A stretch of DNA of 64,000 bases from Aliarcobacter cibarius. GTDB taxonomy: Bacteria > Campylobacterota > Campylobacteria > Campylobacterales > Arcobacteraceae. Below, piece after piece: positions 1-64,000 of the stretch. Numbering within the stretch: position 1 is the first letter of the stretch; each line of letters opens with the position of its first letter. The notes beneath the pieces are model-generated. The model was not told where the DNA came from and did not search any database. It saw only the letters and a program-made list of their open reading frames with translations. The DNA lies in the NCBI RefSeq assembly GCF_013372265.1, contig NZ_CP054051.1:372001-436000 (forward strand), written 5' to 3'. Made by a program: the position numbers and the translations under genes.

Positions 1-592
1 TTGCTAATGCTCTTAGATTTCTTTCACTTCGTGGAAATGGATGTTCTGCTATTTCACTTTGAAAAACTTTCATAATCTCAATTTTCTTATCAAAGTATTC
101 ACTTATATCTACAAATACATTTGGAATAAAACTATCTTCTTTAGTGCTTGGGGCAAACTCTGTTTCACTTAAAGTTTCTATCATATATATTTTTTTGACA
201 AATGGGTATCTAAATGATTTAGTACAACTATAACTTGCTTCAAATATTTTTCTATGATCGCTATGAACATCACCTTTAAATGGAAGATATATAATATTTG
301 GTTTAACTTCATTTATCACTTGTGAGATTTTTCCTACAAGTTCACTCATACTATATTCATCTACTTGCATAGTTTTTAATCTTAAATTATGCACACTATC
401 AAAATTATATAGTTTTGATACTTCGTCAATCTCTTTTTCTCTTGTTTCATAATAGTTATGATTTTTATCTATGGTTGTACATATAAGCCAATGTATTTCA
501 TCTCCATTTGCTTTATGCTTAAGTAATGTTCCACCACAGCCCAATGTTTCATCATCTGGATGAACTGCTATTACTAGAATTTTGTTTTTCAT
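1..592 (-). CDS. PIG-L (LmbE-like) family sugar N-deacetylase, 3' end outside window
   Basis: Reading back from an ATG at 590-592 gives an open frame of 197 codons that runs off the left edge, so the C-terminus is missing. The N-terminus MKNKILVIAVHPDDETLGCG carries the AHPDDE-type zinc motif (residues 9-15), and a second metal-binding HSDH lies near residue 110; both are hallmarks of PIG-L/LmbE deacetylases, which remove N-acetyl groups from GlcNAc-type sugars. The start overlaps the stop of the upstream neuC-like gene by 4 bases (ATGA), so it is the distal gene of the sugar operon. A role in deacetylating a nucleotide sugar or glycan intermediate is inferred; the substrate cannot be read from sequence. 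Confidence 0.88.
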   Translation of the reverse strand, partial: MKNKILVIAVHPDDETLGCGGTLLKHKANGDEIHWLICTTIDKNHNYYETREKEIDEVSKLYNFDSVHNLRLKTMQVDEYSMSELVGKISQVINEVKPNIIYLPFKGDVHSDHRKIFEASYSCTKSFRYPFVKKIYMIETLSETEFAPSTKEDSFIPNVFVDISEYFDKKIEIMKVFQSEIAEHPFPRSERNLRALA

Positions 593-1755
593 ATTAGTTT
601 TCTTTTCGTATACCATTTTTCATCATTTAAATTAATTTCATCTAAAAAACTAACAATTTTTTTGTGAGCGTAGCCATCTCCATAAGGATTTATTAAATTT
701 TTTACAAATTCTCTATAGTCTTCATCGTAAAAAGCTTTATTAATAGCATTCTTAATTATAATTTTATCATATCCTACAAATTCAACGTTTCCAGCATTTA
801 ACCTACCTTTTTGTCTATTTCCTATATTTACAACTGGCAATTTATAAAGTGGTGCTTCTAATATACCCATACTTGAATTACCAACTAAAACTTTTGCATT
901 TCTCATTAAATTAACAAATATTTCTCTTGGTAAAGTTTTATAAAATTTTATGTTTTCATTACAATTATCATCTATAGCTTTTAAAATATCATAAGAACCC
1001 GGATCTGTATTTGGATAAATACCTATTACTTTAATTTTTTTCTCGATAGCAAATTCACTGATTGCTTTCATTGATATATTCATTTGTTCATAGCTATCTT
1101 TAACTTCCGATGATAATGGATGCTTTAAAACAACTATATATTCATTATTGGCGATGTCAATCTTTAGAAAATCACTTAACTCATTTCTATCAATTATTTT
1201 TGTTTCTAAAATATTATTAAGTGCAGGATTTCCACTAAAACAGATTCTAAACTCTTCTTCACCTAATTTTTTTATATTTTCTGCATAAGTATTTGCTGTA
1301 GCAAAATGAATATGAGCAAGTTTACTACAAGCTATTCTTATTGGATCATCAGAATTTCCATAAACAGGATCTCCTCCTCCAATATGGGCAACTAAAACAT
1401 CCATATAATTACCAACAACACAAGTTGCTATACTTTCTTCTCTATCTCCAACAAAAATTAAAAAATCTGGTTTTTCCCTATCAACAGTTTGAGTAAGTCC
1501 TTCTATTAATAGTCCTACTCCTTTGGATCTTTGAGTTTTTCTATTTGTCATAAGTAAATAATCAATTTTTTCAACTATTTCAAAACCATCTTCTTCTATT
1601 TTTTCTAAAGTAAATCCATGCCAATCAGAAAGGTGAGCACCAGTAACAACAATTTTTAAATCAAAGTTTTTACTATTTTGTAACTCTTTTAAAACAGGAT
1701 ATAAAATATCATATTCAGAACGAATTCCAGTTACTGCTAATATCTTTTTTTTCAT
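589..1755 (-). CDS. UDP-GlcNAc 2-epimerase (hydrolysing), NeuC/LegG type
   Basis: 388 aa, the usual size of hydrolysing UDP-sugar 2-epimerases that release a ManNAc-type sugar from the UDP donor for sialic or legionaminic acid synthesis. Visible are the N-terminal TGIRSEYD motif (about residues 9-16), VGDREE in the middle, HIGGGDP, and the C-terminal nucleotide-binding GNSSMGILEAP. It overlaps the HAD gene upstream and the PIG-L gene downstream by 4 bases each, indicating translational coupling. With LegB, LegC, LegH and LegI encoded upstream it would supply the missing LegG step (2,4-diacetamido-2,4,6-trideoxy-mannose formation). Its N-terminus differs from the 13-codon legG remnant at 6224-6265, so it is a different copy. 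Family assignment is firm; the exact substrate is inferred from context. Confidence 0.85.
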   Translation of the reverse strand: MKKKILAVTGIRSEYDILYPVLKELQNSKNFDLKIVVTGAHLSDWHGFTLEKIEEDGFEIVEKIDYLLMTNRKTQRSKGVGLLIEGLTQTVDREKPDFLIFVGDREESIATCVVGNYMDVLVAHIGGGDPVYGNSDDPIRIACSKLAHIHFATANTYAENIKKLGEEEFRICFSGNPALNNILETKIIDRNELSDFLKIDIANNEYIVVLKHPLSSEVKDSYEQMNISMKAISEFAIEKKIKVIGIYPNTDPGSYDILKAIDDNCNENIKFYKTLPREIFVNLMRNAKVLVGNSSMGILEAPLYKLPVVNIGNRQKGRLNAGNVEFVGYDKIIIKNAINKAFYDEDYREFVKNLINPYGDGYAHKKIVSFLDEINLNDEKWYTKRKLI

Positions 1756-2402
1756 TTATTTTCTCCCAAAAAATTCTTTACTTCTAGTAAGCTATTAATA
1801 TTATAATTATGTGGAAACTCAATATTTGAAGCATAACCATTCATAAATCTCAAAGCTTTTATTCCAACTTTTGTTGCTCCAATAATGTCTGTATAAGGAT
1901 GGTCTCCTATAAAAAGAACATCTTCTTTTTTAACATTTAAAAGTTTTAAAGTTTGTATATATGGTTTTTCATGTGGTTTTTCAAACTCTTTCCCAAACTC
2001 TCTTGCATAAACTATTTTATTTGTAATTCTTTCTATATCTAAAACTCTAACTTTATTTTTTTGTGCTTCTAATACCCCATTTGTTATAATTGCAATATTT
2101 ATATTTTTATTATTTAAATAATTTATTAATTCATAAGCTTCACTATACAATTTCAAATTACAATCAATACTCTTATACAATTCAAATAGTTGTTTTTGCT
2201 TCTCTTGTGAATAAAAATCTATTTCTTTCAAAATATCAGTAAAAATATCTCTACTCCCTAATATAAATCTATCATCAAAAATATTTTTAAATAAATTAAA
2301 GTCTATATGATAAATCCTTGAGAATTCTTCAAAAACCTTTAGGAAATATGAATTTTCATCATAAAGAGTATTATCTAAATCAAATATAACTGCTTTAACC
2401 AT
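1752..2402 (-). CDS. HAD-superfamily hydrolase
   Basis: 216 aa. HAD motif I appears as VIFDLDNTLYD at residues 5-15 (nucleophile and acid/base Asp), motif II as IAIITNG near residue 105, and motif IV as FIGDHPYTDIIGA near residue 165. The order and spacing fit a class I cap phosphatase, related to YjjG-type nucleotidases and phosphoglycolate phosphatases. It sits in the sugar operon, overlapping the neuC-like gene by 4 bases and starting 3 bases after the ATP-grasp gene. A role in dephosphorylating a sugar-phosphate intermediate, such as the phosphorylated product of a nonulosonate synthase, is plausible but inferred. Confidence 0.85.
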   Translation of the reverse strand: MVKAVIFDLDNTLYDENSYFLKVFEEFSRIYHIDFNLFKNIFDDRFILGSRDIFTDILKEIDFYSQEKQKQLFELYKSIDCNLKLYSEAYELINYLNNKNINIAIITNGVLEAQKNKVRVLDIERITNKIVYAREFGKEFEKPHEKPYIQTLKLLNVKKEDVLFIGDHPYTDIIGATKVGIKALRFMNGYASNIEFPHNYNINSLLEVKNFLGENK

Positions 2403-2405
2403 ACA

Positions 2406-3443
2406 TTACAACCAAACTTGATCAAAATATCTAACAAATGTTTTTGAAATTTTAAATTTAGATTTATCTATTTCAAGTTTATCTCCCAATGCAAGTTTTA
2501 AAGTTTCTAATGGAAAATTAAAACCTATGTCTTTATCAATTCCACTGCTTGCTCCAATTCTTGGATTTAAATCAAAAAGTACAATTCTACCATCATCTGT
2601 TGTAGCTAATTCCATATTATTGGTATAAGATAAATTAAATTTTTTAATAATTTTTGAAGCAAGTTCTTCTATTTTTTCATCATAATAAACTTTACCTCTG
2701 AAAGTTTGAGAAGCATTACCCCATTCTCTAGTATGATTTATAGTAAAAAAATTTTCTCCATCTTTACAAATAGAATAGATACTATAATATGGATCTTGTA
2801 GATATTCCATTACAATCAAATCATCAAAATTATTTTGATTTTTAAGAATATTATTGAAAAATTCAAAAGGATATTCATTTATAGGTTTTGATTTAAAAAT
2901 ATTTTCAAAATCAAATTTATCACTAAGAATATAAACACCTCTTCCTCCTCTTCCAAATCTAGGTTTTATCACAACTTTTTTATTTGGATAGCCTATTTTT
3001 TTTACTGATTCAATAAAATCTTGATAATTGTTTACAATAAAATACTTAGGGCAATGTTCTGGAATATTTTCTTTTAACTCTTCATAAACTTTTCCCTTAT
3101 CGTAAGCTTTTATCAAATCTTCATACTGCCCAACAATAACTTTACAAGAGATTTTATCTATATATTTAGAAATAGCCAAATTATCTTCATTTCCACAAGG
3201 TAAAATAATATCTATGTTGTGTTTTTTTACTAAAGTTTCAACAAAATCAACAAATCCAAGTTCGTCCACGGTACTATTTGGTGAAACTTCAAAAATATCA
3301 ACAAAGTTTCTACCAACTGCAAACTCAAATGCATCAACACCTATGATATTGATTAAATAATCTTTCGTATTCCTAAATGCTTTTAATATATCAGGGCTAG
3401 TCATACCACCAACAGTTGTTACTAACAAATTTATTTTTTTCAT
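2406..3443 (-). CDS. ATP-grasp domain protein
   Basis: 345 aa. An N-terminal Rossmann-like pre-ATP-grasp domain (LLVTTVGGMTSPDILKAF, then IILPCGNEDNLAIS near residue 80) is followed by an ATP-grasp fold: VVIKPRFGRGGRGVYIL near residue 160 and the metal-binding LFDLNPRIGASSG near residue 290. It resembles carbamoyl-phosphate-synthase-like or PylC-like ligases, which join a carboxylate to an amine or ammonia via an acyl phosphate. Its start overlaps the DegT gene stop by 4 bases. In this locus it may attach an amino acid or similar acyl group to an amino sugar made by the neighbouring aminotransferase; that is inference. Confidence 0.8.
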   Translation of the reverse strand: MKKINLLVTTVGGMTSPDILKAFRNTKDYLINIIGVDAFEFAVGRNFVDIFEVSPNSTVDELGFVDFVETLVKKHNIDIILPCGNEDNLAISKYIDKISCKVIVGQYEDLIKAYDKGKVYEELKENIPEHCPKYFIVNNYQDFIESVKKIGYPNKKVVIKPRFGRGGRGVYILSDKFDFENIFKSKPINEYPFEFFNNILKNQNNFDDLIVMEYLQDPYYSIYSICKDGENFFTINHTREWGNASQTFRGKVYYDEKIEELASKIIKKFNLSYTNNMELATTDDGRIVLFDLNPRIGASSGIDKDIGFNFPLETLKLALGDKLEIDKSKFKISKTFVRYFDQVWL

Positions 3444-4561
3444 ACTAGAACCTCTTTTAATTTTTTTGCAATAATTATAGAATCCTCTTCACTTATTAAC
3501 ATATGTATAGGCAAGGATATATGAGTTTTTGACAACCTTTCAGCATTTTGCATATTTTCTTTTTCGATATTTTCAAATAGAGGCTGATTATGTAATAGCG
3601 GAAAATATGGTGCATCAGCTTTTATATTTAAAGCATTTAATTTTTGAATAATTTCATCTCTATCATGATTATTCAAAAAGATTATAAATCTCCAATAAGA
3701 ATGTCTACTATTTTGTGCAGGAACTTGCAAACGAACAATACCTTTATCTATCAAATTTGATAATTCATTTTTGTAAATATTTGCTATTTTATTTCTATGT
3801 TCTAAAAATTCTTCTACCCTTTTTAATTGATAAATTCCTAAAAGGCCTTGAAATTCTGTAAATCTATGATTTGAACCTAGATTTATAAATAATTCACCTT
3901 TGTAGTTTATATCCATTCCTCTGTTTCTTAGGCTTGCACATTTTTCATAAATCTCTTGATTATTCGTTGTTATCATTCCACCTTCACCAGTAGTCATTAT
4001 TTTTGTAGAATAAAACGAGAAACAACCAATATCTCCAATATTTCCAGCTTTTAAGTCTCCAAAAGTTGCACCGTGAGCATGTGCATCATCTTCAACAAGT
4101 ATGATATTTCTTTCTTTTAAATACTCTTTAATTCTTATTATATTTGTACTTATCATCCCTGCAAAATGTACTATTATAACTGCTTTTGTATTTTTATTAA
4201 TAAGTTTTTTCATAAACTCAAAATCAAGTAAAAAATCATCATCAACATCACAAAAAACAATTTTTGCACCATTTTTCAAAACACAAGAACCAGTCGCTAC
4301 AAAAGTTTGAACAGGGACGATTACTTCATCTTCACTAGTCAAATTTAGACTAGATAAAGCAATCTCCAAAGCACTAGTACAAGAATTTGTAGCTACTGCA
4401 TAGTTAGTTTGACAATATGCAGAAAAGTCTTTTTCAAACTTTTGAACATTCTCACCCATAGTAAGCATTTTATTTCCATTTAACATTTCTCTTGTATCTT
4501 TTAAAATTTCTTCAATGTCATCTTTTGGAAAATATGGAAATGCTGTATTATATTTTTTCAT
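3440..4561 (-). CDS. DegT/DnrJ/EryC1/StrS-family PLP sugar aminotransferase
   Basis: 373 aa, full length for the family. Features seen: TNSCTSALEIAL near residue 60 (PLP phosphate site), VEDDAHAHGA near 155, and the PLP lysine in SFYSTKIMTTGEGG near residue 185. These enzymes transaminate nucleotide-linked keto sugars. It is distinct from the LegC-type paralogue at 8878-10014, so the locus encodes two aminotransferases and probably a second aminated sugar. It overlaps its upstream epimerase gene by 14 bases and the ATP-grasp gene by 4. Confidence 0.88.
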   Translation of the reverse strand: MKKYNTAFPYFPKDDIEEILKDTREMLNGNKMLTMGENVQKFEKDFSAYCQTNYAVATNSCTSALEIALSSLNLTSEDEVIVPVQTFVATGSCVLKNGAKIVFCDVDDDFLLDFEFMKKLINKNTKAVIIVHFAGMISTNIIRIKEYLKERNIILVEDDAHAHGATFGDLKAGNIGDIGCFSFYSTKIMTTGEGGMITTNNQEIYEKCASLRNRGMDINYKGELFINLGSNHRFTEFQGLLGIYQLKRVEEFLEHRNKIANIYKNELSNLIDKGIVRLQVPAQNSRHSYWRFIIFLNNHDRDEIIQKLNALNIKADAPYFPLLHNQPLFENIEKENMQNAERLSKTHISLPIHMLISEEDSIIIAKKLKEVLV

Positions 4562-5450
4562 TTTTCATATCCTCTATATATTTTTTTAATCCATCTTCTA
4601 TTTTTAAAGGCTTAAAATTTAATAATTTTTGAGCTTTTGTAGTATCTATAATTACATCAAAGTCTAATGGTGGAAATTTATCAACTAACACTATTTTAGA
4701 GTTACTATTTGTTAATTCTATAATCTCTTTTGCTACATCAACTAATGTTAAAGAATTACTACTTCCTGCCATAAAAATTTCATATTTAGATAATTTTTGT
4801 CTATTTTTATAAACTTTATATAGAATATCAACTACGCTATCAATATATATTAAATTTCTATATCTTTCACCTCTACTGTATAATTCAATATTTTCATTAT
4901 TAGTAGACTTGTTATGAAATAATTTTACAATTCCTTCTGAGTCATTTTTTCCAAATATTGATGGAAACCTAATTATAGATACTTGAATGTCAGTTTTTTC
5001 AAACTCTATAAACAAAAGTTTTTCAGAAATATATTTTGTTAGTCCATAATAATTAGATGGATTTGGAGTCATATCTTCATTGAATATTGTATTGTCTTCA
5101 AGTTTTGAAAAAATGCTACCTGTTGAAAGATAAATAAATTGCTTAACATTTAATTTTTTTGCTAAATCAATAATTTTTAAAGTTAATTCAACATTTGATT
5201 TATAAAATTCTTCATAAGTCTGAGCTCCTGATGGTAACTTTGATCCCGCATGATAAATTGTATTTATTTCAACTTTTTCAAAAAATAATTCATTAAAATT
5301 TTTAATATATTTTAAATTATTATGTTCAATTCCTTCTAAAAATCCAAAGCTATTATGAATGTAAACAAAAACTTTTAAATTTTTAGATAATAAATAATTT
5401 ACTAAAGAACTACCAACAAAACCACTACCACCTACTACTAAGATTGCCAT
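4548..5450 (-). CDS. NAD-dependent epimerase/dehydratase (extended SDR)
   Basis: 300 aa. The N-terminus MAILVVGGSGFVGSSLVNYL carries the GxxGxxG nucleotide-binding motif, and NYYGLTKYISEKLL near residue 155 gives the YxxxK catalytic pair. Overall it resembles UDP-glucose 4-epimerase and dTDP-sugar dehydratase/reductase families. It lies between the methyltransferase and DegT aminotransferase genes and may produce the keto or epimerised nucleotide sugar used by the aminotransferase. Substrate is not readable from sequence. Its N-terminal segment is shorter than in typical 4-epimerases but contains the whole Rossmann motif, so it looks intact. Confidence 0.85.
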   Translation of the reverse strand: MAILVVGGSGFVGSSLVNYLLSKNLKVFVYIHNSFGFLEGIEHNNLKYIKNFNELFFEKVEINTIYHAGSKLPSGAQTYEEFYKSNVELTLKIIDLAKKLNVKQFIYLSTGSIFSKLEDNTIFNEDMTPNPSNYYGLTKYISEKLLFIEFEKTDIQVSIIRFPSIFGKNDSEGIVKLFHNKSTNNENIELYSRGERYRNLIYIDSVVDILYKVYKNRQKLSKYEIFMAGSSNSLTLVDVAKEIIELTNSNSKIVLVDKFPPLDFDVIIDTTKAQKLLNFKPLKIEDGLKKYIEDMKNEKI

Positions 5451-5460
5451 TTTTATTTTC

Positions 5461-6183
5461 TCAACATAAGTTATTAGTTTTTTCTAACACTAAATAATAT
5501 CTTCCATGATTGTTATTCGTGATAATATTTTGGATAATGTGTTTTTCACACCATTTTATTTTAAAATTAGTATTTTTTATTAATTCTTCTATTTTTTCAA
5601 TATTAAAAAAAGATTGAATAGTACCATTCTCATGTTCCGAGTTAACTTCTATCTCATCTACAAATTCTCTATTTACTTCTAGATTATTGATAAAAGTAAT
5701 ACTATCAGATGATATTAAACTTAAAAAAAAATATTTTTTTGTAACCCTATCAACCTCTAGAATTAAGTTTTTTGCTAATTCAAAAGTCATACTGTCCATA
5801 ACCCCTTCTGAAATTGTAAAATCAAAAAAATTATCACTAAATGGAATTTTATTACCATCATAAACTGTTACAGATTGTTTTAAATCGTAACCAAAATGTT
5901 TTCCTAATTTTATAGCTTCATCTATAGCATTTTGAGATATATCAATACCATAACTGTCTATACAAAATTCTCTTAATAATATAGTCGTTCTTCCAATACC
6001 ACATCCAAAATCTAAAGCTTTTAATGGTTCATTAAGGTTTAATAAATTTACAAATTCATCAGTAGACTTTCTTTTTTTAACAAATCTATTTAAAAATTTA
6101 ACAACTTCCTCTTTTGGGTAGTATATAAAATTTTCTCCTCGTTCATAACTCTCTTCCCATTTGTCTTTTTTTATCTCAATCAT
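5461..6183 (-). CDS. class I SAM-dependent methyltransferase
   Basis: 240 aa. Motif I is ALDFGCGIGRTTILL near residue 55, followed by the acidic loop YGIDIS; ISEGVMDSM near residue 125 fits motif IV/post-I. The family covers many O-, N- and C-methyltransferases. A strong ribosome site (AAAGGAG) lies 8 bases ahead of the ATG, with the legG remnant just upstream. It is the first intact gene of the left block, and methylation of a sugar or its N-acyl group is a reasonable guess. Two hydrophobic stretches in the C-terminal half belong to the fold and are not membrane spans. Confidence 0.8.
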   Translation of the reverse strand: MIEIKKDKWEESYERGENFIYYPKEEVVKFLNRFVKKRKSTDEFVNLLNLNEPLKALDFGCGIGRTTILLREFCIDSYGIDISQNAIDEAIKLGKHFGYDLKQSVTVYDGNKIPFSDNFFDFTISEGVMDSMTFELAKNLILEVDRVTKKYFFLSLISSDSITFINNLEVNREFVDEIEVNSEHENGTIQSFFNIEKIEELIKNTNFKIKWCEKHIIQNIITNNNHGRYYLVLEKTNNLC

Positions 6184-6223
6184 TCTTTCTTACTCCTTTT
6201 AAATTTGTTTAATATATTAAATA

Positions 6224-6265
6224 TTAAGCTCTTGTTCCTGTTACTACACAAACTTTTCTTTTCAT
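6224..6265 (-). pseudogene. legG 5' remnant (13 codons then stop)
   Basis: An ATG at 6263-6265 overlaps the stop of the DUF1016 gene as ATGA and reads MKRKVCVVTGTRA followed by TAA. This is the N-terminal signature of hydrolysing UDP-GlcNAc 2-epimerases (NeuC/LegG), where TGTRAEYG is the conserved continuation. Here the expected Glu codon GAA is TAA, the next codon TAT still fits Tyr, and then homology stops. It sits exactly where legG is expected after legI. The piece is short, so the assignment rests on the motif plus the position. Confidence 0.7.
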
Positions 6266-6291
6266 ATCAACTCATCTTCTTTATAATTTTT
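6260..6291 (-). repeat. 32-bp direct repeat, distal copy (end of DUF1016 gene)
   Basis: Matches 7306-7337 in 30 of 32 positions by eye. It encodes the last residues NYKEDELI of the DUF1016 protein plus the following ATGAAA. The other copy encodes DYKEDELI at the end of LegI. The two copies bracket a unit of 1046 bases carrying the nuclease gene. Confidence 0.85.
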
Positions 6292-7311
6292 TATTTTATA
6301 CTTCTGCTTTGCATTTTCTATTGCTCTATGAAGTCGTTTTTCAAACTTATCTTTTGGAGGTAAAACTGTAAGATATTTTGCTATATGAATATCGCTTTCT
6401 CCTAGTTCTAGCAGTTCTATTTGTTCTTCATTTTTATCACTACAAAGTATTATTCCTAAAGGTCTGTTTTCATCATCTTCTTTTTCATGTTTTTCCAAAT
6501 ATTTCAAATAAAGTTCCATTTGTCCTTTGTACTCTGCTTTAAATTTACCAAGTTTTAAATCAATAGCTATCAATCTTTTTAGTTTACGATTATAAAAAAG
6601 TAAATCTATATAAAAATCATCATTTCCTATTTGAACTCTTTTTTGTCGTGCTATAAAACTAAAGCCATTTCCAAGTTCTAATATAAAATTTTCAATATCT
6701 CTTAAAATCGCATCTTCTAAATCTTTTTCTAAATACCTATCGTTTAACTCTAAAAAATCTAAAATATATGGGTCTTTTAAAATAATATTTGGAGTTACAA
6801 CACCTTCTTTTAATTTTTCTATCTCATAAGATATTAATTCATCTGGTTTTTTTGATAATACTGTTCGTTCATAAAGCATTGAATCTATTCTATCATTTAG
6901 TGTTCTTGTACTCCATTTATAAAGTTTTGTCATTTCTATATAAAATGTTCTTTTTAGCTCATCTTCTATATAAATTAAAGTTTTTAAATGAGTCCAAGTT
7001 AATTGTGTACTCAGCGAATGCACTATCTTTTCATCATTAAAAATTTTATAAAATCTAATCATATTTATAACATTTCTCTTAGAATAACCTCTTCCAAACT
7101 CTTGAGTTAATTGTGTACTCACTGAATGCACAATTTGTTCTCCATAATTGGCTCTTGAGTTTTTAAGTATGTCTTCTTCTATTTTTTTACCAATATTCCA
7201 ATAAAGTAGAGTCAAAGATGAATTTACACTAATAGCTACTTGCTCTTTTGTAGCTAATATAATAGTTTTTAGGTCTTCTACTAAAATTTTATTGTCTATT
7301 AATTCTTTCAT
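6262..7311 (-). CDS. DUF1016 / YhcG-type PD-(D/E)XK nuclease
   Basis: 349 aa. The N-terminal half fits the DUF1016_N helical domain, including YWNIGKKIEEDIL and the paired segments VHSVSTQLTQEFGRGYSKRN and VHSLSTQLTWTHLKTL that occur normally in this family. The C-terminal half carries a nuclease core: FYIDLLFYNRKLKRLIAIDL followed by KLGKF (about residues 225-250), with the D...DLK catalytic pattern. YhcG proteins are predicted nucleases linked to mobile or accessory DNA, and their cell role is not settled. It starts inside the legI stop (ATGA overlap) and ends inside the start of the legG remnant (ATGA). Its last residues KNYKEDELI copy the C-terminus of LegI. It interrupts a sugar pathway operon and has no evident role in it. 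Confidence 0.88.
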   Translation of the reverse strand: MKELIDNKILVEDLKTIILATKEQVAISVNSSLTLLYWNIGKKIEEDILKNSRANYGEQIVHSVSTQLTQEFGRGYSKRNVINMIRFYKIFNDEKIVHSLSTQLTWTHLKTLIYIEDELKRTFYIEMTKLYKWSTRTLNDRIDSMLYERTVLSKKPDELISYEIEKLKEGVVTPNIILKDPYILDFLELNDRYLEKDLEDAILRDIENFILELGNGFSFIARQKRVQIGNDDFYIDLLFYNRKLKRLIAIDLKLGKFKAEYKGQMELYLKYLEKHEKEDDENRPLGIILCSDKNEEQIELLELGESDIHIAKYLTVLPPKDKFEKRLHRAIENAKQKYKIKNYKEDELI

Positions 7312-7337
7312 ATTAACTCATCTTCTTTATAATCTTT
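7306..7337 (-). repeat. 32-bp direct repeat, proximal copy (end of legI)
   Basis: Copy of the repeat at 6260-6291 with two differences. It spans the legI C-terminal codons (DYKEDELI), the ATGA overlap and the first codons of the DUF1016 gene. It is likely the ancestral copy, because legI needs these codons and the DYKEDELI-like ending is in keeping with NeuB/LegI proteins. Confidence 0.85.
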
Positions 7338-8306
7338 AGTAGCGATTGTTCCAACAATTTCATCCCATCTCATAGGACTTATTCCATTTCCTGGTCTTTT
7401 TATCGCAAGATTATTTTCGCATAAAATCTCACCTTTTTTAATATCACATTTTGCAACTATTGATTTTCTAGCTATTGATTTATTCTTTGATTCACTCTTA
7501 GATGGTTTTTTAATACTACTTCCTAGAGCTAATTCTATATTTCGAATAGCTTTTACCATAGCTTTTAGTTCGTCTGGTTCTAAAGAAGCTTTATGGTCTG
7601 GTCCTTCCATAGTTTTATCTAAAGTAAAATGTTTTTCTATACAATAGGCACCCAAAGCAACAGCAGCTATATCAACTTCTATTCCCAAAGTATGGTCACT
7701 ATATCCAAAAGCTATATCAAAGGTATTTCCTATTGTTACCATTGCTTTTAAATTTACATCTTCCATAGGAGTTGGGTATTCTGTATTTGCATGTAAAACT
7801 ATGATATTCTCTTTTTTTGTTCCAGCATTTATTAATATATTCAAAGCATCTTCAATCTCTCCAATATTTGCCATTCCAGTTGAAAGTATTACTTTTTTAT
7901 CTAATCTTCCAATATGTCTAAGATATGGTAAATTTGTAATTTCTCCACTTGGTATTTTGAATATTTCTAATCCTAAATCGTTTAGTAATTCGATACTATC
8001 ATGATCAAATGGAGTAGATAAAAACATGATATTTTTTGATTTACAATAAGAGATAAGTTCTTTATGTGTATTTACATCTAGTTCAAGTTTTTTTATCATA
8101 TCAAATTGAGACTCTAATTTGTCAGTAGTTTGTTTTTGATAATCTGCTTTTTGTGCATTTTTTGATACAAGCTTTTCAGCTTTAAATGTTTGAAACTTTA
8201 CAGCATCTGCACCACTTTCACTAGCTACATCTATAAGCTTTTTTGCAAGTTCAATACTCCCATTATGGTTAACTCCAGCCTCTGCTATTATAAATACTTT
8301 TTTCAC
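7308..8306 (-). CDS. legI: N,N'-diacetyllegionaminate (nonulosonate) synthase, NeuB family
   Basis: 332 aa. The NeuB TIM barrel begins with FIIAEAGVNHNGSIELAKKL and continues with SGADAVKFQTF, ILSTGMANIGEIEDAL, the substrate/metal loop FGYSDHTLGIEVDIAAVALG and IEKHFTLDKTMEGPDHKASL. An antifreeze-like SAF domain follows from about residue 275 (VAKCDIKKGEIL...KRPGNGI). The enzyme condenses a ManNAc-like sugar with phosphoenolpyruvate to a nine-carbon acid. The order legB-legC-legH-legI favours legionaminic over sialic acid, though the exact epimer is inferred. The start overlaps legH by 4 bases. The C-terminal codons are duplicated in the next gene. Confidence 0.88.
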   Translation of the reverse strand: MKKVFIIAEAGVNHNGSIELAKKLIDVASESGADAVKFQTFKAEKLVSKNAQKADYQKQTTDKLESQFDMIKKLELDVNTHKELISYCKSKNIMFLSTPFDHDSIELLNDLGLEIFKIPSGEITNLPYLRHIGRLDKKVILSTGMANIGEIEDALNILINAGTKKENIIVLHANTEYPTPMEDVNLKAMVTIGNTFDIAFGYSDHTLGIEVDIAAVALGAYCIEKHFTLDKTMEGPDHKASLEPDELKAMVKAIRNIELALGSSIKKPSKSESKNKSIARKSIVAKCDIKKGEILCENNLAIKRPGNGISPMRWDEIVGTIATKDYKEDELI

Positions 8307-8878
8307 TTAGCTAAACCCCCAGCTTTTATAAATCCATTTATTTCTATATGTTCTTTTGAAACAGAATTACTTCCAACAAATGTATCTTCTTTTACAACTA
8401 CACCACCATTTATTACACTAGCAGTTGAGATATGACAGTTGTCTTCTATAATACAATCGTGCTCTATTAAGGATTTACTATTAATTATACAATTTTTTCC
8501 TATTTTTACATTTGCATTTACAAGAGCATGATGCATAATAACTGTTCCTTCATCTATAAATGAATGTTTTGAAACATAAGCAAGTGGTGAAATGATAGTT
8601 GGAAAATCAAATCCTATATTTTTTGCTTTTCCAAATAACTTTTTTCTTAATTCATTTGTTTTTATATGCCCTATTGTAATAACTGCTTTTCTACAAGTTT
8701 TAAAGATAGTTTCCAAATCATCATCACAAGCAATTATTTCATAGTCTAAAATTTTTTTACCAATATTTTCTTTGGTATCTACTATTCCAACTATCTCATA
8801 TCTATTTGTTTGTTCAATAACATCAATAACACTATGGCAATGTCCCCCACCACCAATAAGAACTATTTTTTCTTTCAT
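8303..8878 (-). CDS. legH: NeuD-family N-acetyltransferase (LegH-like)
   Basis: 191 aa. The N-terminal PglD/NeuD nucleotide-binding motif reads IVLIGGGGHCHSVIDVI, and from about residue 95 there are hexapeptide repeats of a left-handed beta-helix (VSKHSFIDEGTVIMHHALVNANVKIGKNC onward, with IEHDCIIEDN). Such enzymes acetylate the 4-amino group of UDP- or GDP-linked 2-acetamido-4-amino-trideoxy sugars with acetyl-CoA. It lies directly after the aminotransferase gene (shared base at 8878) and overlaps legI by 4 bases, which matches the pathway order. Confidence 0.82.
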   Translation of the reverse strand: MKEKIVLIGGGGHCHSVIDVIEQTNRYEIVGIVDTKENIGKKILDYEIIACDDDLETIFKTCRKAVITIGHIKTNELRKKLFGKAKNIGFDFPTIISPLAYVSKHSFIDEGTVIMHHALVNANVKIGKNCIINSKSLIEHDCIIEDNCHISTASVINGGVVVKEDTFVGSNSVSKEHIEINGFIKAGGLAK

Positions 8879-10014
8879 TATAAAATCACCGAACTAGGAA
8901 TATTTACAACTCTTTCTTCAAGATATTTTGCATTTTTTAAATCTGCTTTTTGGCAATCTTTATACATTTCAAGTTCATTCATAAGTTTCCAAATAGGTCT
9001 TGTCATTACACCATTTTTATTTGTAAATTCTAAAAACTCATCTTTTTGCTTTAAATCTTCTAATAAAACTGCTTGAAGCCAATAGTTTGATTTTGAATCT
9101 TTTGGTTCAGTTATAAAATCTATCTTATTCGATGTAAAAAATTCCTCATATTTTACTGCTAAATCTCTTTTTAAAGCTAAGAATTTTTCTAATTGCTCAA
9201 GTTGAGCTACAAGTAAGGCAGCATTTATATTTGGTAATCTATAATTATAAGCTATTTCATCATGTACATATTCATAAGGATGAGGAATTTTTGCAGTTGT
9301 TGTGATATGTTTTGCTCTTTTTGCTAATACTTCATCATCAGTAACAATTACTCCACCACCACCTGAAGTTATGATCTTATTTCCATTAAAAGAAAATGCT
9401 CCAATTTTTCCAAAAGTTCCAGTATGTTTATGTTTATAAAAAGAGCCTAAGCTTTCAGCTCCGTCTTCAACTAAAGTAATATTCCAAATATCACAAATGT
9501 TTTTAATCTCTTCAATTCTGCATGGATGTCCAAAAGTATGCATAGGAATACAAGCTTTTATCAATTTTTTTGTTGTTTTGTTAACACATTGATTATTTAT
9601 AATTTCACAATTTTGCTCTAGAAAGTTTTTTAAAGAATCTGGACTTAAACCCATTGTATCTAGATCCACATCTACAAATATAGGTTTTGCTCCAATATAT
9701 GAGATAGCATTACAAGTAGCTATAAATGTAAGAGGTTGTGTGATAACTTCATTATCTGTTTTTACATTTGCTAAAATTAGAGATATATGAAGTGCAGCTG
9801 TTCCATTTACAGTAGCTATTGCATATTTACTTCCTACAGTTTTAGCGAACTCTTTTTCAAATGTATCTACATATTTTCCAACACTTGATACAAATGTAGA
9901 GTCTATACAATCATTTAAATATTTTTTTTCATTGCCTATAAATCTTGGTTCATGTAAAGGTATAAATTCATTTGTTTTGAAAGTCTGTTTTATAAAATTA
10001 ACTATATTTTGCAT
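8878..10014 (-). CDS. legC: LegC-family nucleotide-sugar aminotransferase
   Basis: 378 aa from the ATG at 10012-10014 (MQNIVNFIKQTF), chosen over an ATG 45 bases upstream that lies inside legB, because LegC proteins begin with this helix followed by FIPLHEPRFIGNEKKYL. Seen: ATVNGTAALHIS (PLP phosphate binding), VEDGAESLG, and the PLP lysine in FSFNGNKIITSGGGG. These DegT-type enzymes transaminate the C4 keto group of the LegB product with glutamate. The gene starts one base after the legB stop and is followed without gap by legH. Confidence 0.88.
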   Translation of the reverse strand: MQNIVNFIKQTFKTNEFIPLHEPRFIGNEKKYLNDCIDSTFVSSVGKYVDTFEKEFAKTVGSKYAIATVNGTAALHISLILANVKTDNEVITQPLTFIATCNAISYIGAKPIFVDVDLDTMGLSPDSLKNFLEQNCEIINNQCVNKTTKKLIKACIPMHTFGHPCRIEEIKNICDIWNITLVEDGAESLGSFYKHKHTGTFGKIGAFSFNGNKIITSGGGGVIVTDDEVLAKRAKHITTTAKIPHPYEYVHDEIAYNYRLPNINAALLVAQLEQLEKFLALKRDLAVKYEEFFTSNKIDFITEPKDSKSNYWLQAVLLEDLKQKDEFLEFTNKNGVMTRPIWKLMNELEMYKDCQKADLKNAKYLEERVVNIPSSVIL

Positions 10015-10015
10015 A

Positions 10016-11206
10016 TTACATTTTCCCATCAAGATATTTACCTGTTTCTTTGTGTCCAAAATCTGGAATCATTTTAAAAAACTCTTTTACAATATCATCT
10101 TTCGTCCAATATAAATTTTGTTTATATTTTTTAATTGTATTTTCAAAATCATTTAAAAGTTTTTCATCATATATTGCTTCATTCTTAATCACGCCAAGAT
10201 TTTCAAATCTACTCATATCTAAAACTTCTTTATCTGTAAAAAACTCTTCAAAATCTTTTTCACCTGTTGTATCACTAGCAGTAAATAGACAAGGCCATTT
10301 TCCTTTAGAGGGTAAAGTTTTTGCCAATTCTCTTGCTTCATCTTCATCTTTACATAAATATGGCTCATATCCTAAATTTTTAAGATATTTTACTGCAATA
10401 TCAGCAAAAGTAATTAGATGCAGATTTTCACTAAGTTTTGGAAAAAAAATATCTCTATCCTCACCAAAAATACAAGACATAAGACAAAGCTCACCAGACT
10501 CTTGAGGAGTTACAAAATATCTTTTTATATCATTTGGAGCAACTATTGGTTGATTTTTTTGAATTCTTTGATTAAATCCATGAAGTAAACTACCATCACT
10601 AAAAGCAACATTTGCAAACCTTGCCATTGAAACATCTATTTGTTTTGAACGTCTGTTTACAAACATTTCCATAATTCTTTTACTAGCACCCATCATATTT
10701 ACTGGATTTGCAGCTTTATCTGTGCTTACGCAAAAATATTTTTTAGTTCGATTTTCAATTGATTGTTCCAATGTCTTATCTGTATTAAAAATATTTGTTT
10801 CAATCATTCGCATAAGAGTAAAAGGATCTTTTTCACTTCTTACATGTTTAAGTGCTGATAAATTTAGCACATAATCATATTTTCCATCAGATTTTATAAA
10901 TGCATCATATTCGCTACTTCCAATATCTAAAGCAAATGTTTGAAAATCTCCATCAATATATCCGAAACTACTTCTTACATCTCTAACAAGCTCAACCATA
11001 TTATTTTCACTTATATCAACAACATGAAGTTTTCTAGGATTTCTTTTGAATATCTCTTTTGTTACTGCTTGACCAATGCTTCCTGCTCCACCAATAACTA
11101 AAAATGTTGAGTTTGAAACTATATTTGAAAGCTCTTTTTCATGAGTTTGTATATCTCTTAAAAAGAGTTCTTCCATTCGCCCAATTAGATTTAATAAATT
11201 ATCCAT
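10016..11206 (-). CDS. legB: nucleotide-sugar 4,6-dehydratase (CapD/WbpM-like, LegB role)
   Basis: 396 aa from the ATG at 11204-11206; a TTG one codon upstream is less likely. The NAD-binding motif is VIGGAGSIGQAVTKEIF near residue 36, and FCVSTDKAANPVNMMGASKR holds the SDR catalytic Ser-Thr-Asp-Lys. As in WbpM-type soluble dehydratases the usual Tyr of YxxxK is Met (MGASK), unlike PseB/FlaA1. It converts UDP- or GDP-GlcNAc to the 4-keto-6-deoxy sugar that LegC aminates. It is the first gene of the minus-strand sugar operon, with a TATAAT box 28 bases upstream. LegB is assigned from context with legC, legH and legI. Confidence 0.83.
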   Translation of the reverse strand: MDNLLNLIGRMEELFLRDIQTHEKELSNIVSNSTFLVIGGAGSIGQAVTKEIFKRNPRKLHVVDISENNMVELVRDVRSSFGYIDGDFQTFALDIGSSEYDAFIKSDGKYDYVLNLSALKHVRSEKDPFTLMRMIETNIFNTDKTLEQSIENRTKKYFCVSTDKAANPVNMMGASKRIMEMFVNRRSKQIDVSMARFANVAFSDGSLLHGFNQRIQKNQPIVAPNDIKRYFVTPQESGELCLMSCIFGEDRDIFFPKLSENLHLITFADIAVKYLKNLGYEPYLCKDEDEARELAKTLPSKGKWPCLFTASDTTGEKDFEEFFTDKEVLDMSRFENLGVIKNEAIYDEKLLNDFENTIKKYKQNLYWTKDDIVKEFFKMIPDFGHKETGKYLDGKM

Positions 11207-11233
11207 CAAATAGTTCCATTTTTAAAGTTTTGA

Positions 11234-11239
11234 ATTATA
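11234..11239 (-). promoter_or_regulatory. -10 box of the legB operon
   Basis: TATAAT on the minus strand, 28 bases before the legB ATG, in a very AT-rich divergent region. No convincing -35 box is visible, which is usual for sigma-70 promoters in Campylobacterota. It would drive the whole sugar operon. Confidence 0.5.
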
Positions 11240-11310
11240 TCTGCATTTTGTTTACTTTGCATTTTAACAAATTATATGTAATAATAAAATAATAATATTT
11301 TGAGGTAAAT

Positions 11311-11520
11311 ATGCAAAACACAATTCCACAAGACATACTGAAAATACAAAAAAAACTTGCAACTTTCGAGAAAGATTCAAGAAATTACAAGAAATATACA
11401 AAAATTTTAGCAAAGCATATAAAAACTCACACTATGCAAAAAAGAGTAAATTCTCATATAAAATCAATTGAGGTTGTTGAAAATATTGAAAAAAAAGGGG
11501 TTGAAAATATTTTTAAATAA
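11311..11520 (+). CDS. small basic hypothetical protein
   Basis: 69 aa, rich in Lys and probably helical, with no Cys, signal peptide or membrane span. A GAGG ribosome site lies 6 bases ahead of the ATG, which argues for real expression. It stands between the divergent sugar operon and recA. I do not recognise the family. The charge (KKLATFEKDSRNYKKYTK, then KHIKTHTMQKRVNSHIK) would suit nucleic-acid binding, but that is only a guess. Confidence 0.6.
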   Translation: MQNTIPQDILKIQKKLATFEKDSRNYKKYTKILAKHIKTHTMQKRVNSHIKSIEVVENIEKKGVENIFK

Positions 11521-11607
11521 AAAATATTACAATTTGCAATACTTTTCAGTCCTTATGAAAAATTCTGCTAAGATTCCAATATAAAATAAAAGACGAGGTA
11601 AAAATTT

Positions 11608-12657
11608 ATGGATGAAAATCAAAAAAAATCACTTGAACTTGCAATAAAACAAATAGATAAAGCTTTTGGAAAAGGTACATTGATAAGACTTGGGGATAAG
11701 GAAGTAATCCCAACTGAAGTAATAAGTACTGGCTCTTTAGGACTTGATTTGGCTCTTGGTGTTGGTGGATTACCAAAAGGAAGAGTTATTGAAATATATG
11801 GACCGGAAAGTTCAGGGAAAACAACTTTAACTTTACATGCTATTGCTGAAGCTCAAAAAGCTGGTGGAGTTTGTGCATTTATTGATGCAGAACATGCACT
11901 GGATGTAAAATATGCGAAAGACATAGGAGTTGATACAGATAATTTACTTGTTTCTCAACCAGATTTTGGAGAACAAGCTTTAGAGATTCTTGAAACAGTT
12001 ATTAGAAGTGGAGCTGTTGATTTAGTAGTTGTGGATTCTGTTGCAGCACTAACTCCAAAAGTTGAAATAGATGGGGATATGGATGACCAACAAGTTGGAG
12101 TTCAAGCAAGACTTATGAGTAAAGCATTACGAAAAGTAACAGGTCTTTTAAGTAAAATGAACTGTACAGTAATTTTCATTAATCAAATAAGAATGAAAAT
12201 AGGTATGACTGGATATGGAAGCCCAGAAACAACAACAGGTGGAAATGCTCTTAAATTCTATTCTTCAGTTAGACTTGATATTAGAAGAATCGCAACACTT
12301 AAACAAGGTGAAAATTCTATAGGGAATAGAGTAAAAGTAAAAGTAGTAAAAAATAAAGTTGCTGCTCCATTTAAACAAGCTGAGTTTGATATTATGTTTG
12401 GAGAGGGTATTTCAAAAACTGGAGAACTTGTTGATTATGGTGTTAAACTTGATATTATTGATAAAGCAGGTGCTTGGTTTAGTTATGGTGATACTAAAAT
12501 AGGACAAGGTAGAGAAAATTCAAAACTATTTTTAAGAGATAATCCAGCAATTGCTAAAGAGATAGAGGATAAAATTTTAAATTCTATGGGAATAAATGAT
12601 GCAATTATTACAGGTGGAAGTGATGATGCTGATGATATTTCTGGACTGGATGATTGA
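11608..12657 (+). CDS. recA: RecA recombinase
   Basis: 349 aa, standard RecA length. The Walker A motif [10 protein letters not shown] is near residue 67, the Walker B strand [10 protein letters not shown] near 140, and loop 2 region [22 protein letters not shown] near 195-215. The C-terminus is acidic ([12 protein letters not shown]). RecA forms the ATP-dependent filament for homologous recombination and LexA-independent DNA repair in this phylum. The ribosome site is GAGG, 10 bases before the ATG. eno follows after 170 bases, the neighbour order also found in Campylobacter. Confidence 0.98.
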
Positions 12658-12664
12658 TTAAATA

Positions 12665-12693
12665 ATTTGAATTTATTCAAATAAAACTTTTTT
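12665..12693 (+). terminator. weak hairpin after recA
   Basis: ATTTGAA (12665-12671) and TTCAAAT (12676-12682) form a 7-bp AT-only stem with a 4-base loop, followed by a T run at 12688-12693. The stem is weak, so termination may be partial. Confidence 0.35.
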
Positions 12694-12791
12694 ACCTAAT
12701 ATTTTAAATTGACTATGGGAATTATTCCCTATGTCAAACTACATAAATTAAATATTTTTTTCACAAAAGCAAACAACAAATTTTTTTTAGA

Positions 12792-12797
12792 TATAAT
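12792..12797 (+). promoter_or_regulatory. -10 box upstream of eno
   Basis: TATAAT preceded by a T8 tract and AG, 31 bases before the GTG start. T-rich tracts in place of a -35 box are typical of Campylobacterota sigma-70 promoters. Confidence 0.55.
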
Positions 12798-12827
12798 CAA
12801 AGCAAATTATAAATTTAGGAGACCTAA

Positions 12828-14104
<1,277 letters not shown>

Positions 14105-14105
<1 letters not shown>

Positions 14106-14347
14106 TGAAGAAAAAAAGAAGTGGTTTAGGAATTTTTGTGCTAGTAGTGATTTTATCACTATTAGCAACAATATATTTTTCATATTATGTAACAAATGTT
14201 CTTTTTGGTGATAACTCTTTGCAGACATATAACTCTTTAAAATATAAAAAAGAGTATTTAGAAAACGAAATTTTAAGACTGCAAAAAGAGAATGCCTATT
14301 TACAAAAAGAGTATTTTGAACTAAAAAATTTGGAGCCAGAAGAATGA
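14105..14347 (+). CDS. FtsB/DivIC-like septum formation protein
   Basis: 80 aa: a short basic cytoplasmic tail (KKKRSG), one membrane span (about residues 9-32), then a coiled coil (YNSLKYKKEYLENEILRLQKENAYLQKEYFEL). This topology is that of FtsB/DivIC, small bitopic proteins of the FtsQLB divisome subcomplex. The gene begins on the last base of eno and its stop overlaps the next start (ATGA). The same gene pair follows eno in Campylobacter. Function is inferred from topology and position, since the family has little sequence conservation. Confidence 0.75.
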
Positions 14348-15042
14348 GAACTCTATTACTATCTACAACTATAGCAGCCTTTTTATCTATAAGCCTACAA
14401 GCTAGAGAAAACCCTTTTATTTTATATGAAGAGAAGACTGGAAAAGTTATTGAATCTCCTCCAAAAGTGAAAAATGTAACAGATTTAGAAGAAGAACAAT
14501 TTATAAGAGATTATCAAAATAAATTAAAAAATCCAGAACAAGAATCTGAACAAAGAGCTCCTGCGCAAGTTCAGGAAAAATCTTACTCTAAAAAAGAGGT
14601 TGACTCTTTGATGTTAAAAACTAAGTATGAAGCAGAGCAAAAAGCAAAAGCACTTGTTAAAAAAGAGCTAACTAAAGAGCCAGAACAAGTTGTATATGTA
14701 AAACCTAGAGCTGATGCTGCTACAGATGAAACACTTATTTCAAAAAATATTTTACCTTTTATAAAAGTAGACTACAATGATAATAAGCTTTTAATTGCTA
14801 CTCAAGATGCAGTTTCAAAAAAGTTTTCAATCAACAATGAAAATAAATTAGTAATAGATTTTAAAGGTAAAAAGAACTTTACTGCAAATAAACATAGTTT
14901 AAATTCGGCTAATTTTAAAGCTATATCTACAGGAAATCATGCAGCAAATGGTTTTTATAGAATAGTGATTGAATTGGCTTCTAAACCAAGTAGTTACAAT
15001 TTTGACTACAATGATTCAATAATTTCAATAACTAAAAAGTAA
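14344..15042 (+). CDS. periplasmic AMIN-domain protein
   Basis: 232 aa. A signal peptide (MRTLLLSTTIAAFLSISLQA) is followed by a charged, Glu/Lys-rich linker to about residue 135, and an AMIN-like beta domain at the C-terminus (ILPFIKVDYNDNKLLIATQD through SYNFDYNDSIISITKK). AMIN domains target cell-wall enzymes and transport proteins to the envelope or septum. In Campylobacter the gene at this place encodes a periplasmic glycoprotein. No catalytic domain is attached here. It overlaps the ftsB-like gene by 4 bases, which suits a division or wall role. Confidence 0.72.
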   Translation: MRTLLLSTTIAAFLSISLQARENPFILYEEKTGKVIESPPKVKNVTDLEEEQFIRDYQNKLKNPEQESEQRAPAQVQEKSYSKKEVDSLMLKTKYEAEQKAKALVKKELTKEPEQVVYVKPRADAATDETLISKNILPFIKVDYNDNKLLIATQDAVSKKFSINNENKLVIDFKGKKNFTANKHSLNSANFKAISTGNHAANGFYRIVIELASKPSSYNFDYNDSIISITKK

Positions 15043-15062
15043 CTAGAGAAATTCTCTAGTTA
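15040..15062. terminator. bidirectional terminator between AMIN gene and bioB
   Basis: Inverted repeat with arms AACTAGAGAA (15041-15050) and TTCTCTAGTT (15052-15061), perfect over 10 bp around one central base. It sits between convergent genes, contains the AMIN gene stop codon, and has AT-rich sequence on both sides. Confidence 0.65.
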
Positions 15063-15063
15063 T

Positions 15064-15912
15064 TTATTGATGACAAGCAACAGCTATTTCATAACCTAAA
15101 GCAGTTACAGCTTTTATATCATCTTCTGCACTAGCTCCACCAGTTGTTAAATAATCTCCAACTACTATAGCATTTGCTCCATGTTTAAAAACATTATATT
15201 GTTCATCACCAAACATAAGTTCTCTTCCCCCTGCAATCATAAGCATCTGATTTGGTAAATAACTTCTTGATAATTCAACTAATTTAAATGCTTCTTCTTT
15301 TGATAAAGGATTTTTTACAATTGGTAATGCTTCATTTGGATGGAAAAAATTAATAGGAACAGACATTGGTTCTAAACTTGCAATTGCTTCAAGCATAGAA
15401 ATTCTATTTTCTTGAGTTTCTCCAAGACCAAAAATACCACCAGTACATAAATGTAGACCAGCTTTCTTTGCATCAAGACAAGTGTTATATCTATCATCCC
15501 ATGAGTGAGTTGTACAAATTGTGTTATAGAACTCTCTAGCTGTTTCTAGATTGTGATTGTAGTTTTCAACACCATGTTTTTTAAGCTCTTTTAATTGTTC
15601 AAAAGTTGCTAAACCATTACATGCAATAATTGAAATATCAGGAACAGCTTTGCTTACAGCATCAGCAGCTCTACATACATAATCCAATCTCTTATCATCT
15701 AATCCTGTTCCAGCAGTAACAAGACAAAATCCAACAGCTTTATTTGCTCTTGCTCTTTTTGCTTCTTCAACTATTTGTTCAATTTCTTTTCTTCTATATC
15801 TTTCGATATTTGCTTTGTACTTAACACTTTGTGTACAAAATTTACAATCTTCGTTGCAAGTACCACTCTCAATATTTGATATTGCACATAAATATATTTG
15901 ATTATTGCTCAT
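15064..15912 (-). CDS. bioB: biotin synthase
   Basis: 282 aa. The radical-SAM cluster motif CNEDCKFC is at residues 19-26, followed by NxxNHNLET (YNHNLETAREFYNTICTTH) and the C-terminal IMVGDYLTTGG-like segment (IVVGDYLTTGG), typical of BioB. It inserts sulfur into dethiobiotin, using a 4Fe-4S and a 2Fe-2S cluster. It is shorter at the N-terminus than the E. coli enzyme, as usual for Campylobacterota. It overlaps the upstream phosphoesterase gene by 11 bases; no other bio gene is in the window. Confidence 0.95.
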   Translation of the reverse strand: MSNNQIYLCAISNIESGTCNEDCKFCTQSVKYKANIERYRRKEIEQIVEEAKRARANKAVGFCLVTAGTGLDDKRLDYVCRAADAVSKAVPDISIIACNGLATFEQLKELKKHGVENYNHNLETAREFYNTICTTHSWDDRYNTCLDAKKAGLHLCTGGIFGLGETQENRISMLEAIASLEPMSVPINFFHPNEALPIVKNPLSKEEAFKLVELSRSYLPNQMLMIAGGRELMFGDEQYNVFKHGANAIVVGDYLTTGGASAEDDIKAVTALGYEIAVACHQ

Positions 15913-16414
15913 ATTTAAACTCTTCTTTCATAAAATTATTTTCATTTGTATTTTTAAAATAGTGTGTGATTATATATTGATTTGTATTAATTTCAAGTTT
16001 TGCACACTCAATAATTGGTTTTTCTCTAGCACACACTTCACCTGAATTTAAAAATAGTGTCTTATTTATATATTCACAATGAAATTTATGAGTGTGACCA
16101 AAAATTACAATATTTGAGTCAGGAACCAAATAGTTTGGAATGTGCATGAGCTTGAAACTAATATCTTTTATCTTGAAGTAATATGGTTCAGTTTTTATAT
16201 TAAAATTAGAACTATATTCAAAAAGATTTCTATCATTATTTCCAAAAATAGCAATATATTTTAAATTTGAATCTTTTAAAATATTTAAACCTTCTAAAGA
16301 ACATATATCTCCAGCATGGATTAGATATTCACAGCCATCTTGCTTTAAAAAATCTATACAAGCTTTTAAATATTCTATTTTATGGTGACTGTCTGAGATC
16401 AATCCTATATTCAT
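15902..16414 (-). CDS. YfcE/MJ0936-type metallophosphoesterase
   Basis: 170 aa with the calcineurin-like metal motifs in order: GLISDSHHK (residues 4-12), HAGDICS near 37, FGNND near 60 and FGHTHKF near 108. Small proteins of this kind hydrolyse phosphodiesters in vitro, with unknown natural substrate. It begins directly after the topA stop and overlaps bioB, so all three are probably cotranscribed. Confidence 0.85.
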   Translation of the reverse strand: MNIGLISDSHHKIEYLKACIDFLKQDGCEYLIHAGDICSLEGLNILKDSNLKYIAIFGNNDRNLFEYSSNFNIKTEPYYFKIKDISFKLMHIPNYLVPDSNIVIFGHTHKFHCEYINKTLFLNSGEVCAREKPIIECAKLEINTNQYIITHYFKNTNENNFMKEEFKYEQ

Positions 16415-18748
16415 CTACTCTTTTTTAGCTTTTGTAGTTTTTTTCGTAGTAGTTGATTTTGCTGCTGTTTTTCTAGCAGGTTTTTTAGATGTTTTACTAT
16501 CTTTTTCAATAATATCTAAACACTCTTCTAAAGTTAAATTTTCAGCTTCTTTTGTTTTTGGAATTTTGAAATTTTTTCTACCTTGTTTTATATAAGCACC
16601 ATAAGTACCATTTAAAATTTGTATTTTTTCTTTAGCAAACTCTTTAATTAAAGCTTTACTTTTTGCCTCATCTATTTCACTGATAATCTCTTTTGCTCTT
16701 GTTTCATCTACCGTGTATGGGTCATCAGTTTTTAGTGAATAGTATTTTGATTTTACTTGTAAATATGGACCAAATCTTCCAATATTTGCTTTTATTTCAT
16801 TTCCTTCATTATCAACGCCAACTACTCTAGGTAAATTAAATAAAAATAGAGCTTCATCTAGTGTTATTGAGTCCATATTTAAATTATCAGGAATTGCTAC
16901 GAATTTAGGTTTTTCTTCATCATCTTTTGTTCCAATTTGAACAAATGGTCCAAATCTTCCAACTCTTGCACTTACAGGTTTTCCAGATTTTGGATCAATT
17001 CCTAATTCTCTTACTTGAGAGTAGTCAGATTTACTAATGTTTTCTTCTTTATCTTTTATAGTCTCTTTAAAGTCTCCATAAAAATTTTTCATTACATCAA
17101 CCCAAGCTTTTTTACCTTCTGCGATGTCATCAAATTGTTCTTCAATTTTTGCAGTAAATCCTAAATCAATAATATTTGAGAAGTGATCAGTTAAAAAACT
17201 ATTTACAATCTCTCCCGTTTGAGTTGGAGCTAGCTTTTTATCTTCTGTTTTTACAACATACTCTCTTGCTTGAATAGTTGAAATTGTAGGAGCATAAGTT
17301 GAAGGTCTTCCGATTCCCTCACTTTCAAGTTTTTTTACCAAAGAAGCTTCAGTATATCTTGAAGGTGGTTTTGTGAAATTTTGTTCACTTGATAAATTTC
17401 CTAATTCTAAAATTGTTCCAACTTTTATATTTGGAAGGATTTTCTCAGTGCTATCAAGTGCAGCTTCTGGATTATCACTTCCTTCTGTATAAGCTTTCAT
17501 AAATCCGGCAAAAATAATTCTTTGACCTTTTGTTTGAAATTCAAACTCTTTATTTTTTCCAGCTTCTATTTTATATGTTGTATTTGCAATTTTAGCTTGA
17601 GCCATTTGAGTTGCAATTGTTCTTTTCCAAATTAAACTATAAAGTCTGTATTGAGAAGGATCTAAATAATCTTTAACCATAGTTGGTTTTAGACTCATAT
17701 CAACTGGTCTTATTGCTTCGTGAGCCTCTTGAGCACCTTTTGCAGTTGATTTAAAACTTCTTGGTTTTGTTAAAGAGTAATCTTTTCCATACTCCTCTTC
17801 AATAACTTTTTTAGCTGCAGTTGTAGCAACTGTTGATAAGTTTAAAGAGTCAGTTCTCATATAAGTGATTAAACCACCTGTATGATTTGGAATATTTGCT
17901 GTATTTCCTTCATATAGTTGTTGTGCTATCATCATTGTTTGAGCAACACTAAGACCAAGTTTTCTAGATGCCTCTTGCTGAAGAGTTGAAGTTGTAAATG
18001 GAGCAGCAGGATTCCTTAGACTATCTTTTTCTTCAATGTCTACTAAAGTAAAATTTCCACTATTTAAAGAAGCTTCAATTTCTCTAGCCTCTTTTTCATT
18101 TCTAACTTTGATGTTTTTTCCATCTTTTTTTGCTAATTCACTAGATAACTCTGGATTTATAAAATCAGCTTTTATTCTCCAATACTCTTCTGGAACAAAG
18201 GCTCTAATTTCATTTTCTCTATCTACTATTATTTTTACAGCAACACTTTGAACACGTCCTGCACTAAGACCATATCTTACTTTTTTCCATAAAAGTGGTG
18301 AAAGTTCATATCCAACTGCTCTATCTAAAATTCTTCTTGCTTGTTGAGCATCTACTAGATTTTGGTCAACATCTCTTGGATTTTCTAATGCTTTAAGTAT
18401 TGCATCTTTTGTAATTTCGTGAAAAACTATTCTTTTTATTGGATTTTTTTCAATTTTTAGAGCAGGAATTAAATGCCATGCAATAGCTTCTCCCTCTCTA
18501 TCTTCATCGGCTGCTAGGTATATAGTTGTATCTTTCGAGATTTGTTTTTTTAAATCAGCTATGACCTTTTTTTTGTCTGTACTCACTTGATAATTTGGTT
18601 TGAAATTATCTTCAGGGTCAAAGCCTAAAGTTGATTTTGGTAAATCTCTTACGTGTCCCATAGAAGCCATAACTACATAATCAGAACCTAAGAATTTTGA
18701 TATTGTTTTGGCTTTCGCTGGAGATTCCACTATTACTAAATTTTTCAC
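16415..18748 (-). CDS. topA: DNA topoisomerase I (type IA)
   Basis: 777 aa. The start is GTG (KNLVIVESPAKAKTI). The TOPRIM domain occupies about residues 1-130 (DEDREGEAIAWHL with the metal acidic residues), and the nicking-joining tyrosine is in GGLITYMRTDSLNLS near residue 300. The C-terminus has TopA repeats (GFGPFVQ-type: VGRFGPFVQIG, IGRFGPYLQV, GTYGAYIKQG) and a Lys-rich tail, and I see no Cys4 zinc ribbons. The enzyme relaxes negative supercoils. A possible minus-strand -10 (TAGAAT at 18784-18789) lies upstream. Confidence 0.97.
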   Translation of the reverse strand: MKNLVIVESPAKAKTISKFLGSDYVVMASMGHVRDLPKSTLGFDPEDNFKPNYQVSTDKKKVIADLKKQISKDTTIYLAADEDREGEAIAWHLIPALKIEKNPIKRIVFHEITKDAILKALENPRDVDQNLVDAQQARRILDRAVGYELSPLLWKKVRYGLSAGRVQSVAVKIIVDRENEIRAFVPEEYWRIKADFINPELSSELAKKDGKNIKVRNEKEAREIEASLNSGNFTLVDIEEKDSLRNPAAPFTTSTLQQEASRKLGLSVAQTMMIAQQLYEGNTANIPNHTGGLITYMRTDSLNLSTVATTAAKKVIEEEYGKDYSLTKPRSFKSTAKGAQEAHEAIRPVDMSLKPTMVKDYLDPSQYRLYSLIWKRTIATQMAQAKIANTTYKIEAGKNKEFEFQTKGQRIIFAGFMKAYTEGSDNPEAALDSTEKILPNIKVGTILELGNLSSEQNFTKPPSRYTEASLVKKLESEGIGRPSTYAPTISTIQAREYVVKTEDKKLAPTQTGEIVNSFLTDHFSNIIDLGFTAKIEEQFDDIAEGKKAWVDVMKNFYGDFKETIKDKEENISKSDYSQVRELGIDPKSGKPVSARVGRFGPFVQIGTKDDEEKPKFVAIPDNLNMDSITLDEALFLFNLPRVVGVDNEGNEIKANIGRFGPYLQVKSKYYSLKTDDPYTVDETRAKEIISEIDEAKSKALIKEFAKEKIQILNGTYGAYIKQGRKNFKIPKTKEAENLTLEECLDIIEKDSKTSKKPARKTAAKSTTTKKTTKAKKE

Positions 18749-18822
18749 TGATACTACCTTCTAACCTTTTTTTAAGAGTTTGCATTCTAACATAATTTTA
18801 TTAAAGAGATAAAAAAATTATT

Positions 18823-19602
18823 TTATTTGAATATAATAATTTCTTCTTCTAAATCTATATTGAATTCTTCTTTTACTTTTTTCTTTGCTAAATCAATTAG
18901 ATGTATCGCATCTTCGAAAGTACCATTTCCATGGTTTACTAAAAAATTTGCATGAGTATTTGAAAACTCCATATCACCAATTCTGTGACCTTTTAATCCA
19001 ACTGCTTCTATTAATCTTCCAGCAAAATCACCTTTTGGATTTTTAAAGCAACTTCCAGCACTAGCAATTTGTGGTTGATTATCTCTCATTTTTACAAATT
19101 CATTTTGCATATCTTTGCTAAAACCTTTTTCAATATGAAAAACAGCTTCAAAAATGATTGAATCAATATTTGTGTGTCTATAAGAAAAATCCAAATCTTT
19201 TTTTTCAATATAGCCATCTTTTGTTTTAATACTATGTAAATAGTTAAAAATTTCCCAAGATTTTAATCCAGCATTCATTTTAACTAGCCCACCAATATTT
19301 CCAGGAAGTTTTGCTAGGAATTCTAAATTTGCTATGTCATTTTTTCTAGTATAAGTTAGAAGTTTTCCACTACTTGTTGCGCAACCAACATATAAAAGAC
19401 CATTTTCTTCTTTTATATAATCAAAGCTTTCACCTAAAATAGCAAATTTTTTTTTACAATTTGAAGATATTAATAAGTTATTGGCTCTTCCTATTATTTG
19501 GAAATCTTTAAAATCGCCTATTTCATCTATTATAAAAACATTTTTTATTGGACCTATGTGAATAGATGAGTATCTTTTAAAGTCAACTGTTTTGTAATTC
19601 AT
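18823..19602 (-). CDS. murB: UDP-N-acetylenolpyruvoylglucosamine reductase
   Basis: 259 aa, the short MurB form seen in Campylobacterota. FAD-binding features include LAKLPGNIGGLVKMNAG near residue 95, and SAGSCFKNPKGDFAGRLIEAVGLKG near residue 180 contains the proton-donating Ser. NTHANFLVN and the final Glu-rich strand EEEIIIF close the active site. It reduces enolpyruvyl-UDP-GlcNAc to UDP-MurNAc with NADPH. It overlaps mqnD by 4 bases. Confidence 0.95.
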   Translation of the reverse strand: MNYKTVDFKRYSSIHIGPIKNVFIIDEIGDFKDFQIIGRANNLLISSNCKKKFAILGESFDYIKEENGLLYVGCATSSGKLLTYTRKNDIANLEFLAKLPGNIGGLVKMNAGLKSWEIFNYLHSIKTKDGYIEKKDLDFSYRHTNIDSIIFEAVFHIEKGFSKDMQNEFVKMRDNQPQIASAGSCFKNPKGDFAGRLIEAVGLKGHRIGDMEFSNTHANFLVNHGNGTFEDAIHLIDLAKKKVKEEFNIDLEEEIIIFK

Positions 19603-20465
19603 CTAGCTCTTAACTCTTCATAATTTTCAGGAATTAAAAAATCTTCTGATTTAATTAAATTTTGATAATGTCCATGTTTATAACCTAATTCAAATAATTT
19701 ATCTATTGCTTTATATTGAATTTCACTCAGTTTTACAGAATTATCATTTGCATAAAGGTCTAAATATTTATCTAAAGTTGATGCATCAACTCTAATTAAA
19801 CCTTTTTCAAGTAGCATAGGTGCTAAAGTTTTTCTATTTTTATTTGCAACATCAACAGCTTTTATTAAAGCTTTTTCATATTTTATTGCATCATGAAGTG
19901 GAATTGAACGACGAAGACACATTCCTCCAAGTGGAAGTGGTAACTTTTCACCATCGCATAGACCTACCCAAATATCCCAAATCTCTTTTTCAACCTCTAA
20001 TTCATTACTATAAGTTAAAATAGATTCATGAATTAAAACTCCAGCATCAACAACACCATCAATTACAGCTTTTTCAATATCTAAGAAATTCATATAAGTA
20101 ATTCTTGCATCAGGATATGCGATTTTAAAAAGTAAGGCGTTTGTAGTGAATTCTCCACTTAAAGCTACTTTGAAATTTCTTTTTAGAGTACTATTTTTTC
20201 TTTTAATTAGTTTTGGACCATAGCCTTCACCAAATGAAACAGCAGTTTTTAGTAGAGCATAATCATCTTTTACAAAAGGGTATAAGGCAAATGAGATTGC
20301 ACAAATGTCATAAATACCTTTTAAAGTAGCTTGATTTAGTGTCTCTATATCAGCAGCGATATTTTCAAATTTAGTTTCATTTATATCTATCCAACCAAAT
20401 TTTATAGCGTAATACATAAAAATATCATCAGCATCTGGTGAGTGAGCAACACTAATTTTTTTCAA
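19599..20465 (-). CDS. mqnD: 1,4-dihydroxy-6-naphthoate synthase (futalosine pathway)
   Basis: 288 aa, start TTG with AAAGGA 8 bases upstream. The N-terminus ISVAHSPDADDIFMYYAI matches the SPD.DD.FM signature of MqnD, and GEGYGPKLI near residue 85 and VGLCDGEKLPLPLGG near 165-180 fit the family. MqnD converts cyclic dehypoxanthinyl futalosine to 1,4-dihydroxy-6-naphthoate in menaquinone synthesis, the quinone used by the nuo complex encoded nearby. MqnA is a related fold, but the SPDADD start favours MqnD. Confidence 0.85.
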   Translation of the reverse strand: MKKISVAHSPDADDIFMYYAIKFGWIDINETKFENIAADIETLNQATLKGIYDICAISFALYPFVKDDYALLKTAVSFGEGYGPKLIKRKNSTLKRNFKVALSGEFTTNALLFKIAYPDARITYMNFLDIEKAVIDGVVDAGVLIHESILTYSNELEVEKEIWDIWVGLCDGEKLPLPLGGMCLRRSIPLHDAIKYEKALIKAVDVANKNRKTLAPMLLEKGLIRVDASTLDKYLDLYANDNSVKLSEIQYKAIDKLFELGYKHGHYQNLIKSEDFLIPENYEELRAR

Positions 20466-20493
20466 TTCTTATCCTTTAAATTTTCTTGTGAGG

Positions 20494-20499
20494 ATTGTA
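20494..20499 (-). promoter_or_regulatory. putative -10 box for mqnD
   Basis: TACAAT on the minus strand, 29 bases before the mqnD TTG and just beyond the rpsU terminator, so mqnD-murB-topA need a start near here. Confidence 0.4.
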
Positions 20500-20520
20500 T
20501 CAAGATTGGCTTTAAAATAA

Positions 20521-20552
20521 AAAAAGCCCAAACCAAAAGGTCTGGGCTTTTT
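20521..20552 (-). terminator. rho-independent terminator of rpsU
   Basis: Arms AGCCCAAACC (20525-20534, starting within an A run) and GGTCTGGGCT (20539-20548) pair with one mismatch around an AAAA loop. The flanking A and T runs allow a U tail on either strand; the minus-strand copy would end the rpsU transcript. Confidence 0.8.
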
Positions 20553-20571
20553 TGTTTGGAAATAACAAATC

Positions 20572-20784
20572 TTATAATCTTGACTCGTATCTTCTTAACA
20601 TGTATAGTTTTTTTAACATTTTCTTTCTAGCAGAAATTTTTTGTTTTTTTCTGATTTCAGTCATTGGTTCAAAATATCTTCTAGCTCTTGCTTCAGTAAC
20701 GATTAGGTTTCTGTCGCATTGTTTTTTAAATCTTCTATACGCTTCGTCAAAAGATTCGTTATCTTTAACTTTAATGCCTGGCAC
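20572..20784 (-). CDS. rpsU: 30S ribosomal protein S21
   Basis: 70 aa from a GTG at 20782-20784 ([20 protein letters not shown]). A second GTG three codons upstream is in frame, but S21 proteins begin with PGIKV, and GAGGG lies 8 bases before the chosen start. The Arg/Lys-rich middle and tail ([38 protein letters not shown]) are typical. It is monocistronic, with its own -10 and terminator. Confidence 0.95.
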
Positions 20785-20820
20785 TAAAATCACCCTCTTT
20801 CTTTTAAAATTTAGGATCGG

Positions 20821-20826
20821 ATTATA
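20821..20826 (-). promoter_or_regulatory. -10 box of rpsU
   Basis: TATAAT on the minus strand, 37 bases before the rpsU GTG, within AT-rich sequence shared with the divergent moaC. Confidence 0.5.
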
Positions 20827-20899
20827 TTTAAACTATTCTTAATATCTATTTAACCTACATTTATATAGAATAAAATATAAATTTTAGTAAGGATAAGCT

Positions 20900-21370
20900 T
20901 TGAATTTAACACATCTTGATAATAATAATAGACCTAAAATGGTTGATGTTTCAGATAAAAATGATACAAAAAGAGTTGCTGTTGCAAGTGGTAAAATTAC
21001 AATGAGTAAAGAGGCTTATGAAGCTATTATAGGGAATATTGTGAAGAAAGGACCGGTTCTTCAGACTGCAGTTATTGCTGCTATTATGGGAACAAAAAAA
21101 ACTAGTGATTTAATTCCAATGTGTCATCCTTTGTTATTGACTGGAATTAATTGCGAAATTGAAGAGATTTCTTCTGAATACAGTTTTAAACTTTTTGTAA
21201 CAGCTAAATTAAATGGTCAAACTGGAGTTGAAATGGAAGCATTAACTGGTGTTAGCGTTGGACTTCTTACAATTTATGATATGGTGAAAGCTATTGATAA
21301 ATCAATGGTTATTTCAAATATACAACTTGAAGAAAAAAGTGGTGGTAAAAGTGGAGATTTTAAAAGATGA
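20900..21370 (+). CDS. moaC: cyclic pyranopterin monophosphate synthase
   Basis: 156 aa, start TTG after a GTAAGGA ribosome site. Conserved blocks: [43 protein letters not shown] and [20 protein letters not shown] with the catalytic KAIDKSM. MoaC makes cPMP from the MoaA product in molybdenum-cofactor synthesis. It overlaps the DUF493 gene by 4 bases. Confidence 0.95.
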
Positions 21371-21630
21371 TAGATTTAAGTGATAAAAAATTAGAGTTAA
21401 ATTATCCTTGTTCTTGGGAATATAAACTTGTAGTTTTAGAGACTTGTAATATTAAAAAATGTGTAAAAGAAGTGATTTATGAAAGAGAATATTCAATAAA
21501 TCCTTCAAAAACAAGTGCAAAAGGAAAATTCAAAAGTTACAATCTAAAACTTCTTGTTCACAATGATGATGATAGAACAGAACTTTTTAGACTTTTAGGA
21601 GAACATGAAGAGATAAAAATGGTTTTATAA
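21367..21630 (+). CDS. DUF493 (HP0495/YbeD-like) protein
   Basis: 87 aa. The pattern ([31 protein letters not shown]-type with [18 protein letters not shown], then [15 protein letters not shown]) fits the DUF493 ferredoxin-like fold known from H. pylori HP0495 and E. coli YbeD. Its function is unknown. It is coupled to moaC by an ATGA overlap and runs tail to tail into the next gene with a 6-base overlap. Confidence 0.8.
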
Positions 21631-22113
21631 ACCATATTCTTGTTTTAATTTCTTTGTAATTTCTAAAATAGATTTTGCATAAAGATAACCTGTGTCACTT
21701 CTATATGAAAAGCCTGTATTGTAGCTTGACCATATTTTAATCCAGTTATCTTTATGCACTTCTCTCCAATATTCTAACTCAATAATTGCATTTGCAGTTG
21801 CAAATCCGACATTATTCATAAGTTTTAGTGCGTAATATTTTCTATTTTGTGGAGTGTCTTTTATATACTGTCTACTTAAAACAGTTTTTATGTTTGATTG
21901 GAAAAGCCCAAAGTCATTACTTGAAAAATTAGCCATATTTTTTCCAACACTTGACTCTTTTATTGCAATGGCCATCAAAGAATATTTCATTATAGGTTCA
22001 TCTGCTAAGGATTTTATTTTATTTAAAATTACTAAATCAGTTTTTGTAAGCCCTAAAGAGTTTGCAAAACTAAAATTCAAAAATATTAAAAATAAAACTA
22101 TAAACCTTGCCAT
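21625..22113 (-). CDS. secreted lysozyme/transglycosylase-like protein
   Basis: 162 aa. A signal peptide (MARFIVLFLIFLNFSFA) leads into a helical domain with a candidate catalytic Glu in LMAIAIKESSVGK near residue 52, SSNDFGLFQSN near 65, and ALKLMNNVGFATANAII and SYNTGFSYRSDTGY further on, all in the order expected of SLT-type lysozyme folds. It would cut peptidoglycan in the periplasm. The ATG shares a base with the nuoN stop (TAATG), so it rides at the end of the nuo operon. Family assignment is moderate. Confidence 0.65.
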   Translation of the reverse strand: MARFIVLFLIFLNFSFANSLGLTKTDLVILNKIKSLADEPIMKYSLMAIAIKESSVGKNMANFSSNDFGLFQSNIKTVLSRQYIKDTPQNRKYYALKLMNNVGFATANAIIELEYWREVHKDNWIKIWSSYNTGFSYRSDTGYLYAKSILEITKKLKQEYGL

Positions 22114-23612
22114 TAAAATAGAGAATCCTTTAAATAGTGTTCAATTATACCTAAAAGTGGTTCAATTAATAATATAGAGATTATTGAAAGAATAACAACT
22201 AAAGCTATTATAGATCTTGTAACATTTGTCGCATTTTGCATAAACTCTTTTTTTGTAAATTCATCGGGATCTTTTAAAAACATTGCCCCAACAGGTCTTA
22301 AATAGTAAAAAGCTGCAATAACAGAGTTTATTACAATAATAATTGCTAATGCTATTTGGTCTGCATTTATTGCACTTCCAATTAAATACATTTTTGCCCA
22401 AAATAGTGAAAAAGGAGGAAGTCCTGCAAGAGAAAAAAGGAACATTCCAAGAATTAAAGCAGTTGCTGGAGATACTTTAACAAATCCACTAAAATGTTTA
22501 AAATGATATGGAGAAGTGTAATCTGTAAAACCTTTTCCCCTATTTATCCAAAGCATTCCAAAAGCACCCATATTTGTTATTGCAAATAGTATCCAATACA
22601 AAAATAAAGTAACCGTTGCTTGGTGTGTTGTTATTACTAATGTAGCCATTGCCATACCTGTATTTGCAATAGATGAATATGCTAGCATTCTTTTTACATC
22701 AGTTTGATGTAGAGCTATTAGATTTGGAATAGTCATTGTTAAAACCACAATAGTATAAAGCAGGGCGTTTATTATTTTGTCATCAACTTGTATGAATATT
22801 TCAAAAAATCTTAAAGCCACAATAAATACAGCCATTTTTGGAACTATCGATAAAAATCCTGCCATTACTGAAGTTGAACCTTGGTAAACATCTGGAACCC
22901 AAACATGGAATGGGAAAAGTGATAGCTTAAATCCCAAAGATACTAACATAAAACAAAATGCACTTAAAACTAAAATATAGTTTGAAAAGTTATCTTTTGT
23001 TAAAAAACCTTCAGCTGTAATAACTGTTGCAATTCCATCAAGTTCAAGTGTTCCTGTAACTGCATATAAAAGCATACTTGCAAATACAAAGCAAGCTCCA
23101 CCAATTGAACCCATTGTAAAATATTTTATACTTGCTTCTAAACTAGCCATTTTATTATGCATTGCAATTAATACATAAAGAGCTAAAGATGAACTTTCAA
23201 GTGCTATAAAAATCAAAATTAAAGAATCACTACTAACCATAAATTGGAAAGAGGCTATTACAAAAAGATATAAAGCAAAATATTCAGCCATTCTATATTC
23301 TTGGAATCTAAGTTTTGACATAGCAAAAAAAATAAATATAATAGCACTTAATATGATAATTATTTGAGCTAGTATTGATACCCCATCAAGAAGTATTAAA
23401 TCAAACATACCCCTTTTGTCTGCGTTATATGCAATTAGTGTAAATAAATCAAAAACTAAAAATAGAACAACTAAAAATACATATAAAGATTTATGTTTAT
23501 TTTTATTAAAAATATCAGTTAAAATAATACTCAATGCACCAATAATAGCTATTGCCATAGGAGCAATAGAGTTTAAATTTAAAGAGTCTAAACTAATATT
23601 AATTTCACTCAT
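22113..23612 (-). CDS. nuoN: NADH-quinone oxidoreductase-type complex I subunit N
   Basis: 499 aa, about 14 membrane spans. It is an antiporter-like proton-pumping subunit; conserved Lys/Glu-bearing helices include FKLSLFPFHVWVPDVYQGS and the family signature around LLAYSSIANTG (MLAYSSIANTGMAMA). It overlaps nuoM by 8 bases and is the last nuo subunit. Confidence 0.95.
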   Translation of the reverse strand: MSEINISLDSLNLNSIAPMAIAIIGALSIILTDIFNKNKHKSLYVFLVVLFLVFDLFTLIAYNADKRGMFDLILLDGVSILAQIIIILSAIIFIFFAMSKLRFQEYRMAEYFALYLFVIASFQFMVSSDSLILIFIALESSSLALYVLIAMHNKMASLEASIKYFTMGSIGGACFVFASMLLYAVTGTLELDGIATVITAEGFLTKDNFSNYILVLSAFCFMLVSLGFKLSLFPFHVWVPDVYQGSTSVMAGFLSIVPKMAVFIVALRFFEIFIQVDDKIINALLYTIVVLTMTIPNLIALHQTDVKRMLAYSSIANTGMAMATLVITTHQATVTLFLYWILFAITNMGAFGMLWINRGKGFTDYTSPYHFKHFSGFVKVSPATALILGMFLFSLAGLPPFSLFWAKMYLIGSAINADQIALAIIIVINSVIAAFYYLRPVGAMFLKDPDEFTKKEFMQNATNVTRSIIALVVILSIISILLIEPLLGIIEHYLKDSLF

Positions 23613-25134
23613 TTAAAGCTCCTTTTATAGAGTTTAGTTCATTTAATTTATCTTTTGTCTCAATTTTTATAGCTTTACTCTCCATAATTTGTAGGTGATT
23701 TGTAACTGAAACATTTAATGGGTCTAGAATTATTTTTGGATAAATTCCTAAAAAGATAATCAAAATAACTAAAGAGCCTAATGCTACAAGTTCTCTTCCA
23801 TAAATATCTTTTAGACTCATATTTATAATTTTTAATCTTCCAAAAAATGATTGTTTATACATATTTAGCATATAAACTGCACTTAAAACTATTGTTAAAA
23901 CTGCAATTGATGCTAGAATAGGAGAGTATTTGAAAAATCCTAAAAGTGATAAAAATTCTCCTACAAATCCAACTGTTAAAGGAAGGCCAATAGATGCCAT
24001 AAGAACAATTAAGTAAAGTGTTGCAAATAAAGGCATATTAGAAGCTAAACCACCAAATTTTTTGATTAGTTTTGTCCCAGTTCTATCATATAAAAGTCCA
24101 ACACACATAAATAAAGCTCCAGATACAATACCATGTCCAATCATTAGAAAAACAGCTCCAGAAACCCCTTCAACATTTAAAGCAAATACTCCAATTGTAA
24201 TAATTCCCATATGTGAAATTGATGAATACGCAATTAGTTGTTTCATATCTTCTTGAGCATAAGCTATCATCGCAGTGTAGATTATTGCAATTATTCCTAA
24301 TGTTGCTAGTAAAGGAACAAAATATACACTAGCATCAGGGAAAAGTCCTAAAGAAAATCTAATAAATCCATAAGTTTCCATTTTTAATAAAATTGCCGCT
24401 AAAACAATTGAACCAATTGTTGGTGCTTGTCCATGAGCTAAAGGTAGCCACGTATGAAATGGAAACATTGGCATTTTTACAGCAAATCCAAAGAAAAAAG
24501 CTATAAAAAGCCAAAGTTGTAAATCAAAAGGTAAGTTTATATTCATCCAATCATATAAAGCAAAGCTCCAAACACCAGTTGCTTGATAGTAAACATAACC
24601 AAAGTATAGTATTCCTACAAGCATTATTAGTGAACCTGTAAATGTATATAAAAAGAATTTTACGGCTGCATAAAGTCTTTTGTTGTAACCCCAAAACCCA
24701 ATAATATAAAACATTGGAATAATAGTAAGTTCCCAAAATATATAAAATAAGATGACGTCAAATGCTGCAAAAACTCCAACCATTGTCATCTCTAAAAATA
24801 ACATAGTAATGATGAGGTTTTTTACATCTCTTTTTTCAGTCAAGCCAATAACAGCAATCATCGTCATAAATGTAATCATAATTATTAAAAATAAAGAGAT
24901 TCCATCGACTCCTATTAAATAGTTAATTCCATAAGAGCTAATTATTGGGATATTTACCATAAATTGAACATCAGCACTATTTACATCAAAGTTGTAATAT
25001 AAAATCATAGATAAAACAAACTCAACAAAAGTAACCACTATTGCAAATTGTCTCATAGAGTCTTTATCTATTAAAAATCCTAAAATGGCTGCGACTGCTG
25101 GAAAAAATATAAGCATTGTTAAAATATGTTCCAT
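23605..25134 (-). CDS. nuoM: complex I subunit M
   Basis: 509 aa, about 14 membrane spans. Antiporter-like subunit with the motifs FEMTMVGVFAAFDVILFYIFWE-type (LEMTMVGVFAAFDVILFYIF), VKMPMFPFHTWLPLAHGQAP and LIAYSSISHMG. It is one of the three proton channels of the membrane arm. It lies 9 bases after nuoL. Confidence 0.96.
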   Translation of the reverse strand: MEHILTMLIFFPAVAAILGFLIDKDSMRQFAIVVTFVEFVLSMILYYNFDVNSADVQFMVNIPIISSYGINYLIGVDGISLFLIIMITFMTMIAVIGLTEKRDVKNLIITMLFLEMTMVGVFAAFDVILFYIFWELTIIPMFYIIGFWGYNKRLYAAVKFFLYTFTGSLIMLVGILYFGYVYYQATGVWSFALYDWMNINLPFDLQLWLFIAFFFGFAVKMPMFPFHTWLPLAHGQAPTIGSIVLAAILLKMETYGFIRFSLGLFPDASVYFVPLLATLGIIAIIYTAMIAYAQEDMKQLIAYSSISHMGIITIGVFALNVEGVSGAVFLMIGHGIVSGALFMCVGLLYDRTGTKLIKKFGGLASNMPLFATLYLIVLMASIGLPLTVGFVGEFLSLLGFFKYSPILASIAVLTIVLSAVYMLNMYKQSFFGRLKIINMSLKDIYGRELVALGSLVILIIFLGIYPKIILDPLNVSVTNHLQIMESKAIKIETKDKLNELNSIKGALNE

Positions 25135-25143
25135 AAAAAACCT

Positions 25144-26997
25144 TTAATAAACTAATAAAACTATGATAAATAAAAGAGCTGATAAAAGCCCAAATATCAT
25201 AAGTCTTAGTGATGTTGATAAATTTCCAGATTGAATAGGTCTTAGTTTTGCACCTAAATTATATACAAAGTAACCGATTTTATCTATTGTATTATCTATT
25301 AATTTTATCTCTATATATCTATTTAAAAGAACTGAAAATCTATAGTAAGGTTTTACTATAAAAGCCTTATAAATTTTTGGAATAAAATACTCTTTTAGTA
25401 AAATATTTTTGATGATTCCTATATTTTCTTCTTTTGTTTGGCTATTTTTGTATTTAAGAATTGCAAATAAAATCCCAAATATTGATGTAAAACTAGCAAT
25501 TAAAATTAAAATCCAAATTTGTTCATGATTTAAATTTATTGTAAAAGCAGGAAGTAGCCTTGTTACAAACTCTTCAAAATATTTTGAACTCCATCCAGAA
25601 ATTATTGTTAAAAATAATAGTGGTAGAATAGAAAATATAGCTAAACTTTTTGCTTCATGAATATTTGAATTTTTTTCATCATAATTTGCTTTTACAAAAA
25701 ACACTCTCATAATTAATCTAAAAGAGTAAAAAGCTGTTAGAAATGCTGTGATTACTAATGTAATATATAAAATTAAGTAGTTTTGATTATAAACACTTTC
25801 TAAAATTTTATCTTTTGAGAAAAATCCAGCTAATGGGAAAATAGCACTTAATGCTAGTGATGAGATAATCATTATAATTGCAGTTGCTTTCATTTTAGGG
25901 TATAAATTCCCCATTTTTCTAATATCCAAATTTCCATTTGTTGCATGCATTACATTTCCTGCTCCTAAAAATAGAGCCGATTTAAAAAATGCATGTGTAA
26001 ATAAGTGAAATAGGGCAATACTATATGCACCAACTCCAACAGCTGCGAACATATAACCTAATTGAGATAGAGTTGAGTAAGCTATTATTCTTTTTAAATC
26101 ATTGTTTACTAAAGCCATAGAAGCTGCAAATATTGCAACAAAAGAGCCTAAACAAGCAATTATAAAACTTAGATTTGGAATTAAAAAATATATTTCATTG
26201 CATCTTATGATTAGATAAACACCTGCTGTTACCATCGTTGCTGCATGAATTAATGCAGAAACTGGAGTTGGACCTTCCATAGCATTGGCAAGCCAAGTAT
26301 GAAGAGGAAATTGAGCAGATTTTCCCATAGCAGCTACAAAAAGAGAAATTCCAATTAAAAGAACGGTAAAGTTATCTAAATAAGATATAGTTTTAAAAAC
26401 TATATCAAAATTTAAACTTCCTATATTCCAATAGATTAAAAACATTGCAATCATTAATCCCATATCACCAATTCTATTTACAATAAATGCTTCATTAGAA
26501 GCTTTAGAGGCTTTGATTTTTTTATAATAAAATCCTATTAGAAGATAAGAACAAACTCCTACACCTTCCCAACCAATAAATAAAACAGCAAAATTATCAG
26601 CTAATATTAGTACAAGCATTGAGAAAACAAAAAGAGATAAATAGCTAAAAAATCTATTAAAACCAATATCATCTTCCATATACCAAATAGAGTAAAAGTG
26701 AACCATTGTTGAAACAATAGTAACCACCAAAAGCATAACAACACTAACATGGTCTAGGTTAAATGAAAATGATAAATCTAAATTTCCAATAGTTATCCAA
26801 TCAAATAAAAAAATCTCTATAGCAAAATCATTTTCATAAATATAAGAAAATAGATAAAAACTTGAAATCATTGAGATTAAAATAAGAGTAGAGTTTAAAA
26901 AACCAATAAATTTTAATGGTTTTGAAAAAGCAAATAAAGCTGAGAATAGAGTAGCTATGAGTGGTGAAAAGAGTGCTATATATAAAAAATTCTCCAT
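25144..26997 (-). CDS. nuoL: complex I subunit L
   Basis: 617 aa. Antiporter-like core with FIGWEGVGVCSYLLIGFYY, GKSAQFPLHTWLANAMEGPTPVSALIH and IIAYSTLSQLGYM, plus the extended C-terminus that forms the lateral helix along the membrane arm. It starts one base after nuoK ends. Confidence 0.97.
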   Translation of the reverse strand: MENFLYIALFSPLIATLFSALFAFSKPLKFIGFLNSTLILISMISSFYLFSYIYENDFAIEIFLFDWITIGNLDLSFSFNLDHVSVVMLLVVTIVSTMVHFYSIWYMEDDIGFNRFFSYLSLFVFSMLVLILADNFAVLFIGWEGVGVCSYLLIGFYYKKIKASKASNEAFIVNRIGDMGLMIAMFLIYWNIGSLNFDIVFKTISYLDNFTVLLIGISLFVAAMGKSAQFPLHTWLANAMEGPTPVSALIHAATMVTAGVYLIIRCNEIYFLIPNLSFIIACLGSFVAIFAASMALVNNDLKRIIAYSTLSQLGYMFAAVGVGAYSIALFHLFTHAFFKSALFLGAGNVMHATNGNLDIRKMGNLYPKMKATAIIMIISSLALSAIFPLAGFFSKDKILESVYNQNYLILYITLVITAFLTAFYSFRLIMRVFFVKANYDEKNSNIHEAKSLAIFSILPLLFLTIISGWSSKYFEEFVTRLLPAFTINLNHEQIWILILIASFTSIFGILFAILKYKNSQTKEENIGIIKNILLKEYFIPKIYKAFIVKPYYRFSVLLNRYIEIKLIDNTIDKIGYFVYNLGAKLRPIQSGNLSTSLRLMIFGLLSALLFIIVLLVY

Positions 26998-26998
26998 C

Positions 26999-27298
26999 TT
27001 ATCCTCTCATTTTTGCTAAATCATCAAGATTTAAAGAGCCAGATTTTTTATACCATAGAATTAAAAGACCAAGTCCAATAGCAACTTCACTAGCAGCAAC
27101 TGCTATTATAAAAAATGCAAACATTTGACCACCAAGGTCATTGTAATATTTTGAAATAGCCACAAAACCTATATTTACTGCGTTCAACATTATCTCTGTT
27201 GAAAAGAAAAGCATTAATAGATTTTTTCTTCTAATTACTCCAAAAACTCCAATAAAAAATAGTAGAGCACTTAGAATTAAGTAGTAGTTTAAACTCAT
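26999..27298 (-). CDS. nuoK: complex I subunit K
   Basis: 99 aa, three membrane spans. Two buried Glu of NuoK-type helices are visible in LLMLFFSTEIMLNAVNI and AVAASEVAIGLGLL. It overlaps nuoJ by 4 bases. Confidence 0.96.
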   Translation of the reverse strand: MSLNYYLILSALLFFIGVFGVIRRKNLLMLFFSTEIMLNAVNIGFVAISKYYNDLGGQMFAFFIIAVAASEVAIGLGLLILWYKKSGSLNLDDLAKMRG

Positions 27299-27876
27299 AT
27301 TTCACCTCTCTTAGAAGCTTCTTTATCTTCTAGAAGCTTGTCAATATCTTTTTCTTCTAGTTCTGAAAAAGAGATATTCATTTTTTTACTTGCTAGAACA
27401 ATCGCTCCAATCATTGCAATTAAAAGCATAAGTGCAGCCATTTCAAAAGGTAAAAGGTATTTAGTAAATAGAGTCATTCCAATATTTACACTGTTTGAAA
27501 CTTCATTATTTACTGGATTTTGAGCTTCTATATTTTGTCCTAAAATAGGGGCTATTAATATAATTACAACAATTAATGCAATAACTCCAGATAGAAAGAA
27601 TGTCAGCCTAGGATTATTGATTTTTTCTTCGACTTCACTAAGTGTGTCAAAAAACATCATTCCAAAAGCATATAAAGCCATAACAGCTCCACTATAAACA
27701 ACTATTTGAACAACTCCTAAAAATTCAGCATCAAGTAAAAAGAAAAACCCAGAGATAAAAATCATTCCAGCTGCAAGTGAGCTTAGAGCATATAAAGTAT
27801 TATTTGTTAAAACTGTAATTAAAAACATAGATATTGTTAAAATTGAAAAAAGAGTAAAGGCTACTATTTCAAACAT
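27295..27876 (-). CDS. nuoJ: complex I subunit J
   Basis: 193 aa, five predicted spans, with the conserved LGVVQIVVYSGAVMALYAFGM helix. The C-terminal tail is charged (SELEEKDIDKLLEDKEASKRG). It forms the quinone-side membrane module with NuoH, A and K. It lies 8 bases after nuoI. Confidence 0.94.
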   Translation of the reverse strand: MFEIVAFTLFSILTISMFLITVLTNNTLYALSSLAAGMIFISGFFFLLDAEFLGVVQIVVYSGAVMALYAFGMMFFDTLSEVEEKINNPRLTFFLSGVIALIVVIILIAPILGQNIEAQNPVNNEVSNSVNIGMTLFTKYLLPFEMAALMLLIAMIGAIVLASKKMNISFSELEEKDIDKLLEDKEASKRGEI

Positions 27877-27884
27877 TTTTCATC

Positions 27885-28481
27885 CTAATAAGATAGTGGA
27901 GTTTTTTTGATTTTTTTATCAGCATCTTTTGAAACGCTTCCAAAACCATCATACTCTATTTGCCATTTTAAACTATTTTTAGGAGTTAAAATATCTTCTT
28001 TTAGAGTAAAATGAGCTCTTTGTTCACTAGCATTTTCATATCTTTGTCCATGAACAATTGCTAATTCAGGGCAAACTTCTGCACAATATCCACAAAAAAT
28101 ACATCTTCCCATGTTTATTGTGTACTCTAGAACTTCTTTTCTTGAATTTTCATCAATTCTTGTATCCATTTTTATACATTTTGAGATACATATTTTTTCG
28201 CAAAGTCCACAACCAATGCATCTTTCATTTTCAGACTCCAAAAGTCTTAGAAGTTTATGAACTGCTCTATATCTTGGACTCAAGGGAAGTTTTTCTTTTG
28301 GATAGTGTACAGTTGCACTTTCATTTTTAAATAGAGTTCTATAAAATATTCCAATAGTTATTTTAAGACCAACAAGAAGTTCACCTTTAAGTGATCTTTT
28401 TATAATTTGCTTGAAAATATCCCAATTTGACTTAGGATAATCATCTTCTACTACAATTTTGTAATTTTTTTCATTCATCAT
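27885..28481 (-). CDS. nuoI: complex I subunit I (2x 4Fe-4S ferredoxin)
   Basis: 198 aa. Two 4Fe-4S motifs, [11 protein letters not shown] (near residue 90) and [12 protein letters not shown] (near 130), carry clusters N6a/N6b that pass electrons towards NuoB. Two ATGs in a row (28481, 28478) are possible starts; spacing to AGGA favours the second slightly. A C-terminal extension follows the cluster domain. Confidence 0.95.
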
Positions 28482-28487
28482 AATTTC

Positions 28488-29477
28488 CTAAAACATAAGG
28501 GCAAAGCCCGTTATCAAAATATTTAAAAATGCTAAAGGCATTAAAATTTTCCAGCAAAGCCACATTAATTGATCTGGTCTAATATGTGGCCAAGTTGCTC
28601 TTGTCCATAAAAATACAAAAATTAAAAGCATAACTTTTAAAACTATTGCAATTCCTCCTGGAATAATCCAAAGAGGATTAAATCCACCTAGAAAAATTAA
28701 AGCAATTAAGAAAGATATAGTATATAAATTTGCATATTCTCCTATAAAAAACATACCCCATCTAAGTCCTGAATACTCTGTTGCATATCCTGCGACCAAT
28801 TCAGCTTCATGCTCTAGTAAATCAAAAGGAGTTCTATTTGTTTGTGCAAATCCAGAAATTACGAACATAATAAAAGCTATTGGTTGTGAAAATACAACCC
28901 AAGAAAATAAGCCTTCACTTTGGTAGTTGTTTATATCAATTAAAGATAAACTTCCTATCATCATCAGTGGAGAAATTAAAGCAAGTCCTGAAATTACTTC
29001 ATAAGATAAAAGCTGAATTGTAGTTCTTGCTCCTCCAAGTAATGCCCATTTTGAAGCACTACTCATACCACCAAGAAGTGCTCCATAGTGACCCGCTGAA
29101 GAGACAGCTAAAACAAATAAAAGACCAACATTTATATCGCTTATTATAGGTTTTACTGTATGTGAAAATATTGTAAATTCAGGTAAAAATGGAACAGCAC
29201 TCATAGCAATAAACGCTGTAGAAACTGTAATTAATGGAGCAATCATAAAAATAGTTTTATTGGCATTTGCTGGGACTACATCCTCTTTTGTAAAGAGTTT
29301 AATTCCATCTGCTAGAAGTTGAAATATTCCAAATGGACCAACAATATTTGGTCCTACTCTTCGTTGAAAAAATGCTAAAATCTTTCTTTCTATATATGTT
29401 GTAAAAGCTGCCAAAAATCCAAAAACAGCAAGAACAACAAAGATTTTTATGATAGTTTCAATGATAATTGCTTCCAT
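28488..29477 (-). CDS. nuoH: complex I subunit H
   Basis: 329 aa, eight spans. It carries the quinone-site loop YIERKILAFFQRRVGPNIVG and the acidic FDLLEHEAELVAGYATEYSG. It joins the membrane and peripheral arms. It lies one base after nuoG. Confidence 0.97.
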   Translation of the reverse strand: MEAIIIETIIKIFVVLAVFGFLAAFTTYIERKILAFFQRRVGPNIVGPFGIFQLLADGIKLFTKEDVVPANANKTIFMIAPLITVSTAFIAMSAVPFLPEFTIFSHTVKPIISDINVGLLFVLAVSSAGHYGALLGGMSSASKWALLGGARTTIQLLSYEVISGLALISPLMMIGSLSLIDINNYQSEGLFSWVVFSQPIAFIMFVISGFAQTNRTPFDLLEHEAELVAGYATEYSGLRWGMFFIGEYANLYTISFLIALIFLGGFNPLWIIPGGIAIVLKVMLLIFVFLWTRATWPHIRPDQLMWLCWKILMPLAFLNILITGFALMF

Positions 29478-29478
29478 T

Positions 29479-31809
29479 TTAAACCTTTCTTATCTTTGCT
29501 ATTTCATATCTATCTTCTAAAAACAACTCTCTGTTCTCATTTTTCAGAAAAGTAGAAACATAAGGAATATTCCCAGATAATTGATTATCTATGTAAGCAT
29601 TTAAAATAAGAGTTTTATTTTTTGTAGAAACTTCAACTTTTGAATCTTTTTCAAGATTTAAATCTGAAAACTTTTCTTTTGAAAAGAAAATACCATCTTC
29701 TATATTATCTTTGAACTCTTTTGAGACACTTGTAAACTCATTTACTTGATTTAGAGGATTTTTTCTATATATAAAAATCTCATTTTCATTTAAAACTTTC
29801 TCTTCTATTTGAGGCAATTCTATTTTATTTTCATAAATTACATTAAAACTATTTAGTAAGTAACCTCTATCTTCAAAACCACTATTTAAAAACTTATTTG
29901 GTAAATCATCAAATTCTACTTCTTTGAAACCTTTGTTTGTAGGAAGAGTTTTTGTATATTCAATAGTATGTTCTATATCTTTATTTAAAATAGCATTTGC
30001 AATATCATTTAAAGTGTAACCATTATATTTTAAAGCAGCATTTGTAGGAACTACTCTTTTATCTAAATTTGTAAAAGTTCCTTCTTGTTCAAGAAGTGTT
30101 GGCATATCTAAATCTTTTTTCCCAAATGAAGCTATCGTAAAATCTGCTAATTCATTGTATCCAATACTAAAACCATTAACTTTATCTTCTAAATTACAAA
30201 TTAATGATACTCCTAAACTATTTGTTTTTGGTGGAATTATTAAAACTTTGAAGTTTGTGTATTTTGCAATTAATCCAATAATTTTTGCTAAAAACTCTCT
30301 ATTTTTATGAGTGATAACATCTTCACCAATAACTAAAGTGAAGTTCTTTTTATCGTTGCTAAAATTGTTTAATAGTTCAATAAAACTTTCATCTTTTTCT
30401 AATTTTTGAAGTAAAAAAGAGTCTTCAAAATCTATCAAATTTTCAAATTTACTTGGAAGATTAAAGGCATATTTTTTTAATAAAAGAATAAAAATATACT
30501 CTTGCATATTTGGTTTATGATAGATGAACTCTGTATTTTTTCCTTTTTTTCCAATTAATTCTAAATTTGTATCAACTAAGGGATGAAAAAATAGTGCATT
30601 TGCTTTATTTACTTTTACACTATTGTTTATAGCATTTTTGATACTTGGAGCATCTGTTTTTAAAAAACTTCCAATACTTATTATAAATTCACTATTTTTT
30701 ATACTCTCTAGTGAACCATTGTATAAAGATTCACCAGCTGTTTTTGAATAGTTTTCTAAAAATTCTTTATATAGTTTTGCTTCATTGTTTACTAGTTTTG
30801 CTTTCGTAAAATTTGAAATTTCTTGAAGAATAAATGCCTCTTCATTTGTAATATATGAGTTGAAAATTATATTTTTTGCTTTTTTTAAAGCATTTATTAT
30901 ATTGTTAAAAGCAACTTCATTTTTTACTGCATCTTTATTTTCATAATCAAAACAAAACCTAACTGCTCCACAAAGTTCTTGAAAATGAAACTCATTTGTT
31001 ACTCTATATACTCTCTTGCGGGTATCATCAATACTTGTTTGTTTAACTTCATAATACATAAATGAACAATCACTATAAAAAGGATTTGCTGCTGGAATTT
31101 TCTCTAGTTCCCAAGCGTTTGAAGTGTATTGGAAATTGTTACTAATCATAGCACCTGTTGGACAAACAGCAATACACTCTCCACAGCTAATACAAGAATC
31201 ACTATTATGTGCTATGAGTGATTTATTTAGTTTATTCCACATAGCATAAGCATCTTTTGGCATGCTCTCTTTTAGATTTTTATCAAGTTCGTTTCCACCT
31301 CTTTTTGTAGTGCTTAAAGAATTTGAGCCAATAATATCACTACAAACTGTTACGCATCTTTCACAAACTATACACAAAGCTGGGTCGTAGTTCATAACTC
31401 CCCAATGTTGTTTTGGTTTATGAGTATCTTTTATAGAGTAATTTTGTTCTGTTACTTGCATATATAAAGTATAGTTTTGAAGTTCACACTCTCCACTTTT
31501 ATCGCAAACTCCACACTGTAAAGGGTGATTTACACAATAAACTTGCATTATTGCATTTCGCTCTTTTTCAATACTAGGATTACTTGTAACTATTTGTATA
31601 TTTTCTTTTGCTTTTGCATTACAAGCATATACTTGTTTCCCATCTACTTCAACCAAACAAAGCCTACAAGCCAAGGTTGCAGAACATGAGTTTAAATAAC
31701 AAATTGCAGGAATAAATATATTATTTCTTCTTGCTATATTTAAAATTGTCTCACTAGGTTCTGCTGTAAATTCTTTGCCATTTATTGTAAGCTTTATTTG
31801 TTCGCTCAT
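29479..31809 (-). CDS. nuoG: complex I subunit G
   Basis: 776 aa. The N-terminal 2Fe-2S ferredoxin has Cys in CYLNSCSATLACRLC, then the His-Cys cluster HPLQCGVCDKSGEC (near residue 95), and 4Fe-4S motifs CIVCERCVTVC and CISCGECIAVCP. The remaining half is a molybdopterin-oxidoreductase-like domain with no visible cofactor ligands. The C-terminal half (from about residue 370) resembles the neighbouring 258-aa protein at 31810-32586. It probably accepts electrons from a carrier other than NADH, because NuoE and NuoF are absent. Confidence 0.94.
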   Translation of the reverse strand: MSEQIKLTINGKEFTAEPSETILNIARRNNIFIPAICYLNSCSATLACRLCLVEVDGKQVYACNAKAKENIQIVTSNPSIEKERNAIMQVYCVNHPLQCGVCDKSGECELQNYTLYMQVTEQNYSIKDTHKPKQHWGVMNYDPALCIVCERCVTVCSDIIGSNSLSTTKRGGNELDKNLKESMPKDAYAMWNKLNKSLIAHNSDSCISCGECIAVCPTGAMISNNFQYTSNAWELEKIPAANPFYSDCSFMYYEVKQTSIDDTRKRVYRVTNEFHFQELCGAVRFCFDYENKDAVKNEVAFNNIINALKKAKNIIFNSYITNEEAFILQEISNFTKAKLVNNEAKLYKEFLENYSKTAGESLYNGSLESIKNSEFIISIGSFLKTDAPSIKNAINNSVKVNKANALFFHPLVDTNLELIGKKGKNTEFIYHKPNMQEYIFILLLKKYAFNLPSKFENLIDFEDSFLLQKLEKDESFIELLNNFSNDKKNFTLVIGEDVITHKNREFLAKIIGLIAKYTNFKVLIIPPKTNSLGVSLICNLEDKVNGFSIGYNELADFTIASFGKKDLDMPTLLEQEGTFTNLDKRVVPTNAALKYNGYTLNDIANAILNKDIEHTIEYTKTLPTNKGFKEVEFDDLPNKFLNSGFEDRGYLLNSFNVIYENKIELPQIEEKVLNENEIFIYRKNPLNQVNEFTSVSKEFKDNIEDGIFFSKEKFSDLNLEKDSKVEVSTKNKTLILNAYIDNQLSGNIPYVSTFLKNENRELFLEDRYEIAKIRKV

Positions 31810-32586
31810 TTATTCACTCTTTTCTATTTTTGCTTGTTTGTATCTGTACTCTTTTGAAAAATTTGATACTTCTAAAAGAGCAATTGTTCCAAGAAGATTA
31901 GAATCTAATTTGGCAACTCTTTTGTAGTTTTGATTTTTTGTAAATATTTCAACGTGGTCACCATCTTTTATTTTTGCAATATTTAAAAAAGTTTGGCTAG
32001 TAATTAAATATTTTTCATCTCCCAAAATTTCATAAACAACAGTTCCATTAAAAGATTTTAAATTATCAATATCTTCTAAAACTTCATCTTTAAAATGTTC
32101 AACTTTTTTTTCTAACTCTTCATCTAAAATAATTACTGAAAGCTCTGTTAACTTCTCAACTCTTCCAAGTAATCTTGCAATATTTTCAACTCTTGAATGA
32201 TTTTTTAAATCATTCCCAACAATTAAAACTTTATTTGAAGCTTCAAAGCTTAAATCATTTGCCTCTTCAAACTCTTCTTCTCCTGCGCTACTTTCAGCAG
32301 ATAAATATCCAAGGTCAAGTTCATCTAAATAAGTTTTTGTTTTGTCATCTAAATGATTAGCAAAAGTATTTAATAAAAGTGCAATAACTGCTTCTTCACT
32401 TCCTGCTTCATATTTTATAAATTGATTGTAACTATTTTTTAATAGTGGATTATCAATAGGAGACATATAGACAAAGTTTACATTTTTTCCTCTATTTAGT
32501 ACGATTTTTCTTAAACTCTCATCTTCACAAAAAGTTCCAAGTGAAACAATAAAATCACTATTTTTTAACTCTTCAATCCTCTTCAT
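31810..32586 (-). CDS. nuoF-position protein resembling the NuoG C-terminal half
   Basis: 258 aa, in the slot where nuoF normally lies. It has no FMN/NADH glycine-rich motif and no 4Fe-4S cysteines (only one Cys, in GTFCEDE), so it is not NuoF. LKNSDFIVSLGTFCEDESLR parallels IKNSEFIISIGSFLKTDAPS in NuoG, VLIVGNDLKNHSRVENIARL parallels LVIGEDVITHKNREFLAKI, and the end GDHVEIFTKNQ...YKQAKIEK parallels DSKVEVSTKN...YEIAKIRK. Campylobacter has an unrelated gene in place of nuoF here. It may help NuoG bind a different electron donor, such as flavodoxin; that is inferred. It overlaps the 90-aa gene by 14 bases. Confidence 0.8.
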   Translation of the reverse strand: MKRIEELKNSDFIVSLGTFCEDESLRKIVLNRGKNVNFVYMSPIDNPLLKNSYNQFIKYEAGSEEAVIALLLNTFANHLDDKTKTYLDELDLGYLSAESSAGEEEFEEANDLSFEASNKVLIVGNDLKNHSRVENIARLLGRVEKLTELSVIILDEELEKKVEHFKDEVLEDIDNLKSFNGTVVYEILGDEKYLITSQTFLNIAKIKDGDHVEIFTKNQNYKRVAKLDSNLLGTIALLEVSNFSKEYRYKQAKIEKSE

Positions 32587-32845
32587 TTTTTATCTCCTCT
32601 TCTAATTTTTTAATTTCTGGTTTTATATTTTTTACTACAATTGTCCAATCTTTTTCATTGAATTTTAGTGAATTCATAAGCGTAAACTCATTTTCATAAA
32701 CAAAATCAGCAACTTTTTGAATATGAGAAAAATCTCCTATTTTAAATAGAAAAATAACCACTTCTTCATTTTGTAAAGATTTTAAAATCTCAAGCATTTT
32801 GTCATAAAAATTATCTTTTAAGTGCCTTAAATCAACTCTTTTCAT
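32573..32845 (-). CDS. nuoE-position small protein
   Basis: 90 aa, in the nuoE slot between nuoD and the NuoG-like gene. It has no cysteine, so it cannot hold the NuoE 2Fe-2S cluster. The N-terminus [20 protein letters not shown] and the acidic end ([16 protein letters not shown]) look soluble. A comparable cysteine-free replacement of nuoE is known in Campylobacter. It probably takes part in the peripheral arm; its role is otherwise unknown. It overlaps nuoD by 4 bases. Confidence 0.75.
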
Positions 32846-34068
32846 CTGTCAATCTCACCAAAAACAATATTTAAATTTCCAATAATAGTAACCACATCAG
32901 CTAACTGACAACCAACTAAAAGCTCTTCAAGAAGTGCCGTATGAAAATAGCTAGGAGCTCTTACTTTTAATCTATATGGATACTCTTTCCCATCACTTTT
33001 TATATAAAATCCAAGTTCACCTTTTGGAGATTCAGTTGCTACATAAACTTCTCCAACTGGTGGTTTAAACCCTTGAGTTACTAATACAAAATGTTGCATC
33101 AAGGAGTAATTTTGAGTCATAATATCCTCTTTTGTTGGACTTACATATAAAGGATTATTACTCATAAGCTGAGTGTCTGATTCATAATATTTTGGAAAAA
33201 CTTGTTCTATTATTTTTATAGATTCTTTCATCTCTTCAATACAAAGTCTATATCTTCCATAAGAGTCACAACTATTTGAAATAGGAACATCAAATTCAAG
33301 TTCGTTGTATATACTATAAGGCATCTCTTTTCTTAAATCCCATTTTATACCACTTCCTCGTAATGCAACTCCTGAAACAGCAAAATCTTTGGCCATTTGT
33401 GGTGTGATTACTCCAACATTTTCTAGTCTCATTCTCCAGATTCTATTCTCATTTAATAGTTTTTCGTAGTTATCTATCTCTTTTTTTAAATTATTTAAAA
33501 ATTTTGCACAGTTTTCTATCCAGTTTTCTGGTAAATCTAAAGGAACTCCACCAATTCTAATAGCACTGTGAGTTAATCTTGCTCCACAGTAATCCTCTAT
33601 TAAATCAAGAGCGTACTCTCTTTCTCTAAAACAGTACAAAAACATAGACATTGCACCAACATCAAGTGCATGTGTTGCTAGCCAAAAAAGGTGAGAAACT
33701 ACTCTATTAAGTTCTAATAAAATAACTCTAATACATTCAGCACGTCTTGGAACTTCTAAACCTAAAAGTTCTTCAACAGCTTTTGCATAAGCATAATTAT
33801 TTGAAGTTGCTGCTATATAATCCATTCTATCTGTTGTTGGCAAGAATTCGTTATAAATCATATTTTCTGCCATTTTTTCCATTCCACGATGCAAATAACC
33901 AATCATTGGTCTAGCTTTTACAACTTCTTCACCTTGTAATTCCAAAACTAATCTTAATTGTCCATGCGCAGATGGATGTTGTGGACCGAAATTCACAGTC
34001 ATAGTATTATCTTCTCTTTGGAAGTGAATATTTTCAAAAAATGGTTTAAGTCTATTCGCTGTTTGCAT
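32842..34068 (-). CDS. nuoD: complex I subunit D (49-kDa type)
   Basis: 408 aa. Quinone-site motifs near the start ([32 protein letters not shown]) and the C-terminal signature RVKAPSYFH-type ([19 protein letters not shown]) with [18 protein letters not shown] are all present. It forms the quinone pocket with NuoB and shares one base with nuoC. Confidence 0.97.
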
Positions 34069-34859
34069 TATTTTCTTCTTTCCAAAGTTTTTGATTTATT
34101 TGGGTCTAGATTCTTTACTAATCTTTGATTTTCTTCTTGATATTTTATATCTGTGCTTTCATTTGTTGGTTTAAATCCAAAAGGAACTTCGTGACCAAGT
34201 CTTGAAAATCTTGTAGTATCATATCTATCTATACTTGCACTATCTCTAATTTCAGGACCAATAATATCTCTTGCACTTTTTCCAAAGATTTTATCTACCT
34301 CATACCAAGAAGCTACTTCATCACCTTGAAGAGGATAAGATTTTTTTAAAGGGTGGTCATACCAATCATCAGGCATTAAAATTCTTTTTAGGTTTGGATG
34401 ATTTATGAATTTCACTCCAAACATATCATAAACTTCTCTTTCGCTCCAGTTCGCACTTTTAAAGATTTTTGAGACAGATTCTATATTTTCATTTTGTAAA
34501 ATTGTTGTTTTTACTCTGATTCTTTTTTTCTTAGAGATTGAAAGCAGTTCATAGAAAATTTCAAAAGAGTTATTTTGAGCTAAATAATCAACACAAGATA
34601 GTTCAACTAACATATCATATTCTAAAGTTTTTAGTTTTTCTAAAATATTTAATACTTCATTTTTTGATATTTCTAAAATCAAATGAGCATGGCATATATA
34701 CAATTTTTGTATCTTACAAGTTTTTTCTAATTCTTGTAAATCTTTATAAAAAATTTCATCATTTTCTACACTAATATATTCTTGAGTTGGACTTATAAAA
34801 AATCTATCATTGTAGTAAGATTTTCTTTGTACATCATCTTTTTTACTGTACTCTCTCAT
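34068..34859 (-). CDS. nuoC: complex I subunit C (30-kDa type)
   Basis: 263 aa. The family signature [28 protein letters not shown] lies near residue 145, then [13 protein letters not shown]. An N-terminal extension of about 60 residues and a charged C-terminal tail make it longer than minimal NuoC. It is separate from NuoD, unlike in E. coli, and overlaps nuoB by 4 bases. Confidence 0.95.
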
Positions 34860-35365
34860 ATAAGCCTCTTATTTTTTATATTTCTAAAAATTGATTCTTT
34901 TCTAATCTTTTGTTGAAGCATCATTAAAGCGTATTGTAATGTTTCGGGTCTTGGAGCGCATCCTGGAAGATAAATATCTACAGGAATAATTCTATCTGCT
35001 CCTTGAACTGTTGCATAAGTGTTGAACATTCCGCCTGTATTTGCACAGCTTCCCATAGAAATAACCCATTTTGGATCAGGCATTTGGTCATACAATCTTC
35101 TTAAAAATTCTGCATGTTTTTTTGTTAAAGTTCCAGCAATAATCAAAACATCAGATTGTCTAGGACTTGCTCTAAAAATTGTTCCAAATCTATCAAAGTC
35201 ATATCTTGAACCGCCTGTTGCCATCATTTCAATAGCACAACATGCAAGTCCATAAGTCATTGGCCAAAGTGAGTTACTTCTTCCAAAATTAACTATTTTA
35301 TCGATAGTTGTTAATTTAATGGCAGTTCCATTGTCTTGAAAATAATTTACTTTATGCTGTGCCAT
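34856..35365 (-). CDS. nuoB: complex I subunit B (PSST, cluster N2)
   Basis: 169 aa from the ATG at 35363-35365 ([12 protein letters not shown]), chosen because AAGGAG lies 7 bases upstream and because a longer in-frame start 111 bases upstream adds residues foreign to NuoB. Cluster N2 ligands are in [21 protein letters not shown] and LPGCAPRPE. The start lies inside the end of nuoA (19-base overlap). Confidence 0.96.
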
Positions 35366-35736
35366 TCTAAGGCTCCTTTTTTCCAAGCATATAAAAAACC
35401 AATAGCTAAAATTAGTAAAAACATAAGCATCTCTATAAATCCAAACCAACCCAAAGCTTTGAAATTTATAGCCCAAGGAAACATAAATATAATCTCAACA
35501 TCAAAAAGTATAAATAAAAGTGCAACTAAATAAAATTGAGTTGATATTTTATTTGGTTGTTTTGTAACTTCTACTCCACATTCATAAATTGTTGTTTTTA
35601 ATTTTTCAGTATTTAATCTAGCTATTTTTCTACTAATAAATCTTGATAGTGCTAAAGCACTACCAAAAATAGCAAAGCTAAAAATAAACATCATAAAAGC
35701 ACCAAAATATGGATGAGCAAAATCTATATGAGTCAT
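35347..35736 (-). CDS. nuoA: complex I subunit A
   Basis: 129 aa, three spans. Conserved [39 protein letters not shown] is split across loop 1 and helix 2 and defines NuoA. It is the first subunit gene. Only 9 bases separate it from the upstream AAA+ ATPase gene, so nuo may be read from that gene's promoter too. Confidence 0.96.
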
Positions 35737-35745
35737 AATCTATCC

Positions 35746-37479
35746 CTAAAAAAATCCAACTTTGTTTTCATTATCAAATTGACCTTTTTTCTCTTTACTT
35801 ATTTGTTCTTCGAAATCACTTAGTTTAAATACAGCATTTTCTTGTATAGCAAGTTTATAGGCTGTATTTTTTATAACTAACTCTATTTGTCCACCAGTTA
35901 GTTCATGTTTTGCAATTTTTTCTATATCAAAATCTTTTTCTAAAGGTAAATTTGCAGGAAGCAATTTTTTCCATAAAGCAATTCTTTGATCTTTATTTGG
36001 TTTTAAAAATTCAATTTTATAGTTAAATCTTCTAGAAAATGCCTTATCAAGATTTTCTAATAGATTTGTTGTAGCTATTAAAATTCCATCAAATCTTTCT
36101 ATTTGCTCTAAAAATATATTTTGCATTTGATTGTGCATCTTATCAGCACTACTTGCAGTTCCGCTACTTCTTGAACTTAAAAATTGATCAGCTTCATTTA
36201 AAAGTAAAACTGGTTCCGTTTTTGTTTGCTCTTTAATTTCATTGTATTTATCAAAAATATTTCGTACATTTTTTTCACTTTCTCCAATGTACATAGATAA
36301 AATTTTTGAACAATCGAAACTTAAAACATCTTTTTTAAGAGATTTTGCTAATGCTAAAGCAGTAAGTGTTTTACCTGTTCCAGCAATTCCATAGAAGATT
36401 ATTTTTGCATCAATTCCTCTTTTTTTATCTTTTATCCCCCAAGCTTTTAGTCTATTGATTACATTTTTATCTACTTGTTTTAAAAGAGCATCTAATGTTT
36501 CTTTTGTTTTTTCTGCAAGAACAACATCATCAAGTGTTTTTGTTGTATTAATGAGCTCAAAAATCTCTTGCTCTTTTATAATACTTTCTAGTTTTATTTT
36601 TGCAACACTTGAACCTTTTTTTGTAGGATGTGAAATTTTGTATAAAACTTCATCAGGAATATAAAAATTTCTATTAATTCCTCCAAATGGCGTTAAAACT
36701 TCATCATAATCAACTAAATTTTTTGAAATTAAAGTTGAACTCTCTTCAAGTAGGCTTCTATATTTAATTTTCTCATAATCATCATTTGAGATTAAATCTA
36801 TTAAATAGTTCATCTCTCTTAGCGTTCCATCTCCACCACTATACTCTTCTTTTAAAAGAGCTAAGAATAGAGTTTGTTCTTGAATTGTTAAGTTGTTGTC
36901 TTTAAAAAAATCTTCAAGCATAATAGGATTTGTAGTTGCTTTTATTCTATCTTTTATTCTATTTTCTAATAAAGCTTGTTTTGCTTTTAATCTATTAAAA
37001 CTAGGGCTATTTGCATCAAAATTTTTCTTTACAATATTTAATTGTTGAGCTAAATCGATTTTTAGAAATTGGTCTTGTAAATACTCCAGATGGTCACCAT
37101 AATTTTTAATTTCAGGTAAAATAAAATCACTACTACCACTTTCTAGCATTTTTAAATAAGAACTTGAAAGAGTAATATTTGAGTTAATTAACTCTAGCTT
37201 TGAAGATTCATTTAGTTTTACTTGGTCAAAAGATGCTTGAACAATCCAGCCATACTCTAAAAGAGATTTTATAATATCTAGTTTTTCTAAATGCTCATAT
37301 TTTTCAACATTATAAAATTGACCTAAAACATCAATAACATTTAAAATATCTCTTCCATTGATATACTCTTTTGAAAGGTACTGTAGAACCTTTGCTTCAT
37401 CAATAGTACATTTTAGTTGCTCATAAAATTTTGTTTTTTCTACGTTTTTTGCTTTTAAAAACTCAATTACTTCTATCAT
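35746..37479 (-). CDS. AAA+ ATPase (ATPase central-domain family)
   Basis: 577 aa. The N-terminal 270 residues are helical and unrecognised. The AAA module follows, with Walker A GIAGTGKT near residue 365, Walker B VLLLNEADQF near residue 420 (Asn where the usual first acidic Asp stands), sensor-1 IATTNLLENLD and the arginine finger SRRFNYKIEF. Similar cdc48/FtsH-like AAA proteins of unknown role occur in Campylobacter. The last domain (GGQIELVIKNTAYKLA) is the normal AAA lid. It is immediately upstream of nuoA, so an assembly or quality-control role for complex I is thinkable but unsupported. Confidence 0.8.
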   Translation of the reverse strand: MIEVIEFLKAKNVEKTKFYEQLKCTIDEAKVLQYLSKEYINGRDILNVIDVLGQFYNVEKYEHLEKLDIIKSLLEYGWIVQASFDQVKLNESSKLELINSNITLSSSYLKMLESGSSDFILPEIKNYGDHLEYLQDQFLKIDLAQQLNIVKKNFDANSPSFNRLKAKQALLENRIKDRIKATTNPIMLEDFFKDNNLTIQEQTLFLALLKEEYSGGDGTLREMNYLIDLISNDDYEKIKYRSLLEESSTLISKNLVDYDEVLTPFGGINRNFYIPDEVLYKISHPTKKGSSVAKIKLESIIKEQEIFELINTTKTLDDVVLAEKTKETLDALLKQVDKNVINRLKAWGIKDKKRGIDAKIIFYGIAGTGKTLTALALAKSLKKDVLSFDCSKILSMYIGESEKNVRNIFDKYNEIKEQTKTEPVLLLNEADQFLSSRSSGTASSADKMHNQMQNIFLEQIERFDGILIATTNLLENLDKAFSRRFNYKIEFLKPNKDQRIALWKKLLPANLPLEKDFDIEKIAKHELTGGQIELVIKNTAYKLAIQENAVFKLSDFEEQISKEKKGQFDNENKVGFF

Positions 37480-37519
37480 TTAACCTCAGATATTTATATT
37501 TATTCTATATATATTATCT

Positions 37520-37590
37520 TTTTATCTCTTAACTGCAAATGAATAAAAAAATGATAAAATAACCACATTTCAAATAACTAAGAGATAAAA
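37520..37590. promoter_or_regulatory. 12-bp inverted repeat in the ATPase/lipoprotein divergent region
   Basis: TTTTATCTCTTA (37520-37531) and its exact complement TAAGAGATAAAA (37579-37590) lie 47 bases apart between divergent genes. The second arm adjoins the ribosome site of the lipoprotein gene. It could be a paired operator or a long-range hairpin; nothing known is recognised. Confidence 0.4.
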
Positions 37591-37598
37591 GAGGGAAA

Positions 37599-38210
37599 AT
37601 GACTAGAATTTTAAAACCATTAACACTTACTTTTATAGTGCTTTTCTTAAGTGCTTGTTCAACTAGTCCAAAAGTGCTTGAAGCAATGGATAATGAAAAG
37701 ACAGTTGCAAATGAGTGTAAAAATCAAAACTTTAATGTGGAGTTGGATTGTTATGATTTGATTTCACATAAAAATAGTTTTGCACAGTTAAGATTAGGAA
37801 TTGATGCACAATATAAAGGTAATTTTAAAGAAGCAAAAGATAGATTTGAAATAGCAAAAAATCAGAGAAATTTTTATGCAAATGCTTTAATAGCGGAGCT
37901 TTATATAAATGGATTTGGTGTTGATATGGACGAAAATAAGGCAATTTCACTTTTAAAAGATACAAGAAAAGTAGATCCAATTGCAGCTTATAAGTTAGCT
38001 ATGTTCTATTTAAGAGATGGGGATGTAGATAGTGCGATTGAACTTTTAGAGTTTGCTGGTGAGAATGGTGTAAAAGATGCACAAAATCAATTAACTATTC
38101 TTTATTCAAATTCTCAATATTTTGAACCAAACTTTGAAAAAAGTACATATTGGCAATCAAAATTAGATGAAAATGAGAAAGATTTTATGAAAGATGTTTA
38201 CGGAAGATAA
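37599..38210 (+). CDS. Sel1-like repeat lipoprotein
   Basis: 203 aa. The signal MTRILKPLTLTFIVLFLSAC ends in lipobox LSAC, so Cys20 should be lipidated. Helical pairs of Sel1/TPR type follow: YANALIAELYINGFGVDMDENKAISLL and AAYKLAMFYLRDGDVDSAIELLEFAGENGVKDA. Such repeats mediate protein contacts in the envelope. It shares NSFAQLRLG and DP(I/V)AAY blocks with the next gene, its paralogue, which begins directly after its stop. The ribosome site GAGGG is 5 bases before the ATG. Confidence 0.78.
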   Translation: MTRILKPLTLTFIVLFLSACSTSPKVLEAMDNEKTVANECKNQNFNVELDCYDLISHKNSFAQLRLGIDAQYKGNFKEAKDRFEIAKNQRNFYANALIAELYINGFGVDMDENKAISLLKDTRKVDPIAAYKLAMFYLRDGDVDSAIELLEFAGENGVKDAQNQLTILYSNSQYFEPNFEKSTYWQSKLDENEKDFMKDVYGR

Positions 38211-38852
38211 ATGAAAAGACAAATTTTAAGTACAGCTATAATAGCTTTTATGTTTACAGCATGTTCGTTTAAAGTGCCTGATGTATTGAGTTTTGAATCA
38301 GGTGATAAATATGAAGGACCTTTAAAAGAAGCAAATATTTGTCAGAAGATGGAAAGAGATAATGATAAATTAGCTTGTTATAAAAAAATTGAAAATACAA
38401 ACTCTTTTGCACAACTAAGATTGGGTACATATTATGCTGATAAAAAAGATTATAAAAATGCTACAAAATATTTAAATATGGCAAAAGAGAATGGAAATAT
38501 TTATGCAAATCTTCCAATCTCATTTTTATATTATAAAGGTGATGGTGTAAATAAAGATATAAATAGATCTTTTGAGTTGTTAAATGAATCAAGTAGTGTT
38601 GATCCAGTAGCTGCATATCAATTATCAAGATTTTATCTTCAAGGGATAAATACAAAAGTTGATGTAGAAAAAGGAATTGAATTACTTGATTTTGCTGGAC
38701 AAAAAGGTGTAAGACAAGCTCAAGATATGCTTTCAAATATTTATAAAACAGGACTTTTTGATCAGCCAAAAGATAAAGTAAAATATGAGTTTTGGCAAAA
38801 TAAACTTAAAAATAATGTAGAAGATAATAATCACAAAATTTATGTTTTATAA
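38211..38852 (+). CDS. Sel1-like repeat lipoprotein, paralogue of the preceding gene
   Basis: 213 aa. The signal MKRQILSTAIIAFMFTAC gives lipobox FTAC. Sel1-like units include ANLPISFLYYKGDGVNKDINRSFELL and AAYQLSRFYLQGINTKVDVEKGIELLDFAGQKGVRQA. It aligns over its length with the previous protein, so the pair arose by tandem duplication. No other conserved gene adjoins them, and the role is unknown. Confidence 0.78.
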   Translation: MKRQILSTAIIAFMFTACSFKVPDVLSFESGDKYEGPLKEANICQKMERDNDKLACYKKIENTNSFAQLRLGTYYADKKDYKNATKYLNMAKENGNIYANLPISFLYYKGDGVNKDINRSFELLNESSSVDPVAAYQLSRFYLQGINTKVDVEKGIELLDFAGQKGVRQAQDMLSNIYKTGLFDQPKDKVKYEFWQNKLKNNVEDNNHKIYVL

Positions 38853-38893
38853 TATCTTAAATAAGGTCGCCAATTTTATTTAAAGAATTAAAT

Positions 38894-40519
38894 ATGAAAA
38901 GTAACATTTTTTCTGGATTAACTGTTGGAATAATAGCTTTACCATTATCTATGGCTTTAGCTATTGCAACAGGAGTTCCCCCTCAATTAGGACTATATAC
39001 AGCTATAGTTGCAGGTGTTTTTGCTGCTATTTTTGGAAGTAGTAAAGTAAATATATCTGGTCCAACAGCTGCTTTTATAGTTATACTCATCCCAATAGTT
39101 CAAGAATTTGGAATAACAGGACTTCTTTTATGTGGTCTAATGTCAGGTATTATATTGATATTTGTAGGGCTTTTGAAGCTTGGAAATTTAATAGAATTGG
39201 TACCTTATCCTGTTACTGTTGGTTTTACTTCAGGAATTGCTGTTGTAATTGCAACTTTTCAAATAAAAGATTTTTTTGGATTAACTATTGAGAACTTTAG
39301 TGGAAGTTATGTAGATAAAATAGTTTTACTATTCAACTCTTTTGGCACTTTTAATCTTTATGAATTTTTAACAGCTAGTGCTACACTTGCTATATTGATT
39401 ATTTGGAGAAAAACAAAAAGTAAAGTACCAGCAGCATTAGTTGCTTTAGGATTTGTAACAATATCTGTTGAATATTTTAATTATAAATTTGGATTAAATA
39501 TTTCAACGATAAATTCAACTTTTACATACGATATAAATGGAATTAGTGGAAATGGAATACCTCCTATTCCTCTACAATTTTCTTTACCTTGGGGATTTTT
39601 ACCACCTGAACAAATAAATATTGATTTGCTATTAAAACTACTCCCTCACTCTATTGCAATAGCTATTTTAGGTGCTTTAGAATCTTTATTGTGTGCTGTT
39701 ATTAGTGACGCAATGACTGGAAATAAAACAGATCCAAATAAAGAGTTAATAGGTCAAGGAATTGCAAATATTGCTGTACCATTTTTTGGAGGAATACCAG
39801 CAACAGCTGCAATTGCAAGAACAGTTGCAAACATAAACTCTGGTGGAACACAAAAGTTATCTTCGATTGTTCACTCTTTATTTATTTTATCTTCAATATT
39901 ATTTATAGCTCCATACATTTCATATCTTCCTATGGCAGCACTTTCTGCGCTTTTAATTATGGTTGCTTGGAATATGAGTGAAGTTAAACACTTTTTTAAT
40001 ATATTAAAAACTGCTCCAAAAGATGATATTTACGTATTACTTACATGTTTTTCTTTGACAGTTTTAATAGATATGCAAGTTGCTGTTGCTATTGGAATTG
40101 GTTTGGCATCAGTGTTGTTTATTAAAAGAACGATTGATTTATATTCAATTGAACTATCAAGTAGCAATTTAGAAGAGCATATAGATTTACCAAAAAACAT
40201 ATTGATATATGACATAAATGGTCCTATGTTTTTTGGGGCTGCTCAAAAAGCTTTAAAAACTTTGTTAAATATAAATGATGAAAAAAACATTGTAATACTT
40301 GATATGAAAAATGTATCAATGATGGATATGACAGCTATTGTTGCTTTAAAATCTATTGTAGAGAATTTTCAATCAAAAGATAAAAAACTTATTTTTTCTG
40401 GACTTAATCAAAGAGTGTTAAAGAAATTAGAAAGAGCTGAAATAGATTATGTTACAACTTTCTCAAATATGCATGATGCAATAGAGTATGCAAAACATAT
40501 AAAAAATGTTATGCATTAA
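38894..40519 (+). CDS. SulP-family anion transporter with STAS domain
   Basis: 541 aa. A membrane part of 10-12 spans begins with GLTVGIIALPLSMALAIATG and carries the family motifs FGSSKVNISGPTAAF and GQGIANIAVPFFGGIPATAAIARTVAN. A cytoplasmic STAS domain starts near residue 435 (LIYDINGPMFFGAAQKAL, ILDMKNVSMMDMTAI). SulP proteins move sulfate, bicarbonate or dicarboxylates; the ion cannot be assigned here. Confidence 0.9.
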   Translation: MKSNIFSGLTVGIIALPLSMALAIATGVPPQLGLYTAIVAGVFAAIFGSSKVNISGPTAAFIVILIPIVQEFGITGLLLCGLMSGIILIFVGLLKLGNLIELVPYPVTVGFTSGIAVVIATFQIKDFFGLTIENFSGSYVDKIVLLFNSFGTFNLYEFLTASATLAILIIWRKTKSKVPAALVALGFVTISVEYFNYKFGLNISTINSTFTYDINGISGNGIPPIPLQFSLPWGFLPPEQINIDLLLKLLPHSIAIAILGALESLLCAVISDAMTGNKTDPNKELIGQGIANIAVPFFGGIPATAAIARTVANINSGGTQKLSSIVHSLFILSSILFIAPYISYLPMAALSALLIMVAWNMSEVKHFFNILKTAPKDDIYVLLTCFSLTVLIDMQVAVAIGIGLASVLFIKRTIDLYSIELSSSNLEEHIDLPKNILIYDINGPMFFGAAQKALKTLLNINDEKNIVILDMKNVSMMDMTAIVALKSIVENFQSKDKKLIFSGLNQRVLKKLERAEIDYVTTFSNMHDAIEYAKHIKNVMH

Positions 40520-40529
40520 TAAAATTCTG

Positions 40530-40561
40530 ATAGAAAAGTAGATTTGAATTTACTTTTCTAT
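40530..40561. terminator. bidirectional terminator between SulP gene and nfo
   Basis: ATAGAAAAGTA (40530-40540) pairs perfectly with TACTTTTCTAT (40551-40561) around a 10-base loop, between convergent genes. It overlaps the nfo stop codon. Confidence 0.6.
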
Positions 40562-41395
40562 AAAACTATAAAGTGTTTCTATCTCTTTTGCCCAAATTGA
40601 TTCATCAATAGTTTCAAGTATAAGAGGGATATCATCCATTCTTGGGTCATTCGCTAAATATTTAAAAGTATCCCAACCAATTTTACCCTCTCCCAGACTG
40701 TCATGTCTATCAACACGGCTTCCAAGTTCTGGTTTTGAGTCATTTATGTGCATTCCACTTAAATATTTGAATCCAACTATTTTTTCAAATTTATCCCAAG
40801 TTTTATCATAGGCTTCTTTTGTTCTTATATCATACCCTGCTGTAAACATATGGCAAGTATCTATACAAACACCTACACGATTTTTGTCTTCTATTTTGTC
40901 AATGATATAAGCAAGATGTTCAAATTTATATCCAAGATTGCTTCCTTGACCAGCAGTATTTTCAAGAACAAGTTTTATTCCACTTGTCTTATCTAACACT
41001 CTATTCATAGATTCTGCAATATTATTTAAACACTCTTCTTCACTTATTTCTCTTAAGTGTGATCCTGGATGAAAATTTAATCTATCAAGAGCTAGAATTT
41101 CACATCTTTGAACTTCTTCAATAAAGCTATTTAAAGATTTTTCTCTAGCTTCACTATCTGGGTGTCCTAAATTTATAAGATATGAATCGTGAGGAAGTAT
41201 ATGTTTTGCTAAGATTTTACTTTTTTCAAGATTTAAAAACCACAAATCGATTGTTTTATTATCTAAAGCTTTTGCACTCCATTGTCTTTGATTTTTTGTA
41301 AATAGTGCAAATGCTTTTGCACCAATCTCAATTGCATTCAATGGCGCGTTATAAACACCACCACTTGCACTTACGTGAGCTCCAAAATATTTCAT
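40550..41395 (-). CDS. nfo: endonuclease IV (AP endonuclease)
   Basis: 281 aa. Zinc-site motifs in order: [59 protein letters not shown] and LILETIDES. It cuts 5' to abasic sites in base-excision repair. It is monocistronic and diverges from the NDH-2-like gene. Confidence 0.96.
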
Positions 41396-41413
41396 TTATA
41401 TTCCTATTATTTC

Positions 41414-41471
41414 AAAAAGTAACATATGTAAACACTCTAAAAAAGAAATTGATACATATTTGTTACTTTTT
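41414..41471. promoter_or_regulatory. long inverted repeat in the nfo/NDH-2 divergent region
   Basis: AAAAAGTAACATATGT (41414-41429) is mirrored by ACATATTTGTTACTTTTT (41454-41471), identical but for two extra bases in the right arm. The arms are 24 bases apart. The left arm holds a nested ACATATGT palindrome. It lies within 80 bases of the nfo start and looks like a repressor or activator site pair, or a stable cruciform; the rest of the 188-base gap shows only A/T-rich sequence. Confidence 0.5.
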
Positions 41472-41583
41472 ATCATATCCTAAAACAGCTAAGTATAGAA
41501 TTCAAAAATAAAATTCTGTCCAAATTATTACAAGAATTTGTACTAAAAATCAAAAAAATCAAAAGTAAAAGGTTTATCTTAAA

Positions 41584-42783
41584 ATGAAGAGAGTCGTTAT
41601 AATCGGTGGAGGATATGCAGGGATTTATGCATTAGGTGAATTGGTAAGAAACAAGAATATAAAAATTACTTTAATTGATAAACATACATATCATAATTTG
41701 CAACCTGAGGTTTATGATTTAATAGCAAATAATTCAACTTTTGCTGATGTAACGATAGATTTAACGACTCTTTGTAAAGGATTTGATCATGATCACTTGG
41801 ATTTTAAAAATTTAAAAGTTAGAAAAATTGATCAACAAGCAAAAAAGATTTATACAGAAGAGCAAGAAATTGTTGAGTTTGATTATTTAATTTTAGCAGC
41901 AGGAACTAGAACATTTTTCCCAAGTTCAATCCCTGGGCTTAATAATGCGGATGACATAAAAAAATTACACAGAGCAATTACGTTTAAACAAAGTTTTGAA
42001 ACACAACTTTTTGAAAAAGTTAGAGATGAAGTAAAACAATGTGCTGATACTCATATTGTAGTAGTTGGTGCTGGTTTATCTGGAGTTGAAATTGCAGCTG
42101 AAATGGCATATTATTCAAATAAATTTTTCAAAAGAGGTAATTTCTCTTGTGATAACTTAAAAATCTCGTTAATTAGTAGTTCTTCTTCTATTCTTCCAGG
42201 ATTAAAACAAGATTTAATAAATATCTCTCAAAAAAGATTAAAAGATTTAGGAATAAATGTAATTACTGGAATTAAACTTCAAGAAGTTGGTGAAGGTTAC
42301 TGTAAATTTTCAAATGGAACTAGAATACAGCACTCTTTTGTAATATTTACTGGAGGAATTGAGGCTTCTACAGTATCAAGTGAACTAGATGTTGCAAGAA
42401 ATGGAAGAGGACAAATTGTTGTAAATGAGTTTATGCAAACTGATAAATATGAAAATATTTTTGCCGTTGGCGATATTGCAGAGATTAAAAATAGTGCAGG
42501 TGAAATAATGCCTCCAAATGTTACGATTGCAAGAATTAGTGGAGCAAATGCAGGTATAAATGTTTTAAGATTAATGGATGGAAGACCTTTAATTAAATGT
42601 AATCCAAAACTAGATGGTATTTTAATTGCTCTTGGTGGAAAATTTGCAGCTGGAGATATTTATGGGCTTTTAACTGTAAAAGGAAGATTAGCTTATGAAA
42701 TTAAAAAATATGTATTTAGTTCATATAGAAGACCTTTATTAAAATTAATTAAAAAAGGTTATGCAAAACTTAAAAGATTATAG
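41584..42783 (+). CDS. FAD-dependent NAD(P)H oxidoreductase, NDH-2 type
   Basis: 399 aa. The FAD-binding start VVIIGGGYAGIYALGEL, the second Rossmann motif HIVVVGAGLSGVEIAAEMA near residue 160 and the FAD-closing NIFAVGDIAEI near residue 290 are seen. The arrangement matches type II NADH:quinone dehydrogenases, with a short amphipathic, Lys-rich C-terminus (KLIKKGYAKLKRL) for membrane contact. It could be the main NADH route to quinone here, since the nuo complex lacks the NADH-binding NuoE and NuoF. Sulfide:quinone reductase is a less likely alternative. Confidence 0.8.
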   Translation: MKRVVIIGGGYAGIYALGELVRNKNIKITLIDKHTYHNLQPEVYDLIANNSTFADVTIDLTTLCKGFDHDHLDFKNLKVRKIDQQAKKIYTEEQEIVEFDYLILAAGTRTFFPSSIPGLNNADDIKKLHRAITFKQSFETQLFEKVRDEVKQCADTHIVVVGAGLSGVEIAAEMAYYSNKFFKRGNFSCDNLKISLISSSSSILPGLKQDLINISQKRLKDLGINVITGIKLQEVGEGYCKFSNGTRIQHSFVIFTGGIEASTVSSELDVARNGRGQIVVNEFMQTDKYENIFAVGDIAEIKNSAGEIMPPNVTIARISGANAGINVLRLMDGRPLIKCNPKLDGILIALGGKFAAGDIYGLLTVKGRLAYEIKKYVFSSYRRPLLKLIKKGYAKLKRL

Positions 42784-42799
42784 AAATTAAATTTCTATA
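42779..42799. terminator. hairpin between NDH-2-like gene and lipoprotein gene
   Basis: TATAGAAAT (42779-42787) and ATTTCTATA (42791-42799) form a perfect 9-bp stem with a 3-base loop between convergent genes. The T tail is poor, so termination may be partial. Confidence 0.5.
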
Positions 42800-42803
42800 A
42801 CTC

Positions 42804-43190
42804 TTAATCTCTTATAATTTTGATTAAAACACCATTATCATTATCTCGGTGAATAATCTCTTTTCCTTCTTTGTCAAATAACTCTTTTAAGAAATGTTTT
42901 GGATAAGTAGAACTTAGGTTTTCGTTATTAAATGTCTCTATATCTTGACATTTAAAAGTACTTTTACAAACTTTATCTTCATAAATTTTCATATCTAAAA
43001 TGGCAACACCTGCATTAAATATTTGAACTTGAGTATAATCTTTATATTTAAAAATGAAACCTTTATCGTGAAATTTCATTTTAGGAGTTTTAAATAAAAT
43101 AGTTGCGCTGTTTGAAGCTAATTGAGGCTCTTTTTGGCTACATCCAGTTATTAAGAATAGTAGAATCGATATAAATAATATGTTTTTGAT
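42804..43190 (-). CDS. small lipoprotein with apparent ATC start codon
   Basis: From ATC at 43188-43190 the frame reads KNILFISILLFLITGC after the start, an excellent lipoprotein signal with lipobox LITGC, then a 112-residue mature protein. AAAGGA lies 6 bases before the ATC, at ideal spacing. No ATG, GTG or TTG exists in frame until the ATG at 43079, which would cut off the signal and 37 codons in all. Either a rare AUC start is used, or a G-to-C change broke an ATG. The mature protein has only one Cys pair (CKSTFKC) and no recognised domain. Confidence 0.65.
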   Translation of the reverse strand: MKNILFISILLFLITGCSQKEPQLASNSATILFKTPKMKFHDKGFIFKYKDYTQVQIFNAGVAILDMKIYEDKVCKSTFKCQDIETFNNENLSSTYPKHFLKELFDKEGKEIIHRDNDNGVLIKIIRD

Positions 43191-43273
43191 TGGAAATCCT
43201 TTATTTAAAAAATTTTAACTATAATTATACCTTATTTTAAAAAATTGAATATATTTTATAAAAAGGAATTTTA

Positions 43274-44347
43274 TTGTTAGTTCATATTTGTTGTGCAGTT
43301 GATAGCCACTATTTTTTAGAAAAAATCCAAGAAGAGTATCCAGAAGAAAAACTTGTAGGTTATTTTTATGACCCTAATATTCATCCATATAGTGAATATA
43401 GACTTAGATATTTGGATGTTGAATACTCTTGTAAGAAATTAGGAATTCCATTACTTGAAGGGCCTTATAACCTTGAAGAATGGTTAAAAAAAGTAAAAGG
43501 AATGGAACATTTACCTGAGAAAGGAGATCGTTGTACAGTTTGCTATGATGATAGACTTGATAATAGTGTTCAAAAAGCCTTAGAATTGGGTCATGATAAG
43601 TTCACTACAACTTTATTAATTTCTCCAAAAAAATCCCAAGAAAAATTAGAGATTATAGGAAATAATCTTTTTAAAAAAACTGGAGTAGAATTTATTTTTA
43701 GAGATTATAGAAGTGGTAATGGTGCTGAAATTCAAGGACTAAGAGTAAAAGAAAATAGTCTTTATAGACAAAATTATTGTGGTTGTTTATTTGGTTTATC
43801 AGCTCAAAGAGAACATCAAAAGAAAATAATGGATGAGATGTTTAATCCAATTTCAAATCAAATAATGCCAGAATCAATAGAACAAAGATTAGAGCTTTAC
43901 AAAAAAAGAAATACTCTTGAAGATGAAAATAAAGAGTATAAATTAATTAAACAAAGATTTTTAAATTATAGACTACTTAGTGGAAAAGTTGTTGTAAACA
44001 AAGAGGTGATACCTTCATATATATTTGTATATTCCACTGTTAATAGAAATCAAACTAGTTCAAAAATTGAATATCAAAAAGATGGTATAAACTATCTTGC
44101 TAAAGATGAAGTTAAAATAATAACTTTAGAAACTTTCAACAAACTTGCAAAAACTAACTATGCTAGTACAAAAGAGCTTATATTTAAATCTATGAGCTTT
44201 GAAGAAGAGATAAAATTAAGAGCAGATATTTTAAAAAATCCTTTTGATTTAAGTGCTTTAATCGTTCTTGATGAGGTTATGGATGCTAAGTATGAAATTT
44301 TTATTAATGCAGTAACTTATGAAGATATAAAAGAGGAAATTGTATGA
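43274..44347 (+). CDS. queH: epoxyqueuosine reductase QueH
   Basis: 357 aa, start TTG after AAAAGGA. Family cysteines: HICCAVD at residues 4-10, RCTVCYD near 87 and QNYCGC near 165, which bind the 4Fe-4S cluster and the second metal. Catalytic core ends near residue 200; the C-terminal 150 residues are an extension (GKVVVNKEVIPSYIF onward) of unknown use. QueH reduces epoxyqueuosine in tRNA to queuosine. It overlaps lpxB by 4 bases. Confidence 0.88.
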   Translation: MLVHICCAVDSHYFLEKIQEEYPEEKLVGYFYDPNIHPYSEYRLRYLDVEYSCKKLGIPLLEGPYNLEEWLKKVKGMEHLPEKGDRCTVCYDDRLDNSVQKALELGHDKFTTTLLISPKKSQEKLEIIGNNLFKKTGVEFIFRDYRSGNGAEIQGLRVKENSLYRQNYCGCLFGLSAQREHQKKIMDEMFNPISNQIMPESIEQRLELYKKRNTLEDENKEYKLIKQRFLNYRLLSGKVVVNKEVIPSYIFVYSTVNRNQTSSKIEYQKDGINYLAKDEVKIITLETFNKLAKTNYASTKELIFKSMSFEEEIKLRADILKNPFDLSALIVLDEVMDAKYEIFINAVTYEDIKEEIV

Positions 44348-45384
44348 AAATTTTAGTTAGTGCAATGGAAGCTTCATCAAATATTCATTTAAAAGAGTTA
44401 AAAAAATATTTGGATGATGTTGAATTTGTTGGAGTATTTGACAAAGAGTTGGGTAAACCTTTATATGATTTAAGTTCTTTAGCGATTATGGGATTTGTTG
44501 ATGCTCTTAAAAAATTAAGATTCTTTTTTCGTTTAAGAGATGAGCTTGTAGATTTAGCAAAAGATTGTGACAAAGTTTTACTACTAGATAGCTCTGGATT
44601 TAATCTACCTTTAGCAAAAAAACTAAGACATACTTATCCGGATAAAGAGATTATTTACTATATTTTACCTCAGGCTTGGGCTTGGAAAAGAAAACGTGTA
44701 ATTGCTTTGGAAAAATATTGCACGAAGTTGTGTTCAATTTTACCTTTTGAAAGTGAAATTTATAATGATAAAAATAAAATCAGGTATGTAGGGCATCCTC
44801 TTTTAGACGAGATAAAAAATTTTAAAGAAAATTTAACTACTTCAAATAAAATTGTTTTTATGCCAGGAAGTAGAAAAACAGAAATTACAAATCTTATGCC
44901 AATTTTTAGAGAGCTTACAAAAAAAATACCAGAAAAAGAGTATATTTTAGTAATTCCTTCAAAATTTGACGATGAATATATAAAAAAGATTTATGGTGAT
45001 ATAAAAGATTTTACTATATCAAAAAATTCTCATGAGGCACTTTATCAAGCAGAATATGCATTTATTTGTTCAGGTACAGCAACACTTGAAGCAGCACTTA
45101 TAGGTACACCTTTTACTCTTTCATATATTGCAAAAAAATTAGATTTTTTTATAGGAAAAACTTTTGTAAAACTCCAATTTGTTGGACTTGCAAATATATT
45201 TTTTGAAAAAATGAAAAAAAGTCAACTGCATAGTGAATTTTTACAAAATGATGTTACTGTAAATAATCTTTTAAATGATTATAATAATATGAATAAAGAA
45301 GATTTTTTTAACAATTCAAAGCTTTTAAGAGAGTATCTAAAACACGGTAGTTCAGAGAATGTAGCAAGGATTATAAAAAACTAA
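44344..45384 (+). CDS. lpxB: lipid-A-disaccharide synthase
   Basis: 346 aa. GT19-type protein: N-terminal MKILVSAMEASSNIHLKELKK, LLLDSSGFNLPLAKKL, YYILPQAWAWKRKR, FMPGSRKTEI near residue 175 and AFICSGTATLEAALIGTPFTLSY near 240. It joins UDP-diacylglucosamine to lipid X in lipid A synthesis. lpxA and fabZ follow after a new promoter. Confidence 0.95.
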   Translation: MKILVSAMEASSNIHLKELKKYLDDVEFVGVFDKELGKPLYDLSSLAIMGFVDALKKLRFFFRLRDELVDLAKDCDKVLLLDSSGFNLPLAKKLRHTYPDKEIIYYILPQAWAWKRKRVIALEKYCTKLCSILPFESEIYNDKNKIRYVGHPLLDEIKNFKENLTTSNKIVFMPGSRKTEITNLMPIFRELTKKIPEKEYILVIPSKFDDEYIKKIYGDIKDFTISKNSHEALYQAEYAFICSGTATLEAALIGTPFTLSYIAKKLDFFIGKTFVKLQFVGLANIFFEKMKKSQLHSEFLQNDVTVNNLLNDYNNMNKEDFFNNSKLLREYLKHGSSENVARIIKN

Positions 45385-45396
45385 ACTACTTTTAGA

Positions 45397-45402
45397 TATA
45401 AT
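45397..45402 (+). promoter_or_regulatory. -10 box of the fabZ-lpxA-clpX-mreBC operon
   Basis: TATAAT preceded by TTAGA, 37 bases before the fabZ ATG, in the 54-base lpxB/fabZ gap. No clear -35. Confidence 0.5.
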
Positions 45403-45438
45403 CTTCAACTTTAACAAATTTTTATTCAGGATTAAAAT

Positions 45439-45882
45439 ATGTTTGACATTATACAAATTCAAGAGATTTTACCTCACAGATACCCACTTTTATTAGTTGA
45501 TAGAATTACAGAAATGGAATTATCTAAATCTATAAAAGGTTTTAAAAATATCTCTATTTCAGAACCAGCATTTCAAGGCCATTTCCCAGGACATCCAATT
45601 TATCCAGGTGTTTTAATACTTGAAGGTATGGCACAATGTGGGGGGGTTTTAGCTCTAAAAAGCTCAGGATTAAGTGATGAGCAAATGAAAGATAAAGTTA
45701 TATATTTTATGAGCATAGACAAAGCAAAATTTAGGAATCCTGTTCGTCCTGGTGATAGACTAGATTATGAATTAATTGCAGTTAAAATGAAAAGTACTCT
45801 AATGGTGCTTGAGGGAAAAGCTTATGTTGATGGAAAACTTACAGCTGAAGCTGAATTTAAAGCCATGATTGTTGATAAATAA
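45439..45882 (+). CDS. fabZ: 3-hydroxyacyl-ACP dehydratase
   Basis: 147 aa. [15 protein letters not shown] and [25 protein letters not shown] contain the catalytic His and Glu of the hot-dog fold. It dehydrates hydroxyacyl-ACP in fatty-acid synthesis, which also feeds lipid A. lpxA follows 11 bases on. Confidence 0.96.
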
Positions 45883-45893
45883 TTAGGATTAAA

Positions 45894-46697
45894 ATGAATA
45901 ATATTCACAAAACTGCCATTATTGAAGATGGTGCAATTTTAGGTGACGGTGTAACAATTGGAGCTTATACAATAATAGGAAAAGATGTAAAAATTGGTGA
46001 TGGAACAGTTATTGATTCCCACACAGTAATTGTTGGTAAAACAACAATTGGAAAGAATAATCATATTTTTTCACATGCATCAATTGGAACAATTCCTCAA
46101 GATTTAAAGTTTAATCCAAGTGATGATGTAGAATTAATTATTGGAGATAATAATAAAATTAGAGAATACACATTATTTAATCCAGGTACTGTAACAGGAC
46201 ATAGAAAAACAGTTATTGGAGATAATAACCTATTTATGGGATATACACACGTAGCACATGATTGTGTAATTGGAAATAATTCAATTTTTGCAAATGGTGT
46301 AACACTTGCAGGGCATGTTGAGTGTGGAGATTTTGTGGTTATTGGTGGATTAACTCCTGTTCACCAATTTTGTAAGATAGGAACTGGTGTAATGATTGGA
46401 GGAGCAAGTGCTGTTGCTCAAGATATTCCACCATTTTGCCTAGCTGAGGGTAACAAAGCTACTGTTAAGGGATTAAACTTAGTTGGATTAAGAAGAAGAT
46501 TAGAAAATAGAGAAGATATAGATGCTTTAAAACATGCGTATAAAGGTTTATTTAATATGGGAAATCCTCTTCAAGATGCTGCACTTGATTTATTTGAAAA
46601 TGATCAAAATAAATATGTTAAGGAATTAGCAAACTTTGTATTAAATACAAAAAGAGGAATTCCTTTTGAAAGAAAATTAAAGAGTAATGATGAGTAA
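45894..46697 (+). CDS. lpxA: UDP-GlcNAc O-acyltransferase
   Basis: 267 aa. Left-handed beta-helix of hexapeptide repeats to about residue 190 ([25 protein letters not shown]), with the catalytic His in [14 protein letters not shown] near residue 125. The rest is the helical LpxA C-terminus. First step of lipid A synthesis. It overlaps clpX by 8 bases at the preferred clpX start. Confidence 0.96.
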
Positions 46698-47916
46698 AAT
46701 AATTTGTGATTTTTGTGGAGCAGCTGATACTAAAGCAAACCCTATTATAACTGGTGATAATGCCTGCATTTGTAAATCTTGTGTTGGTGCAGCTTACGAT
46801 ATTATGAATGGTGAAATTATATTAGATGAGACATCTAATAATTCTAAAAAACCAAAAGATGTGAAAATAAAAACTCCAGCAGAGTTAAAAAAGATTCTAG
46901 ATGAGTATATTATAGGTCAAGATAGAGCTAAAAAAGTTTTAAGTGTAGCTGTTTATAACCATTATAAAAGAATATTTAGAAAAGATGAACTTGAGGGTGA
47001 TATTGAGTTAAATAAATCAAATGTTCTTTTAATAGGACCAACAGGAAGCGGTAAAACACTTCTTGCGCAAACTATTTCAAAATATCTTGATGTACCTTTA
47101 GCAATTGCAGATGCAACTAGTTTAACTGAAGCTGGATACGTTGGAGATGATGTTGAAAATGTTGTTACAAGACTTGTTCAAGCAGCAGGTGGAGATATTG
47201 AAAAAGCTGAAAGAGGAATTATTTTCATTGATGAGATTGATAAAATTGCTAGAATGAGTGAAAATAGAAGTATAACTAGAGATGTTTCAGGTGAGGGAGT
47301 TCAGCAAGCTTTATTAAAGATTGTTGAAGGTGCATTAGTAAATATACCTCCAAAAGGTGGAAGAAAACATCCAAGTCAAGAGCTTTTACAAGTTGATACA
47401 TCGAATATATTATTTATTTGTGGTGGAGCTTTTGATGGTTTAGAAGACATCATTAAAAGAAAACAAGGTTCAAATGTTTTAGGATTTAATCACGAGAAGA
47501 AATCAAAGAATGATGAATCAAAACTTATTTCTAAAGTTGAAACAGATGATTTAGTAAAATATGGGCTTATTCCTGAACTTATTGGAAGACTTCATATGAT
47601 AGCAACTTTAAATGAGATTACAAAAGAAGATATGGTTCATATTTTAACAGAACCAAAGAATGCATTAATAAAACAGTATATAAAACTTTTTGAAATGGAT
47701 AAAGTTACTCTAGAATTCGAAAAAGATGCTCTTTTAGAATTAGCTGATTTAGCAATTAAAAGAAAAACTGGTGCAAGAGGACTTAGATCAATTTTAGAAG
47801 ATATTATGCTTGATATTATGTTTGACCTTCCAAAATATAAAAATAAAAAAATTATTATTACAAAAGAAGTTGTTTTAAAAACTGATCAGCCAAAAGTTAT
47901 AGCAAAGGATAAATAG
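46690..47916 (+). CDS. clpX: ClpX ATPase subunit of ClpXP
   Basis: 408 aa from the second ATG ([18 protein letters not shown]), which suits the zinc-binding start better than the ATG one codon earlier. The N-terminal ZBD has Cys in CDFCG and CICKSC; the AAA module has [13 protein letters not shown] and [12 protein letters not shown], the ClpP loop GFNHEKKS region near 265, and the C-terminal [13 protein letters not shown] sensor-2 arginine. It unfolds proteins for ClpP; clpP is not here. Confidence 0.96.
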
Positions 47917-48948
47917 ATGATTGTAGATAAATTAATAGGTTTTTTCTCAAATGATATGGCAATAGACTTAGGAACAGCTAATACAGTTGTTTCTGTAAGA
48001 GGAAAAGGGATAATTATAAATGAGCCATCAGTTGTTGCAATTCAAAGTGAAAAACATGGAAAAGATAGAATTTTAGCAGTTGGACAAGAAGCAAAACAGA
48101 TGATTGGAAAAACTCCTTTAAATATTAAAGCGGTTCGTCCTATGCAAGATGGTGTTATTGCAGATTTTGAAATGACTGAAAGAATGATTAGATATTTTAT
48201 TGAAAAAGCTCATTCAAGAAAATCATTTATAAGACCTAGAGTAATCATCTGTATTCCTTATGGAATCACACAAGTTGAGAAAAAAGCAGTTGAAGAATCA
48301 GCTATGAGTGCAGGGGCAAGAGAAGTTTTTCTTGTTGAAGAGCCAATGGCTGCTGCTATAGGAGCTGGAATAGATGTTTCTGGACCATCTGGATATGTTA
48401 TAGTTGATATTGGTGGTGGAACAACTGAAATTGGTGTTACATCTTTAGGTGGTTTAGTATTATGTAGATCTATCAAAGTTGGTGGAGATAAAATAGATAA
48501 AGCTATTATAGAGCATGTAAGACAAAATTATAATCTATTTATTGGTGAAAGAGTTGCTGAAAATATTAAAATTGAAATTGGTGCAGCAATAAAACTTGAA
48601 ACAGAATTAAAAATGCAAGTAAAAGGAAGAGATAACTCTGGACTTCTTTCAACTATTGAATTTGGAAGTGAAGGTGTAAGAACAGCAATCAAAGAACCTT
48701 TAAGAGAAATAGCTTCTGCAATAAAAAGTGTTTTAGAAAATATGCCACCAGATTTAGCAAGTGATATTGTTGACAATGGAGTAATTATAACAGGTGGAGG
48801 AGCATTAATTAGAGGTTTAGATAAATATCTAGCTGATATTATAAAACTTCCAGTACAAATTGCAGATGATCCACTTTTATCTGTTGCTTATGGAACAAGC
48901 CAAGTATTAGAACAACCAGAATTATTAAAATTAATTACAAATAACTAA
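47917..48948 (+). CDS. mreB: rod-shape protein MreB
   Basis: 343 aa. Actin-fold blocks: DLGTANTVVSVRGKG, IPYGITQVEKKAVEES, YVIVDIGGGTTEIGVTSLGG and VIITGGGALIRGLDKYL. MreB polymers guide wall synthesis at the inner membrane. It starts right after the clpX stop and shares a base with mreC (TAATG). Confidence 0.97.
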   Translation: MIVDKLIGFFSNDMAIDLGTANTVVSVRGKGIIINEPSVVAIQSEKHGKDRILAVGQEAKQMIGKTPLNIKAVRPMQDGVIADFEMTERMIRYFIEKAHSRKSFIRPRVIICIPYGITQVEKKAVEESAMSAGAREVFLVEEPMAAAIGAGIDVSGPSGYVIVDIGGGTTEIGVTSLGGLVLCRSIKVGGDKIDKAIIEHVRQNYNLFIGERVAENIKIEIGAAIKLETELKMQVKGRDNSGLLSTIEFGSEGVRTAIKEPLREIASAIKSVLENMPPDLASDIVDNGVIITGGGALIRGLDKYLADIIKLPVQIADDPLLSVAYGTSQVLEQPELLKLITNN

Positions 48949-49730
48949 TGCGAAAGCTAATTTTTGTAGCATTTTTTATAATAGCTATTTTATCTTACAT
49001 ATTTAAAGTAGATGAATTAATTGTAAAGAATTTTACATTTTTAAGTGATATCAAAACATTTTATGTAAAAAATGTTTTAGATGTCTCAAGCTTGTTTGAT
49101 AAATATTTCAATCAGGCAAAAACTATAGAAAAACTCAAACAAGAAAATAAAGAGCTAAGAGATTATAAAGTTTTGTATGATATTGCAAAACAAGAGTTAG
49201 CTGTAAAAGATGAGTTCTTAAAGAATTTAAATGTACCACAAACAACTTCTCATGTTGAACTGGTAAAAGTTATCTCATATTTAAGCTTCAATGATTTCAC
49301 AAAAGTTTCTTTAGCTAAAGATTTACAAAGTGATAAGATTTTAGGGCTTATTTCTGATAATTTCGCAGCTGGAATAGTAGTTAATCAACAAAATAGAGCA
49401 ATTGGATTATTAAATGGTAATAAAGATTGTTCATATTCAGTCTTTATAGGAGAACAAAAAAGTCCTGGAATTATTATGGCAGGTGAAAATGAAGATAGCC
49501 TTCAAATAAAATTTATTCCAGTTTTAGCTGAAATAAAAGAAGGCGATGAAGTTATTACATCTGGAATGGATAATATATTTTATGAAGGCTTAAAAGTTGG
49601 AGTTGTAACGGAAGTTATAAACTTAGCTGATATGAGAATCGCTAAAGTTAAACCATATATAAATGCAAGTAAAAAAAGATATTTTTATCTTTATGGAAGT
49701 CAAGCGCCAGAAAAAATGACTAATAACTAG
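48948..49730 (+). CDS. mreC: rod-shape protein MreC
   Basis: 260 aa. One N-terminal span (FVAFFIIAILSYIFKV), a coiled coil near residues 60-85 (KTIEKLKQENKELRDYKVL), then the periplasmic beta domains with GLLNGNKDCSYSVFIGEQK and EGDEVITSGMDNIFYEGLKVG. It links MreB to the periplasmic wall machinery. mreD is not adjacent; the 3' end overlaps the convergent ribE by 11 bases. Confidence 0.92.
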   Translation: MRKLIFVAFFIIAILSYIFKVDELIVKNFTFLSDIKTFYVKNVLDVSSLFDKYFNQAKTIEKLKQENKELRDYKVLYDIAKQELAVKDEFLKNLNVPQTTSHVELVKVISYLSFNDFTKVSLAKDLQSDKILGLISDNFAAGIVVNQQNRAIGLLNGNKDCSYSVFIGEQKSPGIIMAGENEDSLQIKFIPVLAEIKEGDEVITSGMDNIFYEGLKVGVVTEVINLADMRIAKVKPYINASKKRYFYLYGSQAPEKMTNN

Positions 49731-50331
49731 CCATTATTCTTTCAACATCTCCCCAAGATAAATCTTCTTTTTTATTTTTGAACATATTATAAATATATCT
49801 AGCGAACATATCAGTCTCAATATTTACTCTACTGCCAATTTTATATTTTTTAAAAAGTGTATTTTCAATTGTATGTGGGATTATTGTAAGTCTAAAAGAA
49901 TCACTAAAAACATCATTTACTGTAAGTGATACACCATCAATAGTGATACTTCCTTTTGGAATAACATATTTAATAAACTCTTTTGGTAAAGAGATATAAA
50001 AATCTGTGGAATTACCACTTTTATCTATTTTTTTTATAGTACCAATGCAATCAACATGACCTTGAACAATATGACCTTCAAATCTATCACCCATTTGCAT
50101 AGCAGGTTCCATATGAACTTCATTTTTATAGTTTTCTAAAGCTAAAATTTTTGTACTTTCTGGAGATAACTCTACGCTAAAAGAGTTATTTGATATTTTA
50201 ACTACAGTCAAACATGCACCATTAACTGCTATTGAATCACCAATTTTTGGTTTATAATTTGATTTTAGTGTTAAAATATTATTTGAAAAACTTTCAACCT
50301 TTGCCAACTCTCTTATAAGTCCTGTAAACAC
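49720..50331 (-). CDS. ribE: riboflavin synthase (alpha chain)
   Basis: 203 aa. Two lumazine-binding repeats: the first opens with MFTGLIRELAKV and has NGACLTV; the second has GHIVQGHVDCIGTI and IDGVSLTVNDV. It dismutates two lumazine molecules to riboflavin. It is monocistronic and overlaps mreC tail to tail. Confidence 0.95.
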   Translation of the reverse strand: MFTGLIRELAKVESFSNNILTLKSNYKPKIGDSIAVNGACLTVVKISNNSFSVELSPESTKILALENYKNEVHMEPAMQMGDRFEGHIVQGHVDCIGTIKKIDKSGNSTDFYISLPKEFIKYVIPKGSITIDGVSLTVNDVFSDSFRLTIIPHTIENTLFKKYKIGSRVNIETDMFARYIYNMFKNKKEDLSWGDVERIMASY

Positions 50332-50358
50332 TTAAAAAACCTTTAGATAAAATTTGGT

Positions 50359-50364
50359 TATAAT
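50359..50364 (+). promoter_or_regulatory. -10 box upstream of mnmG
   Basis: TATAAT between ribE and mnmG, 73 bases before the mnmG ATG, giving a leader of roughly 65 bases. The box is flanked by TTTGG and CCAAA, a small inverted repeat. Confidence 0.45.
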
Positions 50365-50437
50365 AGCCAAAAATTCATAAGAAGCTAATTTTTACTAATA
50401 TTTAAAAATCTGATACTCTTTATAAAAAGGAAAGTTA

Positions 50438-52303
50438 ATGCAATACGATATTATCGTTGTTGGTGCGGGACATGCTGGTATAGAAGCAGCACTTGCAGGT
50501 GCAAGGTTAGGGAAAAAAACATTATTAATCACAATGCTTGTTGAACAAATAGGAGCAGCTAGTTGTAATCCTGCTATTGGTGGTTTAGCAAAGGGACATT
50601 TAGTAAAAGAATTAGATGCTCTTGGTGGAGAAATGGGACTTTGTACAGATGCTACAGGAATACAATTTAGGATTTTAAATGATTCAAAAGGTGCAGCTGT
50701 ACAAGGAACAAGAGCTCAAATTGATATGGATGAATATAGAGAATATATGAGAAAAGTTTGTCATAATACTCCTAATTTAAATATTTATCAAGATGAAGTA
50801 ACTTCATTGATAGTTGAAAATGATGAAGTTCTTGGAGTAAAAACAAAACTTGGTGAAGAATTTAAATCTAAAAAAACAATTCTTACGACGGGAACCTTTA
50901 TGAGAGGATTGATTCATATTGGTGAAAATACTTATGAAGCTGGACGTGCTTGGGAATTACCGTCATCTACTCTGTCTATACAATTAAAAGAGTTAGGTTT
51001 AAATGTAGGAAGACTTAAAACAGGTACACCTTCAAGATTAGATGCAAATTCTATTGATTTTTCAGTTATGGATATGCATGGAGGAGATATAAAACCTGCA
51101 CCTTTTTCTTTTAGAACAGATAAAAAAACATTTAGTCCAACACAGTATCCTTGCTATGTAACATACACAAATTTGGATACGCACGATATCATTTCTTCAA
51201 ATTTTCATAGAGCACCAATTTACACAGGGCAAATTCAAGGTTCAGGTCCAAGATATTGTCCAAGTATTGAAGATAAAGTAAAAAGATTTAGTGAAAGAGA
51301 GAGACATCAACTATTTTTAGAACCTCAAACATCAAAATGTACTGAATATTATATAAATGGAATGTCAAGTTCTCTTCCAATTGAAGTTCAAAAAAGAATG
51401 ATTCACTCTGTAAAAGGTTTAGAAAATGCAAGAATTATAAGATATGGATATGCTATTGAATATGATTATGTTGATCCAACTGAACTTAAACATAGTCTTG
51501 AAACAAAAAAGATAAAAAATCTTTATAATGCTGGTCAAATAAATGCTACAACAGGATATGAAGAAGCAGCAGCTCAAGGATTGATGGCAAGTATAAATGC
51601 ATCTTTAGCTATAGATGGAAAAGAGCCTTTTATTCTTAGACGAGATGAAGCATATATCGGAGTTTTAATAGATGATTTAGTTACAAAAGGAACTCAAGAA
51701 CCATACAGAATGTTTACAAGTAGGGCTGAGTATAGACTTCTTTTAAGAGAAGAAAATGCTGATATTAGACTTTCAGGTTATGGGCATAAATTAGGACTTT
51801 TAGATGATGAAACTTTTGCTAAAGTTGAGGCTAAAAGAAAAGCTTTAGAAGAAGCAGTTGAGTTTATGGCATCTACTTGGATAACTTCTAAAAAAGAGAC
51901 TTTAGAACTTTTAGAATCTATTGGCGAAGAGAAAATCAATGATAAAGTTCTTTTAATAGATTTAATTGGAAGAAACACTATTGATATTGAAAAATTCGAT
52001 GTTTTAGTACCTAGTTTAAAAGAGTTGGATGAATATTTAAAAAATCAAATAATTATTGAAGCAAAATATTATAGATATATCCAAAAACAACAAAAACAAA
52101 TAGAAAAAATGAAGAAAATGCTAAAACTTTCTATACCTGATAATTTCTCTTATAGAGGACTTCCAGGTCTTTCAAATGAAGTAATTGAGAAGTTAGAAAA
52201 ACACAGACCACCAACACTTTATAATGCAAGTTTGATATCAGGAATTACACCAGCAGCTCTTGATATTATTCATCTAAATTTAAATTTAGTTACAAGAAAA
52301 TAG
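50438..52303 (+). CDS. mnmG: tRNA uridine 5-carboxymethylaminomethyl modification enzyme
   Basis: 621 aa. N-terminal FAD motif [49 protein letters not shown], and [20 protein letters not shown]. With MnmE it modifies the wobble uridine of several tRNAs. The ribosome site AAAGGAAAG precedes the ATG. It is monocistronic with a strong shared terminator. Confidence 0.97.
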
Positions 52304-52325
52304 AAGATTTATCTTCTATTTTCTT
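52294..52325. terminator. bidirectional terminator between mnmG and trmA
   Basis: A perfect stem of 15 bp: arms at 52294-52308 and 52311-52325 (core GAAAATAGAAGAT / ATCTTCTATTTTC) around a TT centre, followed by a T run on the plus strand. It contains both stop codons of the convergent genes. Confidence 0.75.
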
Positions 52326-53440
52326 TTTAAAATTGCTCCGCACTCAATATGATTTGTATATGCAAATTGGTCAAAAAGAGCAAATCTTACAATTTCGTGA
52401 GTTAAAGTTAATTCTTCTAAATCTCTATGTAAAGTTTCAGGATTGCAAGAGATGTAGATAATATTCTCAAAATTTTTTGATAAATTTCTAGTTGTATCAT
52501 CAAGTCCACTTCTTGGCGGATCCATAAAAATTGTATCAAAATCATATGATTTTAGATCTACATTTTTTAATCTATTAAATGCTCTAACTTCATTTAAAGC
52601 TTCTACAAACTCTTCAGCACTCATTCTTATAAATTCAATATTTTTTATATCATTTAGTTCACAATTTCTTAAAGCTGATTTTATAGAAGTTTTTGAGATT
52701 TCAGTAGCTAATACTTTATTGAATTTTTTTGATAGAGGAATTGTAAAGTTTCCACCACCACAATAAAGTTCACATAAATCTTTTTTTGAATCTTTTGTAT
52801 TGTTTAAAACCCATTCAATCATCTGTTTATTTACATTTGTATTTGGTTGAGTGAAACCATTTTCTTCATAAGTAAATTTAAAACTTTGATTATTGATATT
52901 TAAATTTTCATTTATAAAATCACTGCTTAAAACAATTTTTTGTTTTCTGCTTCTACCAATAATTTTTATGTTAAATTTATTTTCAATTTGTTTCGCTAAT
53001 TCTTCCCAATATTTTTCTAATTTCTTATGATAAAGTAAAGTTACAAGCATATCAGAAGTTGAACTTCCTAAAAATTCAATACCAAATAGTCTAAAAGATA
53101 AAATCATATCACTTTGTAACTCTGCAAGAAGTTTTGGCATAAGTTCAGCAATTTGAGGACTTACTATTGAGCAAGAATCTATTTGTAAAATATCTTTTTT
53201 TGTATCACTCATTGCATAAGATAAAACATCTTTTTCATTGTTTTCATCTTTTTCCCACCAAATTCTAAATTCAGCACGATTTCTAAAATTTGCATCACTA
53301 CTTTTTATAATATCAAAATTGATATTTGTGAAATTAGAAAATCTATCTTTTTCTCTGTTTGTTTTAAAATCTAGCTGTTCTTCATAAGTTTTGTCATACA
53401 AAGTACATGAGGCACATAGCCCAAAATATTTACAAGTCAT
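52316..53440 (-). CDS. trmA: tRNA (uracil-5-)-methyltransferase with RumA-type cysteines
   Basis: 374 aa. The catalytic part matches TrmA: LLYHKKL, IGRSRKQKIVL, NGFTQPN, ELYCGGGNFTIPLS, ATEISKTSI, FMDPPRSGLD, the nucleophile in ISCNPETLHRDL, and LFDQFAYTNHIECG. It makes m5U54 in tRNA. Unlike E. coli TrmA, the N-terminus has CKYFGLCASC (Cys 3, 9, 12) and a further Cys at 90 (QIDSCSIV), the C-x5-C-x2-C...C pattern of the 4Fe-4S cluster in RumA/RlmD. It could alternatively act on rRNA, but the body is TrmA-like. Confidence 0.88.
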   Translation of the reverse strand: MTCKYFGLCASCTLYDKTYEEQLDFKTNREKDRFSNFTNINFDIIKSSDANFRNRAEFRIWWEKDENNEKDVLSYAMSDTKKDILQIDSCSIVSPQIAELMPKLLAELQSDMILSFRLFGIEFLGSSTSDMLVTLLYHKKLEKYWEELAKQIENKFNIKIIGRSRKQKIVLSSDFINENLNINNQSFKFTYEENGFTQPNTNVNKQMIEWVLNNTKDSKKDLCELYCGGGNFTIPLSKKFNKVLATEISKTSIKSALRNCELNDIKNIEFIRMSAEEFVEALNEVRAFNRLKNVDLKSYDFDTIFMDPPRSGLDDTTRNLSKNFENIIYISCNPETLHRDLEELTLTHEIVRFALFDQFAYTNHIECGAILKRK

Positions 53441-53467
53441 AAAATCTAATCCTTTATTAAAAGCTGT

Positions 53468-53473
53468 ATTATA
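53468..53473 (-). promoter_or_regulatory. -10 box of trmA
   Basis: TATAAT on the minus strand about 30 bases before the trmA ATG, in the divergent gap with the helicase gene (position good to one base). Confidence 0.45.
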
Positions 53474-53495
53474 GGGAAATATTGGTAAAAGTAGA

Positions 53496-53501
53496 TATAA
53501 T
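53496..53501 (+). promoter_or_regulatory. -10 box of the helicase gene
   Basis: TATAAT after GTAGA, about 26 bases before the ATG at 53527. If this box is used, the transcript starts inside or just after the longer reading frame's upstream TTG, which supports the ATG as start (position good to one base). Confidence 0.5.
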
Positions 53502-53526
53502 TTGTGAATTTATAAAAAGAAGATAT

Positions 53527-55140
53527 ATGAAAAATAGTTGGCAAGAAGATTTAAAAATATTATTGAATTGTGATTTAAAAACGCTTTATCCATTAGCAAG
53601 AAGTATGAATAGAAAGTTAGAATTTTATGTGGGTCCTACAAACAGTGGGAAAACTTATAATGCTATGAAAAAATTAAAAGAGGCAAATAGTGGACTTTAT
53701 TTGGCACCTTTGAGACTTTTAGCTTTAGAAGGTTATGAAGATTTAAAAGAGTCAAATATTGAAGCTTCATTGGTTACTGGTGAAGAGCAACAGCTAAATG
53801 AAGATGCTGCACATATTTGTTCAACTATTGAGATGATTGATTTTGATTTAGAAGTTGACGTAGCAGTTATTGATGAAGTACAAATGCTTGAAGATGATGA
53901 TAGAGGTTGGGCTTGGGTAAATGCTATTATTGGAGTTCCTGCAAAAAGAGTAATTATGACAGGAAGTGTAAATGCTCTTGATGCTGTAAAAAAGATTGCT
54001 CAATATTTAGATGAAGAGTTAGAAATTGTAAAGCATAAAAGAAAAAATGAGTTAAAAATTTTAGATAAATGGACTTCTCTTGATAAACTTGAAGATGGAA
54101 CAGCTTTAATTGCATTTTCAAGAGCTGAAGTTTTAAAGCTTAAACAAAAACTTCAAAAAAAATATACAGTTTCTGTTATTTATGGGAATTTGTCTCCTGA
54201 AGTAAGACGAGATGAAGCAAGAAGATTTAGAGAGAAAAAAAGTCAAATTTTAATAGCAACAGATGCTATATCTATGGGATTAAACCTTCCTATTAAGACA
54301 ATTTTATTTACAAATGATACAAAATTTGATGGAGTGTCAAAAAGAAAAATAACTGTAAATGAGATAGTTCAAATTGCTGGTCGTGCTGGAAGATTTGGAC
54401 TTTTTGAAGCAGGATATTTAGGAGCTACTAGAAGAGATATTTTAAATTATATAGAAGAAGAGTTTCAAAGTCCAATAAGAACTATAAAACCACCTTTTAA
54501 AGTAAAAATAAATAACTCTCAACTTGAATCACTTTCAATGCATTTAAAGACAAAGTCTTTAGGAAAAGTTTTAAACTTTTTTGCATTAAATATGAAATTT
54601 AATGGTCCTTTTGAAGCAGCAAATTTATCAAGTATGTTAGAAGCTTCAAGAATAGTAGATTCAAAAGATGGTTTAACTCTTGAAGAAAAATATCTTTTAG
54701 CTCAAGCACCAATAACTACAAAATCAACAATTATTCTTCAAGCATATAACTCTTATATTGCAAGTGTTGTTAAAAAAAGACCAAATCATTATAAACCATC
54801 AATTACTTTACCACAAAAAGCAATTACACAAAAAGATTTACTCTTGGTTGAAGATGAGGTTAAAAAAATATCTCTTTATCTTTGGCTTTCATATAAGCTA
54901 CCAAATCTTTTTCCTGATCATGATAAAGCATACATTTTGAGAAATTCTTTTAATAGCTTTATAGAAAAATCTTTAAAAGGAACACTTATAAGTGATGATA
55001 GCTTCGTAGAAAAAAGATTTGAAAGTAGATTTAGAAAAGAGAAAAATGATAGAACTAAAACAAAAGAGTACAATAAAGATGTAGAAAATAGAGATAAAAA
55101 AGCGAATGGTTTTAGAAAAAGAAGCAGGAAAACTTTTTAA
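53527..55140 (+). CDS. Suv3-like DExH RNA helicase
   Basis: 537 aa from ATG 53527 (KNSWQEDLKILL); an in-frame TTG 45 bases upstream lies before the likely transcription start. Motifs: I FYVGPTNSGKTYNAMKKL near residue 38, Ia YLAPLRLLALEGYE, II VIDEVQML near 100, III ITGSVNA-type (MTGSVNALDA), V ATDAISMGLNLP and VI QIAGRAGRFG near 280. These match the mitochondrial SUV3 / bacterial Suv3-like group, which unwind RNA. The C-terminal tail is highly basic (RFRKEKNDRTKTK, KANGFRKRSRKTF), fitting RNA binding. Confidence 0.85.
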   Translation: MKNSWQEDLKILLNCDLKTLYPLARSMNRKLEFYVGPTNSGKTYNAMKKLKEANSGLYLAPLRLLALEGYEDLKESNIEASLVTGEEQQLNEDAAHICSTIEMIDFDLEVDVAVIDEVQMLEDDDRGWAWVNAIIGVPAKRVIMTGSVNALDAVKKIAQYLDEELEIVKHKRKNELKILDKWTSLDKLEDGTALIAFSRAEVLKLKQKLQKKYTVSVIYGNLSPEVRRDEARRFREKKSQILIATDAISMGLNLPIKTILFTNDTKFDGVSKRKITVNEIVQIAGRAGRFGLFEAGYLGATRRDILNYIEEEFQSPIRTIKPPFKVKINNSQLESLSMHLKTKSLGKVLNFFALNMKFNGPFEAANLSSMLEASRIVDSKDGLTLEEKYLLAQAPITTKSTIILQAYNSYIASVVKKRPNHYKPSITLPQKAITQKDLLLVEDEVKKISLYLWLSYKLPNLFPDHDKAYILRNSFNSFIEKSLKGTLISDDSFVEKRFESRFRKEKNDRTKTKEYNKDVENRDKKANGFRKRSRKTF

Positions 55141-55189
55141 TTCAAATTTAGATAAAATATTAGAATTTTACAAAATATAAAGGTTTTTG

Positions 55190-57127
55190 GTGTTTAATTT
55201 TTTTAAAGTTGATGAGAATCTTTTTTATAAAGAGTTGTTTTCTGATAAGTTTGATGTTACAAAATTAGACAAAATCATTAAAAAAGGTGTGGATATAAAT
55301 AAACAGGATGAAAATGGTAATAGTTTACTATTTTTACTTGTATCTGCTAAAAAATATGATGCCATAAAACTACTTTTAAGTAATGGAGTTGATAAATATC
55401 TAGAAAATAAATTTAAAAAAACTCCATTAGATGAGGCTTGTGAGAAATCAGATGGAGCAATGGTTAGATTTTTACTAGAAAATGGCTATGACATAAATGC
55501 TAAAAATTCAATAGGAAGAACTATATTGCAAAGTACTGCAATCTTATCTAATGAAAAGATTTTCCAAGTTTTAATGACATATAAACCAGATTTTAATATT
55601 AAAGATGCGGAAGGTAAAACAGTTATCTTTCATGCTATCGAAGGTAAAAATTTAAACATTTTAAGAGATGTTGTAAATAATATTGAAGATATAAATTCTT
55701 TAGATAACAATTATCAAACAGCATTATTTTATGCTGTTTTAAAAGATAATCCAGAAATAGCAATAACTTTAATAAACCACGGAATAAATGTAAACTTTTT
55801 GGATAAAACAGGAGAAAATGCTTTATTCAACGCAATAATACAAGGTGAAATAAATATTCCTGTTATTGAAGCTTTAATCAAAAAAAATATAAATATGAAT
55901 ATTGTTGATAATAAAAATAGAAATATTATTGATGAACTGTTATTTATTGTTGATTTACAAGCAAGGGATGAAAAAAATCTAGAGGGAAGATATAAGCTTA
56001 TATCTTCAAAAAGAGATTATTTATCACTTGCTTTATTGTTTATTGAAAATGGTTTAGAGATTGATATTTTAGATATTAATGGAAAAACTACACTGCAAAA
56101 AGAGATAGAAAATAAGAATTTTGCAAATGCAGATTTTTTAATTAAATGTGGTGCGAATGTAAATGTTACTGATGAGAATAATAGAAATATCATTTATAAT
56201 GAGATATTAAAAGGATATTCAAATTATAAAATGATAGATTTTTTAGTAGCTAGAGGCTCAAATATTGATATTAAAGATATTGATGAAAGAAGTGTAGTTG
56301 ATGTAATTGTTGAATTAATAGCTGTTACAAAAAATTTTAAAAAATTAACTCCTCAACTTGCAACTATATTTAAAGAGGGGGAAAAGTATGATATTTTACT
56401 TAAAAAAGTTCTTACTTGTAAACCAAATATAAACATATCAAGACTTGATGGAACAAATGTTTTATTTGATTTAGTACTTTATAATGATTTTGAAACTTTA
56501 AAACTTATTATAAATTATGGAATCAATTTAAATACTCAAGATAAAAGTGGTAGAACTCCTTTAGCTTTTATGGTTGAAGATGGATTAAATATTAGAGAGA
56601 AAAAAGAGAAAGAGAGTTTTTTTGAAAGACTTGTAAATTTTTTGAAGTATAGAGTTAACGTTGATATTCAAGATAATGAAGGAAGAACGGTAATTCATAA
56701 AGCAGTTATAGCAAATGATATTGCTGTAGTTGAAAAGCTTCTTACAAAAAAGGCCAATCTTAATTTAAAAGATATACATGGAAGAACAGCTCTTCATCAT
56801 ACACAGTGGAAAGGAAATTTCCAAATAGCTAGATGGTTAATAGCAGCAGGTGCAGATATTAATCAACCTGATAGTAGTGGATTTACAATCTTAAATTATG
56901 CGGCTATTTTTGGTCATGCAAAGTTGATTATGACTTTAGTTGCTGCTGGAGTTTTAATGTACAACAAAAATTCAAAAAATAGAAAAGTTGCACAATTTTT
57001 TAAAGATAGAGAGAAAAATCTCGATAAAATGATTTTAGAAAATTCTACTGATGGTTACGTGAAAAGTACTTTGGAATCTGTTGTAGAGAATCTAAAAAAA
57101 GAGGTTAATGAAGCTTTAGCTCAATAA
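55190..57127 (+). CDS. ankyrin-repeat protein
   Basis: 645 aa from GTG 55190 ([15 protein letters not shown]), with AAAGG 6 bases upstream; a TTG one codon earlier is possible. About a dozen ankyrin-like units run nearly end to end, for example [30 protein letters not shown] and [34 protein letters not shown]. No signal peptide, membrane span or catalytic domain is visible, so it should be a cytoplasmic scaffold. The C-terminus is a charged helix. Partners are unknown. It lies between the helicase gene and glmU with short gaps. Confidence 0.85.
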
Positions 57128-57144
57128 ATTATATAAGGAATAAA

Positions 57145-58443
57145 ATGTTTAATAAATCAATAATAATACTTGCAGCTGGTCAAGGTACTAGAATGAAATC
57201 AGATACTCCAAAAGTATTACATAAAATTTCTGGAAAACCAATGCTTTATTACTCTATAAAAGAGGCTTTAAAATTAAGTGATGATATTACTGTAGTTTTA
57301 TATCATCAATTTGAAAAAGTTAAAGCTGAAATAGAAAAATATTTTACAAATATAAATTTTGTAATTCAAGATCACAAAAATTATCCAGGAACTGGTGGTG
57401 CAGTTATGGGAATAACACCAAAATATGGAAAAGTTTTAGTTTTAAATGGTGATATGCCCCTTATTCAAGCAAGTGAATTAGAAAAATTTGATATAGATGC
57501 AACTATTGTTATGTCAGTTTTAGAATTAGAAAGTGCTGATGGATATGGAAGAGTAATTATTGAAAATGGAAATGTAAAAAAAATAGTTGAGCAAAAAGAT
57601 GCAAGTATTGAAGAGCTTAAAATTAGAACTGCAAATGCAGGAATTTATCAGTTTTGTTCAAAATTTTTACTTGAAAATTTACCAAAATTAAATAACAATA
57701 ATGCTCAAAAAGAGTATTACATAACAGATTTAGTTGAAATGGCTATAAATCAAGGAAAAGTTTTAAAACCTTTAATTGTAAATGAAGAGAATTTTAAAGG
57801 TGTAAATTCTAAAGTGGAATTGGCTGATGCTGAGGTAATTCATCAAAATAGAATTAAAAAAGAGTTCCTAAGAGCAGGTGTGATTATGAGATTACCTGAT
57901 ACTATTTACATAGAAGAGGGAGTTGTTATAGAAGGAGAATCTATTATTGAAAATGGTGTTTCAATTCTTGGAAACTCAAAAATTATAAATTCACATATAA
58001 AAACAAATTCAGTAGTTGAAGATTCAGTTATTATTGATAGTGATGTTGGGCCAATGGCAAGAATAAGACCAGCAAGTGAACTAAATAAAACACATATTGG
58101 AAATTTTGTAGAGACAAAAAAAGCTAAATTAAATGGTGTAAAGGCTGGACACTTATCATATTTGGGAGATTGTTCTATTAATGAGGGAACAAATATTGGT
58201 TGTGGAACAATAACTTGTAACTATGATGGAGTAAATAAACATCAAACTATTATAGGAAAAAATGTTTTTGTTGGAAGTGATACACAATTTGTTGCTCCTG
58301 TAACTGTTGAGGACGATGTACTTATAGGTGCTGGTTCTTGTGTAACTGGGAATGTAAAAAAAGGCGAATTGTATTTAACAAGAGCAAAAGTAAAAACTAT
58401 TGATGGTTATTTTTACAAACATTTTGAAAGTAAGAAAAAATAA
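57145..58443 (+). CDS. glmU: bifunctional GlmU (GlcN-1-P acetyltransferase / GlcNAc-1-P uridylyltransferase)
   Basis: 432 aa. The uridylyltransferase domain begins [22 protein letters not shown] and has LNGDMPL near residue 108. The beta-helix acetyltransferase domain from about 240 has [33 protein letters not shown] and [12 protein letters not shown]. It makes UDP-GlcNAc, precursor of peptidoglycan, lipid A and the legionaminic-type sugars of region 1. It abuts coaBC by one shared base. Confidence 0.96.
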
Positions 58444-59663
58444 TGCTTTTAAAAAATAAAAATATTCTTGTAGGAGTTACTGGTTCAATAGCTATTTATA
58501 AAGCTTTAGAATTAATAAGATTATATATAAAAGCAGGAGCAGCTGTAAGAGTTGTTATGACAGATGCTGCAAAAAAATTTATAAATCCAATTACTTTTGA
58601 AGCAATTTCACAAAATAAAATTTTAGATGAAAGTAGTGAGAATTGGGATAAATCACAAGATTATAATCATATTGATATTGCAAAATGGAGTGATATATTT
58701 ATAATTGCACCTGCTAGTGCAAATACTATAAATAAATTATCAAGTGGAATTGCTGATAATTTATTGCTTCAAACAGCTTTGGCTTATACAAAAGCTATTG
58801 TTTTAAGCCCAGCAGCAAATACGAATATGATTGAAAATTCAATTACAAAAAAAAGTTTGGAAAATTTAACAAAATTGGGTTTTGAAATTTTAGGTACACA
58901 AACAAAAGAGCTTATTTGTAAAGATGTTGGAAATGGAGCGATGGCTGAGCCAATTGATATTTTCCATAAAACTTGTAGAGAACTTTTAAGAAATTTTTAT
59001 TGGGAAAATAGAAAAGTTGTTCTTAGTGGTGGAGGAACAATTGAAAAAATAGATGATGTAAGATATATATCAAATTTTTCAAGTGGGAAAATGGCTTCAA
59101 GCCTAGCAACAGCTCTTTATTATTTAGGGGCAGATGTATCTTTGGTAGCTTCTAGGGGATTAGAATATGCACCAAAAGGTATAAATAGAATTCAAATTTT
59201 TAGTACTTTAGAATTTAAAGAGAATTTAGAAAAAGAGTTAAAACTAAATCAAAATTCTAAAAAAACATATTTATTTATGGTAGCTGCTATTAGTGATTAT
59301 GTACCTAGTTTAAAAGTTGATGGAAAGATAAAAAAAGAGACTTTAGGGGAGACTTGGAATTTGAAACTTAAAAAAAATATAGATATTTTGGCTAGCATAG
59401 AAAAAAACAATATTATTTCTGTTGGTTTTAAAGCTGAAATGGACAAAGTAAATGCAAAAACGAATGCAGAGAATATGTTGATAAATAAAAATCTTGATGC
59501 AGTTTGTTTAAATATTTTAGATGAAAATAATAAATTTGGAGATGAAAATAATATTATTGAACTAATTTTTAAAGATGAATCAAAAAATTTTAGTGGAAAT
59601 AAGTTAGATATTTCATTTTCTATTTTAGAAAATCTAGAAAAAAAGTTTGAAGCTCATGAATAA
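58443..59663 (+). CDS. coaBC: bifunctional phosphopantothenoylcysteine decarboxylase/synthetase
   Basis: 406 aa. CoaC half: GVTGSIAIYKALELIRL, the active-site His in NHIDIAKWSD and the substrate clamp ICKDVGNGAMAEP with its Cys; the usual PAMN is PAAN here (SPAANTNM). CoaB half from about 190: VVLSGGGTIEKIDDVRYISNFSSGKMA and FMVAAISDYVP, DAVCLNILDENNKFG. Two steps of coenzyme A synthesis. The end overlaps uppS by 8 bases. Confidence 0.93.
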   Translation: MLLKNKNILVGVTGSIAIYKALELIRLYIKAGAAVRVVMTDAAKKFINPITFEAISQNKILDESSENWDKSQDYNHIDIAKWSDIFIIAPASANTINKLSSGIADNLLLQTALAYTKAIVLSPAANTNMIENSITKKSLENLTKLGFEILGTQTKELICKDVGNGAMAEPIDIFHKTCRELLRNFYWENRKVVLSGGGTIEKIDDVRYISNFSSGKMASSLATALYYLGADVSLVASRGLEYAPKGINRIQIFSTLEFKENLEKELKLNQNSKKTYLFMVAAISDYVPSLKVDGKIKKETLGETWNLKLKKNIDILASIEKNNIISVGFKAEMDKVNAKTNAENMLINKNLDAVCLNILDENNKFGDENNIIELIFKDESKNFSGNKLDISFSILENLEKKFEAHE

Positions 59664-60342
59664 CTCAAATTCCCCTAAGCATATTGCGATAATTATGGAT
59701 GGAAATGGACGATGGGCTAAAGAAAGAGGTCTTAAAAGAACAGCTGGGCATGAAGAAGGAGCTAAGGTTGTAAGAGAGATTACAAAACACTGTTCAAAAA
59801 TAGGTGTTCAATATCTTACTTTATATGCTTTTTCTACTGAAAATTGGTCAAGACCAAAACTAGAAGTTGAATATCTTATGAAACTTTTAGAAAAATATTT
59901 AAAAAATGAAATTGAAACATTTCTAAAAAATAATATTAGATTTAAAGCAATAGGAGATTTAAGTAAATTTTCCAAATCTTTACAAATTACTATTAAAGAT
60001 ATAGAGAATAAAACATCAAATAATTCAGGCCTTACTCAGGTATTAGCTTTAAATTATGGTTCAAAAGATGAAATTTTAAGAGCTATAAAAAAACTTAATG
60101 AGAATAATCTTGAGGTAAATGAGAAAAATTTTGAATCTTGTTTAGATACAGCCGGATTTAGTGAGGTTGATTTATTAATAAGAACGAGTGGAGAAATAAG
60201 ACTTTCTAACTATTTACTTTGGCAAAATGCTTATGCTGAAATGTTTTTTACATCTACATTGTGGCCTGATTTTACATCAAATGAGTTAGATGATATAATC
60301 GATGATTTCAATAAAAGACAAAGGCGATTTGGTGGAATTTGA
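59656..60342 (+). CDS. uppS: undecaprenyl diphosphate synthase
   Basis: 228 aa from the ATG at 59656 (NNSNSPKHIAIIMDGNGRWAKERG), preferred over an in-frame TTG 9 bases earlier. Motifs: MDGNGRWAK, AGHEEGAK, LYAFSTENWSRP and the C-terminal LLIRTSGEIRLSNYLLWQNAYAEMFF. It makes the C55 lipid carrier for cell wall and surface glycans. It overlaps the peptidase gene. Confidence 0.96.
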   Translation: MNNSNSPKHIAIIMDGNGRWAKERGLKRTAGHEEGAKVVREITKHCSKIGVQYLTLYAFSTENWSRPKLEVEYLMKLLEKYLKNEIETFLKNNIRFKAIGDLSKFSKSLQITIKDIENKTSNNSGLTQVLALNYGSKDEILRAIKKLNENNLEVNEKNFESCLDTAGFSEVDLLIRTSGEIRLSNYLLWQNAYAEMFFTSTLWPDFTSNELDDIIDDFNKRQRRFGGI

Positions 60343-60838
60343 TATTGTTTGGGCAGTAGCTTTAGTAGTATATATTATAAATTTACTAGCTTTATCTTTT
60401 TATGATTTAAAATTTAGAGCAGTACCTGATTATCTTTTATTAATAGCTTTAATTACATCTTTTTTTGTTACTAAATTTGATTTCTTTGAGGCATTAAAAA
60501 ATGCATTTATTTGTACTGGAGCGATAGTTTTATTAAATTTTATTGTTACATTTTATATACAAAATATAAAATCTAGAATTTTAAAAGATGAAACTCTTAA
60601 AACTCAAACTGCTTTAGGAGAGGGTGATATTCCTCTTATTGCTTCTATTGGAGTTGTTTTAGGTTTACAAGCTACAGTTTTTGCTATATTCTTAAGTGCA
60701 TTTATTGCTATAATACATGCAATTTATCTTAAGTTTTCTAAAAAAGAGAATGAAATTCCATTTATTCCATCATTGGTTGTGGGATTTTTTATAGAGTATT
60801 TTTTTAGTGTATCAACAATGATTAAGGATTTTTATTGA
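60332..60838 (+). CDS. A24-family (type IV prepilin/preflagellin-type) peptidase, short form
   Basis: 168 aa from GTG 60332 (EFDIVWAVALVVYI), with AAGG 8 bases upstream; the ATG at 60302 lies inside uppS and would add hydrophilic residues. Aspartyl protease residues are in FYDLKFRAVPDYLL (near residue 30) and GEGDIPLIASIG (near residue 95), typical of A24 enzymes. It lacks the N-terminal Cys-rich methyltransferase domain of PilD. About five spans. The same gene follows uppS in Campylobacter. Confidence 0.8.
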   Translation: MEFDIVWAVALVVYIINLLALSFYDLKFRAVPDYLLLIALITSFFVTKFDFFEALKNAFICTGAIVLLNFIVTFYIQNIKSRILKDETLKTQTALGEGDIPLIASIGVVLGLQATVFAIFLSAFIAIIHAIYLKFSKKENEIPFIPSLVVGFFIEYFFSVSTMIKDFY

Positions 60839-61851
60839 GATTAAACAACTATCTACATTCACAATTTGCAGTTACATTTTTCCCTATATTTTTGGGATTA
60901 TTTTTTATTACTTCTATGGTATTTTTGGTAAAAATTGCTAGTTTAACATCGATTATTACTATGAATTTTTTTGAATTATTCAAATTATTTTCATATTCAA
61001 TTCCTCAAATTATTTTTTTTACTTTACCTATAACATTTTTTATATCTTTAGCAATAACTTTATCTAAGCTATCTAGTGAATATGAGCTAACAGTAATAAC
61101 ATCTTTTGGTTTAAATCCAGAAAAAATATTAAAAATCTTTTTCCCCATTACAGCAATTTTGACACTTCTTCTTTTAGTAGTATCTGTTGGGTTGATACCA
61201 AAAGCAAAATATTTATCTAAACAATTCATTGAAATAAAGAAAAAAGAGGCAAATTTCAATATAAAAGAGAGTGAATTTGGACAAAAATTTGGAGATTGGC
61301 TTATTTATATTGATGGTAAAGAGAACAATATATTTAAAGATTTAAAACTTCTTCAAACAGATAAAGATAGAGATCAATTTGTGATTAGTAAAGAGGCAGT
61401 TCTTGAAAATTTAAAAGGTTTCTTAAGTTTTAGATTGGACGATGGAACAGTTTATATTGTTGATAATAAAGAATTTAGCCAAATAAAATATGATAGATTA
61501 TTTATAAATGATTCAATTGCTGATGATAAAGAAGATAAATTTTTAGATAGTTATACTTTTTGGAAGGATAATTTTAAGCAAAATAAAGATCTAGATGATA
61601 TAACTTTTTATATCTTAACATCTATTTTTCCACTAATTTCACTATTCCTTATTATAACTTTTGGATATTTTAATCCAAGATATGAAAAAAATAAAACTGT
61701 AGCATACTCAATTTTAGCAGTTGTGGTTTATTATGTATTAATAAAATATATTGGAGATAGATTGTTGATTCACTCTATTTATATAATTCCAATTATTTGG
61801 CTTTTAGGAAGTTATATTTTATATAGTAAAACTACTAAAAAAGAGTATTAA
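60835..61851 (+). CDS. YjgP/YjgQ (LptF/LptG)-family permease
   Basis: 338 aa, start TTG overlapping the previous stop, with AAGGA upstream. Topology is three N-terminal spans, a periplasmic domain (about residues 130-250: FNIKESEFGQKFGDWLIYIDGKENN) and three C-terminal spans, as in LptF and LptG, which extract lipopolysaccharide from the inner membrane with the LptB ATPase. Which of the two it is cannot be told. truA follows 3 bases on. Confidence 0.85.
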   Translation: MRLNNYLHSQFAVTFFPIFLGLFFITSMVFLVKIASLTSIITMNFFELFKLFSYSIPQIIFFTLPITFFISLAITLSKLSSEYELTVITSFGLNPEKILKIFFPITAILTLLLLVVSVGLIPKAKYLSKQFIEIKKKEANFNIKESEFGQKFGDWLIYIDGKENNIFKDLKLLQTDKDRDQFVISKEAVLENLKGFLSFRLDDGTVYIVDNKEFSQIKYDRLFINDSIADDKEDKFLDSYTFWKDNFKQNKDLDDITFYILTSIFPLISLFLIITFGYFNPRYEKNKTVAYSILAVVVYYVLIKYIGDRLLIHSIYIIPIIWLLGSYILYSKTTKKEY

Positions 61852-61854
61852 GCT

Positions 61855-62577
61855 TTGAATTTAAAGTTTACAATATCTTATGATGGAAGTGTTTTTTTTG
61901 GAAGTCAAAAGCAACCAAATAAAAATACAGTTGAAGATGAACTTTTAAAAGTATTCAAAACTTTTAATATTGATACAAAAATAATTTTAAGTGGAAGAAC
62001 AGATAAAGATGTTCATGCCACAAAACAGGTATTTAATTGTGAAATACCATCTTATTGGACTGATTTAAAAAAATTCAAAACAATTTTAAATAAAAGAATA
62101 AACCCAAGTATAAAAATACACAAAATTGAAAAAGTAAGTGATGATTTCCATTCTAGATTTAGTGCAAAAAGAAGAGTTTATCGATATTTAATTACTCAAA
62201 AAGAGACAAATCCATTTAACCAAAAATATATTTTACATTGTAAAGAAATAGATGAAGATATAATTAAAGAAGCCATAAAAGAGTTTATAGGTGCTTATGA
62301 TTTCAAATATTTCTTTAAAACAGGAAGTGAAAAAGAAAATACAAAAAGAGAGATTTTTAATGCAAAATTTTATAAATATAAAGATATTTATGTTTTTAGA
62401 TTTGAAGCAAACTCTTATTTAAGATCTCAGATTAGACTCATGGTAGGATTTTTACTAGCAATAAATGAAAAAAAATTAACTATTACTGATTTAAAACAAC
62501 AGCTAAATCTTCAAAATCATATCTTTAAAACACCTATTTTAGCAAATGGTCTTTATTTAGCACAAATAAAATATTAA
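61855..62577 (+). CDS. truA: tRNA pseudouridine synthase A
   Basis: 240 aa, start TTG (NLKFTISYDGSVFFGSQKQPN). The catalytic Asp is in LSGRTDKDVHATKQVFN near residue 50; YRYLI, the SNSYLRSQIRLMVGFLL-type block (EANSYLRSQIRLMVGFLL) near residue 195 and the C-terminal APANGLYL-type (ILANGLYLAQI) follow. It isomerises U38-40 in tRNA anticodon arms. Last gene of the glmU operon. Confidence 0.96.
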   Translation: MNLKFTISYDGSVFFGSQKQPNKNTVEDELLKVFKTFNIDTKIILSGRTDKDVHATKQVFNCEIPSYWTDLKKFKTILNKRINPSIKIHKIEKVSDDFHSRFSAKRRVYRYLITQKETNPFNQKYILHCKEIDEDIIKEAIKEFIGAYDFKYFFKTGSEKENTKREIFNAKFYKYKDIYVFRFEANSYLRSQIRLMVGFLLAINEKKLTITDLKQQLNLQNHIFKTPILANGLYLAQIKY

Positions 62578-62594
62578 AAAATACTTACTAAGAC

Positions 62595-62624
62595 TTGACA
62601 AACATTGACTCAATAAGCTATAAT
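62595..62624 (+). promoter_or_regulatory. sigma-70-type promoter of hrcA-grpE
   Basis: TTGACA (62595-62600) and TATAAT (62619-62624), 18 bases apart: the only near-consensus two-box promoter found here. The CIRCE element begins 4 bases past the -10, over the expected start. Confidence 0.8.
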
Positions 62625-62627
62625 TCT

Positions 62628-62654
62628 TTAGCAGTTTAAGATATAGAGTGCTAA
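62628..62654 (+). promoter_or_regulatory. CIRCE operator
   Basis: TTAGCAGTT, nine bases, GAGTGCTAA. The right arm is the consensus; the left arm differs from TTAGCACTC in two of nine bases. Flanking bases extend the palindrome (CTTTAGCA / TGCTAAAG). HrcA bound here would block the promoter until heat shock. Confidence 0.88.
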
Positions 62655-62675
62655 AGAATAAAGAGAGTTGGATTT

Positions 62676-63467
62676 ATGATAGATAAAAAAGAGTTTTTAT
62701 TACAATCTATTATTAAAGCATACATTGAACATCTTGAGCCAATTGGTTCAACGCAATTAAAGTCTATGTATGATTTAGAGTACTCAGCTGCAACAATCAG
62801 AGGTTATTTTAAAAAGTTAGGAGAAGAGGGTTTTTTAGCTCAAGAGCATATAAGTAGTGGAAGAACTCCTACAAATGAAGCTTTAAAACAGTATTGGATA
62901 GGAAAGTTAAATTTTAAACTATCTGGTATAAATATTAAAGCTTTAGAATATTTAGCTAATAAAATTGGATTAACGGTCTTTTTAAAAAAAGAGAAAAGTG
63001 AAATTTTACAAAACTTGATAAACGTTGAGAATAAATATATAATTTTAGAGTTTTCTAGTTTTGCTGTTAATATAAAATTTAGTTCAGCTTTATACAGATT
63101 TTTGAATGATTTGAAGCAAACTTCTTTAGAAGATATTTTAAAGGTCTCAAAAGATGTTGGAGCTTATGAACTTTATAGTGCTATAAATCAAACATTACAA
63201 AACAGTGATTTTGATATATTCAATTATAAAGAGTTTTTGAATCTTGCTTTAAACTATGATTTTGATGAGTTTACAATAAATAGATTTTTAAAAGGTAATA
63301 TTATGGATGAGCTAAAAGAAGGTTTGTACTTTGATGGCTTTTTACCAGAGAACTATATTGGAATATGTAAATTTTGCAAAATCAATAATGAAGATGTAAA
63401 GATGTTTATTATTGGTGAGTTATCAAAAGATTATGAATACTTTCTTGAACAAATTACAAATTTTTAG
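62676..63467 (+). CDS. hrcA: heat-inducible transcription repressor HrcA
   Basis: 263 aa, the short Campylobacterota form. N-terminal winged helix: QSIIKAYIEHLEPIGSTQLKSM, SAATIRGYFKKLGEEGFLAQEHISSGRTPTN (residues 30-60). The GAF-like C-terminal half is reduced compared with the about 340-residue proteins of Gram-positives. It represses the hrcA-grpE-dnaK operon through CIRCE and regulates itself. grpE follows after 8 bases. Confidence 0.95.
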   Translation: MIDKKEFLLQSIIKAYIEHLEPIGSTQLKSMYDLEYSAATIRGYFKKLGEEGFLAQEHISSGRTPTNEALKQYWIGKLNFKLSGINIKALEYLANKIGLTVFLKKEKSEILQNLINVENKYIILEFSSFAVNIKFSSALYRFLNDLKQTSLEDILKVSKDVGAYELYSAINQTLQNSDFDIFNYKEFLNLALNYDFDEFTINRFLKGNIMDELKEGLYFDGFLPENYIGICKFCKINNEDVKMFIIGELSKDYEYFLEQITNF

Positions 63468-63475
63468 GAGAAAAA

Positions 63476-64000
63476 ATGAGCGAAAATATTAAAGAAGAAG
63501 TTATAACTGAAGAGATTGAAAATAATAAAGAGTGTTGCAATGAAGAAAAATGTTGTGAAGCAACAAAAGAAGAGAGCTTAGAAGATGTTATTGTTAGGCT
63601 TGAAGAAGAATTAAGACAAAGTGAAGAGAAATTTTTAAGAGTTCATGCAGATTTTGAGAATATTAAAAAAAGATTAGAGAGAGAAAAATATCAAGCGATA
63701 GATTATGCAAGTGAAAAGTTTGCAAAAGATTTATTAACACCTCTTGATACTTTAGAAATGGCATTAAAATCAGCTAGTGTTAATATGAGTGCAGATGAGC
63801 TTTTACCAAAGTTAAAAGAAGGAATAGAGCTTACTATTAAAAGTTTTATCACAACTTTCGAAAAACACAATATTACAAAAGTTGATACAGATGGGGAGTT
63901 TGATCCAAATGTGCACAATGCGGTTATGCAAGTAGATAGTTCAGATCATGAAACAGGTCAAATTGTAAGTGAATTACAAAAAGGTTATATGTTAAAAGAT
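63476..64000 (+). CDS. grpE: GrpE nucleotide exchange factor, 3' end outside window
   Basis: 175 codons from ATG 63476 run to the window end with no stop. GGAG precedes the start by 5 bases. The acidic N-terminus is followed by a long coiled coil (LEEELRQSEEKFLRVHADFENIKKRL) and the beta domain start (HNITKVDTDGEFDPNVHNAV). The N-terminus holds two adjacent Cys pairs (KECCNEEKCCEA), which is unusual in GrpE. It releases ADP from DnaK; dnaK should follow. Confidence 0.95.
   Translation, partial: MSENIKEEVITEEIENNKECCNEEKCCEATKEESLEDVIVRLEEELRQSEEKFLRVHADFENIKKRLEREKYQAIDYASEKFAKDLLTPLDTLEMALKSASVNMSADELLPKLKEGIELTIKSFITTFEKHNITKVDTDGEFDPNVHNAVMQVDSSDHETGQIVSELQKGYMLKD

Follow-up and report, generated by a model that had tools for sequence, protein, structure and literature searches.

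A DUF1016 nuclease gene between copies of neighbouring gene ends at the legI/legG junction of Aliarcobacter cibarius, and other genes with the same footprint

The window analysed here, a stretch of 64,000 nucleotides from Aliarcobacter cibarius, contains a nuclease gene lodged between legI and a remnant of legG in a nonulosonic-acid operon, and bracketed by two direct copies of a 32-bp sequence. How could a single ORF enter such a junction with no transposase, and leave the upstream gene unbroken?

The junction and the nuclease

All features of the junction lie on the reverse strand. The upstream gene, legI (7308-8306; NeuB family and SAF domain by domain search), is intact and its product ends in DYKEDELI. 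Its stop overlaps the start of the nuclease ORF (6262-7311, 349 aa) in an ATGA at 7308-7311, and the nuclease stops in a second ATGA (6262-6265), which opens a legG remnant of 13 codons (6224-6265, MKRKVCVVTGTRA and then a stop) matching the start of legG in empty sites, e.g. those of G008 and G007. Direct-repeat copy 1 (7306-7337) consists of the legI 3′ end and the nuclease start ATGAAA; copy 2 (6260-6291), identical to it at 30 of 32 positions, consists of the nuclease tail YKEDELI, its stop and the start of legG. The two ATGA junctions, the positions of the repeats and the YKEDELI terminus common to LegI and the nuclease had all been put forward in a preliminary description of this DNA, and were confirmed by sequence and translation. 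As ATGAAA is part of the repeat, the first codons of the nuclease seem to derive from the legG start, and its final codons and stop from the legI terminus.

The repeat pair has a score of 26, compared to a 99% value of 16 and a maximum of 22 in 1000 dinucleotide shuffles of both flanks. A chance likeness of two A/T-rich gene ends might be suspected in this A/T-rich region, where the nuclease itself has a GC content of 0.254, but with a score above all shuffles its probability is close to nil. As stated in the preliminary description, no inverted ends were detected: among the 25 longest of the 27 inverted pairs found, none pairs the ends of the insert. The insert contains no transposase either, and consists of one DUF1016 ORF according to the ORF list and domain search, so that neither hallmark of a transposon or IS (transposase, terminal inverted repeats) was found. 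A second, distant legG-like gene (Epimerase_2, 589-1755, reverse strand) is present at the far end of the operon, and may replace the function of the truncated legG.

The nuclease is composed of a DUF1016_N and a YhcG_C domain of the PD-(D/E)XK type (Pfam E-values 4e-45 and 8.2e-50), is assigned by PADLOC to PDC-S02, a candidate defence class, and is the sole PF06250 match in its genome. The active-site motif of the DUF1016/YhcG PD-(D/E)XK family is E-D-(D/E)xK (PMC1189080). The corresponding residues E199, D236, D251 and K253 are all present in the window nuclease, and across 96 family members E199 is conserved in 90, D236 in 95, D/E251 in 96 and K253 in 96. With an AlphaFold model (mean pLDDT 76, pTM 0.50), the top Foldseek matches included PD-(D/E)XK nucleases of the Cas4 and MGME1 types, none of them with E ≤ 0.001, and no solved structure matched the protein by sequence at E 0.01. 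The protein is likely to be an active nuclease. It is best seen as cargo, with defence or selfish maintenance as its assumed function. The N-terminal domain harbours a 41-bp internal direct repeat (83%, 6997-7037 / 7105-7145) encoding two similar VHSxSTQL stretches, and similar pairs are found in relatives. In Neisseria animalis, a DUF1016 ORF is reported between the last capsule gene and galE (PMC6202450).

Origin of the tail, and the junction in other genomes

DUF1016 genes were collected from the family and from 397 sampled genomes of the phylum, yielding 113 ORF hits, 96 of them full length. For legI, 30 loci including the window were compared, the best matches among 104 genomes. The window nuclease is the only one of the 96 to end in EDELI, against 13 LegI proteins in 30 that end in YKEDELI, meaning that the tail is that of legI. 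YKEDELI on DUF1016 proteins at unrelated loci had been announced in the preliminary description as a refutation of its reading; it was absent from the other nucleases of the 96, and the EDELI end was likewise absent from 52 DUF1016 ORFs or fragments from wider genome-contig loci.

The three nearest relatives of the nuclease in the genus (84, 78 and 77%) sit elsewhere than at legI/legG, and end in KYQIKG or KYKIKD without YKEDELI. The L162 nuclease lies between Methylase_S and HSDR_N genes, and the neighbours of the L163 nuclease look similar by eye. At L161, the native nuclease end contains an AAAGATT, and the legI tail begins with these 7 nt as well, so that the two may have been joined here. 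The native nuclease start differs from the ATGAAA of the window, which is the start of legG in the remnant. Because of these two observations, the inserted piece may have been without a start and a stop of its own. We found no donor with this nuclease beside legI. A mosaic legI, with a donor segment at its 3′ end, was not visible, the last 60 bases being identical to those of G007 at 59 positions. Phages and plasmids were also considered as carriers and discarded: all of 15 phage records had less than 60% identity to the window nuclease, as did 454 of 455 plasmid records, with no close match.

At 21 of the 29 legI loci outside the window, nothing separates legI from legG, and the two are joined by an ATGA or a close variant. 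The remaining 8 have another gene at the junction or next in line: MaoC-GNAT (L034, L039), a 605-aa ORF (L047), a second kind of DUF1016 gene (L051), PemK (L054), an oxidoreductase-like ORF recognised by eye (L058), SLFN_AlbA_2 (L059) and a TylF methyltransferase (L060). Two DUF1016 subfamilies share the legI/legG junction, one in the window and one in L051/L124. In L124, the start of legG (reverse strand, ~6340-6420), next to the end of the second DUF1016 gene, reads MTRCNSTGTRTK ahead of ICVVTGTRAE, and MTRCNSTGTRTK looks by eye like a tandem patch of legG's own first codons.

A second copy of the last 30 bases of legI was found at none of the 29 loci within flanks of about 1.5 kb or less, the best matches being 17-21/30 compared to 28/30 in the window; with longer flanks for four of the loci, the values were again 17-20. 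This means that the duplicated sequence is single in sites without this insert. An empty site already containing the 32-bp sequence twice, posed beforehand as a second refutation, was not encountered among these loci, and an insertion at legI/legG, with a tail copied from legI and the reading of legI kept, is supported.

The tail could also have been acquired late, if the nuclease had inserted without duplication, lost its stop, and gained the legI end by slippage or gene conversion between neighbours. The C-terminal tail is indeed the only part of the protein that is atypical compared to its relatives. However, the 32-bp repeat does not end with the tail but runs through the stop into the legG start, ATGA is kept at both junctions, and the empty sites fit a single insertion step, which together make this scenario very improbable.

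Recurrence of the footprint around DUF1016 genes and other cargo

Among the 96 full-length ORFs, 88 had enough flank for a test of ungapped direct repeats (score ≥19 between the two flanks, with other ORFs of the same loci as controls), and 83 for a blastn test with 1.5-kb flanks. Flanking direct repeats were detected for 11 of 88 DUF1016 genes compared to 2 of 225 other ORFs (Fisher p 2.5e-5). By blastn, 13 of 83 DUF1016 genes were positive (including L150, L122, L112 and L129), compared to none of 53 genes taken from other loci (p 0.0017). Of the two control matches in the direct-repeat test, one is an ORF6N gene that has this footprint too, and the other is beside hsdS-like sequence.

Seven of the 11 repeat pairs, window included, look like copies of a neighbouring gene end. 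The copied sequence is the 5′ end of an Epimerase-family gene in L144, of a CoaBC-type flavoprotein gene in L137 and of an AIR-synthase-family gene, identified as hypE from its sequence, in L196; it is an hsdS-like start, by eye, in L198, and a sugar-dehydratase/epimerase start in L201. The L176 pair, in which the nuclease tail resembles the end of the upstream EcoEI_R_C (hsdR-type) gene, is ambiguous: no such tail is present in L175 and L177, its relatives at 97%, but a similar tail (MELKREIFK) occurs in L179, and in L178 the nuclease is preceded by a short leader of a similar kind. The other four are not simple gene-end copies. Two of them correspond to the tandem nuclease pair of L131, the L183 repeat was matched to no gene, and in L184 the duplication is longer and covers the 3′ part of an upstream gene.

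At L131, two identical DUF1016 proteins are encoded in tandem, with their flanks repeated. Nucleases of one subfamily, at the different loci L175-L179 and L183, share a short leader (like GGGAGATTTATAG) before the start codon, which is similar to the terminus of the hsdR-type gene found in L176 and L126, and was perhaps carried along during movement.

A wider scan of contigs, mostly from other phyla, gave 2 positives among 30 testable loci, L263 and L264, which are identical in sequence and were counted as one case. In L263, hsdM (N6_Mtase, HsdM_N) is followed through an ATGA overlap by the nuclease, and then by an hsdM-like tail ending in ATGA at the next ORF; this is the closest analogue of the window insertion. 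Tight overlap with both neighbours was rejected as a nuclease-specific trait, being found for 32 of 82 nucleases and 127 of 362 other genes.

The footprint is not confined to DUF1016 genes. Two further inserts with this architecture emerged when the hypE 5′ end was searched across 80 genomes belonging to one genus. In L220, the opening codons of hypE recur as a remnant (38/45 bases) ~950 bases before the full gene, and a nucleotidyltransferase-HepT (MNT-HepT) pair lies between the two; in L249, an ORF6N gene occupies this position. With the DUF1016 gene of L196, the hypE 5′ end has therefore received three kinds of cargo in three genomes, each lying next to a remnant of the hypE start. In L125, copies of an epimerase-like 5′ end stand on both sides of an ORF6N gene. 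A footprint that DUF1016 relatives share with a few other small selfish-type genes suggests a general route of insertion more than a special trick of the nuclease.

These observations bear on the homing-like strategy proposed in the preliminary description, in which the nuclease itself copies the end of the recipient gene. By homing, the nuclease would cut the empty junction and be copied in together with a resistant version of the neighbouring gene end, so that the neighbour goes on working. The active-site residues kept across the 96 family members, the enrichment of repeats around this family and the presence of two DUF1016 subfamilies at the same legI/legG junction would fit such a process. 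Nevertheless, the MNT-HepT and ORF6N inserts have the same footprint, 77 of the 88 DUF1016 genes are without such a repeat, many other gene families are found at legI/legG, and no recognition site was identified. The proposal thus found no support, and owing to the other cargo we keep homing as a rival only, and an unlikely one. In a broader form of the idea, DUF1016 genes would be one-ORF minimal mobile elements entering operon junctions with a diverged copy of the neighbour's end that rescues this essential or useful gene, a natural counterpart of the 'cut and rescue' gene drive, and the nuclease would aid spread by cutting the uninserted junction; we consider this improbable.

A further possibility is that some enzyme made a staggered break of ~32 bp which took in the ORF and was filled in, leaving an ordinary long target-site duplication. 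The window is compatible with it, as the copies are 30/32 identical, in direct orientation at both ends, and single in empty sites. The other cases speak against it, first by the length of the duplications, which varies from about 26 to 150 bp (~90-150 bp in L144, L137 and L263, compared to 32 bp in the window), and second by the divergence between copies. In a simply decayed duplication, changes would be mostly nonsynonymous. Synonymous and nonsynonymous codon differences were counted, and 8 pairs were compared to 2000 neutral simulations with equal base-change rates. For L137 (15/2), L144 (7/2), L263 (16/11), L249 (7/1) and L125 (11/4), the synonymous share was above all 2000 simulations. 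The excess was weaker for L201 (5/4, P 0.0185), and absent for L196 and L220 (1/3 each), which are uninformative. Counted without simulation, L198 (2/2) and L176 (1/3) showed no synonymous excess, and the window copies differ at 2 of 30 coding bases, one synonymous and one nonsynonymous.

Given the strong synonymous excess, the copies in at least five pairs were separate alleles, already diverged under selection when they came together, which favours recombination with an incoming allele over duplication on the spot. A simple decayed target duplication is rejected for these five of the 8 tested pairs, and their divergence also goes against homing by the nuclease. For the window such a duplication is not rejected, since its nearly identical copies fit two alleles as well as a duplication. 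Taking into account the varying lengths, the diverged alleles and the lack of transposase or inverted ends, we regard the staggered break as a tentative alternative. In L137, relatives match both coaBC copies about equally, and the sequence upstream of the remnant resembles by eye that upstream of coaBC in L214.

A route by recombination, and known systems

For the window, we lean, with confidence a little better than even, to the entry of a bare nuclease ORF into the legI/legG junction by DNA uptake followed by one-sided homologous and illegitimate recombination, with a 32-bp duplication. A DUF1016 ORF stripped of promoter, start and stop would arrive by DNA uptake. Homologous recombination would take place on one side, inside the neighbour gene, and illegitimate joining at a short homology on the other, so that the recipient's own gene end would be left as a remnant beside the donor's copy. 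The left copy would supply the legI stop and legG start (ATGA, ATGAAA), and the right copy the last codons and stop of legI. As the two copies provide start and stop, legI would remain whole and the nuclease would be read with the nonulosonic-acid operon.

The readable footprint is that of promoterless defence-type genes which enter operons without a transposase and leave the host gene unbroken. Different cargo can show it at one and the same junction, as at the hypE 5′ end, so that the movement of restriction-type and toxin-type genes becomes testable by strain comparison and transformation. The footprint also accounts for unusual C-termini, and for short 'orphan' ends of genes, which are misread in automated annotation.

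Several known systems resemble parts of this arrangement. Some prophages and islands restore a gene end on integration, e.g. e14 at icd. They too bring a replacement gene end and leave the host gene whole, but here there is no integrase, the insert is one ORF, and the lengths of the duplicates vary. Homing endonucleases are single nuclease genes found at recurrent sites with the host gene intact, as in the window; unlike them, the present footprint is shared by other cargo, and cleavage by the nuclease is a prediction. In the DUF1016, YhcG and PDC-S02 literature, covered for the most part at less than full-text depth, we found no account of a duplication-flanked DUF1016 insertion.

Homology-facilitated illegitimate recombination (HFIR) is known from work on naturally competent bacteria, which also yielded duplications, 109-950 bp long, by single crossover of a circular molecule (both in PMC3240628). 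A similar one-sided reasoning was proposed for the effector arrays of Vibrio cholerae (PMC5361080). The likeness to HFIR lies in homology on one side, in a conserved neighbour, illegitimate joining on the other, and an older piece that can stay beside the new one. The difference is that HFIR products, as far as these sources describe them, mostly have a deletion in the recipient, and that the duplications mentioned above are ascribed to the circular single crossover.

The closest parallel comes from restriction-modification (R-M) genes, which reportedly insert with long target duplication, a finding that the papers given below credit to Nobusato 2000 and Furuta 2010. The duplications are long and variable, of the order of 100 bp (PMC1643837, PMC3031569, PMC3154945, PMC3874152), and the process was described in Helicobacter pylori (PMC1643837). 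Both cases present a transposase-less unit with nuclease-type cargo, direct repeats around the insert, and a single copy in the empty site; moreover, R-M operons are among the neighbours of DUF1016 genes. The differences are that the cargo here is a lone DUF1016 ORF (or ORF6N, or MNT-HepT), that the window duplication, at 32 bp, is shorter than the order of 100 bp cited, that the insert borrows its start and stop from the copies, and that several copy pairs are diverged alleles. The window insertion is best read as a variation on the 'insertion with long target duplication' known for R-M genes.
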